Virus record (IMG/VR): IMGVR_UViG_3300036795_000171
Span: 1 to 39,707 of that record
Length of the DNA: 39,707 nucleotides
Reading direction: 5' to 3' (one strand)
Source: a virus
Part shown: positions 1 through 39,707 of the stretch, one piece after another
How positions within the stretch are numbered: position 1 is the stretch's first letter
How the letters are laid out: each line of letters begins with the position of its first letter
Position numbers and translations under genes: made by a program
The notes under the pieces: generated by a model
The model's input: the letters and a program-made list of their open reading frames with translations, nothing else
Told to the model about the DNA's origin: nothing
Database searches by the model: none

Positions 1-118
1 AGACGCGCGCCGGGAAGGGCGAGCCGGGAATCGGCGCTTCCACCTGCGTATAGCCGCCCGTGGCCGTCCGCGTCCGCACGGAACGCACGATCTTGATCTT
101 GAGGATACGGTTCGACAT
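1..118 (-). CDS. 5' fragment of the head-tail joining protein (duplicate of 39339-39698)
   Basis: This is the first 39 codons of the gene annotated in full at 39339-39698, repeated here only because the contig ends overlap. The start ATG (complement of 116-118) overlaps the stop of the next gene (118-120) as TGATG, so in the circle the two genes are consecutive and translationally coupled. It should be counted once. Confidence 0.85.
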   Translation of the reverse strand, partial: MSNRILKIKIVRSVRTRTATGGYTQVEAPIPGSPFPARV

Positions 119-127
119 CAGGTGATG
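1..127. repeat. Terminal redundancy of the contig, copy 1
   Basis: Bases 1-127 are identical to bases 39581-39707. The length (127) is a common maximum assembler k-mer, and a gene (39339-39698) reads straight through the second copy and overlaps the next gene by TGATG across the join. I therefore read it as the overlap of a circular or circularly permuted genome, not a packaged direct terminal repeat. Confidence 0.9.
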
Positions 128-855
128 CTCACCCGCTGATAACGCGTCGCCGCTGCCTGGAACATCGCCGCCCACTGCTTCGCTTCGCCGGAGAGCGGGC
201 TGCTGTCGCCGGGGCCGCCATAACGCTCCATTTCATCACCGCGCTTCCACTCATAAAGCCCCTCACTGATGTTCAGGCCCAGGTTCGGCGCAATAGACGC
301 CGCCGCATTCTGCAGGATCGCTAGTCGCACATCCGGAGGAAGCGTCTTCACGCGGCCCCACAGGCCGGGAATGAGAATGCTCTGCGGCTCCCCGTACTGC
401 GGAACGCGGAACTCGATGCCGGAATAAGGCTTGCCGAAAAAGGGCGCGTTGTTGGGCCTGAGCCAGAAGTCCGTCCCCAGTGTGACGACCTGCCCCTCGG
501 GGTTGAGATCGGTCACGCCGACGGTGATCGTGGTCGCCGGATTACCCTCCGAATCTGTGATCTGCCAGAGTCCGGACGGTAAAAACAGCTTACGCCCGCC
601 GCCCTCCGCAATCAGGCCCGCATACACGCCCACCGGCCCTTTGTCGGGGCCAGGCGGATCGAGGCTCAGCGTCGCCTGTGTGCTCAGGAATGGACGGTAG
701 CCGGTGACGCTCTCCCACTTCTCCACCGACGCTTCTATCGCCATCGCCATGTTCAGTCGCATGGCGTCGCCGCCGGCCACCTTCGCGTCCAGGCCGAGCG
801 AGTCGATGAATCCGGCCAGTTCCGCCGGAGACGGCCAGGTGCAGAGAGTGGACAT
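118..855 (-). CDS. Putative head-tail connector protein
   Basis: About 245 residues, no signal peptide, acting in the virion neck by position: it follows the capsid and post-capsid genes and precedes the head-tail joining, neck and tube genes, the usual place of gp6-like adaptors. The N-terminal helical stretch beginning WPSPAELAGFIDSLGL and the length fit a connector, but I see no diagnostic motif, so the assignment rests mainly on synteny. ATG at 855 is preferred; a TTG at 867 in the same frame would add four residues and neither has a good Shine-Dalgarno. The stop overlaps the start of the next gene by TGATG. Confidence 0.6.
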   Translation of the reverse strand: MSTLCTWPSPAELAGFIDSLGLDAKVAGGDAMRLNMAMAIEASVEKWESVTGYRPFLSTQATLSLDPPGPDKGPVGVYAGLIAEGGGRKLFLPSGLWQITDSEGNPATTITVGVTDLNPEGQVVTLGTDFWLRPNNAPFFGKPYSGIEFRVPQYGEPQSILIPGLWGRVKTLPPDVRLAILQNAAASIAPNLGLNISEGLYEWKRGDEMERYGGPGDSSPLSGEAKQWAAMFQAAATRYQRVSIT

Positions 856-884
856 AGGGGGAGCCAATCAAATCAAAAAGGGTT

Positions 885-911
885 CAGCGCCGAAGAAAGC
901 CTTCGGCGCTG
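885..911 (-). terminator. Hairpin with downstream T-run between post-capsid protein and connector
   Basis: A perfect 10-bp stem (885-894 with 902-911, 7-nt loop) is followed on the minus strand by AACCCTTTTTG. The imperfect U-run suggests a partial terminator that lowers expression of neck and tail genes relative to capsid genes. Confidence 0.5.
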
Positions 912-930
912 AGAGGGAAGCCTACGCAGC

Positions 931-1308
931 CTACGCAGATGGCAGCTTGCGCGGCTTGACGAGTGCGGCGACGGTGTACGCCGCGCCGGTCTCAGGGCTG
1001 CCGGAGACGGTGACGACGGTCTGCAGGTACCGCTGCGCGCCGATGTAGCTGAATTTCTGCACGCTGTCCGTGGTCAGGGCGACGGGCGCGCCGACGATGA
1101 AACTCGCATCGACCGCCGTCCAGGTCGTCCCGTCCGGCGAGTCGTTCACGCTCGGCGTGTGCGTGCCGTCCGTGACCGTGCCGGCGATGATCGAGATCAA
1201 GTTTTCCTGCTGGTTCGCCAGGTCGATGGTCGCCCCTGTCTGGGTCGTGGAATGCGTCCCCGGCTCGGTGGAGACGACCACCGAGTAAATATCTTTGATG
1301 GCCTTCAT
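931..1308 (-). CDS. Small post-capsid protein, possible head decoration
   Basis: 125 residues, immediately downstream of the major capsid gene and rich in T, S and V with a likely beta structure (for example SIIAGTVTDGTHTPSVNDSP). Proteins here are often capsid decoration or stabilising proteins, but I do not recognise a family. The start has GGAG nine bases upstream. Two hairpins bracket the gene (1322-1350 before, 885-911 after), so its mRNA may be a stable single-gene or capsid-linked species, as expected for a protein needed in high copy. Function is inferred from position. Confidence 0.6.
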   Translation of the reverse strand: MKAIKDIYSVVVSTEPGTHSTTQTGATIDLANQQENLISIIAGTVTDGTHTPSVNDSPDGTTWTAVDASFIVGAPVALTTDSVQKFSYIGAQRYLQTVVTVSGSPETGAAYTVAALVKPRKLPSA

Positions 1309-1321
1309 ATTGTTATTCTCC

Positions 1322-1350
1322 GCCGGCGGGACCGTATCAGTCCCGCCGGC
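1322..1350 (-). promoter_or_regulatory. GC-rich intergenic hairpin after the capsid gene
   Basis: A perfect 11-bp stem (1322-1332 with 1340-1350, 7-nt loop) lies between the capsid stop and the next ribosome site. No U-run follows in either direction. It may stabilise the 3' end of capsid mRNA or pause polymerase. Confidence 0.5.
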
Positions 1351-1383
1351 CAGGTCGTGAATTGGGCAAAGTCGCGAGGCGGC

Positions 1384-1422
1384 TCTACTTGATAATCAGG
1401 TGCGCCTACTTGATAATCAGGC
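1384..1422. repeat. Duplicated 3' end of the capsid gene
   Basis: The 16-mer CTACTTGATAATCAGG occurs twice, 23 bases apart. One copy encodes the last capsid residues (LIIK and stop); the second lies just beyond the stop. It looks like a recent short tandem duplication that left the C-terminus intact. Confidence 0.8.
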
Positions 1423-2692
1423 GGCTGAACGCTTCGGACAGAACGGGCATTCCGTCCGTCTCCATACGTGCGATATAGCCGGTCTGATTTGTCTCGGCGT
1501 AGAGCTGGTCGAGGACCTGCATCTGCATGTCGAGCGCGGTTGCGATCACATAACGGCTGAAGTCGCCGCAGATCGCGACGTAATCCCCGCTCGAAACGTT
1601 GGACGGCGCGTACTCGCTCATCTTGTAGGGCCGCCCGAGGATCGTGTCGGGCTGACCGCCGGCATAGCCGAGGCCCGGCCCAAGGCCAGTCGCCCACAGG
1701 TAGTTGCCGTTCGCGTCTTTGAGCAGCCGCACGGCCATGACGATCGAGCGGTGCAGAATCCAGGTCGCCCGGTTTTGGTACTGACCCTTGAGGTTGTAGA
1801 GCGTCCCGATAAAGTCGTCGGCGCTGAGGACGCCGGTTGTCTTGCCCTGAAAATCCCGGTCGGTGCCGATCCCCTGCACCGACGGCGTAAAGACGCCGAG
1901 CGGCTGATCTGCCCCACTTCCGTTCAGGAACGCGCTCTCCTCGGTCGTGGAGAACTTGTAGCCGAGGCGGTCGCGGACGATGGATTCTGGATCCATGGCC
2001 GCCGTGCGCAGCAGCTTGTTCGAGAGCTTGACCCGCTTCGCCAATGGATGCGGCTTCAGGTCGCGCTTGCCGAACTTCATCGACGTGTCTTCGTTCCCCG
2101 TCGAAATCTCCGCCGTCCACACCGGGGCGGACGGATCGACATCGAGAGACGGGATGCCGAGGCTTTCGGCGCGGTTGACCTGGTAGCAGGTCGCAAGCCC
2201 CCGCATAAACACTTCGTCTTTGAGCAGCGTGATGAGGTCTTCGACGAACATCTGCGGGGCGATTAAAAAGCCGCCGCTCACCGGGTCGTCAGCCTGATAC
2301 GCCTTCGTCGCGGTGACGCCGGCGATGCCCCGCAGGTCCTCCTCGGTCATTCCCGAGAAGCCTTTCACCAGGAATTTGTTAAAGGATTTCTTGCCGATTG
2401 CCTTCGGATCGGGCGCGTCGGCCTTTACCTTCTCGCCCTTGTCGTTCACCGGGGCAGCCGGATCGCCGGTCGGCAGCGGGTTGGCGCTCTTGGCGGCGAA
2501 GGCTGCGAGGCCCTCCTGCCGCTCCAGGGCTTCGATCTGCCCTTTCACGCGGTCGGCTTCATCGATCAGGTTCGTCCATTCGGTTTGTTCCTGACCGGTC
2601 ATCGTCGCGGACTTGCCTTCGTATTTCAGGCGGATGGCTTCCGCCTGGGTCATCAGGTTCTTAAAGCGTTCCTGAAGCTCTTTCAGATTCAT
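1406..2692 (-). CDS. Major capsid protein, HK97 fold
   Basis: 428 residues. Residues 1-70 are a highly charged coiled coil (LKELQERFKNLMTQAEAIR and following), the delta or scaffold domain typical of HK97-type capsids and normally removed by the prohead protease. The rest matches the HK97 capsid fold in order: the PVSGGFLIAPQMFVEDLITL segment, a central loop region and a C-terminal beta strand. The gene lies directly downstream of the protease, as in HK97. Its start has GGAG nine bases upstream. A linker rich in K, D and P (about residues 70-105) is the probable cleavage zone. The fold is recognised from sequence pattern; the cleavage site is inferred. Confidence 0.93.
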   Translation of the reverse strand: MNLKELQERFKNLMTQAEAIRLKYEGKSATMTGQEQTEWTNLIDEADRVKGQIEALERQEGLAAFAAKSANPLPTGDPAAPVNDKGEKVKADAPDPKAIGKKSFNKFLVKGFSGMTEEDLRGIAGVTATKAYQADDPVSGGFLIAPQMFVEDLITLLKDEVFMRGLATCYQVNRAESLGIPSLDVDPSAPVWTAEISTGNEDTSMKFGKRDLKPHPLAKRVKLSNKLLRTAAMDPESIVRDRLGYKFSTTEESAFLNGSGADQPLGVFTPSVQGIGTDRDFQGKTTGVLSADDFIGTLYNLKGQYQNRATWILHRSIVMAVRLLKDANGNYLWATGLGPGLGYAGGQPDTILGRPYKMSEYAPSNVSSGDYVAICGDFSRYVIATALDMQMQVLDQLYAETNQTGYIARMETDGMPVLSEAFSRLIIK

Positions 2693-2740
2693 GTCTTGTT
2701 CTCCGAGGCGGGATGCCTCATGTTGTCAAAATGTGCCCGA

Positions 2741-3574
2741 TCACTTCGGGCCTTGCGTTCGCAGTGCGTCCATCCGCAAGCTCAGCGTGCGGTAGGTCAA
2801 ATCCTGCGCACGGTTGTCATCGTTATTCTCTTCAGCATCCCGCTGACGGCCCTTGAACCCATGGAGCGAAACCGCCGTTGCGTCTTTGCGGCTGAAGCCT
2901 GCCTCCCGCAGGAACGCCTCAAAGTCGCGCTCGGTCGAAATCTCACTCGCTTTCGATGAAATCTCCGTCGCCCAGCCCTTCGCCTCGGTCGCCTGCGCGA
3001 GTTGGTTGCAGGGGATCGGGACGATGGAGTATTCGATTAGCTCGGCAATAGCGAGGATGCCGAGACAGTAACCTTTACAAGCCTTGATTCCCTTCGTATC
3101 GAAGAGGCTCATGTCGTAGCCGTTCGCCTTGGCGAAATCGAGCAGCTTCTGCCCGTTCTCAAAGAAGACATAGGGCAGGCTCTCGTCATCGCCGAAGTCG
3201 AGCATGAAGCCGACTGAGAGGCCGACGGAGAGGCCCTTTGCCAGCCGCTCGGTGCAGACCGTGCGGGCATCCTGCGCGGCCTGAGTGGTGTGGAACTGCG
3301 CCTCGGTCTGAAGCTGGTTCCCCACCTCCTTGACGCTTGTCGGCATCGCCACCGGCAGCGCCCGCCAGTCGTGCCCCACGGCCACAAACCCGTTCTGCCG
3401 GAACGACGCCAGGCAGCTCTTCCACGCGCCGGGGAAGATCACTTCGCGCCCCCGGTCGAGTACGCCCGTCACGGACGCGTTGCCCTTCAGGAAGTTGTCT
3501 TCGAGGGTCGTCCCTTTCGCGGACAGTTCGAACTGCTTGCGGATGGGTCGAGATATGTCGAGGGTAGGCATCAT
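2741..3574 (-). CDS. HK97-family prohead protease
   Basis: 277 residues, a serine protease that cleaves the capsid delta domain and itself during prohead maturation. The N-terminal third has the family pattern of an ASV-GVLDRGREVIFPGAW stretch, then the catalytic His in VAVGHDW (about H68) and the catalytic Ser in GLSVGF (about S120). The C-terminus is extended and charged, ending before the capsid gene, and may tether the protease in the prohead. Start ATG overlaps the stop of the preceding F-like head gene (ATGA). A run of ENNDD residues near the C-terminus is unusual but not diagnostic. Confidence 0.9.
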   Translation of the reverse strand: MMPTLDISRPIRKQFELSAKGTTLEDNFLKGNASVTGVLDRGREVIFPGAWKSCLASFRQNGFVAVGHDWRALPVAMPTSVKEVGNQLQTEAQFHTTQAAQDARTVCTERLAKGLSVGLSVGFMLDFGDDESLPYVFFENGQKLLDFAKANGYDMSLFDTKGIKACKGYCLGILAIAELIEYSIVPIPCNQLAQATEAKGWATEISSKASEISTERDFEAFLREAGFSRKDATAVSLHGFKGRQRDAEENNDDNRAQDLTYRTLSLRMDALRTQGPK

Positions 3575-4518
3575 GGGTCGTTTCTCAGTCGCGCCGGCAC
3601 ATCATCCGGCATGGGCGCTTTGCCGGGGAACTGCAACTCGGGATAGTCCACGAGCAGCGTCACAAGAAAGCAGAGACACCGAGGATGGGGCGCGGTCGGC
3701 GCGTTGTCCACAAGGTAGTTCCCCGCGCCGAGATCGTCGGGGTCGTCACTCGCTAAAAGGTCGCATTGGCATACCTTCGGATGGCTGGGGGAGAGTCTCC
3801 AGCCGACGCCGGCGACATAGCTCTTGGCCTTCCCGTCGGCATCATAGAGGCTTGCGATCTGCGCTTCTCGGTGGGCGTTATTGATTTCGGTCTGCGCGAT
3901 CGTGGCGGCTCGGTAGCGCGGGCAGTCCGTGCCGGCCTTCGTCATCGTGTCCTGAATGCGGCGGCTCATCGCACGAGCGCTGATCTGCTCGGCAACGCCC
4001 TGAGTGATCGTGTCCCCCACGGCTTTTTTGGCCGCCGCATCCAGGCGGTAGAGGCGGTCGGACAGCTTGTAGCCGTCGCTGTAGACGCGCTTCGCGACCT
4101 CTTCGACCGCGCGCTTCGCTACCCGCCCGAAACTAACCGAGACCTGCTTGCCGTCCGACAGTGTCCGCGTCGTCGAAAGCGTCGCAAGCACCCGCCCGTC
4201 CGCCGGAGCGCCGGCAAACCCGGCGACGCGGGCCTGTGTGTCCGCCGCCGTCTGCGCGAGGCTCAGCATCCCGGTCTCCATCAGAACGGCCGTATCCCGC
4301 CGCAGGCTCTGCAGTACGTCCTGGAGACCTTCCAGCAGGTTCGCGAGATGCGCCTGCTGAACGGGCTTGTCTTCTCCGCCGAGCGCCGTGATCTTCGCTG
4401 AAAGGGAATCGGCTGCCGCCTGATAGATCGCCTCAAGCTGAGCGACTTCTTCGCGCGTCCGCAGAAGCTGCTTTTTGCGGCAGTCACGGATGAGCTTGCC
4501 GTACTCAGCCTTCGTCAT
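3571..4518 (-). CDS. Mu F-like / SPP1 gp7-like minor head protein
   Basis: 315 residues. The C-terminal half carries the signature of phage head morphogenesis proteins: RAATIAQTEINNAHREAQ, then a WRLSPSHPKVCQCD motif and PHPRCLCFL, i.e. the conserved Cys/His cluster that defines the F-like domain. Such proteins sit in the capsid near the portal and help assembly or DNA ejection. The N-terminal half is helical. The gene overlaps the portal stop by 14 bp and its GAGAG ribosome site lies inside the portal gene, so the two are coupled, as in SPP1. Confidence 0.88.
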   Translation of the reverse strand: MTKAEYGKLIRDCRKKQLLRTREEVAQLEAIYQAAADSLSAKITALGGEDKPVQQAHLANLLEGLQDVLQSLRRDTAVLMETGMLSLAQTAADTQARVAGFAGAPADGRVLATLSTTRTLSDGKQVSVSFGRVAKRAVEEVAKRVYSDGYKLSDRLYRLDAAAKKAVGDTITQGVAEQISARAMSRRIQDTMTKAGTDCPRYRAATIAQTEINNAHREAQIASLYDADGKAKSYVAGVGWRLSPSHPKVCQCDLLASDDPDDLGAGNYLVDNAPTAPHPRCLCFLVTLLVDYPELQFPGKAPMPDDVPARLRNDP

Positions 4519-5947
4519 CGCGGCTCTCGATCCCGCCGATCTCGGCCAGCACCCGGTCCGCCCAGCTCAGGTCGCCCTCGTCCGGATCGTCGCCGTAGAC
4601 CGCCTTCTTCTTCTTGCCGCTGCCCTTTCCGCTGCCCGCGCCTGCATCTTCCTCGGGGTCGGCAGGATCGGCCTCTTCCGCCGCCACATCCGCCGGGGTG
4701 TTCGGCTCGGGCTGGCGTCCCCCGGCTTTCGGCGGGTAAAGCTTGTCGCCGTCTTCCACGGGCTTGAGGCTGATCTGCGCGCGGGCCTCGTTCGGCGTAA
4801 TAAACGGCCCGCCCGTCGCGTCGGCGAGCCGCTGATAAAGGGAGTCCGTCGAGTCCTGCAATGCCCGCACCTGTGAATAGTCCGCGCCGACGGTCTCACT
4901 CGCCGGATTGCCAAAGAAAGGCAGCAGCTGCACGTCGAGATCGCTGTGAATAATGTCCAGCATGGGGATGATGCACATCGTCCACGCGGCGGCCGTATCT
5001 GCGTCCCGGTTGCTGTAGGTGCTCTTCTTGATGCCGACGCCGAGCTGCAGGACGCCGGGCGGGATGCCGATCAGTGCGCAAATTCGCTCCTCGGGCTTAT
5101 CCTGCGCCGTGTCCATCAGTAGCTGTTCCGGCGAGAGCGCCATCTGCTTGACATCGATCGGCCCGGTCAGCACCATCGGTCTGCCGCGATTGTCGCCCTG
5201 GGTCGCCTCCTCGTACTCGTCCTTGAGCGCGTCCATCTCGGGCTGATCGAAGGTCTGCTTGCCCTCTTTGGGCGTGATGATGCAGCCGGGAACGCCCATG
5301 TTCTTGAGGATCGCGGCGGCATACCCGGCGGCCTCGTTATCGGTGACGATCTCGCGGAAGGCGCTTGCCAGCGGCGACAATCCAAGCCACATCGCCTCGG
5401 GGTTCAGACCGTCGCGGAAGTGGATCACGTCCTCGAATTTGAGGGTCGTTTCCTGACCATTCTGGGTGTAGGTGTAATCGATAATCCAGTTGTCGGTATC
5501 CGGGCCGGGGTTTGGCCTCACCTGGTAATGCGGCAGGTACCACAACTCTTTCGGCAGGCCGTCCATGCCGCGCACAATATACCAGTAGGCATTCCCGCTG
5601 ACGATCAGGCTGAGCATCGTCGCCTTGCGCAGCGTGCGGCCCGAGTAGAATTTGTTCGGGCGCGTCAGCAGCTTGGTCAGCGGATGGGTATAGACGATCT
5701 TCTTTTTACCGTCCGGGCCTGCCAGGTAGACGCACGGCGGCGCCTGCGGCAGGTTGCGTCCGATCCAGTGGATCGAGGCCGAGACGATGCTGTTTTTCCA
5801 CAGGTCGCCGGCCAGACGCCGGTAATCCACCTTCGCGCCGGGCAGGAGCCCGTACAAGAACGCGCGCGGCGCTCGACCGCTGCCGCCGGTAGGCAGACCG
5901 CCTTTAAGGACGGCCATGCCGCGCTGGAGATATTGGCGTGTGTTCAA
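4505..5947 (-). CDS. Portal protein, HK97 family
   Basis: 480 residues forming the dodecameric vertex through which DNA is packaged. Recognisable segments are VSASIHWIGRNLPQAPP, the THPLTKLLTRPN block, SLIVSGNAYWYIVR and the long stem/wing region with FEDVIHFRDG. It lies downstream of TerL and upstream of the F-like head and protease genes, the standard order. The C-terminus is low-complexity and ends in KGSGKKKKAVYGDDPDEGD. The furthest start is a TTG at 5947 with no good ribosome site; an ATG a few codons downstream (MAVLKGG) is an alternative. Confidence 0.92.
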   Translation of the reverse strand: MNTRQYLQRGMAVLKGGLPTGGSGRAPRAFLYGLLPGAKVDYRRLAGDLWKNSIVSASIHWIGRNLPQAPPCVYLAGPDGKKKIVYTHPLTKLLTRPNKFYSGRTLRKATMLSLIVSGNAYWYIVRGMDGLPKELWYLPHYQVRPNPGPDTDNWIIDYTYTQNGQETTLKFEDVIHFRDGLNPEAMWLGLSPLASAFREIVTDNEAAGYAAAILKNMGVPGCIITPKEGKQTFDQPEMDALKDEYEEATQGDNRGRPMVLTGPIDVKQMALSPEQLLMDTAQDKPEERICALIGIPPGVLQLGVGIKKSTYSNRDADTAAAWTMCIIPMLDIIHSDLDVQLLPFFGNPASETVGADYSQVRALQDSTDSLYQRLADATGGPFITPNEARAQISLKPVEDGDKLYPPKAGGRQPEPNTPADVAAEEADPADPEEDAGAGSGKGSGKKKKAVYGDDPDEGDLSWADRVLAEIGGIESRDDEG

Positions 5948-5951
5948 GGTT

Positions 5952-5983
5952 TAGAATTCGGATTAAGGCTTAGAATTCGGATT
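5952..5983. repeat. Short direct repeat before the portal gene
   Basis: TAGAATTCGGATT occurs twice with a 19-bp period (5952-5964 and 5971-5983), overlapping the end of the small membrane gene and the portal start. The two copies straddle the stop codon of that gene. It may be a replication-slippage duplication. Confidence 0.6.
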
Positions 5984-6124
5984 GCGGGGACGGCCGGGCG
6001 AGAGCCATCCGGCCAGCAGCAGGACGGCCATCCATAGGCCAGCCAGCACACCGCCGACGGGGATCAGTCCCAGCGCGGCGGCGACAAAATATTCAAAAAA
6101 GCAAACTGGGGTCATTGTTACCAT
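5963..6124 (-). CDS. Small membrane protein between TerL and portal
   Basis: 53 residues read from the gap between terminase and portal. It begins MVTMTPVCFFEYFVAAALG, has one long or two short hydrophobic stretches (about residues 9-41, with GLWMAVLLLAGWL) and ends in a basic PGRPRNPNSKP tail. Alternative ATG at the fourth codon. It fills a gap of 190 bp between two coding sequences in the late operon and its codon use matches its neighbours. No function is recognised; small membrane proteins at this position are often of unknown role. Confidence 0.55.
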   Translation of the reverse strand: MVTMTPVCFFEYFVAAALGLIPVGGVLAGLWMAVLLLAGWLSPGRPRNPNSKP

Positions 6125-6140
6125 TTATGGGCCGTGGCCG

Positions 6141-7430
6141 TTACCATTTCATCACGCGGATGGGTCGCCGCGCAGTAAGGCCCCATGCGGAGAGCGCCAG
6201 CGCGATCACGGTATCGTCGTGCATCCCCTTCGGCGCGTTCATGCGAATGTTTCGGCTCTCGGTCAGTTCGTAGGCATAGGACAGCAGTTCGCCGGTCTGT
6301 GTAGGCTGGTCCATCAGGCGGACCTGCTTCTGCTCGATCTTCATCGCCAGATTATCGATCAGGGCTTCTTTGCTCGCATTCGTGAGCTGGTAGCCCTCGA
6401 TTGGCAGTCCGGACGCCCGCAGCGCCTCGAAGATCGGATCGCCGACTCCGGTGCTGTCGATCCAGACGGTCGCTTTGTACCGCAGGGCGACGGCGCGGAT
6501 CGCCGCACACTGCCGCTCCCACGAAATCTGGTTGAACCTCTCGAAATAGACCTGCCTGCCGTTGCTGTCCATCACGGAAAGAACGGTGAAGTCCTCGACC
6601 CGCGCGAGATCGACGCCCAGGCTATAGGTGATGGTTCCGGGACGGTAGGGCACGACCTGCGGCGGCTCGGCATCCGCGCGGCCCTCGTCAACAACCTCTG
6701 CGACGCCCCGGAAGACCTGCCCCTCGTCGTCGGCGAATTCGGCCAGATATTCGACCCGCCAGGAGCGCTCCGGCTTGGTGGCCTTTTCGTTCTTCAGGTA
6801 TTCGCGCGAGAGGTAAGGGTTATCACTGCTCGGAAATCGGAAAGACTGATAGCGAGGCTGCAGCGGGTCCGTTCCGCGCTGGTAGTCGTTGCGGAAGTGT
6901 CCGCGTCCCGCAGGAGTCGAAACTTTGATGAGGTCGCCATCGTAATCGGCCAGCAGCGGGGTGATGACGTTGTCTTCGACCTCGTCAGGGATGTAGGCCG
7001 CCTCGTCTTCGATGACCCGGTGAGCGTGCCTGCCGCGCAGCCCTTCGCCGTCCGTCCCAACTGTTCGGGCTGTGATCGTCGTCGCGGTGAGAATCCCCTT
7101 GCCGTCCCGAAACCTCAGAAGCGGATACGGCGACTGCCGCACGAGCAGGCAGTCGGCCAGTCCCGGCACGGCTAGAAGACGGGTTTTGACCTCATCGACA
7201 ATGACGTTCGTCTGATCGGCGGTCGGCGCGACGATGATCTGAATGGTGTTCGGGCACTCCAGCGCATAAAGCACGATGTCGATCGCGGTGCTTTCGCTTT
7301 TGCCCCAGCGACGGCCGCAAGCCGCCACTTTAACCTTCGCGTCGCAGAGCATCCACTGCCGCTGACCGTCGCTATGAGGCTCCCAGCCCCACAGCTTCCT
7401 CGCCAGCGCTAGCCCCTTCGTCGTCGCCAC
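6141..7430 (-). CDS. terL: Terminase large subunit
   Basis: 429 residues, the ATP-driven packaging motor and nuclease. N-terminal ATPase: Walker A CGRRWGKS (about residues 38-45), Walker B VIEDEA (139-144) and the coupling motif STPAG (171-175). C-terminal RNase H-like nuclease: acidic residues in GVDLARVEDF (D274), VWIDSTG (D325) and MHDD (D405/D406), the usual triad. Start is GTG with GAGG upstream; it overlaps the small subunit by 59 bp. The genome shows circular permutation rather than defined ends, so headful packaging is likely, but the terminase clade was not determined. Confidence 0.95.
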   Translation of the reverse strand: MATTKGLALARKLWGWEPHSDGQRQWMLCDAKVKVAACGRRWGKSESTAIDIVLYALECPNTIQIIVAPTADQTNVIVDEVKTRLLAVPGLADCLLVRQSPYPLLRFRDGKGILTATTITARTVGTDGEGLRGRHAHRVIEDEAAYIPDEVEDNVITPLLADYDGDLIKVSTPAGRGHFRNDYQRGTDPLQPRYQSFRFPSSDNPYLSREYLKNEKATKPERSWRVEYLAEFADDEGQVFRGVAEVVDEGRADAEPPQVVPYRPGTITYSLGVDLARVEDFTVLSVMDSNGRQVYFERFNQISWERQCAAIRAVALRYKATVWIDSTGVGDPIFEALRASGLPIEGYQLTNASKEALIDNLAMKIEQKQVRLMDQPTQTGELLSYAYELTESRNIRMNAPKGMHDDTVIALALSAWGLTARRPIRVMKW

Positions 7431-7869
7431 GCAATATTCCCCTCAGCAGCGAGAGCGCATCCCCGCCGAGATCCGTCGTCACGGCCGCATCCACAACCGC
7501 CGTCGTCCGCCCCAATATCCTGTCGATGGCATAGGTGATCGCGGCACGGTCCGGCGCCAGCGCCTCGCGCGTCTCCTCGACCACCACCATTTTTTTCGGG
7601 TTGGTCTCGGCGGGGAAGGCGCGCACCTCAATCGAGATCGGGTTGCCATTGCTGTCGCGGCCCGATTCGCGCGTCGTCACCAGTATGGCCGGCGCGAGCT
7701 TGCGTTTGACGACCACCGCGCCGCCCATCGCGAGCTCTTCCAGTTTGCCGATGATCGCCGGCAGCTTGTCCGCGATCCGCCGCTCGGCGACGTTGATCTC
7801 GGTTTCGTATTTTTCGGCTTTGGGCTTGCGGCCCGCTCCGGCGCGCGCGCCGCCGCGTCCATCAGGCAT
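7372..7869 (-). CDS. terS: Terminase small subunit
   Basis: 165 residues. It binds the packaging site and loads TerL. The N-terminal GGARAGAGRKPK motif is the AT-hook-like segment common in small terminases and is followed by a helical region and a beta-rich centre (APAILVTTRESGRDSNGNPI). The gene directly precedes and overlaps terL, which is the strongest evidence. Ribosome site GAGGATAACCC precedes the ATG at 7869. The C-terminal tail is acidic (GDDEGASAGEE). Confidence 0.85.
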   Translation of the reverse strand: MPDGRGGARAGAGRKPKAEKYETEINVAERRIADKLPAIIGKLEELAMGGAVVVKRKLAPAILVTTRESGRDSNGNPISIEVRAFPAETNPKKMVVVEETREALAPDRAAITYAIDRILGRTTAVVDAAVTTDLGGDALSLLRGILRGDDEGASAGEEAVGLGAS

Positions 7870-7878
7870 GGGTTATCC

Positions 7879-8016
7879 TCAGCGGCGGCGCCTGCGATTG
7901 TCGTAGATGTCCTGCAAGATCATCGGGGCGAGCAGCAGCCAGAATAGCGGGGCGATATGCCCGAGACCGAAGAGGCAGCCATAGACGAGCAGGGTAGCAA
8001 GCCAGACAAGCGTCAT
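7879..8016 (-). CDS. Small membrane protein upstream of TerS
   Basis: 45 residues, too short for most gene callers. It is nearly all hydrophobic (residues 2-34, TLVWLATLLVYGCLFGLG and following) and ends with IYDNRRRRR, giving the positive-inside rule a cytoplasmic C-terminus. Its stop TGA begins the TGAGGATAACCC ribosome site of terS, so the spacing suggests a real gene of the late operon. No function recognised; a pinholin-like or superinfection-exclusion role is only a guess. Confidence 0.55.
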   Translation of the reverse strand: MTLVWLATLLVYGCLFGLGHIAPLFWLLLAPMILQDIYDNRRRRR

Positions 8017-8053
8017 GGAGTTTCACCGCCTAGAATTCAAAGATTTCAGAATA

Positions 8054-8245
8054 TCAGAACTGGAGGTCGCGAAGCATCATCATCTGCGTGCGCTCGATCT
8101 CGCGGCGGCGCTTGCGGTCGAACGGCTCCCAAAGGGACCATGCGCTGTCGCGGATGGTCCGGCGCTTGCGGGCACGGAGGAGCCAGGTCATCAGCAGCGG
8201 CCAGAGCAGCACGATCAGCATCGCGAGGATAACGAGGAGAAGCAT
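8054..8245 (-). CDS. Single-pass membrane protein
   Basis: 63 residues with an N-terminal transmembrane helix (MLLLVILAMLIVLLWPLLMT) followed by a strongly basic, helical cytoplasmic tail with RKR and KRRREIERTQ. ATG overlaps the stop of the preceding gene (TGATG), so translation is coupled. It is the second of two small membrane proteins upstream of terS. No family recognised. Confidence 0.65.
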   Translation of the reverse strand: MLLLVILAMLIVLLWPLLMTWLLRARKRRTIRDSAWSLWEPFDRKRRREIERTQMMMLRDLQF

Positions 8246-8523
8246 CAGCGCAGGCCCTCACGGATCGCGCGGATCAGGCGGCGGTTGTAAATGCGGCGGC
8301 GGCACGAGAGGCCCGGATGGCGCGGAGCGCTGCGGCCCGCGCTGCGCTCAGATCGGCGGCAAAGCTCTTCGCGCGTCGGCGGCGCCATGCGCACAACTGC
8401 GCCCTTGCCGGCCCGTGGCCGCGCGGCGCGAGATGGTGGGGCAGTCGCCGTCGGCGCGGGGCAGATCATCGGGGCGCCCAGCGCGACAAGCGCGAGCGCG
8501 GCGTGGTTGACAGGTGAATTCAT
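8245..8523 (-). CDS. Hypothetical basic protein
   Basis: 92 residues from the ATG at 8523 (MNSPVNHAALALVALGAP), chosen because AAAGG lies upstream and the ATG overlaps the previous stop as TGATG. The N-terminus is weakly hydrophobic (residues 7-20), possibly a signal or anchor; the rest is rich in R, P and A (CRRRIYNRRLIRAIREGLR at the end). Not recognised. It sits in a tightly overlapping cluster at the head of the late operon. Confidence 0.5.
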   Translation of the reverse strand: MNSPVNHAALALVALGAPMICPAPTATAPPSRAARPRAGKGAVVRMAPPTREELCRRSERSAGRSAPRHPGLSCRRRIYNRRLIRAIREGLR

Positions 8524-8786
8524 CACAAAACCTTTCGGTAGCGGCAGGTCGGCGCAGCGCCTAAACTGCTCCAGCACTCATGGCAGATCAGGTAGCCCCG
8601 TCCGCCGACATAGTAGCAGTTGCTCACCAGGTCATCGCCGCAGGCCGGGCACTCGCCGCGAATCCATTCCGGGCGCGGGCGATCCAGGGTGCCGTCATAA
8701 GCCTGGCGGACGCTTTCAACAGCCGGGCCGGAGGCACCCTTCCGAGGGGCGACTATCGCCGCATTGGTTTCGAGGATGGTGTCCAT
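8523..8786 (-). CDS. Zinc-ribbon protein
   Basis: 87 residues. The second half has two CxxC knuckles, CPAC at 46-49 and CHEC at 68-71, separated by 18 residues, which is a typical zinc ribbon (GECPACGDDLVSNC then GYLICHECW). The N-terminus is likely disordered. Such small zinc ribbons in phages may bind nucleic acid or partner proteins. Start ATG at 8786 follows a hairpin (8801-8838) whose 3' arm contains the GGGGAT that could serve as ribosome site. Stop overlaps the next gene. Confidence 0.6.
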   Translation of the reverse strand: MDTILETNAAIVAPRKGASGPAVESVRQAYDGTLDRPRPEWIRGECPACGDDLVSNCYYVGGRGYLICHECWSSLGAAPTCRYRKVL

Positions 8787-8800
8787 GTTGGAAATTTGAT

Positions 8801-8838
8801 CCCCAGGGCGCAAGAAAAAGGAGGGGAAGGCCCTGGGG
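8801..8838 (-). promoter_or_regulatory. Possible translational-control hairpin
   Basis: A perfect 9-bp inverted repeat (CCCCAGGGC at 8801-8809, GCCCTGGGG at 8830-8838) lies just upstream of the zinc-ribbon start. On the minus-strand mRNA the arm nearer the gene holds the G-rich stretch that would act as ribosome-binding site, so the stem could hide it. No U-run follows, so it is not an ordinary terminator. Confidence 0.35.
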
Positions 8839-8886
8839 CAGACCTGCACCGGGCATTGGGGGCGGGCGCAGGGCAGCGGGAAAACG

Positions 8887-9129
8887 TTATCGGCGGATGC
8901 GCTGCAGCCAGCCGGAGTGCGTGCCGCGATCCGGGCGGCGAGTGAGAAATTGCATCGCGTTCCGGCTTTTGGCCGCGGCGATCTGCTCCGCCGCCTCCTC
9001 CTCGGAAACCTCGATATTGTTATGCCTGAGCAGGGCGGCGACGGCTTCCGCCGGCGGCGTATCAAGCTCGGCGAATAGCTCCCAGATGCGCCCAAGCTGC
9101 ACATCGGAAGGTTTGACGGGATCGCTCAT
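8887..9129 (-). CDS. Hypothetical helical protein
   Basis: 80 residues from the ATG at 9129, which overlaps the upstream stop as TGATG. It is acidic and helical in the middle (AELDTPPAEAVAALLRHNNI, SEEEAAEQIAAAK) and basic at the end (RRPDRGTHSGWLQRIRR). It is the second gene of the late operon. I do not recognise it; position before terS is where regulators and small accessory genes occur. Confidence 0.55.
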   Translation of the reverse strand: MSDPVKPSDVQLGRIWELFAELDTPPAEAVAALLRHNNIEVSEEEAAEQIAAAKSRNAMQFLTRRPDRGTHSGWLQRIRR

Positions 9130-9446
9130 CAGAAGTACCAGAGCTCGCAGGGAGCGGGATCGTTCATCGCCACGACGATGCCGCGCGGCATATTTTGCGT
9201 GAGCATCCGCCGCTCTCGGCTCGTGACCGGAGTCTCGATCGCATGCAGGCGTCGGGACTCCTGGCGCTGGATTTTGCCCGCCAGTTCCTGGATCCCGCTC
9301 GGCCACGCAGAGGGCCGCTCGGATGGTGTCAGCGCAGCGGCGGCACGGGAAAAACTGGGGCGATCGGCGGCCGCCTGCAGGCGGATGGCGCGGGCGCGCA
9401 TCTCGGCGCGGGCGGTTTTGGCGGGAGATCGGCGGATCGTCGGCAT
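9129..9446 (-). CDS. Hypothetical basic protein, first gene of the late operon
   Basis: 105 residues, strongly basic at the N-terminus (MPTIRRSPAKTARAEMRARA) with a likely helix, and a less charged C-terminus ending NDPAPCELWYF. GAGG lies six bases before the ATG. It is the first gene after the minus-strand terminator at 9485-9509, so it probably opens the 25-kb structural operon. Function unknown; a DNA-binding or packaging accessory role would fit the charge. Confidence 0.55.
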   Translation of the reverse strand: MPTIRRSPAKTARAEMRARAIRLQAAADRPSFSRAAAALTPSERPSAWPSGIQELAGKIQRQESRRLHAIETPVTSRERRMLTQNMPRGIVVAMNDPAPCELWYF

Positions 9447-9460
9447 AAGCGCCTCACAAA

Positions 9461-9486
9461 GAGTCGTCAGTCATAGGGAGTCGTCA
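9461..9486 (-). promoter_or_regulatory. Direct repeats in the presumed late-promoter region
   Basis: GAGTCGTCA occurs at 9461-9469 and again at 9478-9486, a 17-bp period, in the short space between the terminator and the first late gene. No good sigma-70 promoter is visible here, so an activator-dependent late promoter or antitermination site is plausible. The 17-bp spacing would put both copies on nearly similar helix faces. Confidence 0.4.
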
Positions 9487-9509
9487 AAAAAGCCGCCTCG
9501 GGAGGCGGC
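9485..9509 (-). terminator. Rho-independent terminator separating small operon and late operon
   Basis: On the minus strand an 8-bp GC stem (GCCGCCTC / GAGGCGGC, 2-nt gap) is followed by TTTTTT. It ends the 10883-9714 operon. The 204 bases between it and the 9714 gene hold no gene I can support. Confidence 0.85.
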
Positions 9510-9713
9510 GGGTCAGCGGGCGGCGATCTTGACAACAGGGACAAGGCAGGCGAAGCAGTGGCTATGCCTGCCTCAGCAGTCACCACGCGCGGAAACCGGG
9601 GGACATCGCGCGGGGGAGAAATATGGATGGTTGATTTTGTTATCGGCAGCATCCGGGGCGCGCTTTAGAGGATTGAGATACTGCCGAAAGAATCTAGGGT
9701 TTTTCCCGGCCTC

Positions 9714-9953
9714 TTAGAGCATCTGCTTCTCGCGCAGGCCGGCCTCGATCATCTGCCGCGCGATGTCGGTCCGCTCCACGCCTTCGACGCGTGCCCAGGC
9801 TCGCAGGCTTGCGTCCGCCTCGTCAGAGATATAGAGGCAGAGTTTGGCGGGCAGCGCCATGTCGCCTTTGGGCTTGCGCCCCGCACCAGGCCGGCGCTTG
9901 CGGCCTGGTGCGCCTTTGCCTGGCCGGTCCTCGGTCGAAAGTTCATTTTTCAA
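9714..9953 (-). CDS. Ribbon-helix-helix-like DNA-binding protein
   Basis: 79 residues. After a basic, AT-hook-like N-terminus (RKRRPGAGRKPKG) there is a short strand (AKLCLYISDEADASL) and two helices (RAWARVEGVERTDIARQMI), the CopG/Arc ribbon-helix-helix pattern. It is the last gene of the small operon and overlaps the previous gene by 11 bp. Such proteins usually autoregulate, so it may bind the inverted repeats in the operon promoter (10946-10975). This is inference. Confidence 0.65.
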   Translation of the reverse strand: MKNELSTEDRPGKGAPGRKRRPGAGRKPKGDMALPAKLCLYISDEADASLRAWARVEGVERTDIARQMIEAGLREKQML

Positions 9954-10185
9954 TGTTTTGGGCCTCCCTCCGTTCGCGCTTGCGTCGAAGGACTCTCTCG
10001 ATCAACTCCACGCGCCGGCGCGGATAGTAGACCTGTTTCCAGTAGGCGGACATTTTGATCGAGGCGCAGTTTTTGCAGAGTGTGAATTTGCCGTCGCGCC
10101 TGCTGGCGTCGCGCCAGAAGCAGACGAGCGGCAGGGACTGGCGGCAGCCCCTGCAGGTCTTGAGCGTAACATCGTTAGTGGGCAT
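9943..10185 (-). CDS. Small zinc-binding protein, HNH-associated type
   Basis: 80 residues from the ATG at 10185. It has CRGC near residue 10 and CKNC near residue 39 with an LPLVCFWRDASRRDGKFTLC spacer, the pattern of phage zinc-finger proteins that often accompany HNH nucleases, but no H-N-H catalytic residues follow. The C-terminus is a basic helix (RRRVELIERVLRRKRERREA). It overlaps both neighbours. Likely nucleic-acid binding; the exact role is unknown. Confidence 0.6.
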   Translation of the reverse strand: MPTNDVTLKTCRGCRQSLPLVCFWRDASRRDGKFTLCKNCASIKMSAYWKQVYYPRRRVELIERVLRRKRERREAQNIEK

Positions 10186-10519
10186 CGACAACCTCATTTT
10201 CGCGCCGAAACGCCATGAGCGGGCCATCGCAGTACAGATAGTCCATGTATTCGTCGCGAGCGTAGAAATCTGTGAGCATCCTGCCTGCGCGACTGCGGTC
10301 TGCGCGAGCGGCATCAGCGAGCGGGACGAGGTGGGTGAGCGCGGCCTGATCGTCAGGGTTGACCTGCTGGACGAGGCGCTCGGCGTCGTAGGCGCACGTC
10401 CCGGGGATCGGTACAACGCTGCGCTCGTTGGCGAATCCGCGCGGACACAGGATGAGCAAATGCGTCACGTCCAGCGTCTCAAATGTCATTGCCTCGTAGG
10501 TTTTTGTCGTCGTTTCCAT
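10175..10519 (-). CDS. Hypothetical protein of the small operon
   Basis: 114 residues. Start ATG at 10519 is preferred over 10531 because GGAG sits seven bases upstream of it. The sequence is acidic and mixed alpha/beta (METTTKTYEAMTFETLD at the start; FYARDEYMDYLYCDGPLM near the end). No family recognised. Its C-terminus overlaps the next start, so the operon is tightly coupled. Confidence 0.6.
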   Translation of the reverse strand: METTTKTYEAMTFETLDVTHLLILCPRGFANERSVVPIPGTCAYDAERLVQQVNPDDQAALTHLVPLADAARADRSRAGRMLTDFYARDEYMDYLYCDGPLMAFRRENEVVDAH

Positions 10520-10565
10520 CTTAATCTCCATCTGCGCGTTGTGCAGCCGCGCCCCTGCGTAATGG

Positions 10566-10883
10566 TCAAACTCGCGAAAGCTGCGCGTGCATCGCGTTTG
10601 TCAGAGTGCCGTCCTCGCGCCACGTGGTGATAATCTCACTGATGGCTTCCTCCGCCTCCGCGTCCAGTCCGAACGCGCTGAACTCTGCGCGGAGGATGTT
10701 CCACGCCTCCTGCTCCGAGGTATTCAGGATTTCCGCCGGGACGCCGCCCGCGCAGTCTTCCCGAAATTCCTCGTCGTCAGCGTGGAATTCGAGCGTCTCG
10801 GTGAGGTATCGGCTGTAGTTGTCCAGCCACTCGCTCGCGAGTTCTGGGGTCGTGTATCCAGCGATTGTCTGTGCTGCTGCCAT
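10566..10883 (-). CDS. Hypothetical acidic protein, first of the small operon
   Basis: 105 residues, acidic and helical (LASEWLDNYSRYLTETLEF, DAEAEEAISEIITTW). AGGAG precedes the ATG by nine bases and a textbook promoter lies 50 bases further up. No family recognised. Strong promoter, small size, acidic charge and a DNA-binding protein at the operon end are features shared with known anti-defence operons, but nothing in the sequence proves such a role. Confidence 0.65.
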   Translation of the reverse strand: MAAAQTIAGYTTPELASEWLDNYSRYLTETLEFHADDEEFREDCAGGVPAEILNTSEQEAWNILRAEFSAFGLDAEAEEAISEIITTWREDGTLTNAMHAQLSRV

Positions 10884-10934
10884 CGTCGTTTCTCCTCTGC
10901 GTCTGCCCGCCGGCTTTGTTTTTCTTACATTGTT

Positions 10935-10963
10935 ATTATACCGTCGGATTAAAATCCTGTCAA
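10935..10963 (-). promoter_or_regulatory. Consensus sigma-70 promoter of the small operon, with operator-like repeats
   Basis: On the minus strand TTGACA (10958-10963) and TATAAT (10935-10940) are separated by exactly 17 bases, a perfect consensus. Two inverted repeats overlap it: GGATT-AA-AATCC in the spacer (10946-10957) and GTCAA-N7-TTGAC across the -35 (10959-10975). These suggest repression by a dimeric regulator. Confidence 0.85.
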
Positions 10964-11053
10964 TACTATTTTGACGTTAAATTAAAATATTTTCAACTTT
11001 TTTTCGGGATTGGGCTTTTGGGTTGGTGTCGAAAAGGCGCATTATCACTACCA

Positions 11054-11083
11054 TTGACACCCGGCCAAATTATACAGTATCAT
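11054..11083 (+). promoter_or_regulatory. Promoter for the tyrosine recombinase
   Basis: TTGACA (11054-11059) and TATCAT (11078-11083) are separated by 18 bases. Initiation near 11090 would exclude the TTG at 11023 and fits starts at 11107 or 11134. Its -35 context (ATTGACACCCGGC) resembles that of the Cro-like gene promoter (ATTGACACCAGGC). Confidence 0.65.
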
Positions 11084-11106
11084 CGATAGCAGAGGCGCTA
11101 ATTTTG

Positions 11107-12114
11107 ATGAGATCGGAAGCGCCGGAAGCCATTATGACTGACCTGATAAAATCAGGGGCAAGCCCCCTGATAACATTGCCTGCCTCGCCCGGATCCCTGG
11201 CGCCGGGCCTGAACATCGCTGCGCTCCTGCTCCAGGACCAGCGCGTCGATACGACACGCCGCGCCTACAAGGCCGCGCTGAAGCATTTTTTCGAGGCGGA
11301 GTATGGCGCGCCTCCCGACGCCGCCCTGGTCCGCGCCTTCCTCGCCCAGTCCGCGCCGCAGCTCGCCCTGCAGCTCGCGACCTACCGCAACAGCCTGCGC
11401 GCCGATGGTCGATCGCCAGCGACGATCAACCTGCGCCTCGCGGCCATTCGCTCACTGCTGACGCTCGGGCACCGGCTCGGGTACTGCGCGGTTAACGGCC
11501 AGAAGCTCATCGACAGCGAAAAACAGGAGCGGTACCGCGACACGCGCGGGACCGACCTCGCGAACCTGCGCCGGCTGATCGCCCTGCCGGACCGCTCCAC
11601 GCTGCGCGGAAAGCGAGACTTGGCGCTGCTGCGGCTGCTCTGCGAAAATGCACTCCGCAGGGAGGAGACCTGCGCGCTCGACGTCTGCGATTTCGAGGGC
11701 AGCGAGCGCAGAATCGCAATCCTCGGTAAAGGCAAAACGCAGAAATCGTTTGTCACAATCCGGGCTGCCACCGTGGACGCGATCCGCGACTACCTCCTCA
11801 TGGCAGGGCATACCGCCGGACCGCTTTTTTTGACCTGCGACCGCCGGCCGCATCTGGCCGGCGCGCGGCTGCGGGCGGGGGGACTCTACGCGATCGTCGC
11901 GGCCTATGGCAAGCAGGTCGACCTCACACTCGCACCGCACAAGCTGCGCCACAGCGCAATCACCGCCGCCCTGGACGCCACCGGGGGCGACATCCGCCGC
12001 GTCCAAAAACTAAGCCGGCACGCGGACATCCGGACTCTGTCGATCTATGACGACAATCGCAGCGACCAGCAGGGGGAGATCACAGCGATCCTGGGCGACC
12101 TGCTCGATGGGTGA
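11107..12114 (+). CDS. Tyrosine recombinase (phage integrase or resolvase)
   Basis: 335 residues from the ATG at 11107 (ATG at 11134 is an alternative). The N-terminal SAM-like core-binding domain covers about residues 30-130. The catalytic domain has the family residues: Arg in CENALRREE (near 11654), Lys in the LGKGKTQK beta-hairpin, HKLRHS (His and Arg at 11938-11949), LSRHADIRT (His near 12018) and the nucleophile Tyr in SIYDD (12046-12048). The C-terminal arrangement is XerC/D-like. The stop is directly followed by the stop of the opposing gene (no spacer). No attP-like core was found beside it, so integrase and multimer resolvase are both possible. Confidence 0.92.
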   Translation: MRSEAPEAIMTDLIKSGASPLITLPASPGSLAPGLNIAALLLQDQRVDTTRRAYKAALKHFFEAEYGAPPDAALVRAFLAQSAPQLALQLATYRNSLRADGRSPATINLRLAAIRSLLTLGHRLGYCAVNGQKLIDSEKQERYRDTRGTDLANLRRLIALPDRSTLRGKRDLALLRLLCENALRREETCALDVCDFEGSERRIAILGKGKTQKSFVTIRAATVDAIRDYLLMAGHTAGPLFLTCDRRPHLAGARLRAGGLYAIVAAYGKQVDLTLAPHKLRHSAITAALDATGGDIRRVQKLSRHADIRTLSIYDDNRSDQQGEITAILGDLLDG

Positions 12115-12726
12115 TTACCCCTCTCCCCGCCGACGGCGAAGGTCCCGCGCGAACGGCGTATCTGCGGCCGCCAGTACGCGCCGTGCGGCCTCGACCGGCT
12201 TCTCCTCTCCCAAAATCGAAGATGAAATCTGTCTTTCAGATTCTTTCTTTTTTTCTTCTGAAGGATTTCTTTCAGATTCCTTACTATAAGGGGTGCCAAA
12301 TTTTAGGGTACTAGATTTTAGGGTGCTAGATTTTAGTACCCTCCGCTTTTCGCCCAGCGCCCTCCTCTCCATTTTGATCGCTTCGTCCTGGCGCTTCGCG
12401 TCCGCCCAGCGAAGCGCATACCGCGCCGGATCGCGCGGCCCGGCCGGCGCCGTCTTGCGGATAAAGCCGGCCTCCTCGGCCAGCCGCAGGCCCTTGCGCG
12501 CCGACTCCTGGCTCAGGCCGCGCCGGACGAACTCAGAAAGCGGCAGGTCCGCCTCGATTCGCCGGCCGCCGGTCACGGCGCTGCGCCAGCCCAGAGTCGC
12601 GCGGATCAGGATGGCGACCACGGTCACGACGCATGGCTCATGCCGGCCCACCACGCGGTCGAAAAACTGATTGGGCGTCGGCGTAAAATTAGCGTCCGGG
12701 GGATCGAAGCCTGCAAACTCACTCAT
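12115..12726 (-). CDS. O-like winged-helix replication protein
   Basis: 203 residues. The N-terminus (ANFTPTPNQFFDRVVGRHEP, then VVTVVAILIRATLGWR and LSQESARKGLRLAEEAGFI) fits the winged-helix N-terminal domain of lambda O-type replication proteins (TQIPNELLDxL, then xxxLIxRKTxGW, then helix-turn-helix). Residues 125-165 are a repeat linker rich in K, S and E (TLKSS repeats, ESER repeats) encoded by AT-rich repeated DNA, as in lambda O where the iterons lie inside the gene. The last gene of an operon with an ATPase and an RHH protein. It could be a replication initiator or a regulator; initiator is preferred. Its start overlaps the preceding gene by 8 bp. Confidence 0.55.
   Translation of the reverse strand: MSEFAGFDPPDANFTPTPNQFFDRVVGRHEPCVVTVVAILIRATLGWRSAVTGGRRIEADLPLSEFVRRGLSQESARKGLRLAEEAGFIRKTAPAGPRDPARYALRWADAKRQDEAIKMERRALGEKRRVLKSSTLKSSTLKFGTPYSKESERNPSEEKKKESERQISSSILGEEKPVEAARRVLAAADTPFARDLRRRRGEG
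12232..12345. repeat. AT-rich repeat cluster, candidate second origin
   Basis: Inside the O-like gene: a 15-bp unit ATTTTAGGGTACTAG begins at 12300, 12315 and (partial) 12330, and a 12-mer TCTTTCAGATTC occurs at 12232 and 12268. GGGTAC and GTACCC flank the array as an inverted repeat. The DNA is strongly AT-rich in a GC-rich genome, as expected of iterons beside a duplex-unwinding region. Confidence 0.5.
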
Positions 12727-13114
12727 CTTCCCCGCCCTCCAGCACGGAAAAGTAGAGCGTCAGCGCGTCGTGGATCACGTCCTGTTTGAGCCTCCCGGTC
12801 TGCCGGCAATGCGCCTCGACCTGGGCGTCTAGGTCCGGGCGCATCTTGAGCGTGACGGTTTTGTAGACCGGCTTCTCGGGCAGCCCGCGCGCCGCCTGGC
12901 GGATCGCATGGATGACCGACTTCGCAGCCGGTGGGTCAGAAGGTTGGTCGGTCGGTAAGCTGACCGACAAGCTGGTCAGTCGGTCAGTCAGTTTGTCAGA
13001 TTCCTGACCGGTCATATTATCAGTCATATTATCAGTCATATGACTAGCTGACTGACTTTCCCGCGCGGCCATCTTTTGCAGGTTGACGCGCTGCAGGTCC
13101 TGGATCGTACTCAT
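12719..13114 (-). CDS. Ribbon-helix-helix protein of the ATPase operon
   Basis: 131 residues from the ATG at 13114, chosen for GGAGG upstream and ATGA overlap with the ATPase stop. Residues 1-75 are low-complexity with MTDNMTDNMTG repeats encoded by the GTCA-rich DNA described below. The C-terminus (YKTVTLKMRPDLDAQVEAHC, LKQDVIHDALTLYFSVLE) is a ribbon-helix-helix: one strand then two helices. RHH proteins paired with an ATPase are typical of plasmid partition adaptors, though transcriptional autoregulation would also fit. The 12-bp and 5-bp repeats inside the gene could be its own binding sites. Confidence 0.6.
   Translation of the reverse strand: MSTIQDLQRVNLQKMAARESQSASHMTDNMTDNMTGQESDKLTDRLTSLSVSLPTDQPSDPPAAKSVIHAIRQAARGLPEKPVYKTVTLKMRPDLDAQVEAHCRQTGRLKQDVIHDALTLYFSVLEGGEDE
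12913..13056. repeat. GTCA/TGAC repeat cluster inside the RHH gene
   Basis: The tetramer GTCA or its complement TGAC occurs 14 times in 144 bases, where about one would be expected by chance. It includes a 12-bp tandem GTCATATTATCA (13011-13022 and 13023-13034), the palindrome GTCATATGAC (13035-13044) and an inverted CTGACC/GGTCAG (12960-12979). It looks like a binding array such as a centromere or iteron cluster. Confidence 0.6.
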
Positions 13115-13956
13115 TTCTGGGCGCCCTCCGCCTTCACCGGCCACTTCTTGGCTGCCACCATCTCGGAGTAGGTCGCCGCCACGACGGCCGGGGAAATCAC
13201 CGTCTCGGCGCGCACGTAGGCGTTGACGAGTGACGCATCGCAGAGGACGCAGACGTCGCGCGGTACTCCCCTGGTGATATTGTAGATGTCGATCAGCGAG
13301 CGCGCCTCGAACAGCGCGTCCGCGCCGGCGCCCCCGGCGGTCCGGATCCGGTGCTCGATCATGCCCTTCATATCCTCAAAGGCGAGCGGATCCAGGTTGC
13401 TGACGACCGCGATCCGGCTGCGGAAGGCGTCCTTGCGCGAGAGCTTGTTGGGGAAATTGTCCTGCGCGAGCAGTACGATCGTAATCAGCTTATCCTCAGC
13501 GGTCTGGAAATTGGAGAGGGCGGCCAGCACGTCGATATTGTCGGGGTGGATCGTCTGCGCTTCGTCGATCAGCAGGACGGGATGGCGGCCGGCCGCATAC
13601 TCCTCCAGCAAAAACCGCTCGATGATCTTTTGGTTATCCGCGGCGATCCGGACCGGCACCAGGCCGTAAGCCTCGGAGACCAGGCGCAGGAACTGGCCGG
13701 GGCTGCGGACCGCCGCGCTCGGCAGGAAGGCGACCGTTTTGCCGTCGTCTGCCGCCCATGTCCGCTGGAGCTGGTGCGCGATCGTGGTCTTACCGCTGCC
13801 GACCGGCCCCATCAAGAGCGCGAGGCCCCGCTTCTGATCGGCGGCATAGCGCATCTTGGCGACGGCGATCTGGTGCTCGGCGCTCGGGTAGGCGAACCGG
13901 GGAGAGGGCTGCGTGCCGAAGGGCATCTCCCGCAGGCCGAAAAATGCTTCGTAGAT
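13111..13956 (-). CDS. ExeA/GspA-type AAA+ ATPase, apparent AUC start
   Basis: 281 residues if read from an AUC codon at 13956; the first ATG is 10 codons later at 13926. Walker A GPVGSGKT, Walker B VLLIDEAQ, and a C-terminal HRIRTAGG segment mark the ExeA/GspA family, which is related to transposition and loader ATPases. Family members begin MYxxFFGLxExPF...PxPRF; here the codons from the AUC read IYEAFFGLREMPFGTQPSPRF, and AAGGAG lies seven bases upstream of the AUC, so the AUC fills the place of the normal Met. Upstream frame has no ATG, GTG or TTG before a stop. The role is likely helicase loading or partition with the RHH and O-like proteins. Confidence 0.8.
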   Translation of the reverse strand: MYEAFFGLREMPFGTQPSPRFAYPSAEHQIAVAKMRYAADQKRGLALLMGPVGSGKTTIAHQLQRTWAADDGKTVAFLPSAAVRSPGQFLRLVSEAYGLVPVRIAADNQKIIERFLLEEYAAGRHPVLLIDEAQTIHPDNIDVLAALSNFQTAEDKLITIVLLAQDNFPNKLSRKDAFRSRIAVVSNLDPLAFEDMKGMIEHRIRTAGGAGADALFEARSLIDIYNITRGVPRDVCVLCDASLVNAYVRAETVISPAVVAATYSEMVAAKKWPVKAEGAQK

Positions 13957-14014
13957 GGGTCTTCTCCTTGCGTCTGTATTTCCGGTTGCGAGTTATGCGC
14001 AAACGGATTACACT

Positions 14015-14044
14015 ATTATAGCAAGAGGAAGGAGAAGGAGTCAA
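14015..14044 (-). promoter_or_regulatory. Promoter of the ATPase-RHH-O-like operon
   Basis: On the minus strand TTGACT (14039-14044) and TATAAT (14015-14020) are separated by 18 bases. Transcription would start near 14008 and give a leader of about 50 bases before the ATPase AUC. The spacer is pyrimidine-rich. This is a strong constitutive-looking promoter on the lysogeny side. Confidence 0.75.
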
Positions 14045-14147
14045 GTAGTGCGCGTATAACGTTTCAATGCCGAACCGGTTCGATTAAAATGAGTGCGCGC
14101 CTGGTCATTATATCATGCGTGGCGCAGGGTGGCAAAGGCAGTCTATT

Positions 14148-14261
14148 TCATCGCCCTCTCGTCCATTCGCGCGCGATCCACAAGGCCAGATGATAGAGCG
14201 CGTACAGCCCGACCAGGCCGAGGCCCGTCCAGCCGTAGGCGCGCGTGCGGTCGTCTCTCAT
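14148..14261 (-). CDS. Possible small membrane protein
   Basis: 37 residues, MRDDRTRAYG followed by a hydrophobic helix (GWTGLGLVGLYALYHLALWI) and a basic tail. A transmembrane segment with flanking charges argues for a real peptide, but no convincing ribosome-binding site or promoter is seen. Not recognised. Treat as tentative. Confidence 0.3.
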   Translation of the reverse strand: MRDDRTRAYGWTGLGLVGLYALYHLALWIAREWTRGR

Positions 14262-14287
14262 TGAATCGCATGTGGTAAAATAGAGGT

Positions 14288-14449
14288 ATGGTACATTCTT
14301 TTGTAATCTACTTGCCGGATAAGGCTGTACTCGTAGCCGTGCTCGCATCCTTCACCGGCTCCTGCGCCGGTTATTTCATCGCGATGGCGGCTCTTCACAG
14401 CCTGGAGAAAGCCCTGCGGCGGCGAAGGCGAAGGCGTTCCCGGTCTTAA
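14288..14449 (+). CDS. Possible small membrane protein, opposite strand
   Basis: 53 residues: MVHSFVIYLP, then a hydrophobic stretch (about residues 12-36, AVLVAVLASFTGSCAGYF) and a polybasic end (RRRRRRRSRS). AGAGG is only one base from the ATG, so initiation would be inefficient. Lies between two minus-strand genes. No family recognised. Confidence 0.4.
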   Translation: MVHSFVIYLPDKAVLVAVLASFTGSCAGYFIAMAALHSLEKALRRRRRRRSRS

Positions 14450-14474
14450 TCCCCTCCCTTTTTAGGCCGCCCTT

Positions 14475-15077
14475 TTACATCGTGTCGCTTGTGCTCGCGA
14501 TACTATACGCCCCGCTCGATTTCGCCGATTTACGAATGCTTCCATCAACGTCAATCTCCACTTTGATATCGCCGCTATTGCCTTGATTTTGAGCAGAAAT
14601 ATAGAGGAAGGCTCCTTTTTCCGGGTAGATCGTCTGCTGCCAGGGCAGGGAAACTGTCTGCTGCTCGGTGCCACCGTCGCTATTGGAATAGGTGACGTCG
14701 GCAGATGTCGCATCTCCGTCAACATAATAGGTTGCCGAATCCGGCTCGGTTGGCGCGGGGGAAGCTGCTGGCGCGGACGTAGCCGGTTCGGATGTGGGGG
14801 ATTGCGGTGGGGCATTGATCGGCTGCCCGTTTTTGATACCGGCGTGCGAAAAATCCAATAGGATAGCATGGGCCGACGAGTCGTAATCCACCTTGGCCCC
14901 CAGCGCCTCACTGACGGCGCGGAGCGGGATATACGAAACGCCATTGACCATCAAAGCGATCCCGGCTGGCTTTCCGTCCACAAAAACAGCAATTGGCGCG
15001 TCCGCGCTGGACGCGAAACAGGTCACGCCCAGGGCGGTCATTATCAGGGTTGCGAGTATCAGGTGAGTTGGTTTCAT
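14475..15077 (-). CDS. Secreted moron with copper-amine-oxidase-N-like and MmpS-like domains
   Basis: 200 residues. An N-terminal Sec signal peptide (hydrophobic core LILATLIMTALGV, cleavage near FASSADA) leads to a copper-amine-oxidase N-terminal-like domain: VDGKPAGIALMVNGVSYIPL, RAVSEALGAKVDYD. After a Pro/Ser/Thr linker (residues 87-112) comes a beta domain resembling MmpS-type accessory domains (VTYSNSDGG, VSLPWQQ, ISAQNQGNSGDIKVEIDVDG). The first domain is common in wall-associated proteins of Bacillota and Armatimonadota. Lying next to the repressor on the same strand, it is probably expressed in lysogeny and may alter the host surface. The function is inferred. Confidence 0.75.
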   Translation of the reverse strand: MKPTHLILATLIMTALGVTCFASSADAPIAVFVDGKPAGIALMVNGVSYIPLRAVSEALGAKVDYDSSAHAILLDFSHAGIKNGQPINAPPQSPTSEPATSAPAASPAPTEPDSATYYVDGDATSADVTYSNSDGGTEQQTVSLPWQQTIYPEKGAFLYISAQNQGNSGDIKVEIDVDGSIRKSAKSSGAYSIASTSDTM

Positions 15078-15078
15078 T

Positions 15079-15510
15079 TTATGCCGCCTGTCTGCGCTTC
15101 TTTTTAGCCGCGTAACCTTCGATCATTACTTCTACACACCCGTGGAGTTCAGTGAGATCATCACCAGTAAAGTCTTGCTCATCTAGGCCAACTTCCCGAA
15201 TAAGGGAATGGATTGGCCGAAATTTGGGATATTGGTACTCTTCTGCGGGAACAAGCACGAAACCTTCAGGGGGATAAAACCCATGTGCGAACATTTCTTG
15301 ATCACTGACGTTTAGCTCCTTCGCCAACAACCTAAGATTGCTTTCCCCGACTCGTGGCGGCGCGTTGCTTGCCGGTTGGTCATCACCCTCAATAAAGCCT
15401 ATATAGGCGCGCGTCATGCCTGTTCTGCGCGCGAGTTCAGATTTAGAAATACCTAACTTCTCGCGCAACTCTGTGATATAAGCGCCGAACGTCTGGTTTT
15501 CTGTCTGCAT
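15079..15510 (-). CDS. XRE-family repressor (CI-like)
   Basis: 143 residues. An N-terminal helix-turn-helix (FGAYITELREKLGISKSELA, RRTGMTRAYIGFIEG) is followed by an acidic C-terminal region (REVGLDEQDFTGDDLTELHG) with no LexA/CI autocleavage signature that I can see. It is divergently arranged with the Cro-like gene, the classical switch layout, and is on the same strand as the secreted moron. ATG at 15510 is preferred over 15528 because the earlier one lies almost on the transcript start. It likely binds the TTGTATATT operators. Confidence 0.8.
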   Translation of the reverse strand: MQTENQTFGAYITELREKLGISKSELARRTGMTRAYIGFIEGDDQPASNAPPRVGESNLRLLAKELNVSDQEMFAHGFYPPEGFVLVPAEEYQYPKFRPIHSLIREVGLDEQDFTGDDLTELHGCVEVMIEGYAAKKKRRQAA

Positions 15511-15545
15511 CCTTACACCTGCTCGCATCCTGAATGTATAGTCAT

Positions 15546-15574
15546 ATTATACGCACTTGATTGTATATTCGCAA
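15546..15574 (-). promoter_or_regulatory. Promoter of the repressor gene
   Basis: On the minus strand TTGCGA (15569-15574) and TATAAT (15546-15551) are separated by 17 bases. The operator copy TTGTATATT (15561-15569) lies within its spacer and overlaps the -35, so the repressor probably controls its own synthesis. Confidence 0.7.
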
Positions 15575-15593
15575 GTGACATTTATACCTGCTA

Positions 15594-15623
15594 TTGACAC
15601 CAGGCTTTAACGTGGTGTATATT
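15594..15623 (+). promoter_or_regulatory. Promoter of the Cro-like gene, apparently leaderless
   Basis: TTGACA (15594-15599) and TATATT (15618-15623) are separated by 18 bases. The expected transcription start, about seven bases past the -10, coincides with the ATG at 15630, so the mRNA would have no leader. One operator copy covers the -10. Confidence 0.65.
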
Positions 15624-15629
15624 ATTATT

Positions 15630-15851
15630 ATGCAAAGCGAAACGCTAGAGATGCCGCGCCAGCTAAAAAACAACCTTGCTGCGTTGCGCGGGGAAAGGTC
15701 GGTGCAGGACATAGCCAGAGCCATAGGTGTCACAAGAAAAACGATCTATGACGCTGAAAGTGGTCACTCTATGCCGCGACCTGAGACTCTAGCAGCGCTT
15801 ATCCGGTTGTTTGGATCTCCGGTTGTATTTGACACAGAAAGTCAAAAATAG
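15630..15851 (+). CDS. Cro-like XRE transcriptional regulator
   Basis: 73 residues from the ATG at 15630 (an internal MPRQ start at 15651 is possible). Helix-turn-helix in LKNNLAALRGERSVQDIARA, IGVTRKTIYDAESGHSMPRP, then a short beta tail. It faces the CI-like gene and lies just before the early promoter, the position of Cro. The start coincides with the predicted transcription start, so translation is probably leaderless, as for lambda cI from PRM. Confidence 0.75.
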   Translation: MQSETLEMPRQLKNNLAALRGERSVQDIARAIGVTRKTIYDAESGHSMPRPETLAALIRLFGSPVVFDTESQK

Positions 15852-15873
15852 TTTCCGATTTGTATATTAACTC

Positions 15874-15902
15874 TTGACATATCTAACCTTATCACGTATA
15901 CT
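15874..15902 (+). promoter_or_regulatory. Early promoter for the plus-strand operon
   Basis: TTGACA (15874-15879) and TATACT (15897-15902), spacing 17. Operator copies flank it at 15860-15868 and 15906-15914. It would drive the genes from 15934 onward and be shut by the repressor. Confidence 0.8.
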
Positions 15903-15933
15903 TACAATATACAACCACTAAGGAGATAGATCA

Positions 15934-16425
15934 ATGGCAACGGGAACTGATCGGTTTGGGCGGTATGGGCGGGGACGGGCGGCGGCGGATCGGTTGGGGG
16001 AGGCTATCCACCGGCGGCTGGCGGCGGATGCGAAGCTGACGCCTGCTGAGATCGCGGAGAAAGATGCGAGATGGCTGATCGGATGGATCATCGACTTTGC
16101 GGCGACGGAACCGGCGCGCTACCGCAAGGCGGTCGGCGGGGAACTGATGCTGTGCGGCGTGAAGTCGATCGGCGAGGACCTGGTGATCGCGTTCCGCTCG
16201 ATCTGCGGCCCGGAGCGGCGGCGCTTTTTGCTCGTGACCACCGGCGAGGACGGCCAGCCGGCTTTCTGGCTGCAGACCGCCGAGGACGGCAAGACGTTTC
16301 CCCACACCGGGAAATATATGGACGCGGCGACGACGATCCTCGCCGAGCGCGCCCACCTCCAGCGGTCCGGCGCTCCGAAGTCGGCCCCGGCCCCGGCCAC
16401 CACACCGGCGGCAATGGCGGCCTAG
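15934..16425 (+). CDS. Hypothetical early protein
   Basis: 163 residues, first gene of the early operon, with AAGGAG well placed before the ATG. N-terminus is basic (RFGRYGRGRAAADRLG); the middle is mixed alpha/beta (LMLCGVKSIGEDLVIAFRSI) and the C-terminus a Pro/Ala tail (APAPATTPAAMAA). No family recognised. The immediate-early position suggests a role in takeover or replication, unproven. Confidence 0.65.
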   Translation: MATGTDRFGRYGRGRAAADRLGEAIHRRLAADAKLTPAEIAEKDARWLIGWIIDFAATEPARYRKAVGGELMLCGVKSIGEDLVIAFRSICGPERRRFLLVTTGEDGQPAFWLQTAEDGKTFPHTGKYMDAATTILAERAHLQRSGAPKSAPAPATTPAAMAA

Positions 16426-16460
16426 GTATCCACCCTCGCTGCGCGCGAGTCAAAAGAAAT

Positions 16461-16492
16461 GCGCTCAGATAAGCACCATCTTATCTGAGCGC
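16461..16492 (+). promoter_or_regulatory. Long perfect intergenic hairpin
   Basis: A 13-bp perfect stem (16461-16473 with 16480-16492) and a 6-nt loop lie between the first and second early genes. There is no U-run, so it is not an intrinsic terminator. An antitermination, processing or protein-binding site is possible. Confidence 0.6.
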
Positions 16493-16520
16493 GGTCGATC
16501 AATGAGAGGAGATATTCTCA

Positions 16521-16766
16521 GTGGGAATTTTAACACAGTCAGGAAAGTTTGTCAAGCGCCCCCGGTCAGTTGTTTTGGGATCGCGCGGACAGTGGGCGGC
16601 CAAGGCGCGCGGCCCCTGGGCGGATTGGGACGATGCGGCCCGCGCGGGCGAGATCGCGCTGACCGCCTCCGGGCGCGCCGTCGGCGCTTCCTCTGAGGAT
16701 TCCGAGGAAGAGGATCCATTTTTCTTTTCCATTGAGCCGCGACAGATCGGAGGCGATGACAAGTGA
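16521..16766 (+). CDS. Hypothetical protein with acidic tail
   Basis: 81 residues with GTG start; GGAG lies 11-12 bases upstream in a leader (GAGAGGAGATATTCTCAGTG) that recurs in similar form before 18607. N-terminal half is basic (GKFVKRPRSVVLGSRGQWAA), C-terminal half acidic (SSEDSEEEDPFFF). It overlaps the next GTG by four bases. Not recognised. Confidence 0.5.
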   Translation: MGILTQSGKFVKRPRSVVLGSRGQWAAKARGPWADWDDAARAGEIALTASGRAVGASSEDSEEEDPFFFSIEPRQIGGDDK

Positions 16767-17017
16767 CACATCTGCGGCCCATGACGGATGAGGAGCGGGA
16801 TGCGCTACTCGCGCGCTGCGGCATTCTCACCGCGGCCATCAAAGGCGTCCACAACTACAAGGGTGGCTTTTCCAGCCTCTTCCACTTAGAGTTGGCGGAA
16901 TCAGAACTGGACGCAATCGCTTCAGGCCTCTCGGATTACCGGTACCGCGAACCGGCGAAAAATACTGCAACAAATGCTGCGGATGTGGCGCAAAACGGGG
17001 AGGAATACCATGCCTAA
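16763..17017 (+). CDS. Hypothetical helical protein
   Basis: 84 residues, GTG start overlapping the previous stop (GTGA) with GGAGG upstream. Predicted helices in EERDALLARCGILTAAIKGV and LFHLELAESELDAIASGLS. No recognised domain. It overlaps the next start by eight bases. Confidence 0.55.
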   Translation: MTHLRPMTDEERDALLARCGILTAAIKGVHNYKGGFSSLFHLELAESELDAIASGLSDYRYREPAKNTATNAADVAQNGEEYHA

Positions 17018-17222
17018 GCGAACAATTGTTTGCCATGAGAAAGAGGGCAGCGCGATGACAAAACCCGGCGCGCCGCGCCTCTGCTGCACGGTCTGCAGCG
17101 TCCCGTCGGCCCATGTCCGCCGCGCGCGCAATAACCGCGCCAATCTGACCGTCTGCCCGTCCTGTCAGGCGCGGCTTCTGGCGCGCCCCGCGCGCCTGGC
17201 CTGGCAGGGGAGGGCCTGCTGA
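17010..17222 (+). CDS. Zinc-ribbon protein
   Basis: 70 residues from the ATG at 17010 (GGAGG upstream). Cysteines in LCCTVCSVPSAHVRR and TVCPSCQ make two CxxC knuckles, a zinc ribbon; flanks are basic. Likely nucleic-acid binding. The stop overlaps the next start as TGATG. Confidence 0.6.
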   Translation: MPKRTIVCHEKEGSAMTKPGAPRLCCTVCSVPSAHVRRARNNRANLTVCPSCQARLLARPARLAWQGRAC

Positions 17223-17422
17223 TGGACGAGTATATCGCCGCCGCCGCCACCCTTGAGCTGCGCAGGGATATTGCGCGTTGGACGCATTATGTCAACCTCC
17301 ACGAGGACGAGGGGTGGGGCACAGAAAATGATTACCGCCGGTGGCAGTCCTGGATCAGCCGAGCTGAGGCGGAGATTGAGCGCCGCGAGCAGGCGGCCCT
17401 TACAACTGCAAGGAGGGCCTGA
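17222..17422 (+). CDS. Hypothetical small protein
   Basis: 66 residues, ATG coupled to the previous stop. One long charged helix or coiled coil (ELRRDIARWTHYVNLHEDEG, RAEAEIERREQAA). Tryptophan-rich (four W). No function recognised. Confidence 0.55.
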   Translation: MDEYIAAAATLELRRDIARWTHYVNLHEDEGWGTENDYRRWQSWISRAEAEIERREQAALTTARRA

Positions 17423-17425
17423 TCG

Positions 17426-17704
17426 ATGTCGATGCCGATTTCACTCCGCCTCCCCTGGCCGGACAGGACCAGAGGCAAACGCAAATTCCGCCGCGCGATC
17501 GAGATCACCCGCCAGAACCTCGAAAGCGCGGGGATGACGCTGGAAGACATGTTTGACGAGGCCAGCGTCTACTGCATGACGCAGGACGCAGCCTGGCACG
17601 CGAGCGCGGAGGGGATCGCCTATGTCGCGGCGCTCAAATTGCTGTCTGCGCGGATCGAGGAGCTAAAGAAATTCGATCTGCCGGACCTGTCCATTTTGCG
17701 ATGA
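17426..17704 (+). CDS. Hypothetical protein
   Basis: 92 residues with AAGGAGG before the ATG. N-terminus basic (RLPWPDRTRGKRKFRRAIEI), remainder helical and less charged, with LEDMFDEASVYCMTQDAAWH and LLSARIEELKKFDLPDLSIL. Not recognised. Confidence 0.6.
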   Translation: MSMPISLRLPWPDRTRGKRKFRRAIEITRQNLESAGMTLEDMFDEASVYCMTQDAAWHASAEGIAYVAALKLLSARIEELKKFDLPDLSILR

Positions 17705-17720
17705 GAGGGGAATCCCTGTG

Positions 17721-17948
17721 ATGAGTAACACCATGGCCCGGCTGGGCGCTCTCACCAAGCGCGAGCGGCTCGCGTGGAGGTTGAACACCGCGCGGCAGAC
17801 GCTCGCGGAGGGGCAGTCCGCGCTGGAGCATTCGCGGGATCACCGCGCGCGTCGGCACATCGCGAATGCCATCGCAGGCACGATCGACAGAATCGAGGCG
17901 CTTGAGAAACAGATCGAGGAGATCGACAGCACGGAGACGCGAGCGTGA
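17721..17948 (+). CDS. Small coiled-coil protein
   Basis: 75 residues from the ATG at 17721 (a GTG at 17718 is directly before it). Almost entirely helical with heptad-like pattern: LTKRERLAWRLNTARQTLAE, IDRIEALEKQIEEIDS. AGAGGGG precedes. It overlaps the next gene by four bases. Confidence 0.55.
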   Translation: MSNTMARLGALTKRERLAWRLNTARQTLAEGQSALEHSRDHRARRHIANAIAGTIDRIEALEKQIEEIDSTETRA

Positions 17949-18181
17949 AAGAGCGATACGAAGTCACATGTGCCGTCTGCGGCCACTCAATGACGGCAGC
18001 ACCATCGATCGCGATGATGATGGGCGTCAACATCGGCGGCGGCGAATGCTCGCAGTGTAAAACATACCTGGCCCTCGAAATTGAGGGCGGTGTGGACGGC
18101 GAGCGCATGACATCGATGCCTCACAGTGAGTTTGTGGCCGCCCTGGAATCCGGGGAAAGAGAATTCCCGGCAGCCGCTTAA
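17945..18181 (+). CDS. Zinc-ribbon protein
   Basis: 78 residues, GTG start overlapping the preceding stop. CAVC at 9-12 and CSQC at 35-38 form a zinc ribbon (VTCAVCGHSM, GGECSQCKTYLALE). C-terminal helix is acidic. Not assigned further. It precedes a region of two hairpins. Confidence 0.6.
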   Translation: MKERYEVTCAVCGHSMTAAPSIAMMMGVNIGGGECSQCKTYLALEIEGGVDGERMTSMPHSEFVAALESGEREFPAAA

Positions 18182-18206
18182 CCGCAAAATTACAATCTCG
18201 CCGGCA

Positions 18207-18229
18207 CGCCCTCTCAAATTGAGAGGGCG
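18207..18229 (+). promoter_or_regulatory. Intergenic hairpin 1
   Basis: A perfect 9-bp stem (CGCCCTCTC with GAGAGGGCG, 5-nt AAATT loop) follows the 17945-18181 gene. No U-run. A second hairpin starts 18 bases further on. The 18182-18289 gap holds no other feature seen. Confidence 0.5.
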
Positions 18230-18246
18230 ACGAGACACAAAGAAAA

Positions 18247-18274
18247 AGCAGGCGCCTCACCGGAAACGCCTGCT
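18247..18274 (+). promoter_or_regulatory. Intergenic hairpin 2
   Basis: A perfect 8-bp stem (AGCAGGCG with CGCCTGCT, 12-nt loop), directly before the ribosome site of the next gene. With hairpin 1 it may mark an mRNA processing or attenuation point. Confidence 0.45.
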
Positions 18275-18289
18275 AGAATGGAAGCCCTA

Positions 18290-18610
18290 ATGCCCAGAAC
18301 GCCCAATCCTGATGCGGATTATACCCCAATCGATCACAGTATCGACGGCCTTCGGTTCGCGATGGCGAAATTTATCGAAATTGAAATCGCATGGATGCAG
18401 GTCGAGCACGCGCGCCATGCACTCGACCTGGGACTCCAGGTCAACGACACCGAGCAGGTCATCAACAGGCTCACGCTCAACTACCAGCAGGCCGCTCGCC
18501 GACACCGCGAAATCCGTACGCTCCTCACGGATGCCCCCCCCCACTTAGCAAGCCCGTCCCAGCATTTCTCTCAGGGCATACCAATGACTGAGAGGAGATT
18601 GTCACAGTGA
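18290..18610 (+). CDS. Hypothetical helical protein upstream of the initiator
   Basis: 106 residues from the ATG at 18290 (GGAAG five bases upstream; an ATG at 18278 is the alternative). Helical (FAMAKFIEIEIAWMQVEHAR, LNYQQAARRHREIRTLL). Its stop overlaps the GTG of the initiator. Unrecognised; close coupling to the initiator suggests a replication-related role. Confidence 0.55.
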   Translation: MPRTPNPDADYTPIDHSIDGLRFAMAKFIEIEIAWMQVEHARHALDLGLQVNDTEQVINRLTLNYQQAARRHREIRTLLTDAPPHLASPSQHFSQGIPMTERRLSQ

Positions 18611-19758
18611 GCCTTTGCCTGCCGTCCTCCTTTGCCCACGACATGCGCCTCATGCGCATGCTGAGCGCGCATGAATTCCGTCATCTCCTGCAGGTGTTCG
18701 ACTTCGCCCTGAATTCGTGCCAATCATACACCATCCCTGCGCGGCGGCGCGAGGAGCTGCGCTATACGCTTGGCATCAACCAGGCCAAATTCGAAAAGCG
18801 CCTTGAAAAATGGAGCAGCCCCGAGATCGACCTGATCGAGATCGACGAAGACGGCGCGCTCTACCTGACCTATCTCGCAGATCAGTCGCAGGGGCAGAGC
18901 GCAGGCGGCGACGCGCCCAGCAGCGGCAACGGCCTTACCCCGCGCCTCCAGGAAGGCCGCCGCTACAGCAACAGCCCCGAGGCCGAGCGCCAACGGGCCG
19001 CGTATCGTCGCAAAAACGGCAACGGTTACGGCAGCGGCGCGGCGCCGGACGAGCCGCCGAATTCGGCCGCCAATGGCGACTCGGGCATGACGCCGATGCG
19101 TGAGGCTTTCGAGAAAAACCTCACGCAAAACCTCACGCCTAGTGAGAGTAAACCTCACGCTTCTGCGTTAGGTTTTGATGAAAATCAACGTGAGGTTTTC
19201 CGCGTACGCGTAAGAGACGTTATCGTCTCAGAAAAAGAAGATCACAAAGTGATCTCTGATTCCGGAGACGTTATCGATATCGATAACGTTGAGGCGGCCA
19301 CAAAAACCTCACGCAAAACCTCACGCCTGGAATCGCCGCCGCTGCCGGTCCCTGCCTCGCCGGGGCTGGCCGCCGAGGTCGATCGGGTCATCCGTAATCA
19401 GGCGGTTTCCGCCGTCCTGCGAGACACCGGGGACAGCCCGAAAAACCGGGGCCTCTGGGTCCACCTCTACACCGCCTGTGACGCCTGCGGCCTCATCGAG
19501 GAGATCTGGCGCGGCTCCGTCCTTGACCTGGCCGAGCGCCTGAAAGATACCTCCGACCCGGTCCGCAATCGTGCCGCCTGGCTGCAGGACCGGATGCGCC
19601 GGAAGTTCGAGGAGCAGGACGTTTTCCTGCCGACCCAAGCCGAGATCGCCGCGGCGATGCAGCGCGGGGAGGGTCCGGAGTGGGTCCGCTCCGTCATCGC
19701 TGAAAGCATGTCCGAGGCCGAGCGAAACCTCGCCGGTCCCACAGAGGAGAATCCCTGA
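18607..19758 (+). CDS. Replication initiator with internal origin (O-like)
   Basis: 383 residues, GTG start (GGAG in GAGAGGAGATTG upstream). Residues 1-95 resemble a winged-helix domain (LSAHEFRHLLQVFDFALNSC, ARRREELRYTLGINQAKFE). Residues 95-170 are low-complexity (S, G, P, A, N). Residues 164-240 are encoded by iterons and palindromes. Residues 250-383 form a conserved-looking helical domain (GLAAEVDRVIRNQAVSAVL, LDLAERLKDTSDPVRNRAAW). This DNA-binding domain / iteron-encoded linker / partner-binding domain plan is that of lambda O. The protein is not recognised by name; initiator is inferred from this plan and position. The stop overlaps the ParB-like start. Confidence 0.65.
   Translation: MSLCLPSSFAHDMRLMRMLSAHEFRHLLQVFDFALNSCQSYTIPARRREELRYTLGINQAKFEKRLEKWSSPEIDLIEIDEDGALYLTYLADQSQGQSAGGDAPSSGNGLTPRLQEGRRYSNSPEAERQRAAYRRKNGNGYGSGAAPDEPPNSAANGDSGMTPMREAFEKNLTQNLTPSESKPHASALGFDENQREVFRVRVRDVIVSEKEDHKVISDSGDVIDIDNVEAATKTSRKTSRLESPPLPVPASPGLAAEVDRVIRNQAVSAVLRDTGDSPKNRGLWVHLYTACDACGLIEEIWRGSVLDLAERLKDTSDPVRNRAAWLQDRMRRKFEEQDVFLPTQAEIAAAMQRGEGPEWVRSVIAESMSEAERNLAGPTEENP
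19098..19326 (+). other. Candidate replication origin: 8 iterons around a palindromic core
   Basis: The 12-mer AAAACCTCACGC, with at most one mismatch, occurs at 19115, 19127, 19149, 19303 and 19315 on the plus strand and inverted at 19098, 19165 and 19188. Between the two groups are GAGACG-N4-CGTCTC (19214-19229), GATCAC-N3-GTGATC (19240-19254) and a perfect 22-bp palindrome (19268-19289, core ATCGATATCGAT). All lie inside the initiator gene. Confidence 0.75.
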
Positions 19759-21560
19759 TGCCCAAAACCATTTCCCCGCCCGCAGCGGATCATGCCGCGC
19801 GGCATAACGGCGCCGGCCATATCTCCAATATTGACGGAAAAACAACCCCCGAGATCGACGGAGAAACAACCGTCCTCGGTATTTCTCTTACCGTCCTCGA
19901 ACTTCCGATCGCGGACATCCGGCCCAGCCCCCTGAACCCGCGCAAGACGTTCAATGCCGACTACCTCGCCGAGCTCGCGGAGAGCATCCGGCAGCACGGA
20001 GTGATGCAGCCCATCGAAGTCCGGCCAATGGGAGCATACTTCTCGATCGTTATGGGTGAGTGCCGGTGGCGGGCCGCGCATCTCGCGGGACGGACGACGA
20101 TCCCCTCCCTCGTGCGGGTCATGGACGACCGGGAGCACCGGGAGCGCGCCATCGTCGAAAATATCCAGCGACGCCAGCTTGACCCCATCGAGGAGGCAAT
20201 AGGGTATCGCGATCTCTCGCAAATGGGCTACACCCATGCGCAGATCGCCGCGAAAGTGGGGCGCGGCCAGCCGGCGATCACCAAGGCGATCTCGCTGCTC
20301 GACCTGCCCGCGAATTCTCAGGCGAAAATCTCCACGGGTGAACTCTCTGTCTCGCAGGCGCTCGTCATCAAGCGCTACGCCGCATCGCCGGCGGTCGCCG
20401 ACGCGATCTCTGACGTCGTCGCGCGGGACAAGATCAGCTCGCACACGCTGGAGAAGGGCGTCCCTCACGAAGTCACGGACGTGCTTAAAAAAGACAAACT
20501 GGCGCGTGAAGTCGGGTATGAAACACTTTTCGACTGGAGAACGATCTGCGAGCAGTGCCCCTTCCAGGCGTTCATCAAAGATAACTATAGCCGGGGTTAC
20601 TGCCTCCGTCCCGAACATTACAACGAACTTCAGCGCGCCGCTAAAGCCCAGAAGACTGAGGCGGACAGGGTGCGCGCCGACAGCGACAAAGCGGCAGGCA
20701 TCACGGCCAATCTCAGGAGCCTCAAATATGACAGCTTTGTGCACATCCCCGATGCCGCCCCTGGCGGCTGCTCGGAGGCGTGCGAGTGCAGGCAGGTCGT
20801 CAAGGGCTACCAGGGTGAGCCGGTCGCCATCTGCAACGATCCTAAGCGTTACCAATCACTCAAAAAAGCAGACAAGGAACGCCGCAGCGCGCTGCTGGCC
20901 GCGAGGTCGGAGGGGCTGCTGCAAAAGGCGATCTCTTCGATGGACGCCGCCGGCGCGGATTGGGAGGCCCCTGCGCTGGAGCGCTCCATTTGGCTGTTCG
21001 GAGTAAATGCCTTTCGTTCTTTGGAATTTGAGATCTGTCAGGAGGCGGCAGCGCGGCGCGGTATCACGCTGACCGAGCGATGGTCACAATACTGCGAGAT
21101 GCCCTCGGCAGCGCGCGCCCAGTTCGGTCCTCTCAGCCCCTTAGATTTTCTCTACCTGCTCGCGGAGGCACGGCTGAGGCAGGACATCAAACGCGCCGTC
21201 GAGAGCGCGCAGGAAGACCAACTCGCGCGACTCGAATGGTTCGCGTCGGCAGAGGAGGTGCAGGCCGAAGATGTCTCCTCTGCACCGGTGCGCTGCGCGA
21301 AATGCAAAACAGCGCCGCCAGCGAGGCCACTCGTGGGCCGCGCTCTGTGGGATTATCTCACCTGCGGGATCCATGTCAGCCAGTTCGGCGAGCTTGTGAC
21401 ACCTCGGGGCGCTTATTACTGCAGCGACTGCGGCCCCGGCGTGGCCTATTGCCGGGAATGCGGCTGCACGGACGAAGCCGGCTGCGAGGGAGGCTGCACA
21501 TGGGTCGAATACGACCTCTGCAGCGCCTGCGCGGCCCCGCAGGAGGCACCGGCGGCATGA
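19758..21560 (+). CDS. ParB-like protein with cysteine-rich C-terminus
   Basis: 600 residues, about twice the usual ParB length. The N-terminus is a ParB/Spo0J nuclease-CTPase domain: LPIADIRPSPLNPRKTF, motif GECRWRAAHLAGR (100-112, normally GERRxRA) and ENIQRRQLDPIEEA (134-147). A helix-turn-helix follows (YTHAQIAAKVGRGQPAITKA). The middle carries Cys pairs (about residues 265-280 and 330-350). The C-terminus has CAKCKTAP and a CRECGCTDEAGCEGGC cluster, several zinc sites. It lacks a ParA neighbour. Likely origin or DNA binding in replication, or a host-takeover role; phage ParB-like proteins of this kind are not all partition proteins. Confidence 0.75.
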   Translation: MPKTISPPAADHAARHNGAGHISNIDGKTTPEIDGETTVLGISLTVLELPIADIRPSPLNPRKTFNADYLAELAESIRQHGVMQPIEVRPMGAYFSIVMGECRWRAAHLAGRTTIPSLVRVMDDREHRERAIVENIQRRQLDPIEEAIGYRDLSQMGYTHAQIAAKVGRGQPAITKAISLLDLPANSQAKISTGELSVSQALVIKRYAASPAVADAISDVVARDKISSHTLEKGVPHEVTDVLKKDKLAREVGYETLFDWRTICEQCPFQAFIKDNYSRGYCLRPEHYNELQRAAKAQKTEADRVRADSDKAAGITANLRSLKYDSFVHIPDAAPGGCSEACECRQVVKGYQGEPVAICNDPKRYQSLKKADKERRSALLAARSEGLLQKAISSMDAAGADWEAPALERSIWLFGVNAFRSLEFEICQEAAARRGITLTERWSQYCEMPSAARAQFGPLSPLDFLYLLAEARLRQDIKRAVESAQEDQLARLEWFASAEEVQAEDVSSAPVRCAKCKTAPPARPLVGRALWDYLTCGIHVSQFGELVTPRGAYYCSDCGPGVAYCRECGCTDEAGCEGGCTWVEYDLCSACAAPQEAPAA

Positions 21561-21697
21561 CCGCGATCACCGTCACTACCGAGCAGGTCGACATCGACCA
21601 GGGGGATCGATCCAACTTCGGGACGCATCCGCTCCTGGTGGCCCTCTGTCGCGCCTTCGGCGTCAGCGTGAGAGCGCTGACGGAGGACGAGGAATGA
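21557..21697 (+). CDS. Small hypothetical protein
   Basis: 46 residues beginning MTAITVTTEQVDIDQGDRSN, ATG overlapping the ParB-like stop (ATGA) with GGAGG ten bases upstream, and its stop overlapping the next start. The stretch HPLLVALCRAFGVSVRALTE is helical. Real by its coupling; unrecognised. Confidence 0.5.
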   Translation: MTAITVTTEQVDIDQGDRSNFGTHPLLVALCRAFGVSVRALTEDEE

Positions 21698-22368
21698 GCA
21701 CATCATGGGCAACCCTCAAAGACGCCCTCGGCCTGACCCTGCGCCCCGTCGATCTCTGGCCGGGCAAGCTCCGGGCTTCCTATGATCGCGAAGCGTCGCC
21801 CTACACCGCGCCCCTGAAAGACACACTGCGCGTCCTCAAATACGAACTGCAGGAGCTTGGCGCGACAAGCATCGTCCTGCAGATCGCCATCCGGGAGCGC
21901 GACATTCGACTCGACGGACTGCCGCGTGCCGATGCCCGCGCCGAGCATCCCGGCGTCATCCTTTCGTTCGAGACAAAGGCCGGCCCGCGCCGGCGCGCCT
22001 TTGATCGATTTATGAAGTGGGAACATAACCTGCGCGCGCTCGCCAGTAACCTGCAGCATCTGAGGCACGCCAACTTGTACGGGGTCGAGGAGGATGCCGT
22101 CCAGTATGCAGGCTGGAAAGCGCTGCCCGCTCCGCAGACGCTGCCCGCCGAGATCGGTGCCGCCCGCGATCTGCTCGACCTGGCCGGGGAATACGGTCCG
22201 TCCTCGCAACTCTATCAAGGATTGATCGACGACCCGGAGGCGCGCCGCGATGCCTGGAAACGCGCCGTGAAGCGTCATCATCCCGACGCGGGCGGCGATC
22301 CTGAAAAATTCCACCGTGCGCAGGCGGCTTATGACCTGCTGGAGAAAAGCGCACTGAAAGGGACTTAA
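21694..22368 (+). CDS. J-domain (DnaJ-like) protein
   Basis: 224 residues. The C-terminal 50 residues are a J-domain end: AWKRAVKRHHPDAGGDPEKF then HRAQAAYDLLEKS, with the HPD motif (196-198) that stimulates Hsp70 ATPase. N-terminal 170 residues have no recognised fold but begin with a helical region and contain VILSFETKAGPRRRAFDRFM. It may recruit host DnaK to remodel the replisome or virion assembly intermediates, as in lambda replication where DnaJ/DnaK dissociate the O-P-helicase complex. It is in the same operon as the O-like initiator. Confidence 0.8.
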   Translation: MSTSWATLKDALGLTLRPVDLWPGKLRASYDREASPYTAPLKDTLRVLKYELQELGATSIVLQIAIRERDIRLDGLPRADARAEHPGVILSFETKAGPRRRAFDRFMKWEHNLRALASNLQHLRHANLYGVEEDAVQYAGWKALPAPQTLPAEIGAARDLLDLAGEYGPSSQLYQGLIDDPEARRDAWKRAVKRHHPDAGGDPEKFHRAQAAYDLLEKSALKGT

Positions 22369-22369
22369 A

Positions 22370-22609
22370 ATGCAGATTGTTTTTGAAGTCGCGGTCGGAT
22401 CCGGCCTCGCTGGCACGTCAACTAGCATCTATATCGTGGCAGGAGAAGAAATCACTTTGAAACAGGCACATGGCATAGCTCTCAAAGATGCCAGAAAATA
22501 TGGGCCAGCGAGTGTCGTGTCTATCAAGGAGATTCGCGCTACAGTGCTTATAACGCCCCGCGAAAGGAGGGCCGCTGCCAACAAGAAACAGAAGGGAGAA
22601 ATCGGGTGA
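22370..22609 (+). CDS. Hypothetical protein
   Basis: 79 residues, AAAGGGACTTAAA before the ATG, partly hydrophobic start (MQIVFEVAVGSGLAGTSTSI) and a basic C-terminus (RERRAAANKKQKGE). Not recognised. It ends four bases into the next GTG gene. Confidence 0.5.
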   Translation: MQIVFEVAVGSGLAGTSTSIYIVAGEEITLKQAHGIALKDARKYGPASVVSIKEIRATVLITPRERRAAANKKQKGEIG

Positions 22610-22980
22610 ATATCTTTATGCGCGTGTCGATCCTTGAGGATAGGGTGGCCGCGCTCAGTGAAAAATTGGGGGTAGAAATGACAACGATTGCAGACATCGA
22701 GGCCGACGAGGCGGCACTCCAGGCCGACCAGGCCACTGAAGACGCAGCGATCGCGCAAAACGCGACCGACGTCGCCGCGCTGAGGGCGCTCTACGCGGCC
22801 TATCAGGGAGGGACGACGCTCACCGCCGACCAGATGGCCGCCGCCGACGCCGCGATCCAGGCCGCCGACGCCAAGATCAAAGCGCAGACCGCTGCGATCC
22901 AGGGCAGTGACCCCGGCGCGCAGCCGGCGGCGACAGGGGCCGGCGGAGACGCTTCCGCCGCCGTGGCTGCGTCCGCCTGA
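22606..22980 (+). CDS. Hypothetical coiled-coil protein
   Basis: 124 residues, GTG overlap with the previous stop. Very Ala/Asp-rich: a helix at the start (RVSILEDRVAALSEKLGVEM), then TTIADIEADEAALQADQATE and a Gly/Ala tail. The pattern of small coiled-coil phage proteins. It is the last clear gene of the early operon, followed by a hairpin. Confidence 0.5.
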   Translation: MNIFMRVSILEDRVAALSEKLGVEMTTIADIEADEAALQADQATEDAAIAQNATDVAALRALYAAYQGGTTLTADQMAAADAAIQAADAKIKAQTAAIQGSDPGAQPAATGAGGDASAAVAASA

Positions 22981-22988
22981 TCTCAAGG

Positions 22989-23020
22989 CTTCGAGGGGTA
23001 CATCCGTATACCCCTCGAAG
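22989..23020 (+). terminator. Hairpin at the end of the early operon
   Basis: A perfect 12-bp stem (22989-23000 with 23009-23020, 8-nt loop) sits right after the last clear early gene. There is no U-run; it may be a weak terminator or an end-stabilising structure. A TATAAT box at 23044-23049 lies beyond it but without a -35. Confidence 0.5.
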
Positions 23021-23068
23021 TATCCCGCGCGGCGAATTCACGGTATAATAACCACAGAGGAACCTTGA

Positions 23069-23314
23069 TTGGGTAAGCGTGTTCGATTTTGGTTTTGGGA
23101 ACGGTCGAGATGCTGGGCGGCGACGCTGCTGCTGCGTGAGATCCAAACCGCGTACAATGCCGGTGAGGATTCGCGCGCCAGGCGGATGTCCTGCACGCTC
23201 GATCACTACCTGCTCATTGAGCGCAATGTCCTCGAATATATCTCCATCGACCCCTGTGCGCCCATCATCATCCATTATCCCTCGTCGCCGGACCGCCCTC
23301 GCCATTATCAGTGA
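23069..23314 (+). CDS. Hypothetical protein after the early hairpin
   Basis: 81 residues with TTG start; GAGG lies eight bases upstream and a TATAAT box (23044-23049) 20 bases further up. Tryptophan-rich start (RVRFWFWERSRCWAATLLL) and later LDHYLLIERNVLEYISIDPC. Not recognised. Its reading frame overlaps another candidate frame (23226-23447), so the exact product is uncertain. Confidence 0.4.
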   Translation: MGKRVRFWFWERSRCWAATLLLREIQTAYNAGEDSRARRMSCTLDHYLLIERNVLEYISIDPCAPIIIHYPSSPDRPRHYQ

Positions 23315-23447
23315 GGAGGAACTCTATGGACAACCAACCTTACCGGTAGTAAGCGTCAGGTATTGGCCCGTCGTTTTTTATGTTGGGCTGGCTAAAATCT
23401 CCGGGCAGCCTAAATTCACAATAATTCGCAAGTGGCTTGACGAATAA
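23226..23447 (+). CDS. Doubtful small ORF
   Basis: 73 codons in another frame. Its C-terminal half (LPVVSVRYWPVVFYVGLAKI, then SGQPKFTIIRKWLDE) looks protein-like, but the N-terminal half looks like antisense noise and there is no ribosome site near the ATG at 23226. Perhaps a real short gene with a different start, or a +/-1 frame partner of the previous gene. Confidence 0.2.
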   Translation: MSSNISPSTPVRPSSSIIPRRRTALAIISEEELYGQPTLPVVSVRYWPVVFYVGLAKISGQPKFTIIRKWLDE

Positions 23448-23464
23448 CGCGTTGCCAGGATAGG

Positions 23465-23517
23465 CGAATTCGCGCGCTGGAGGCTCTCCCTACACCTCTT
23501 GGCATCGCGCGCGGGAA
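23465..23517. terminator. Possible terminator at the convergence of early and late operons
   Basis: An interrupted inverted repeat (CGCGCGC region 23468-23477 with 23506-23516) lies between the plus-strand early operon and the minus-strand late operon end. No clear U-run in either direction, so the assignment is weak. Confidence 0.25.
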
Positions 23518-23522
23518 TATAG

Positions 23523-23960
23523 TCAGAACACGCTGATCGTCCCCGCCTGCAGGATGATTAACTCGTCGTCCGGTGCGATCTGCACGAAAACGAAGTAACT
23601 CCCTGCTGTTAGCGTCCCCGCCTCCACGAGCAGCCGCGCCCAGGTCGTGCCGTCCACACTGCGCGAGAGCCACTGCGCGTCGCTCCAATCGTAAGTGCCC
23701 GGATTGGCCCCGGTCGTGAGCGCCAAGCTGACCGCGAGGCCAGTCACGTCCTGCGCTGCTCCGGTCGCTGCGTCGGCTGCGCTGATCTGCACGTAGAGGT
23801 ACTGCGTCGCGGCTGCGGCGAGGCTGCTGCAGCCACTCTCGATATTGGTCCGCGCTCGGGATGCGCAAATGTCCCAGTCTCGTTGTATGCCGCTATCCCC
23901 CTGTGCCGCTTCCTGCTGCTGGTCGGGGCCTGCGTCCGGCCCCATGCTCGGGTCTGGCAT
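23523..23960 (-). CDS. Last late-operon protein, probable appendage component
   Basis: 145 residues, last gene of the late operon. Its C-terminal half is beta-rich (YLYVQISAADAATGAAQDVT, ALTTGANPGTYDWSDAQW, VDGTTWARLLVEAGTLTA), with the DGTTW pattern also seen in the post-capsid protein. AAGGGGG precedes the ATG. N-terminus is disordered. Structural or fibre-related role is inferred from position next to the SGNH hydrolase. Confidence 0.55.
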   Translation of the reverse strand: MPDPSMGPDAGPDQQQEAAQGDSGIQRDWDICASRARTNIESGCSSLAAAATQYLYVQISAADAATGAAQDVTGLAVSLALTTGANPGTYDWSDAQWLSRSVDGTTWARLLVEAGTLTAGSYFVFVQIAPDDELIILQAGTISVF

Positions 23961-23970
23961 AACGGCCCCC

Positions 23971-24654
23971 TTAGAATGTTCCCGGCGTATCGACGCGGCT
24001 CACAATCGCCGTGTTGCCGGTGTTGTAGGTGACGAGCGCCGTGTCGATCACCGTTGCGCTGCCGGCATTCATCGCCGAGAGTGTCGTGCCGGGCAGGTAG
24101 TACGTCACCGTCTGCTGATGCGTCCCGGTGTTGAGCGTCCCTGCGAGGTAACTCCCTCCCTGGATTGACGCGCTGATCGCCTGCGCTGCGCTGTGCGAGA
24201 GCGTCCCTGCCGTGCCGCCGACGTTGTAGGCCGCAACTGCTGCAGGTATGCCCGCTATAGCTGTGCCGTTTGCCGTGGAACTTGTCGCCGCAGATGTTGC
24301 CTGCGTATTCGCACTCGCAATCGTCTGCGGGTCGTCGCTGCAAAAGAGCGTCTGATTTGCAAACGTGTGGCCCGAGGCCGTCAAGGAGTACGTTACCCAT
24401 GCCTCGCCCTTCGCTGCCGCATCATAGACGACCGAAGGGTTGCCGCCTGCGATGTGCGCCACGGCTCCGGGGCTGGAGATGGCATTGCCGTCCAGATCGG
24501 TCACGCTGACGATGGCATCCGTCACGCCGCTCGTAACGGCAGTACCACTCGTATCCGTCGCCGGTGGGCCGGGATAGGTAACTGCGGCGGCGAAGGCATT
24601 CAGGCACAGTAGCGAGAGGCAGAATGCCAGGAAAGATGTTTTCAGTGTTCGCAT
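23971..24654 (-). CDS. Secreted or appendage protein with signal peptide
   Basis: 227 residues. A clear Sec signal (MRTLKTSFLAFCLSLLCLNA, cleavage near AFA-AA) precedes a beta-rich region (residues 25-95, VTDAIVSVTDLDGNAISSP) and an Ala/Thr/Ser-rich repeat zone (ASANTQATSAATSSTANGTA). Fibre-like composition. The C-terminus (TYYLPGTTLSAMNAGSATVI) is beta. No family recognised. A Sec signal on a late-operon gene is unexpected. Confidence 0.55.
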   Translation of the reverse strand: MRTLKTSFLAFCLSLLCLNAFAAAVTYPGPPATDTSGTAVTSGVTDAIVSVTDLDGNAISSPGAVAHIAGGNPSVVYDAAAKGEAWVTYSLTASGHTFANQTLFCSDDPQTIASANTQATSAATSSTANGTAIAGIPAAVAAYNVGGTAGTLSHSAAQAISASIQGGSYLAGTLNTGTHQQTVTYYLPGTTLSAMNAGSATVIDTALVTYNTGNTAIVSRVDTPGTF

Positions 24655-24656
24655 GA

Positions 24657-26510
24657 TTAACGCCCCCTCCGAGGCTGGAATGTGGTGATCGACGTTGCAG
24701 GCGATAGCGCCTCCTCGATAGCTGCCATCGCCACCCCTGACGTTTCAATCGAACCCAGTGGTGCAAGCGGGTGCAGGCCACCGGAACTCAGTCTCGTTGG
24801 ATTACCGGTAAGCGTCGTGAGGCCGGGAATACCCGCCGAACCCGCCGTATCTGCAAACAGCCACCCGGCTGCGAGTGTGCCTGCTTTCACAGTCGAATAG
24901 TTCGTTCCTGCGAAGGGGCCGATCTGTACTAACTTCGCCCCCGGCGCGGCAGTCGCAATCGCTTCGAGCGTTGTTGTCACGTCCGATTGGGCAGGCGTTC
25001 CGTTTACCCCATTTTCGCAAAAGACATAATTAGGGACTTGCGCAAAATGACCGCTTACCAGGCGGCTATGATTGGCGTCGTGCAATGCGTAGGCTGTTAT
25101 CAGCCCCGGTACATTGCGCTGGCCGGCCATGTTGAAATTCGTGTCGCCATATCCGATCACGCCCAGTCGCACTCCGAATAATTGCTCAACCGGCCATATC
25201 CAACTCAGCGAGGCATCCTGGTCAGTGTAGGAGTTGTTGATACCGAGTGTCCGAAGCCCTTCCAGGATACTGTCTCCGAACGCTATCGCAGTTCCGCTAG
25301 GTTCAGTCGGAACAGAGACAGAAGCCCCGCTGTCCAGCACAAGTCCGGTAAAGCGCGGGTCTATGACGGGCGTGTTCCATCCGTCTACGTCGTAATCGGT
25401 CTCAGCCACCATGATTCGCGCTGTGTGACTGCCCGAGGCTAAGCCTGTTGCAAAAGCGACCGTCGAAGCCTCCTGCGCGTAGATCGCCGGGCCATTGTCG
25501 ATATAGCAGACAAGTACCGGGTCGCTGGCAACGGACGGGAGCACGGACATCGCAGCAGGGCTGGACGTACTCGGCGCGGCGATGCTGGCCGTGGTCAGCG
25601 GAGAAGTATCAAACGTCGCGGAGAACGTCGTGCCGGTAAAATTGACATCGACATCTGCCCCGGCTGAATCAGCTTGCGCATACGACCCGCCCTGGTACCA
25701 GTTGTCCGGTGAATACGAAAACGCGGCATTCGAGTATGCGAATGTAGAGGGGGAAGAAGCGCTGCTATCGTTCGCGTCCCCGTCAAAATGGTAGAGTCCG
25801 ACCAATCCAGTAGTCCCACTCGTGTAAGGGGCAGTGGCGGGAGTGAACGTGGTGGAATATTTCGCGGTTGACCACATCACAGCCTCGTCAAGGCTCCCCG
25901 CAAAATAGAAACCGTAGACCGGCGTTGCCGTGTTCGAGTATTCGAGGGAGCCGATTGTGCTGTAAAATTTCGTCGTGCCCGCATTATACGTTCCGGTCGC
26001 GCTGCCCGCCGCTGCCCCATCGACGTAGAGCGTGGCGGACGTGCCGCCCGTCATCACCAGTGCGACATGATGCCATACGCCGTCGTTGATCGTCGCCGTT
26101 CCCCCAAAGGACGTACCAGAATCGAACCCATCCACAACCGCGATGACCTTTCCACTACTGCTAATACCGATGTACCATGAGCCTCCTGTCGTCAGCGCCT
26201 CGTCGGTCGAATAGGACATGAAAACCTGTGTGCCTGATGCCGAGGTCGTCCGAACACGACATTCCGCCGTCCCGATGCCACCCACGAACGCAAAGGTCGA
26301 GCCGGGAACCGTTACGTACTGGCTTGTGCCGTTGAAAGTGATGGCCTCGCCAAAACTGCCCGCGTTATCCGTGTTGCTGATGGAGGATGATGTAGCATAT
26401 GCAGGCGACCCGACAAGGGTTCCTGCCCCCTGCGCTTTCGCCCCTCCTGCCACCGTCGCCAGCAGGCACAATATCGCCGCCAGTAGTCCGAATTGTCTCA
26501 AGTTCCGCAT
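24657..26510 (-). CDS. Signal-peptide LamG-SGNH hydrolase
   Basis: 617 residues. Sec signal (residues 1-28), LamG/concanavalin-like domain (about 50-250: GTSQYVTVPG, VWHHVALVMTGGTSATLYVD, GLVGLYHFDGDANDSS), a linker domain, and an SGNH hydrolase (405-600) with block I GDSIL (412-416), block II GYGD (453-456), block III ENGVNG (499-504) and block V GGLHP (577-581). The usual Asp three residues before the His is absent (SGGLHP). SGNH enzymes remove acetyl or other esters from polysaccharides; with a LamG carbohydrate-binding domain this suggests a capsule- or wall-directed depolymerising/deacetylating appendage or a secreted enzyme. AGGAG before the ATG. Confidence 0.8.
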   Translation of the reverse strand: MRNLRQFGLLAAILCLLATVAGGAKAQGAGTLVGSPAYATSSSISNTDNAGSFGEAITFNGTSQYVTVPGSTFAFVGGIGTAECRVRTTSASGTQVFMSYSTDEALTTGGSWYIGISSSGKVIAVVDGFDSGTSFGGTATINDGVWHHVALVMTGGTSATLYVDGAAAGSATGTYNAGTTKFYSTIGSLEYSNTATPVYGFYFAGSLDEAVMWSTAKYSTTFTPATAPYTSGTTGLVGLYHFDGDANDSSASSPSTFAYSNAAFSYSPDNWYQGGSYAQADSAGADVDVNFTGTTFSATFDTSPLTTASIAAPSTSSPAAMSVLPSVASDPVLVCYIDNGPAIYAQEASTVAFATGLASGSHTARIMVAETDYDVDGWNTPVIDPRFTGLVLDSGASVSVPTEPSGTAIAFGDSILEGLRTLGINNSYTDQDASLSWIWPVEQLFGVRLGVIGYGDTNFNMAGQRNVPGLITAYALHDANHSRLVSGHFAQVPNYVFCENGVNGTPAQSDVTTTLEAIATAAPGAKLVQIGPFAGTNYSTVKAGTLAAGWLFADTAGSAGIPGLTTLTGNPTRLSSGGLHPLAPLGSIETSGVAMAAIEEALSPATSITTFQPRRGR

Positions 26511-26529
26511 AATCTCTCCTATTGCCCCA

Positions 26530-26566
26530 CCGCCGCCGAAGCCGTCGCCGCCGCCGAAGCCGTTCC
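26530..26566. repeat. Short GC-rich tandem repeat between lysin and SGNH genes
   Basis: CGCCGCCGAAGCCGT occurs twice in tandem, just upstream of the SGNH gene ribosome site. No ORF or regulatory motif is evident in the 82-bp gap. Confidence 0.4.
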
Positions 26567-26592
26567 CGCAAAGGGAGCCACAAAGGACGCCT

Positions 26593-27177
26593 CTATTTAA
26601 TCCTGAGCGCCTGCAGCTCGTCCGGCGTCACGTACAGATAGCTCATATCGCAGGGCTTGCCCACGCCGGGGCAGCGCGCATGATCTGTGTGCTGCCAGGC
26701 GAAAAGCCTGATGCAGCCGGGCAGGTCCGGCAGATCGTCGCGATATGCGGCCAGCCACAGCCGCCAGCGAACCGGCGATCCCAGCCCCGCCCAAAACGCG
26801 ATATTGCAGTACAAAATCGGCTCGTACCCCCTCGCCTCCAGGTCATAGAGCGCGTCGAACGTCTCCTGCCGCGTCAGGCCCAGGGCTTCTGCGTCGACGA
26901 CCGGCTGCAGGTCGCCCTTCTGGAGATGGGCGGTGCTGAGGAAATGCGCGATCTGCGGGGGCGCGGCGGCGGCATCCTCGAACACATAGGCCCCGAGGAT
27001 GAGGCCGACGCTCCGGATCCGCTCGGCATAAGCTTGATAGGTCGGATCGGTATAACCGACCCCTTCGCTGCATTTGGTAATCACGAGTGGGATACCTGCG
27101 GCGGCCACGGTGTGGAAATCAACCATCGGCTCAAAATGAGACAGGTCGGGAAAATGATTGACTGGCGTGCGTGTCAT
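26593..27177 (-). CDS. Endolysin, GH25 muramidase
   Basis: 194 residues from the ATG at 27177 (GAGGG upstream; the longer frame to 27243 adds a non-conserved extension). Glycoside hydrolase 25 residues are present: DLSHF near the start (D11), ITKCSEG (35-39), the catalytic pair QPVVDAE (D95, E97) and WQHTD (161-165). It cleaves the beta-1,4 MurNAc-GlcNAc bond of peptidoglycan. There is no signal peptide and no separate wall-binding domain, so export depends on the holin encoded upstream in the same operon. Confidence 0.93.
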   Translation of the reverse strand: MTRTPVNHFPDLSHFEPMVDFHTVAAAGIPLVITKCSEGVGYTDPTYQAYAERIRSVGLILGAYVFEDAAAAPPQIAHFLSTAHLQKGDLQPVVDAEALGLTRQETFDALYDLEARGYEPILYCNIAFWAGLGSPVRWRLWLAAYRDDLPDLPGCIRLFAWQHTDHARCPGVGKPCDMSYLYVTPDELQALRIK

Positions 27178-27271
27178 GGGAATACCCTCGAAAACAAAGC
27201 CGCCCCCTCCAGCATCAGCAGGAGCAGGGCGGTCCAGAAGCAAGCAGAATTATTGAGCGCCGGGCGCACGG

Positions 27272-27760
27272 CTATTGGTTGCCGCCGGTCGCGCGGATGG
27301 CCGCCGCGCCCACATCGCCGAATGGCGCAGCGGACGCGAGAGGCCCGGCGCTGTTGCCACCGGGTGCGCCAGCCTGACGCAAGCTGACCAGTCCGCCCGG
27401 CGTCATCTGGTACGAGCCTGTCTTTTCGAGTTCAGCTTTCACCTCAGCGACAATGAAAGGCCTGGCGTCGGCGATGGCCTGGCTGATCGCCGCTTTGCGC
27501 GCGGACGCCGGCGCGGTCGCAATGGCTATCAGCCCCGCGCAGATCGCGCCCACGAGAGACGCCTGCCCCGGAGCGGACGGCCGGAGGATGCCCGACGATT
27601 CGGTGGCCACCAGGGTCGCCGCCAGAAGCCCCACTGCCGCGCTCACCAGGAGCGCATGGATCGAGGTATTTCCGCCATTCGCAAACGCCTGATAGCCGGC
27701 GACGGCCATGGCGAAAAGCAGGCGCTTGCCGAGCGTAATCCATTTAATTTTAAGGTTCAT
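27272..27760 (-). CDS. Membrane protein of the lysis cassette
   Basis: 162 residues with hydrophobic segments about residues 10-30 (GKRLLFAMAVAGYQAF), 35-55 (HALLVSAAVGLLAATLVAT) and 68-85 (SLVGAICAGLIAIATAPAS) and a Gly/Ala/Pro-rich C-terminus. Probably a second holin, anti-holin or spanin-like membrane protein. The assignment comes from its place between holin and endolysin. Confidence 0.6.
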   Translation of the reverse strand: MNLKIKWITLGKRLLFAMAVAGYQAFANGGNTSIHALLVSAAVGLLAATLVATESSGILRPSAPGQASLVGAICAGLIAIATAPASARKAAISQAIADARPFIVAEVKAELEKTGSYQMTPGGLVSLRQAGAPGGNSAGPLASAAPFGDVGAAAIRATGGNQ

Positions 27761-27776
27761 AATCCGTTCTCACGCG

Positions 27777-27818
27777 CAAAAATCAAGGAGCCTGCCACAG
27801 ATAAGTGACTGGCTCCTT
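27777..27818 (-). terminator. Terminator-like hairpin inside the lysis cassette
   Basis: On the minus strand an 8-bp stem (27811-27818 with 27785-27792, 18-nt loop) is followed by GATTTTTG. It lies between 27861 and 27272 genes and may reduce read-through. Confidence 0.45.
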
Positions 27819-27830
27819 TCGGGCTTGACA

Positions 27831-27858
27831 GTTATATCGCTTATTTTAGCGATATAAC
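27831..27858. promoter_or_regulatory. AT-rich palindrome in the lysis cassette
   Basis: A perfect 11-bp inverted repeat (GTTATATCGCT with AGCGATATAAC, 6-nt loop) lies beside a TTGACA (27825-27830). Unlike the surrounding GC-rich DNA; looks like a binding site or a second regulatory hairpin. Confidence 0.45.
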
Positions 27859-27860
27859 TC

Positions 27861-28088
27861 CTAGAGCTTGCCGCCGGCGGCCGCGTTGCCGATCGTGGTC
27901 GCGGCAGATATGGCGAGCGCATCCGCCTCCTGGTCCACGACCGGCGCGGCGGCCTGCGCGATGGCGGCCCCCGTCGCGGTCCCTTCAAGCTGGCGCGCGG
28001 ACCAGGACAGAGCCTTATTCGCGTTCTGAGCAATGGCATTGGCGATCGGCGACACGATCGCGCTCGCGAGGAATTGGAGGAGGTTCAT
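27861..28088 (-). CDS. Small lysis-cassette protein
   Basis: 75 residues with AAAGG upstream. Amphipathic helix-like (FLASAIVSPIANAIAQNANK) and very Ala-rich later (TGAAIAQAAAPVVDQEADAL). No clear transmembrane segment. Unrecognised; possibly a holin regulator. Confidence 0.5.
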   Translation of the reverse strand: MNLLQFLASAIVSPIANAIAQNANKALSWSARQLEGTATGAAIAQAAAPVVDQEADALAISAATTIGNAAAGGKL

Positions 28089-28092
28089 AGAT

Positions 28093-28554
28093 TTACCTTT
28101 CGTTTTCGAGATTGTTGTTTTTATTCGAGATCGAAACCGGCGCGGTCACACTAAAAAATGCACTCATCAGCGAGACGGCCTTGGCGAGCGGGCCGAGACG
28201 AAAGCCCCCATGCTCCTGGAGCCTTGCGAGGTTTTCGAGCAGCGACTGGAATTCAATGGCGATCAGGGCGAACGCGCCCCAGCAGGCCACGACCCAGCTT
28301 CCGAGCAGCACGCTCACGCCCCCGCAGGCGCCGACGAAGATCGCATATTGCACACTTTTGCTGATGAGCTGTGTCCGCAGTTTATGGCTCGATGCCGCGC
28401 GGCATACCAGCGCGGTCAGCAGCCCGGTGATCGTGTCCAGCGCGACAAAAAACACCAGGACGCCGAGGTCCGTCCGGAACGCCGCCGGCGTGTGCATCAG
28501 GAGGGTGCACAAGGCCCCGAAAATGGCCGCCAGGGTGATAGGGTTATTTTGCAT
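28093..28554 (-). CDS. Holin, TcdE/phage_holin_4 type
   Basis: 153 residues from the ATG at 28554 (overlaps the tail-tip stop as TGATG). Hydrophobic helices about residues 7-25, 33-53 (LGVLVFFVALDTITGLLTAL), 66-85 and 88-105 with the family motifs LDTITGLLTA, then SSHKLRTQLISKSVQYA and the conserved E in IEFQSLLENLARL. Forms membrane lesions that release the GH25 endolysin. Assignment is from these motifs plus position. Confidence 0.8.
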   Translation of the reverse strand: MQNNPITLAAIFGALCTLLMHTPAAFRTDLGVLVFFVALDTITGLLTALVCRAASSHKLRTQLISKSVQYAIFVGACGGVSVLLGSWVVACWGAFALIAIEFQSLLENLARLQEHGGFRLGPLAKAVSLMSAFFSVTAPVSISNKNNNLENER

Positions 28555-31463
28555 CAGGGGATTACGTACCATTTGCTGCTTCCGTCGTTTATCATCTGCA
28601 CGCTCGCGCCAGGGCCGACCGAATAGACACCGCCCACGCGAAAGCCGCTCGCGTAGTCGTAGATCGTGTCAGTGCCGAACGGTGAAACGGTGTAGGTCGA
28701 GACGCTCGAGGTGTTGAGGTAGACGTAGAGCGTGACCGCCATATCCGCCGAGGGCAGAGTCGCGTTTGCACTCAGGAGGAATGCCGCCGCGCCTCCGCCG
28801 CTTCCGCCTCCGCCGCCGCTCGGCGCAACCCACGACCTTACTCCCGCCGCCGTCGAGGACAGCAGGTACCCGTCCGTCCCAGGATTGCCGAGGGAGGACT
28901 CTTTCTCCGCCAGCAGGGTATCCGTGCTGGCCTTGAGGTAGACGACCGGCCCCGTCGCCGTGACGTCCGTCTTGACCGTGCCGGAGGCCGTCGCCGTCGC
29001 CGGAGATGCCCCACTGCCGCCGGTGATCGTGATATCCGCCGTCGCGTCCGTAGTGTCGCCGGAATCCAGGGCGACCGTCGCGCCGCTGATCGAGAGCGTC
29101 GAGATGCCCGAGAGCGATGTCGTGCCGTCCGTGATCGCAATCGCCGCCTGTGCCGGCGTCCCTGTGCCGCCGCCGAGTCCCGCGCCTGCGCCCGAAGCCC
29201 CAACGCTCGACGTACTGCCGCTCACCCCGACGCTGAGGCTCGACAGCAGCTTCGCCCAGGTGGGGCGCTCACTGTCGAGTTCCAGTACCACGCCGAGCCT
29301 TGTCTCGCCCCAGGTATAGGTCGCCTTGCCGCACCAGTCCTGCACATCCGCCGCCGCAGTCCCGGAGACGCGCACCTGGCTGCCCGCGCCGGGCGTTGGA
29401 ATCTGAGACGGCTCATGCGAGAGCGTCACCTGAGGCCGGTCGAGCGGGACTGCCGAACGGTCCAGATAGGCCGCCGCCCACGACTGCGCGTCCGGCGTCC
29501 AATCCACGATCTGCGCGTTGCTGACGACCGCCTCCTGCCGCCCGTAGATACTGTAGGAATTCGCCGCATCGGAGCCTTCCGCGCAAAGCTGCTCCGCCGT
29601 CACGTACCGCTCGAAATTGCTGCCTCGCAGGAAACCCGCCTGCATGGGGTCGAGCAGCGCGTCGTCGGTCATGCCTGCCGTCGCCGCCGCATCCCGGCAT
29701 TCCACCCCGTCCACATCGTAGACGCCGCTCAGGGCAAAGCCGACCGTGGTCATCGCCGAAGCCGCATCCGTGTGCGCCGACGAGTCGAGGGATAGCAGAT
29801 GCCACACGCCATCATTGGGGATGTCGAAGCCGGCGACGCCGTACTGACTGCCGCTGCCGTCGCTGTGCCACTCGTTATAGGTGATGTAGGCTTTGCCGTC
29901 CGCCGAGTTCAGCCCCGGCGTCATCCGCACCCGCGCCAGCGCCCGCAGGCTCTGGTTGGGCGCTGGCGTGAAATGATTGCCCTTCTGCCCCCGGTCCTGG
30001 CCGGGGAACGGGTCGATCTCCGGGAACGGCTGCGGGAAGTCGCCTGCCAGCGTTCCCGACGCTTTTACGTCCGCCCGGACGCCGTAACTGCCTTCCCACG
30101 CCGCGCCTCCGCAGGCCCAGTCAAGGTTCGCGAAGGCGTTCTCGGGGTCGCCCGTGTCGTGTCGGTAGGCGATCCAGCCCGTCTGCGCCGCCACCCCCGC
30201 CGGGGCCACGGCCACGTCGTCGATCAGCAGTCCGCTCGCGTGGTCGTCCGTCACCGTGTCGCCGATCAGCCGCACCCGCATGATCGAGATGGAGGAGTCC
30301 GAAAACGTGAACGGCAGGGAGAGGCCGTCCCCGGCCAGCACCGTACTGCCCTCGCCGCCCGTCCAGGCTGTTGAAGGGGGAGCAAGCGGCAGGGCGTAGC
30401 TCTCCAGGACGCTGCCCCCACTGCCGTCTCTGCCCTCGATCACCAATCGCCCGGTGCAGGCATACGTCCCGTTTTCTCTTGCGCAGAACAGCGTCGCCGT
30501 GTACGGCTGACCCACCGCAGCGGCGATCTCCTGCCATGCCTCTTCGTCCGGATGATCGAGCAGAAGCTGCCACTGCCCTGTGTGGGGCGTCTGATGGCCC
30601 GGCGTGTTATCCGCCTGGTTGCGCGTCGCCCCGCCCGTGTAATTCCACGTGCCGGGGTCTTCAAAGCCGCCCTCGGTCAGCAGGTCGCCTGCCTGCGCGG
30701 TGGGCACCGTGGGTGCCTCGAAACCGCCGTTAGTCAGGAGGTTCGGATACCGCGCAGCCCCGCCCTGAATCTTGATGGCGTTGACCATGTCCTGCATCTC
30801 GCGCGGACTCGACAGCATCGTCACCGTCGCCCCCACGAAAAACTGCGCCTGCACCGCCGCCGTCTTCGGGCGCAGGTAAAATCGGTCGAGGCCCGTCGCC
30901 GGGTCGATGTCCCAGCCCCAGACGGCGTTCCCTGCCGCCTGGCTGATGATCTCATCCGTCGCCGCCCGCGCCGTCGCATTCGCCTGTGTCAGCGTCTCCA
31001 GGCTCACGTTGACGAATTCAATGTCTCGCACAAAGCTCAAGGACGGCCGCCGCGCGGCGTAATCGTCCGCGATCTGCGCCACGAACTTAGACAGATCCGC
31101 CCCGCCGGGAATGCAGGCCACACGGTCGAGCAGCACATGGTTCATGTCTGCCATGCGGCCGTAACTGGTGAGGACGTACTTCTCTTTCAGTCCCAGGACT
31201 TTTTCGTACTGCCCGACCTGCCCCCGGCAGCGCGGCGCGGTCTCGCCCGTCCCGAGCGCCCATATCTCAATGGTGTCCCCGCCCTGCACCGTCCAGCTCA
31301 GGTCGTCAAAGGGACGCGCCAGGCTGCAGGTGATCTGAGACGTCCCGCCCGCATCCGTCAGTTCCCACGAGATCGCCAGGATGTCGTCGGGGCTGACCGC
31401 TAGGCGCAGGCCCGTCGAGGCTGAGAAAAAGCGCGCTTCGATGTCAAAGAAGGGTGTCGGCAT
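28554..31463 (-). CDS. Tail-tip / tail-associated protein with carbohydrate-binding insert
   Basis: 969 residues. N-terminal 230 residues are hub-like, preceding an insert with two CBM-like starts (LLTNGGFEAPTVPTAQ and LLTEGGFEDPGTWNYTG), then beta-sandwich repeats (WQLLLDHPDEEAWQEIAAAV and later GVRADVKASG). The final 200 residues are fibre-like, Ser/Thr/Gly-rich (GTTSLSGISTLSISGATVAL). Its place between Dit and the holin, and the length, indicate the tail-tip/baseplate receptor-binding module of a siphophage; the insert probably binds host sugars. No ribosome site seen, weakening the exact start. Confidence 0.7.
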   Translation of the reverse strand: MPTPFFDIEARFFSASTGLRLAVSPDDILAISWELTDAGGTSQITCSLARPFDDLSWTVQGGDTIEIWALGTGETAPRCRGQVGQYEKVLGLKEKYVLTSYGRMADMNHVLLDRVACIPGGADLSKFVAQIADDYAARRPSLSFVRDIEFVNVSLETLTQANATARAATDEIISQAAGNAVWGWDIDPATGLDRFYLRPKTAAVQAQFFVGATVTMLSSPREMQDMVNAIKIQGGAARYPNLLTNGGFEAPTVPTAQAGDLLTEGGFEDPGTWNYTGGATRNQADNTPGHQTPHTGQWQLLLDHPDEEAWQEIAAAVGQPYTATLFCARENGTYACTGRLVIEGRDGSGGSVLESYALPLAPPSTAWTGGEGSTVLAGDGLSLPFTFSDSSISIMRVRLIGDTVTDDHASGLLIDDVAVAPAGVAAQTGWIAYRHDTGDPENAFANLDWACGGAAWEGSYGVRADVKASGTLAGDFPQPFPEIDPFPGQDRGQKGNHFTPAPNQSLRALARVRMTPGLNSADGKAYITYNEWHSDGSGSQYGVAGFDIPNDGVWHLLSLDSSAHTDAASAMTTVGFALSGVYDVDGVECRDAAATAGMTDDALLDPMQAGFLRGSNFERYVTAEQLCAEGSDAANSYSIYGRQEAVVSNAQIVDWTPDAQSWAAAYLDRSAVPLDRPQVTLSHEPSQIPTPGAGSQVRVSGTAAADVQDWCGKATYTWGETRLGVVLELDSERPTWAKLLSSLSVGVSGSTSSVGASGAGAGLGGGTGTPAQAAIAITDGTTSLSGISTLSISGATVALDSGDTTDATADITITGGSGASPATATASGTVKTDVTATGPVVYLKASTDTLLAEKESSLGNPGTDGYLLSSTAAGVRSWVAPSGGGGGSGGGAAAFLLSANATLPSADMAVTLYVYLNTSSVSTYTVSPFGTDTIYDYASGFRVGGVYSVGPGASVQMINDGSSKWYVIP

Positions 31464-31469
31464 GGGTTA

Positions 31470-31507
31470 AAGCGTAAAGCGTGCGTAAAAAATGCGTAAA
31501 GCGCGCG
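31470..31507. repeat. Short GCGTAAA repeats between tail-tip and Dit genes
   Basis: GCGTAAAGCG occurs at about 31474 and 31493 with a third partial copy between, filling the 66-bp gap. No gene or promoter seen. Confidence 0.4.
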
Positions 31508-31529
31508 CAAAGAGTCGTTTTGTTAAAGA

Positions 31530-32282
31530 TCAGGCCCACCGGGGCGTATACGTCACGCTCGCGCTGCTGATCGTCGCCGTCCCGCCTGCCGTGAGGCTCA
31601 GCGAGTTCGCCCCCGGCATCAGGCGCGGCATCCGTCCCCCGAGAAGGCCGAACGCGGCGGCTCCGTTCTGCGTGACCGTATAGCCGTCGCGGGCGAGTGC
31701 CAGCACGTCCCCCGCGCCGAACGATCCACTGACCGGCGTCAGCGTGCAGGTCTCCAGGGTCGTCGAATTCGTCAGCGTGATTGGCCCTGTCCCCGCACTG
31801 CCGATGGTAATCGTCCACGCCGGCAATGTCGGCGCATCCCCCAAGGGCGTGAGGCTGCTCGCGGAAGTCGAAACGCTCGCCGTCACCGGCGTTATCCCGT
31901 AAGCATCCGGCTGCTGGGCGAAGAAGCCGATCTGCACCGTCGCAAACAGCCCCCACGTCAGCCCCTCGGAATACGCCGCCGAGTATTGCTGCACCTGGGC
32001 CAGGTAGTACCGGTCATCCCGCCCGAAGAAAAGCTGCGCCGGGCCATCCGGCGTCTGGCACGCACTCTCCAGGTCGTCGAGGATGCTCTCCAGGGCGTCC
32101 GCCGTTGCTGCGGTGATCGACCCCTGTACGCTCAGGGGGCGAGAGCGCCGACGCGCGGGCTGCACGCTCGCGCCGTCCGCGCGCGGAAGCTCCTGATCGC
32201 CGAGGTCGCTTTGCCGCTGACCCCCGTTAGGCATCAGCGTCGAGGGGAGCGTGTATCCGTTGAATTGAAGGAGATAGGCCAT
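31530..32282 (-). CDS. Distal tail protein (Dit)
   Basis: 250 residues. The N-terminus (YLLQFNGYTLPSTLMPNGGQ), a domain with ITAATADALESILDDLESAC and the beta barrel (AQLFFGRDDRYYLAQVQQYS, VQIGFFAQQPDAYG) match the Dit family. Links tail tube to tail tip. Lies between tape measure and tail-tip genes, the expected order. GGGGG before ATG. Confidence 0.75.
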   Translation of the reverse strand: MAYLLQFNGYTLPSTLMPNGGQRQSDLGDQELPRADGASVQPARRRSRPLSVQGSITAATADALESILDDLESACQTPDGPAQLFFGRDDRYYLAQVQQYSAAYSEGLTWGLFATVQIGFFAQQPDAYGITPVTASVSTSASSLTPLGDAPTLPAWTITIGSAGTGPITLTNSTTLETCTLTPVSGSFGAGDVLALARDGYTVTQNGAAAFGLLGGRMPRLMPGANSLSLTAGGTATISSASVTYTPRWA

Positions 32283-32283
32283 A

Positions 32284-35200
32284 TCAAACCCCCGGCGTTA
32301 CGACCGACAGCGCACTCTTGACGTGCCAGGCCATCGCCTGATGCATGGCTGCCACATCGTCAATGCCGTGATTGTCGCCGTAATGGTTAATGGTGATCGG
32401 GCGGGATGCACCGAGGCCGCGCTGCTGCTCTTTCGTCAGCACCCGCTCCCCCGGCGTCAGCATCGCCGGCACCGAGTCCGAATGGCCGACCCCCGGAACG
32501 ATCCCGCCGCCCGCGAAGTGGAACAATTTCTTCAGGGGATTACCGAGAAGCGAGTTCAGCGCCAGGCCTCCGGCGACCCACGGCATGGCCGCGCCCAGTC
32601 CGGGGATCAGTTTGCCCATCCCGAGAATGCTCCCCAGTCCGCCCGCGCCGCCGCTGCCCTTAGCTCCGCCCATACCCGGATCAGTCGGGATCGCTGCGCC
32701 GCCGGCTGAAGCTCCCGTGCCGCTCCCGTGATGTCCGAAGAGGCCCGCCAGCATCCCAAGCGGGTTCGCCCCGCCGCTCTGCGCGATCTGGTGCTTGAAG
32801 ATGCCCCCGAAGCCGCCGCCGGAGACGCCTGCAAGCTGCAGCATCCCCCAATCAAGAATCATCTGCGTGATCGCCCTTTTCCAGATGCTCTCCATGCTGA
32901 CCGTCTCTTCGGCGAAGAACGAGTGAAAATTCTTGAACTTCTCTGCGCCTTTTTCGAGGCTGTCCGTGATCGAGGTTCCGATCCAGGAAAAGCCGTCGTC
33001 GTCGCGCTGTGCGAGGGTCTGTTTCCCCCCGCGCCTCTGCGGAGGCAGGCTCCCGTCATAGGGGCTGAGATCGGTGCTGAACGTGCCCGCCTTCAGGTCT
33101 GCTCCGGCGAGCGCGGACAGGTCTTTGATTCCTTCTTTTTGCGACTTTGCCAACGCCGCCGCATGGGCCTTCGCGTCCCTCTCCTGCTGCGTGTACTGCG
33201 CTTGCCAGGAGTCGGTGATGAACTTTGCGCTGGCGCTCTGCGCTTTGTCTGCAGCGGAAAGCTCGGCGCCCACCATCGCGGCGACTTTTTTGTTATGCGC
33301 GGCGATCTGCTTCTCGACCTCGGCATGGTGCGCCTTGAGCTTCGCCAGCGCCTGAGCCTGAGCCGTCGCCTGTTCTTTGGCGATCTCTTTCAGGGACGCC
33401 TGATAGGTCGCCATCGCCAGCTTCGGATCGACCTTCTTGTCGGCGGCGTACTGCTGCCCGGCATCGTAACGCGCATTGTCGTAATCGCTGTGCGTCAGGT
33501 CATACGCGCGCTTCTTGAGGTCCGCCAGGGCTGCCGGATCGATAGAGGCTGCCGCGCCCCCGCCGCCTGCTCCCGCCGCCGCCGGGGCCTTCCCCGCAGC
33601 CGTGCCGGGTGAGAAGGCGTAATACCGCCCGCCATGCTCCGCCGCGATCTGCGCAAGTGTCCGGCTGTCCTGATAGTGCCGACCGTGCCCGCCCGCCGTT
33701 GTGGATTCGAGGATCGTCTGCAGTCCGCCCGCGCCGATGCCGCCGGCGACGCCGAAATGCTCCGAGGGGTCACGCCCCACCGAGCCGCCATGGCCGGGGA
33801 AATACACGATCGTGCCCGGAGGCAGGTCGCCGAAGGGCGCGTTCGGATGCAGACGCCGCGAGGGGTTCGCGATGGCCGCTTTTGCCAGCGAGGAGGCTGT
33901 GCCGGTGAACCCCGCCTCGTGCAGGGCCTTCGTGACCGCCGCACCGCACTGAATGCCCGTCGCCTCTCCGATGTGCTTTGCCATCGCGGCAACGAAGGTG
34001 TTCCCTGCACCCTCCGTGGATTGTTGGCGACCATATTTCCCGCCCATCCTGTCGAACATATCTAGCGCGGTTTGGTAATCCGGGCGGTTGGCGTAGTCCG
34101 AGGGATGCGCGCGCCGGATCGATGCCATTTTGTCGATATAGGGTGAGAGGTCTACTGTTGCAAGTCCTCGCCCGGCGGCGTTACTTTTGGCAAACTGCTG
34201 ACCGGCGATCTTGTAACCCAGATAGCCGTCGCCGAGCATTCCGGCTCCGACGCCCGCGAGCGGCAACGCCCCCCCCAACAGGCGCGGAAGAACTGCCGCC
34301 CCTGCCATATCCCCACCTACTGCCCAGTTCAGCGGCGCTCCCAACTTGGCGAGGAGTCCGACGCTCGCCACCGAGCCTCCTCCGAGGAGGATTTCGCCCA
34401 GTGTTCCCGAAGACGGCGTAACCGCCATCAGTTCTTTAACTTTCGTCAGGCCGCCGATCAGCCCCGCGCCGCCGCCGATGCCGAGTCCGATGTCGAGGGC
34501 TTTCACCCCCAACGACAGCGCGCCGATGGCGATCGTCGTCTCCTGGATCGGCTTCGGCAGGCCCGCAAAGTCGTCGAGCAGGGTACTGAGCACGGACGCG
34601 GTCGTTCGGATGAGCGGGATGGCGTCCTGGAAGACCGGCATCAGCTTCATGCCGACGGGAATAAAGTCCGCCCGGATCTCGTTCGCCGCCCGCGCGATCT
34701 CGTTATTGAGCGTCTTGAGTGACCGGGTATAGCCGACCGTTGTTGGGTCAAGTTGACCGCTTTGAGCCTCAGAAAGTTGGATGAGGCGCTGACGATAATC
34801 ATCTGCCGCAGTACCGATCAAGGACATAGCGCCCCTGCCACCACGCTGGGCCCCGATGAGGTTGTAAACTTCGGCGGCATTCCCCTTTGTCGCTTTTGCA
34901 ACGAGAGCCAAAACGCCCTTCAATGAAAGCGCTCCGAGTCCTGCCATGGAAAAAGCCTGAGAGAGATCAATGCCGGTAGCATTCTTCAGCTTGACGATCT
35001 CGTCTTTGGCCTGCTTGGTCGGATGCACCATATGCAGCATGATGTCAGTCACCTGAACGGCTGCATCATAGACATCGTAACCATGCTGTGTGAGCGCGCT
35101 CATCGCCGCTGAAACGTCGGTTAGCGGAATTTTGAGGTTAGCAGCAACCCCATACGCTTTGCCGGCGGCTGCCGTCCAGTCATTCAGTTCGGAATTTCCT

Positions 35201-35775
35201 GCTGCGGCCGCGAGATGAATAACGTTCATCGCCTTGCCCGCGTCAGTGGCCTTAATGCCAAATTCGTGAAGCACGCCTGCGAGGACGTTGGCAGTATTTG
35301 CCGTCAGCGCGCCTGTCGCGACTGAGCTTTTCATTGCCTCGTGAAGTATATTGACCGCATCCGCGCCTTTGTAGCCATAGTTGGCGATATGCATAAACCC
35401 TTCGGCCAGGTCGTCGAACGAGGCTCCGGATTCCTTGCCGAATTTAATGACCGTATCCCGCATTTGCTGGATTTGGGCATTCGTCATGGTGGTGTTATTG
35501 CCGATGCGCGTCATCGAGGCCTGATAGTCACCCGCCATTTTGACGGCGGTCAAGCCCACGGCGGCGATCCCGGCGGAGACGCCCGCGAGCATCGTCCCGA
35601 CTTTCGGGAGGCTCGCGGCCATCTTCTCGCCGACCTTCGCGCCGTCGATCTCGGCGAGCGCGGTCTTGATCGTCCTGGCCGCTTTCGTGACCGTGGCGAC
35701 GCCCGCCGTTAGTCCGCCGGTCTTCAGACCGACATCGACATTAATGCTGCCCAGATTGACGGATGACTCAGGCAT
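32284..35775 (-). CDS. Tail tape measure protein with embedded peptidase-like domain
   Basis: 1163 residues; sets tail length. N-terminal ~60-400 matches the TP901-type tape measure core (MTRIGNNTTMTNAQIQQMRD, DVSAAMSALTQHGYDVYDAA). Hydrophobic Gly/Ala-rich stretch about 440-530. Residues ~595-690 contain an NlpC/P60- or CHAP-like domain: IQCGAAVTKALHEAG (Cys ~610), LPPGTIVYFPGHGGSVG, EHFGVAGGIGAGG (His ~672). Such domains in tape measures help peptidoglycan penetration at infection. Coiled coil about 745-900. C-terminal Gly/Pro-rich. Located between chaperones and Dit. Confidence 0.88.
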   Translation of the reverse strand: MPESSVNLGSINVDVGLKTGGLTAGVATVTKAARTIKTALAEIDGAKVGEKMAASLPKVGTMLAGVSAGIAAVGLTAVKMAGDYQASMTRIGNNTTMTNAQIQQMRDTVIKFGKESGASFDDLAEGFMHIANYGYKGADAVNILHEAMKSSVATGALTANTANVLAGVLHEFGIKATDAGKAMNVIHLAAAAGNSELNDWTAAAGKAYGVAANLKIPLTDVSAAMSALTQHGYDVYDAAVQVTDIMLHMVHPTKQAKDEIVKLKNATGIDLSQAFSMAGLGALSLKGVLALVAKATKGNAAEVYNLIGAQRGGRGAMSLIGTAADDYRQRLIQLSEAQSGQLDPTTVGYTRSLKTLNNEIARAANEIRADFIPVGMKLMPVFQDAIPLIRTTASVLSTLLDDFAGLPKPIQETTIAIGALSLGVKALDIGLGIGGGAGLIGGLTKVKELMAVTPSSGTLGEILLGGGSVASVGLLAKLGAPLNWAVGGDMAGAAVLPRLLGGALPLAGVGAGMLGDGYLGYKIAGQQFAKSNAAGRGLATVDLSPYIDKMASIRRAHPSDYANRPDYQTALDMFDRMGGKYGRQQSTEGAGNTFVAAMAKHIGEATGIQCGAAVTKALHEAGFTGTASSLAKAAIANPSRRLHPNAPFGDLPPGTIVYFPGHGGSVGRDPSEHFGVAGGIGAGGLQTILESTTAGGHGRHYQDSRTLAQIAAEHGGRYYAFSPGTAAGKAPAAAGAGGGGAAASIDPAALADLKKRAYDLTHSDYDNARYDAGQQYAADKKVDPKLAMATYQASLKEIAKEQATAQAQALAKLKAHHAEVEKQIAAHNKKVAAMVGAELSAADKAQSASAKFITDSWQAQYTQQERDAKAHAAALAKSQKEGIKDLSALAGADLKAGTFSTDLSPYDGSLPPQRRGGKQTLAQRDDDGFSWIGTSITDSLEKGAEKFKNFHSFFAEETVSMESIWKRAITQMILDWGMLQLAGVSGGGFGGIFKHQIAQSGGANPLGMLAGLFGHHGSGTGASAGGAAIPTDPGMGGAKGSGGAGGLGSILGMGKLIPGLGAAMPWVAGGLALNSLLGNPLKKLFHFAGGGIVPGVGHSDSVPAMLTPGERVLTKEQQRGLGASRPITINHYGDNHGIDDVAAMHQAMAWHVKSALSVVTPGV

Positions 35776-35784
35776 GGGGTTTCG

Positions 35785-36081
35785 TTACTCAGAGTGCTGC
35801 ATGGTCCGGGCTATCTCCGCAGCCAGGACTTTGGCGCGCGCTTCGATGGCCGCCTGCAACTCGGGGACATAGACTTTTGCGGGCGGCGTCTCCGCGGCTT
35901 TTGTCGGCGGTGAGGGCTTCGCGCCCGTGCTTCGCTTGACCATCCCGGCCGCCTCAGCAATGGCGATCAGTGTTTCGCAGACGGCGTGGGAAGATTGGAT
36001 ATGGCCGTCCACGTGCGGCGTTTCATTGAGCAGGAGTCGCGCCTGCGGGAGGGTCGTGCGTCCGATCTCGGCCCACGTCAT
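35785..36081 (-). CDS. Tail assembly chaperone, second reading frame (gpT-like)
   Basis: 98 residues from the first ATG, but the frame is open upstream and in -1 register with the previous gene's end, with FRRLIAFLKQRCGMTWAEIG spanning its boundary. No ribosome site precedes the ATG. I infer it is normally made as a -1 frameshift extension of 36108-36530, as for lambda gpGT and many tailed phages. Confidence 0.65.
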   Translation of the reverse strand: MTWAEIGRTTLPQARLLLNETPHVDGHIQSSHAVCETLIAIAEAAGMVKRSTGAKPSPPTKAAETPPAKVYVPELQAAIEARAKVLAAEIARTMQHSE

Positions 36082-36107
36082 CCCGCAGCGCTGCTTGAGG
36101 AAGGCGA

Positions 36108-36530
36108 TCAGGCGGCGGAAGCCGAAGGCGTCTTCGCTTCCGCCGGGCCTTCCCCCGCCTCCGGCTCCGTACCGTCCGTTTTGGTCAGACCGGAAAGCTG
36201 GAAGATAGCATTCATCAGGGCGTTTTGCTGAGGCGAGGAGGAAGACTTGAGGATAAAGCCCGCCTCGCGCTCGGTCATCTTATATTCGCCCCGCGCTCGC
36301 TCGTCGCGGGTGAGGTTCGGGTCGGCCTTGCGCAGCGCCAGCCAGAAGAAGAACCGCTGATGCCGCACGGGCTTCAGGAACGCGAGCAGGTCGAGATCGT
36401 CCATCGTGACCCCGGCCTTCTCCTCGATCTCGGCCATGTCGTTGAAGTCGAGCGGGTGGATGAGAAGCTCGTGATCGCCGAACGGAACGCGCTGGGGCTT
36501 CGCCAGGGCTTCGCACAGAGGCGTAGACAT
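36108..36530 (-). CDS. Tail assembly chaperone (gpG-like)
   Basis: 140 residues. Mid-region LDLLAFLKPVRHQRFFFWLA, then TRDERARGEYKMTEREAGFI, the tail assembly chaperone pattern (small, helical, between tube and tape measure). The C-terminal 35 residues are low-complexity E/G/P/A. GGAG 12 bases upstream. Its last codons overlap the -1 frame of the next gene; a run of five Gs at 36152-36156 is a possible slip site. Confidence 0.75.
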   Translation of the reverse strand: MSTPLCEALAKPQRVPFGDHELLIHPLDFNDMAEIEEKAGVTMDDLDLLAFLKPVRHQRFFFWLALRKADPNLTRDERARGEYKMTEREAGFILKSSSSPQQNALMNAIFQLSGLTKTDGTEPEAGEGPAEAKTPSASAA

Positions 36531-36558
36531 TGTGCAGAGGTTCTCCTTAAAAGAGGAT

Positions 36559-37716
36559 TCAGTTCGTGAAGGCGATGGTCAAAATATCGTCGTCATCGTC
36601 GGGGTAAAGGTCTAGCTGGAAATCGGTCGTGGCGAAGTCGGACTGCTTGAGCGCCAGTTCGACACCCTTCGCTTTGGCGACGTTCGCGGTCAGCGTCACG
36701 GTTTTGCCGCTGCTGGCCGTGGCCGCGAGCGTGACCTCCATCGCCGGCAGTTCGACGGAATCGCCGAGCGTCGCCGTGATCGGGTTCGTGCCGGTCAGCG
36801 CCGCCGCTATGAGCTGCTGCAGTGTCACGGCGGAGATGGAGGCGGTTTCCGCTTTGAGAGTGGCCTTGCCGCCGCTGTCGGCAGAATCGACCGGGAAGAC
36901 CGACGTGCTGACACACTCCCACGCTTCTTTGCGCGTCCATCCTATCGAGAGGCTAATGTTCTGCAGCCGGGCGAACACCTCCGACTGAGGATTGTTTTCC
37001 GCGTCCGTCCAGTTGGCGGTCAGGACGCCGGAGGAGAACAGGTGCAGGGGAACGCTCGTGGTCGTCAGCGCCTCCGTTTCCTGGCTGGCCGGAGGGCCGT
37101 CCGTCGTGCCGCCGCCGTTGACGGCCTGCAGGCGGTAAAAGTAGGTCGTACTCGGCGTCAGTCCCGCGCCGCTCTCATTGTCCGTATAGGTCGCCGAGGG
37201 TGTGACCCCATCGGAGACGGTACTCCATGCGCCGGGTGCCCCGAGGTCGTCCGGGGCGCGCTGCAGGTTGTATGAGGTCGCTCCGCCGGAGAGCGCCGGG
37301 ATCACGACGCCGATGCCCGAGGAAGTCACGCCGGTAAAGGTCGGCGCAGCGGGGGCCGTCGGCGGAGTTAGCGCCACCACGTCGAACAGGCCGAAGGCGG
37401 TATCCGTCCCCGCGCCGACGATCTGCTCGAACGCATAGCCGGTCGCTGCCGTTGCCCCGGAGAGCGCCTGGATGGAGAGGTTATAGTAGCTGTCGCCGCC
37501 GATGGTTCCGGTCGTGCCGAGGTTGTGGACGGTAAAATTCCCGGCAGTCACCGAAGCGCCCGAGCCGGGCAAGCTGGCCGAAGAGGCGACGACAGTTCCA
37601 GCGCTATCGACGATCTGAAAGCCCGCGCTCTCGCAGCTTGTGCCGCCGGGGCCATTGCCCATCGTCGTGAGCGGGACAGCCACCAGGGCGCCGCTAATCG
37701 TGAGTTGTGGATTCAT
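36559..37716 (-). CDS. Second tail-tube protein with N-terminal Fn3-like domain
   Basis: 385 residues from the ATG at 37716 (MNPQLTISG). Residues 125-225 look fibronectin type III (PTAPAAPTFTGVTSSGIG, TTYFYRLQAVNGG). Residues 225-385 are paralogous to the neighbour 37935-38444: LFSSGVL / IFSSGVL, DSGGKATLK / DSGGKASLK, KAKGVELALKQSDFA / AKGKGVDLGAKIQDFA and DLYPDDDDDILTIAF / DVYPDASNNILTIAM. Thus a duplicated tube protein with an added surface domain, expected on the tail exterior. The same frame extends to 37878 with MRLKYLPLLAFPLAACWLLV, a signal-like extension lacking a ribosome site; I consider it unlikely to be used but note it. Confidence 0.8.
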   Translation of the reverse strand: MNPQLTISGALVAVPLTTMGNGPGGTSCESAGFQIVDSAGTVVASSASLPGSGASVTAGNFTVHNLGTTGTIGGDSYYNLSIQALSGATAATGYAFEQIVGAGTDTAFGLFDVVALTPPTAPAAPTFTGVTSSGIGVVIPALSGGATSYNLQRAPDDLGAPGAWSTVSDGVTPSATYTDNESGAGLTPSTTYFYRLQAVNGGGTTDGPPASQETEALTTTSVPLHLFSSGVLTANWTDAENNPQSEVFARLQNISLSIGWTRKEAWECVSTSVFPVDSADSGGKATLKAETASISAVTLQQLIAAALTGTNPITATLGDSVELPAMEVTLAATASSGKTVTLTANVAKAKGVELALKQSDFATTDFQLDLYPDDDDDILTIAFTN

Positions 37717-37934
37717 AAAGTAGACTCTCGTCGCCGTGTGAAGTCGGGCCGAAGGTACCCTTCTAAGGGGCGACTGAACTCTGGACGGAAAGGACGCCGC
37801 CGGCGGCGCGGCGAAGTGCACCAGAAGCCAGCAGGCGGCCAGGGGGAAGGCGAGCAGCGGCAGGTATTTGAGTCTCATAGACTCATTGTATCACGCCTGC
37901 CCGCCAAATGCCAGATCGATTTCGCAGCGCGGAA

Positions 37935-38444
37935 TTACTGATCCATCGCGATGGTCAGGATGTTGTTGCTGGCGTCGGGGTAGACATCGAATTCGAACGA
38001 GTTATCCGCGAAGTCCTGGATTTTCGCCCCGAGGTCAACGCCTTTGCCCTTCGCCTCCTGAGCGACGACCTTGACGTTCTTCCCGGCGCTGTCCTGGCAG
38101 TCGATCTCGACGCGGCAGGCTTGCGGGACGCTCGTGGCCGAGAGGGTGAACGTGTCCACGGAGCCGCCCGTCGTCTTCGCCATGCCCGCGAGGTATGGAA
38201 GCAGGATGCGGTTGAAGTCCTTGTTGCTCATCTTGAGGCTCGCCTTGCCGCCGGAGTCCGCATTATCGACCGCGAATCGGGACACCTGAGCCGCTTCGTT
38301 GACTTCCTTGCGGTCAAAGCTGACGGCGACCGAGATATTCTCCACGTTTCCCACGGTTGTGGTGCCGTCCGTCGCGAGAGGGGTTGCACCGGGCGCGCCG
38401 ACACGCAGCACGCCGGAGCTAAAGATATGGTTCTGAGTAGACAT
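37935..38444 (-). CDS. Major tail-tube protein
   Basis: 169 residues, beginning MSTQNHIFSSGVLRVGAPGA, with AAAGG upstream. Beta-rich, ends in FDVYPDASNNILTIAMDQ. It precedes the longer paralog and follows the tail completion genes, consistent with the main tube subunit. A terminator-like hairpin (38467-38497) lies just before it. Confidence 0.75.
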   Translation of the reverse strand: MSTQNHIFSSGVLRVGAPGATPLATDGTTTVGNVENISVAVSFDRKEVNEAAQVSRFAVDNADSGGKASLKMSNKDFNRILLPYLAGMAKTTGGSVDTFTLSATSVPQACRVEIDCQDSAGKNVKVVAQEAKGKGVDLGAKIQDFADNSFEFDVYPDASNNILTIAMDQ

Positions 38445-38466
38445 TCAGGGGTTTCCTTTGGCAGTC

Positions 38467-38497
38467 AAAAGGCCATCTTCCAGTAATGAAGATGGCC
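38467..38497 (-). terminator. Hairpin with U-run before the tail-tube gene
   Basis: On the minus strand a perfect 10-bp stem (38488-38497 with 38471-38480, 7-nt loop) is followed by TTTTGAC. A partial terminator/attenuator between completion protein and tube gene. Confidence 0.55.
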
Positions 38498-38524
38498 GGA
38501 AAAAGCGGGCGGTGATCGCCGGGG

Positions 38525-38983
38525 TCATCCCGGCAGAGAGACACGAAAGCGGTACCGAGCGAGCAGGTACCAGGCGTTGAGCTTGTTGTCGTACAGGTCG
38601 GGCTTGGCGGAGATGCGCTCACTCCGAAAGACATTGCTCCCATCGGCGAGGGCGAAGGTCGCGTTTTCCAGCAGCGCGTCGAGACGTGCGAGCATCGTGT
38701 CGCAGTCCGCCGAGTCGTCTGCCTGACTCCAGCCCTCGAAATCCAGGTAGTAATCTTCGATCGTGGACGGGCCGCTGCCGGCGGGGACAGGGCGGAAGCG
38801 CTTATCCGGGTTCGCCATTTCGATCCGGTAGGTGAGGCACGGATAGACAGGAGGGGCCTGGTTCTTGTTGACATTGAAGACCGCCGGGGAAGTCCCGTCC
38901 GCCGGGTCTTTGGCGAGCAGCGCGGTGAGGGACGTATCAATGGCGATTCGGCTGACAATGGCGGTTCGGAGGGCCTGACTCAT
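38525..38983 (-). CDS. Tail terminator / completion protein
   Basis: 152 residues; N-terminal helix (MSQALRTAIVSRIAIDTSLT), then a strand-rich body with PPVYPCLTYRIEMANPDKRF and YYLDFEGWSQADDSADCDTM, resembling DUF3168/tail-completion proteins in length and pattern. ATG overlaps the prior stop (ATGA). Assignment from position between neck and tube and the pattern. Confidence 0.65.
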   Translation of the reverse strand: MSQALRTAIVSRIAIDTSLTALLAKDPADGTSPAVFNVNKNQAPPVYPCLTYRIEMANPDKRFRPVPAGSGPSTIEDYYLDFEGWSQADDSADCDTMLARLDALLENATFALADGSNVFRSERISAKPDLYDNKLNAWYLLARYRFRVSLPG

Positions 38984-39342
38984 GTCGCTTCCCCTTCCCC
39001 GTTCATGCGCCGCTCGATGATCGCGAGAATATCATCGCGATGGTTCATCACCGTCGGCCACAGAAAAGCCCATTTGCCTTCATGGGCAAGTTCCAGGAAG
39101 ACGTCATAATCCATGCCGGCAGACAGGACGCCGCGCACGATCTCCGCGCTCACTTCCGCGATCTGCCCCTTGATGCTGTTCGTCGTGTTGCCCGTGCGGT
39201 CGGTATAGGAATGCTCGGACTTCGCCCAGCCTTCGAGCGCGGTCATCACTTCCTGCATCGCCATCTGTGCCCGGAGCATCATGCGCTCCTGATAGGCTGC
39301 GAGGCTTGCCAGCACCCGCTGTGTGTCGCCTTCGACGCTCAT
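38980..39342 (-). CDS. Neck protein, HK97 gp10-like
   Basis: 120 residues from the ATG at 39342 (AGGGAATTGT upstream; ATGA overlap). Helical start (VLASLAAYQERMMLRAQMAM) with SYTDRTGNTTNSIKGQ and EIVRGVLSAGMDYDVFLELA, the hallmark of HK97 gp10/minor neck proteins, which join head and tail. Fits position between joining and completion genes. Confidence 0.75.
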   Translation of the reverse strand: MSVEGDTQRVLASLAAYQERMMLRAQMAMQEVMTALEGWAKSEHSYTDRTGNTTNSIKGQIAEVSAEIVRGVLSAGMDYDVFLELAHEGKWAFLWPTVMNHRDDILAIIERRMNGEGEAT

Positions 39343-39698
39343 ACAATTCCCTGCTCGACGCCTGTCTCCAGGTCGCATTGCACGCGGTCGCTATATCTTC
39401 GCAGGCGGATGATCTTCGCCCGCTCCATCGCCCCCGGCGCGCTGTCCGAGGGGATGTAGGCGATGTCATTCACCTGCACCGCCGCGCTCGGGTTCAAGAT
39501 GCTGAGGCGCCGCATTACGTCGAGCGTCGCCGTTGCCGGCTGCGCTTCGTCCCTACTGATGGTCGTCTGCGAGACGCGGAAGACGCGCGCCGGGAAGGGC
39601 GAGCCGGGAATCGGCGCTTCCACCTGCGTATAGCCGCCCGTGGCCGTCCGCGTCCGCACGGAACGCACGATCTTGATCTTGAGGATACGGTTCGACAT
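39339..39698 (-). CDS. Head-tail joining (head closure) protein
   Basis: 119 residues, MSNRILKIKIVRSVRTRTAT then VEAPIPGSPFPARVFRVSQT and a beta-rich end. Small beta-barrel closure proteins follow connectors in this position. The gene crosses the contig junction: its 5' end is repeated at 1-118 and its ATG overlaps the connector stop by TGATG in the circle. Fold inferred from position and size. Confidence 0.65.
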   Translation of the reverse strand: MSNRILKIKIVRSVRTRTATGGYTQVEAPIPGSPFPARVFRVSQTTISRDEAQPATATLDVMRRLSILNPSAAVQVNDIAYIPSDSAPGAMERAKIIRLRRYSDRVQCDLETGVEQGIV

Positions 39699-39707
39699 CA
39701 GGTGATG
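39581..39707. repeat. Terminal redundancy of the contig, copy 2
   Basis: Identical to bases 1-127. It holds the 5' part of the head-tail joining gene and its junction with the connector gene. Confidence 0.9.

Follow-up and report, generated by a model that had tools for sequence, protein, structure and literature searches.

A phage of likely Armatimonadota hosts carries a probable plasmid-type replication and maintenance cassette with an AAA+ ATPase and an RHH protein

Three overlapping genes on the minus strand (13956-12115) encode an AAA+ ATPase, an RHH protein and a winged-helix (WH) protein in a virus record of 39,707 bp, which was analysed over its full length and is referred to here as the window (Table 1). 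The RHH gene overlaps the ATPase gene by ATGA and the WH gene overlaps the RHH gene by 8 nt; all three frames are intact and their starts and stops overlap. A convergent recombinase gene directly adjoins the WH gene. The first-pass annotation had described these as overlapping genes with a strong promoter of their own, and a consensus sigma-70-type promoter, TTGACT-18-TATAAT, is indeed present at 14044-14015, in a region with 11 promoter-like sites compared with 2.1 in shuffles. The window reads ATC-TAC-GAA from position 13956, with AAGGAG just upstream, and the ATPase homologues start MYEEFYGLRE, which matches the residues encoded from that position. The ATPase gene is likely to begin at this rare ATC codon, which would explain why the first-pass annotation placed the end of the operon at 13956.

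The first and last 127 bases of the window are identical, and the genome, of ~39.6 kb, is therefore probably complete. Genes for the large terminase (TerL), portal, head morphogenesis, protease, major head and tape-measure proteins are present on the minus strand, and these virion genes, together with the terminal repeat, fit the complete phage genome expected of a phage-plasmid. Relatives of the major head protein (43-64% identity) are present in contigs of Armatimonadota genomes and ATPase relatives with 59-62% identity are also found in Armatimonadota, suggesting that members of this phylum are the likely hosts. An HTH repressor-like gene and a secreted-protein gene lie upstream of the operon on the same strand, and the early genes, from about 15.9 kb onward, lie on the opposite strand; strand and nearness to the repressor-like gene would link the operon to lysogeny. 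Rfam and tRNA scans of the window returned no match.

Table 1. Coordinates of the operon, its internal repeats and the neighbouring features in the window
Feature	Position	Strand	Details
Direct terminal repeat, 127-bp	1-127; other copy 39581-39707		First and last 127 bases identical
Xer/integrase-type tyrosine recombinase	11023-12114	+	Phage_integrase 64.6 bits; convergent with WH gene
WH initiator-like protein	12115-12726	-	One WH domain; Rep homology
AT-rich A-tract stretch, candidate unwinding element	12211-12290		70% AT against a mean of 38%; adjoins the repeats
Three 15-bp iteron-like repeats in WH gene	12290-12341		AAAAT(C/T)T core
RHH protein	12719-13114	-	N-terminal peptide MSTIQDLQRVNLQK, repeat-rich variable linker, C-terminal RHH domain
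TGAC/GTCA array in RHH gene, candidate centromere-like site	12913-13056		14 sites, mixed orientation, partly 12-bp phased
AAA+ ATPase, AAA_22, ExeA/GspA-MuB-TnsC-like	13111-13956	-	Probable ATC start at 13956, or ATG at 13926
Sigma-70-type promoter of operon	14015-14044	-	TTGACT-18-TATAAT, TG before -10
Secreted-protein gene	15077-14475	-	Upstream of operon, same strand
HTH repressor-like gene	15079-15528	-	Upstream of operon, same strand; HTH_3 E 2.5e-8; PHROG repressor families
Second initiator candidate	18607-19758	+	Lytic strand; internal repeats AAAACCTCACGC at 19099-19328

The ATPase consists of a single AAA+ domain of 281 aa with a Pfam AAA_22 match of 58 bits, and its homologues, which are 41-62% identical, keep the Walker A, Walker B and arginine positions. 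A structure model built from four input sequences (mean pLDDT 85) has MuB as its best solved fold neighbour (Z 21.0, 3.6 A over 231 residues), followed by TnsC (Z 20.8, 3.2 A over 241 residues), with Orc1/Cdc6 (about Z 20) close behind both. The ATPase MuB binds DNA non-specifically and assembles into filaments (PMC7350765), a property that, by analogy, would suit a motor on the nucleoid. The phage ATPase shares its top fold match with MuB and TnsC at a Z of about 21 but differs from them in having an RHH protein as its partner, and no transposase is present among the window proteins scanned. A ParA profile built from 17 plasmid and chromosomal ParAs did not match the ATPase. Judged by sequence and model, the ATPase is not of the ParA, ParM or TubZ type by which the motor of a partition system is recognised, and partition would therefore need a new kind of motor.

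The family profile of the RHH protein matched PDB entries weakly (E 0.013-0.15), and most of the top matches are RHH proteins: VapB, MatP, PutA, ParG (itself weak, at E 0.11) and CopG. Used alone as a query, the RHH protein found nothing in phages or plasmids. The protein begins with MSTIQDLQRVNLQKMAA and its chromosomal relatives begin with MTTLAELRLANLREQKK, and, by eye, similar short peptides begin the proteins encoded just downstream of more distant family ATPases: GspB-like, O-like, ParB and other RHH proteins. Read by eye, the N-terminal peptide is a candidate docking peptide for the ATPase, which fits the requirement of the ExeA ATPase domain for formation of the complex with ExeB (PMC4098917). 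ExeA/GspA belongs to the same Pfam family as the phage ATPase, and in both systems the gene after the ATPase opens with a similar short hydrophobic-basic peptide; however, the phage ATPase has no membrane or peptidoglycan-binding part, and its partner is a predicted DNA-binding protein rather than ExeB/GspB.

The RHH gene also contains a dense array of TGAC/GTCA sites, with 14 sites in 144 bp. Across the whole gene, 17 sites are present, compared with 8.7 under a null of background codons (P=0.0005) and 12.0 when the gene's own codons are permuted (P=0.0045), and 9-mer repeats number 18 compared with about 5 (P=0.003-0.008). The GTCA array that had been noted at 12913-13056 therefore exceeds what the protein sequence forces, and its 14 half-sites would constitute a putative centromere, the repeated site that is looked for near partition genes. 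Site excess over the codon null is also found in the RHH genes of the mobile loci L028, L082, L084 and L086; no excess is found in the chromosome-like RHH genes of L076, L078 and L079, nor in those of L077, L083, L085 and L090. The sites in the L028 gene are phased at 6 or 12 bp, and in L082 the RHH gene and the WH gene both contain arrays of one motif, GCAGTAA, beside a second repeat set and an AT-rich stretch. The RHH ParB (omega) of pSM19035 can activate its ATPase only on a run of four contiguous repeats or more, whatever their orientation (PMC9499535), an arrangement that the array resembles by analogy. Partition in pSM19035 and TP228 (ParA with omega or ParG) likewise combines an ATPase, an RHH partner and a short mixed-orientation repeat array (PMC9499535), whereas the motor there is a ParA with a deviant Walker motif and here is an AAA+ protein, and the array here lies inside the RHH gene. 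A pattern of the array DNA, AATATGACNGNNAATATGAC, matched six viral contigs, none of which carries the cassette proteins.

The WH protein is homologous to plasmid Rep proteins. Over 129 aa it shares 53% identity with the Rep of contig G013:C9, its nearest Reps are those of L084 and L142 (53-54%), and it is 28-38% identical to the Reps of 18 other loci. A scan of 84,980 genomes based on the WH alignment gave 28 loci. In most of these the encoded Rep has two WH domains and parA and parB come after rep, which a small RHH gene often immediately precedes. Reps that adjoin parA-parB and match the WH protein occur in 20-plus contigs, which come from Verrucomicrobia, Omnitrophota, Nitrospinota and Armatimonadota. 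In a tblastn search of phage records, the WH protein matched the 'replication protein' of ON073792 (E 3e-11), a cyanobacterial plasmid-type Rep; this record has the order RHH-rep-parA-parB, polysaccharide genes and no virion genes, and reads as a plasmid. The gene had been called O-like and taken to recall replication, a view supported by this homology to Reps that adjoin parA-parB in many phyla. A fold search with the WH model returned only generic winged helices and hence gave no identification as an initiator. At 203 aa, the WH protein is shorter than its relatives of 410-650 aa, and the C-terminal domain of plasmid Reps is missing from it, with a short helical tail remaining. The rep-parA-parB plasmids of Verrucomicrobia, Armatimonadota and others, including ON073792, therefore resemble the phage operon in their homologous WH domain, in the RHH gene that often lies just before rep and in their rep-internal repeats, but differ in that ParA-ParB replaces ATPase-RHH and in that most of their Reps have two WH domains and a long C-terminus.

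The first-pass annotation had assigned 15-bp AT-rich repeats to 12232-12345 in the WH gene. Three copies are present at 12291-12335, within 12290-12341, but they do not extend over the full span, the rest of which is AT-rich with a two-copy 24-nt repeat. The repeats are modest against a synonymous-codon null (P=0.02-0.04). The homologous reps of the window, L084 and L142, however, agree in where their three repeats of 15-16 bp lie. Each repeat has an A/T core between GC-rich ends, and an A-rich stretch comes after the set. The letters of the repeats differ among the three reps and the layout is common to all of them, as expected of diverged initiator-specific origins, and this shared position is stronger support for the WH repeats than the codon null. 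Lambda O is an initiator with its ori inside its own gene, and here too an N-terminal WH domain, iterons (modest by the codon null) and an AT-rich region lie inside one gene; unlike in lambda, ATPase and RHH genes lie upstream, and no O-like PHROG matches the sequence of the WH protein.

A distinct candidate for the separate lytic initiator that had been postulated is found at 18607-19758 on the plus strand. This gene has six CCTCACG-type repeats, with a 9-mer score of 71 compared with 16 under the codon null (P=0.0005). It matches the C-terminal domain of plasmid Reps (E=1e-4), as no other of the 290 window ORFs does, and a reversed control gave no match. By homology and synteny, the window would hold one replication gene of plasmid type and another for the lytic cycle, as phage-plasmids do. 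The P1 genome has repA for plasmid replication and repL for lytic replication (PMC9603915), and, given the two initiator candidates, the parallel with P1 that had been drawn is therefore fair as an analogy. P1-type phage-plasmids are like the phage in these separate replication genes and in a tyrosine recombinase that possibly resolves dimers, but their initiators, origin repeats and ATPase are of unrelated families, they use ParA-ParB where an AAA+ ATPase and RHH protein are present here, and the plasmid prophage state is putative for the phage here. Relatives of the recombinase that adjoins the operon are found in 191 plasmid records (up to E 7e-52) compared with 4 phage records, all partial matches. 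Since its relatives among plasmid and phage records are mostly from plasmids, the comparison favours a role for the recombinase in plasmid dimer resolution, as by Cre, over one in integration. P1 Cre is a tyrosine recombinase that resolves dimers.

ATPase relatives were present in 51 of 291 Armatimonadota genomes searched (E below 1e-30). The first-pass annotation had suggested looking for the same three-gene order in plasmids, and this order was found on plasmid-like Armatimonadota contigs, which are not closed plasmids. The Chthonomonadaceae contig of L028 carries a serine resolvase, ATPase, RHH and rep in that order, with E values of 5e-83 for the ATPase, 2.4e-30 for the RHH protein and 1.3e-18 for rep. 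An ATPase, a linker-rich RHH-like protein and a WH gene occur in mobile contexts in L028, L077, L082, L083, L084, L085, L086 and L090; L077 has a coupling-protein-like neighbour, L083 has a tyrosine recombinase upstream, and the WH proteins of these loci fall in several families. ATPase-RHH pairs without an initiator lie beside housekeeping genes in L075, L076, L078, L079 and L080, and the ATPases of these chromosome-like pairs are 59-62% identical to the phage ATPase, suggesting that the pair is a unit without the initiator. In a third setting, distant ATPases of the family adjoin Soj-like or PilM-like genes. In an ATPase tree, from which L084 was left out, the phage ATPase forms one clade with L028, L077 and the chromosome-like pairs (100/100). 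The WH protein is closest to the L084 and L142 Reps, and the pair and the initiator have therefore been reshuffled.

Two swaps bear on the function of the pair. In G013, contig C13 has parA-parB-(114-aa ORF)-rep and contig C9 has ATPase-RHH-rep, with homologous reps (phmmer 7.8e-117); in Chthonomonadaceae, L027 has parA-parB-rep and L028 has ATPase-RHH-rep. The pair thus replaces parA-parB before homologous reps in two independent cases, which agrees with the earlier remark that an ATPase, an RHH protein and repeats recall partition. None of the rep loci examined has both ATPase-RHH and parA-parB, and a parA-parB pair is absent from the four longest contigs with a closer ATPase (116.7, 65, 34.8 and 58.6 kb). 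Contigs C9, C10, G033:C124 and G028:C259 have the ATPase without a parA-parB pair, and C9 has one lone ParA-like ORF. As exceptions, a ParA gene adjoins the ATPase in G210:C250 and a Soj-like gene lies downstream of the ATPase gene and its partner in the chromosomal loci L093, L096 and L097, and the pair is therefore not always a substitute for parA-parB; in a further exception, Chloroflexota L181, the ATPase lies directly before parB. No close viral relative of the cassette was found in IMG/VR, whether the query was the ATPase, the recombinase, the WH protein or its alignment, and phages related by major head protein and TerL lack it in the contig parts covered.

On the observed gene content, homology, synteny, swaps and repeats, the block is probably a plasmid-type replication and maintenance cassette. 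The full reading, to which we give about an even chance, is that the cassette is plasmid-derived and comprises an iteron-binding WH initiator and ATPase-RHH partition of a plasmid-like prophage; every binding step, partition and the plasmid state of the prophage are steps that we infer. A temperate phage of likely Armatimonadota hosts would carry the plasmid-derived cassette, in which the WH protein would bind the iterons as initiator, with the origin (three 15-bp repeats and the AT-rich stretch) within its own gene, as for lambda O. The RHH protein would bind the GTCA array inside its own gene and would recruit the AAA+ ATPase via its conserved N-terminal peptide. The ATPase, with its MuB/TnsC-like fold, would bind DNA non-specifically, and its ATP cycle would move or anchor the prophage DNA, the job of ParA-ParB-parS elsewhere. 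The adjacent plasmid-type recombinase may resolve dimers, and with the cassette and recombinase the prophage could live as a plasmid; the second initiator on the other strand would serve lytic replication. This arrangement suggests a phage persisting as a plasmid.

The chance that the ATPase-RHH pair does perform partition is, by analogy, near to even or somewhat below it. More tentatively, and at clearly less than even confidence, the pair and its array may form an undescribed segregation class, with a MuB/TnsC-type AAA+ motor and an RHH centromere binder. Such a class would be interchangeable with parA-parB on plasmids, would serve a phage-plasmid and would also occur on Armatimonadota chromosomes as a pair by itself. 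An AAA+ ATPase/RHH partition system was not found in the open-access literature, for which coverage was incomplete. To our knowledge, the well-known plasmid partition motors are all ParA, actin-like or tubulin-like. If an AAA+ motor has been swapped for parA-parB before the same rep gene, it would represent a new class of partition motor, and the two natural swaps make this idea directly testable. The phage would also carry the two-replicon way of life of P1 into a phylum whose phages have hardly been studied, and would provide parts for a replicon vector in Armatimonadota. Against the full reading are the AAA+ rather than ParA, ParM or TubZ nature of the ATPase and the breadth of its family, which takes in secretion factors (ExeA with GspB-like partners), as well as the WH protein without a C-terminal domain, the modest WH repeats, contigs that are not closed plasmids and scans in which no related phage with the cassette was found.

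The main and serious rival to partition is helicase loading or copy control. The WH protein would still be the initiator, but the ATPase would load or remodel the replicative helicase at the internal origin, in the manner of DnaC, lambda P or Cdc6, and the RHH protein on the array would be a copy-number regulator. In fold, the ATPase closely resembles Orc1/Cdc6 in addition to MuB and TnsC, and the small RHH genes just before rep in parAB plasmids could be copy-control regulators of this kind. Two phages have a distant ATPase directly before an O-like initiator with no RHH gene, which fits a replication role and argues against partition. However, the chromosome-like ATPase-RHH pairs have no adjoining initiator, the pair stands in for parA-parB upstream of homologous reps that do without this ATPase elsewhere, and the ATPase adjoins parB in L181, and a role in replication only is judged rather unlikely.

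A less probable alternative is that the block, once acquired from a plasmid, is a regulatory or decayed remnant whose WH protein has lost the C-terminal domain, that it acts at most as an incompatibility or superinfection-exclusion element, and that the phage integrates by its tyrosine recombinase. The short WH protein, the recombinase beside the block and WH repeats that are weak by the codon null are as this alternative predicts. Decay is at odds with three intact overlapping frames behind a consensus promoter, with the conserved catalytic motifs of the ATPase and with repeats and an AT-rich stretch kept at a homologous place, and the recombinase resembles plasmid rather than phage enzymes; the alternative is therefore considered improbable.

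It is very improbable that the ATPase is a MuB/TnsC/TniB-type helper in transposition or target choice, with the RHH and WH proteins as accessory DNA-binding proteins. Although its top structural matches are MuB and TnsC and it matches PHROG 296 'DNA transposition protein' (E 1.4e-14), the large window ORFs scanned include no recognised DDE transposase, its neighbours are recombinase, repressor and structural genes, and its relatives sit with rep and resolvase genes and not, as a rule, with transposases. Least probable of all, and already contradicted by context, is a secretion ATPase of the usual kind (ExeA or PEP-CTERM ATPase) that lies beside regulators unrelated to it: the ATPase matches TIGR03015 (XrtA/PEP-CTERM ATPase) at E 3e-46, but with 158 bits compared with the curated cut-off of 324.5 bits, it has neither a transmembrane or peptidoglycan-binding part nor a GspB partner, the downstream gene encoding an RHH protein instead, and the three-gene order with rep genes is conserved. 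The plasmid tblastn matches of the ATPase, where annotated and examined, are polysaccharide/XrtA ATPases, which would suit a secretion role but belong to another context.

Relatives of the window's ExeA/MuB/TnsC-like AAA+ ATPase are found beside several kinds of replication and partition genes. In two other phages (L102, 7938-9804; L103, 7971-9763), the gene after an ATPase of the same superfamily encodes an O-like initiator and has strong DNA repeats within it, and neither locus contains an RHH gene. On the short Chloroflexota contig L181 (4134-5685), a parB gene lies directly after an ATPase gene of the window's family, with no parA beside the pair on that contig. In three chromosome-like loci of Armatimonadota (L093, L096 and L097), the gene for a distantly related member of this ATPase family is directly followed by one for a small protein and then by one for a Soj-like ParA; in L096 and L097 the small protein possesses a KLDELFADxPxLSxTMKA motif.

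Three records labelled cyanophage, each of 42,586 bp (L007, which is ON073792, together with PP438434 and PP438404), appear to be a single plasmid from cyanobacteria: the record examined over its whole length holds only rep-parA-parB and polysaccharide genes and has no virion genes.

Within the window, the initiator-candidate gene possesses six AAAACCTCACGC-type repeats at 19099-19328 as well as palindromes, and is likely to be a lytic origin. ParB-like and J-domain-like proteins are encoded after it, and no ParA is present near their genes.

Selected features of the window
Feature	Position	Strand or operon	Details
Initiator candidate	18607-19758	lytic strand	internal repeats
ParB-like protein	19758-21560	lytic-strand operon	600 aa; cysteine-rich C-terminus
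J-domain-like protein	21694-22368	lytic-strand operon	J-domain-like C-terminus; after ParB-like gene
Secreted protein	14475-15077		between repressor and ATPase operon; Cu_amine_oxidN1 and Mycobact_memb matches
Two promoter-like sites	12993-13032	+	in GTCA array
19-bp tandem repeat	5946-5983		present twice; flanked by the portal and terminase genes

The secreted-protein gene is possibly a lysogenic-conversion gene, and the promoter-like sites in the GTCA array, which lies inside the RHH gene, may be due to chance. Given its 127-bp direct terminal repeat (1-127 and 39581-39707), the record probably represents a complete genome.

Follow-up and report, generated by a model that had tools for sequence, protein, structure and literature searches.

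The replication origins of lambdoid phages are the closest described counterparts of the locus reported here. They have a nested layout, comprising four to six iterons and an AT-rich tract (PMC7466680), and in known origins of this kind, such as that of lambda, the gene in which the iterons lie encodes the protein that binds them (PMC7466680). A second group of described systems is that of phage partition: parS sites made of direct repeats are known beside repA, and in the RepA/parABS mycobacteriophages, such as Miko and Rachaly, a replication gene lies near parB with direct repeats adjoining. These phages possess ParA and form extrachromosomal prophages (PMC7157519).

We analysed IMG/VR record IMGVR_UViG_3300036795_000171, whose whole length of 39,707 bp is referred to below as the window. 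Positions 1-127 of the record are repeated at positions 39581-39707. This 127-bp terminal direct repeat indicates that the record is probably complete and circularly assembled, at ~39.6 kb, and the gene content is that of a temperate siphophage. A rightward early operon, which includes a 383-codon gene and parB, spans ~15.9 to 22.4 kb. The main features are as follows.

Left part of the record, strand -: terminase, portal and capsid genes
Right part of the record, strand -: tape measure and tail genes
11023-12111: tyrosine integrase
15079-15528: HTH repressor
18278-18610, strand +: 110-aa gene, function not assigned, directly upstream of the 383-codon gene
18607-19758, strand +: proposed replication initiator gene, 383 codons, GTG start, encoding an orphan protein
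19098-19326, no strand: proposed origin, a palindromic core flanked by eight 12-bp iterons
19758-21560, strand +: ParB-like protein (ParB_N, HTH_ParB), the next operon gene after the 383-codon gene
21694-22368, strand +: phrog_9210 protein with a J-domain-like C-terminal end (HPD motif), after parB

The segment 19098-19326 is probably the replication origin of the phage, and the gene whose linker contains it most likely codes for the initiator. As in lambda O/ori-lambda and the lambdoid phages P27 and 933W, several short iterons and a candidate strand-opening region are found midway through an early gene of a temperate phage, within the coding sequence of the presumed initiator. The surroundings differ from those of lambda. 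The gene directly downstream encodes ParB, not a helicase or helicase loader; no recognised P- or DnaC-type loader gene was found beside the 383-codon gene, and the J-domain gene follows. A loader of an unfamiliar family may be encoded elsewhere. Across the record, there were zero matches to DnaB_C, D5_N, rve or the ParA-type ATPase (PF13614). As other replication proteins are unrecognised in the record, initiation must come from some gene.

Two further genes of the record warrant description. An AAA ATPase encoded at 13111-13926 (strand -), between the integrase and the repressor, is of the XrtA/PEP-CTERM-associated type and also resembles MuB-like transposition proteins. It is nearer to the former (TIGR03015, 3e-46, yet below the cut-off) than to MuB (phrog_296, 1.4e-14). 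This resemblance, together with a portal close to those of transposable phages, raised the idea of Mu-like transposition in place of an origin, which we rejected because the record has no match to an rve transposase and carries an integrase. The phrog_9210 protein has relatives annotated as DnaJ-like chaperonins in phages of Gordonia, Microbacterium and Mycobacterium. Its relatives are found mainly in actinobacterial phages, with a few in Caulobacter, Erythrobacter and cyanobacterial phages, and its gene was the sole blastn match of the early region to phages.

The iteron array and its palindromic core

Scanning of the 39,707 bp for the 12-bp iteron AAAACCTCACGC at no more than one mismatch identified eight copies, all at 19098-19326, and no further site outside that segment. 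An earlier, sequence-only reading of this DNA had described eight iterons, five direct and three inverted, in the linker of the gene at 18607-19758. The scan of the whole window confirmed the count, and all eight copies fall within the 383-codon frame.

Iteron 1, 19098-19109, strand -: AAAGCCTCACGC
Iteron 2, 19115-19126, strand +: AAAACCTCACGC
Iteron 3, 19127-19138, strand +: AAAACCTCACGC
Iteron 4, 19149-19160, strand +: TAAACCTCACGC
Iteron 5, 19165-19176, strand -: AAAACCTAACGC
Iteron 6, 19188-19199, strand -: AAAACCTCACGT
Iteron 7, 19303-19314, strand +: AAAACCTCACGC
Iteron 8, 19315-19326, strand +: AAAACCTCACGC

At up to two mismatches, the window contained 11 AAAACCTCACGC sites versus 2.6 expected, a number reached in none of 100 shuffles. 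Exact 11-mers occurring at least three times within 800 bp were, over the whole window, the array's own only.

Between the outer iterons lie five consecutive palindromes, counted as non-overlapping with arms of at least 5 bp; their arms measure 5, 5, 6, 7 and 11 bp. The sequence-only reading had listed three inverted repeats, including a perfect 22-bp palindrome at 19268-19289. The repeats and the perfect palindrome are present, but the palindromes number five.

19175-19188, no strand: palindrome TTGATgaaaATCAA, between iterons 5 and 6
19201-19210, no strand: palindrome CGCGTACGCG
19214-19229, no strand: palindrome GAGACGttatCGTCTC
19239-19255, no strand: palindrome AGATCACaaaGTGATCT, inside the low-GC segment 19220-19259; candidate unwinding element
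19268-19289, no strand: perfect 22-bp palindrome ACGTTATCGATATCGATAACGT, single occurrence

Neither the number of palindromes nor their summed arms were equalled in any of 2000 dinucleotide shuffles. The core is the densest 160-bp stretch of palindromes in the window, with no rival except windows that overlap it, and its single-strand DNA fold has a z-score of -4.65 versus shuffles. GC content is 45% over the 160-bp core versus 62% genome-wide. It falls to ~33% at 19220-19259, although windows of lower GC occur elsewhere in the genome. In lambda, the AT-rich tract adjoins the iterons. By contrast, the array described here has six iterons to the left and two to the right of a palindromic core of moderately low GC, in which there is no strongly A+T-rich tract comparable to lambda's.

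Apart from the palindrome at 19268-19289, a single inverted repeat in the window combines arms of 11 with a loop no longer than 4. This repeat, CGCCCTCTCAAATTGAGAGGGCG at 18207-18229, has a loop of 1 and lies ahead of the 110-aa gene, near the GC-skew maximum; it may be an operator or have another role. A skew peak near 19200 had been named as something to look for; the cumulative curve has a maximum, not a minimum, at ~18.2 kb (18165), which was not significant (0.106 of block shuffles).

We evaluated whether repeats in the protein could be the source of those in the DNA. This possibility was rejected, as iterons are found in each of the three reading frames of the 383-codon gene and on either strand, and 2000 synonymous-codon shuffles of the gene yielded a mean of 1.25 sites and a maximum of 6, versus the 8 observed. 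Third-position GC is 0.45 in the array-bearing codons of the linker versus 0.79-0.85 in the remainder of the gene. The distribution over frames and strands and the drop in third-position GC indicate that the constraint acts on the DNA rather than on the protein. Codon choice thus yields to the repeats and palindromes, as expected of a nested origin or another DNA site. Overall, the nested origin is well supported by the anatomy of the locus: the iterons, the palindromic and relatively A+T-rich core, the placement of the array within the linker of a gene from the early operon, and the constraint at the level of the DNA, which overrides codon bias. Points against it are the orphan state of the encoded protein, the lack of a strongly A+T-rich tract, the skew result and the existence of arrays of the 12-mer outside origins.

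The 383-aa protein and a proposed mechanism of initiation

A GAGGAG-like site precedes the GTG start of the 383-codon gene. This start overlaps the upstream stop codon, and at the other end of the gene the stop codon overlaps the parB ATG. Pfam, PHROGs and NCBIfam contained no match to the protein, including among the O-like and replication initiation families, and searches of phages, plasmids, IMG/VR and genome contigs revealed no relatives. The statement of the sequence-only reading that it resembles no nameable protein stands. Credible relatives were likewise absent from ~1,090 genomes sampled from the order and phylum to which Pigmentiphaga humi belongs and from the phylum of a Pirellulaceae genome; two weak genome matches fall mostly in the low-complexity linker. 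The N-terminal part had no match among PDB sequences. In pairwise comparisons with the initiator-like proteins of Pam1 and of contigs L018, L032 and L002, scores of the 383-aa protein were not above those of shuffles.

Single-sequence AlphaFold models were of low confidence, with a mean pLDDT of 57 for the N-terminal part (residues 1-103) and 49 for the C-terminal part. At that confidence, residues 1-103 were modelled as helix-helix-long helix-two strands, an order compatible with a winged helix, and the C-terminal part as all-helical. Searches with the N-terminal model using Foldseek and VIA-align returned scattered weak matches, none of them meaningful.

We infer the initiator role of the protein from the array and the position of the gene, not from the protein itself. 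The sequence-only reading had called it an O-like initiator in a lambda-type origin. The nested arrangement is supported, but the O-like identity is not, as the protein has no sequence similarity to O-like PHROGs; 'O-like' would accordingly be a description of the arrangement. The same reading had raised a new initiator-origin family. The protein is indeed an orphan and possibly represents a new initiator family, but a single sequence is insufficient to establish one.

In the mechanism that we propose, induction would lead to transcription of the rightward early operon, and the 383-aa protein would bind the 12-bp iterons that flank the core on both sides. The resulting nucleoprotein complex may stress the palindromic, lower-GC core (GC low at 19220-19259), leading to strand opening or hairpin extrusion. 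The C-terminal part of the protein would then recruit the host helicase, a step proposed since the phage has no recognised helicase. Lambda replication uses host DnaJ and DnaK, and the HPD motif is typical of J-domains. By analogy with host DnaJ in lambda, the J-domain protein encoded two genes downstream may aid host DnaK in remodelling the complex. If confirmed, this would be an initiator invisible to sequence searches and found via its origin rather than its protein, acting on a core in which palindromes of differing sequence follow one another between flanking iterons. A search for in-frame iteron arrays where codon bias drops locally could then reveal initiators in further phages that lack recognised replication genes.

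Alternative functions of the array

The main rival to the nested origin is a ParB-related site. According to this explanation, the array is a parS-like partition or ParB-loading site for the neighbouring ParB, and the surrounding gene does not encode an initiator. The start of parB overlaps the end of the 383-codon gene, the mycobacteriophage parS consists of five direct repeats just downstream of repA (PMC7157519), and ParB might recognise the 22-bp palindrome as a site of its type, although this palindrome is present only once. In contrast to Miko and Rachaly, the genome had no match to a ParA-type ATPase (PF13614) and encodes a tyrosine integrase; plasmid-style partition is therefore not expected. 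Moreover, no comparable array was found near parB in six phage contigs encoding a related ParB or in two named phages, and in L002, which encodes one such relative, a recognised initiator gene lies a few genes upstream. We consider a parS-like function unlikely.

It is also conceivable that the array is an origin whose iterons are bound by the 110-aa upstream product, by ParB or by a host factor, the surrounding gene again not encoding an initiator. The 383-aa orphan has no demonstrable DNA-binding fold, which leaves room for another binding protein, and the neighbouring genes are uncharacterised too. In the known nested origins cited above, however, it is the product of the surrounding gene that binds the iterons (PMC7466680). 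Such a division of roles appears rather improbable, slightly more so than a partition site.

A transcriptional control region, with the iterons and palindromes serving as operators or attenuator hairpins for parB and the downstream genes, would be consistent with the tandem hairpins, which fold well as single strands. However, no promoter was called on the + strand of 19098-19758 in a search that covered the sigma-70-like type, and the five palindromes all differ in sequence and hence do not serve a single repressor as binding sites; we judge this explanation very unlikely.

Occurrence of the iteron in other phages and in bacteria

When IMG/VR was scanned for full iterons in closely spaced pairs, one other contig was identified, L018 (IMGVR_UViG_3300012090_000012). 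The linker of an initiator gene in L018 contains two copies of the 11-mer of the array, AAACCTCACGC, with 11-bp spacing, which counts in favour of the nested origin. The product of that gene matches DnaD-like helicase loaders (1.6e-8) and O-like initiators in PHROGs, and a DnaB helicase gene is directly downstream. L018 thus differs from the phage studied here in having two iterons only and in being followed by a phage DnaB gene, and the two proteins have no detectable similarity. No iteron array was present in Pam1_56, which is related to the L018 initiator.

A looser scan of IMG/VR found L032, in which iterons follow the gene of a 207-aa basic protein and extend into DNA rich in TATATA. They comprise four direct GTGAAACCTCACGCCCACA repeats and one inverted copy, located beside this small gene and the A+T-rich stretch. 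The array occupies the end of the gene and the DNA beyond it rather than its interior, and our reading of L032 is tentative because the 207-aa protein has no family match. Pairs of AACCTCACGC in IMG/VR were set aside, as most of the 25 matches were pentapeptide-repeat genes encoding ANLTRANL.

In this phage, L018 and L032, the 11-mer occurs in or beside a recognised or suspected initiator gene, and the proteins have no detectable similarity to one another. One interpretation is that AAACCTCACGC is a recurring iteron of initiators in three unrelated phages and that the 383-aa protein is the first member of a new family of initiators, whose origin core is a cluster of hairpins. We regard this combined proposal as unlikely. 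The recurrence of the iteron is a lead rather than proof of a shared recognition element, since the 11-mer is also found in repeats that are not origins. A literature search for the 11-mer returned nothing on replication.

Pairs of the 11-mer were present in 53 genome stretches, most of them from freshwater Bacteroidetes and above all from Chitinophagaceae. The Bacteroidetes pairs that we inspected closely were intergenic; others were in planctomycete and verrucomicrobial repeats. In addition, two phage contigs, L029 and L031, carry tandem arrays by tail and terminase genes, outside origins. These occurrences could suggest that the array is the chance capture of a dispersed bacterial repeat unrelated to replication, but the copies described here do not run head-to-tail: they are in both orientations, are spread across 230 bp and lie on either side of a palindromic core, and the gene stays open through them, so there is only a slim chance that this explanation is correct.

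In L029, ten head-to-tail copies of GAAACCTCACGC (12 bp) at 8845-8962 lie beside tail-region genes. Among the Bacteroidetes, short tandem AAAACCTCACGC arrays with a period of 11-12 bp occur several per genome at L043, L080, L087 and other loci. We interpret the arrays of these loci as a dispersed repeat family of freshwater Bacteroidetes. The Bacteroidetes arrays are followed by a conserved stretch and, in L043 and L080, by an apparent tRNA 3' end.
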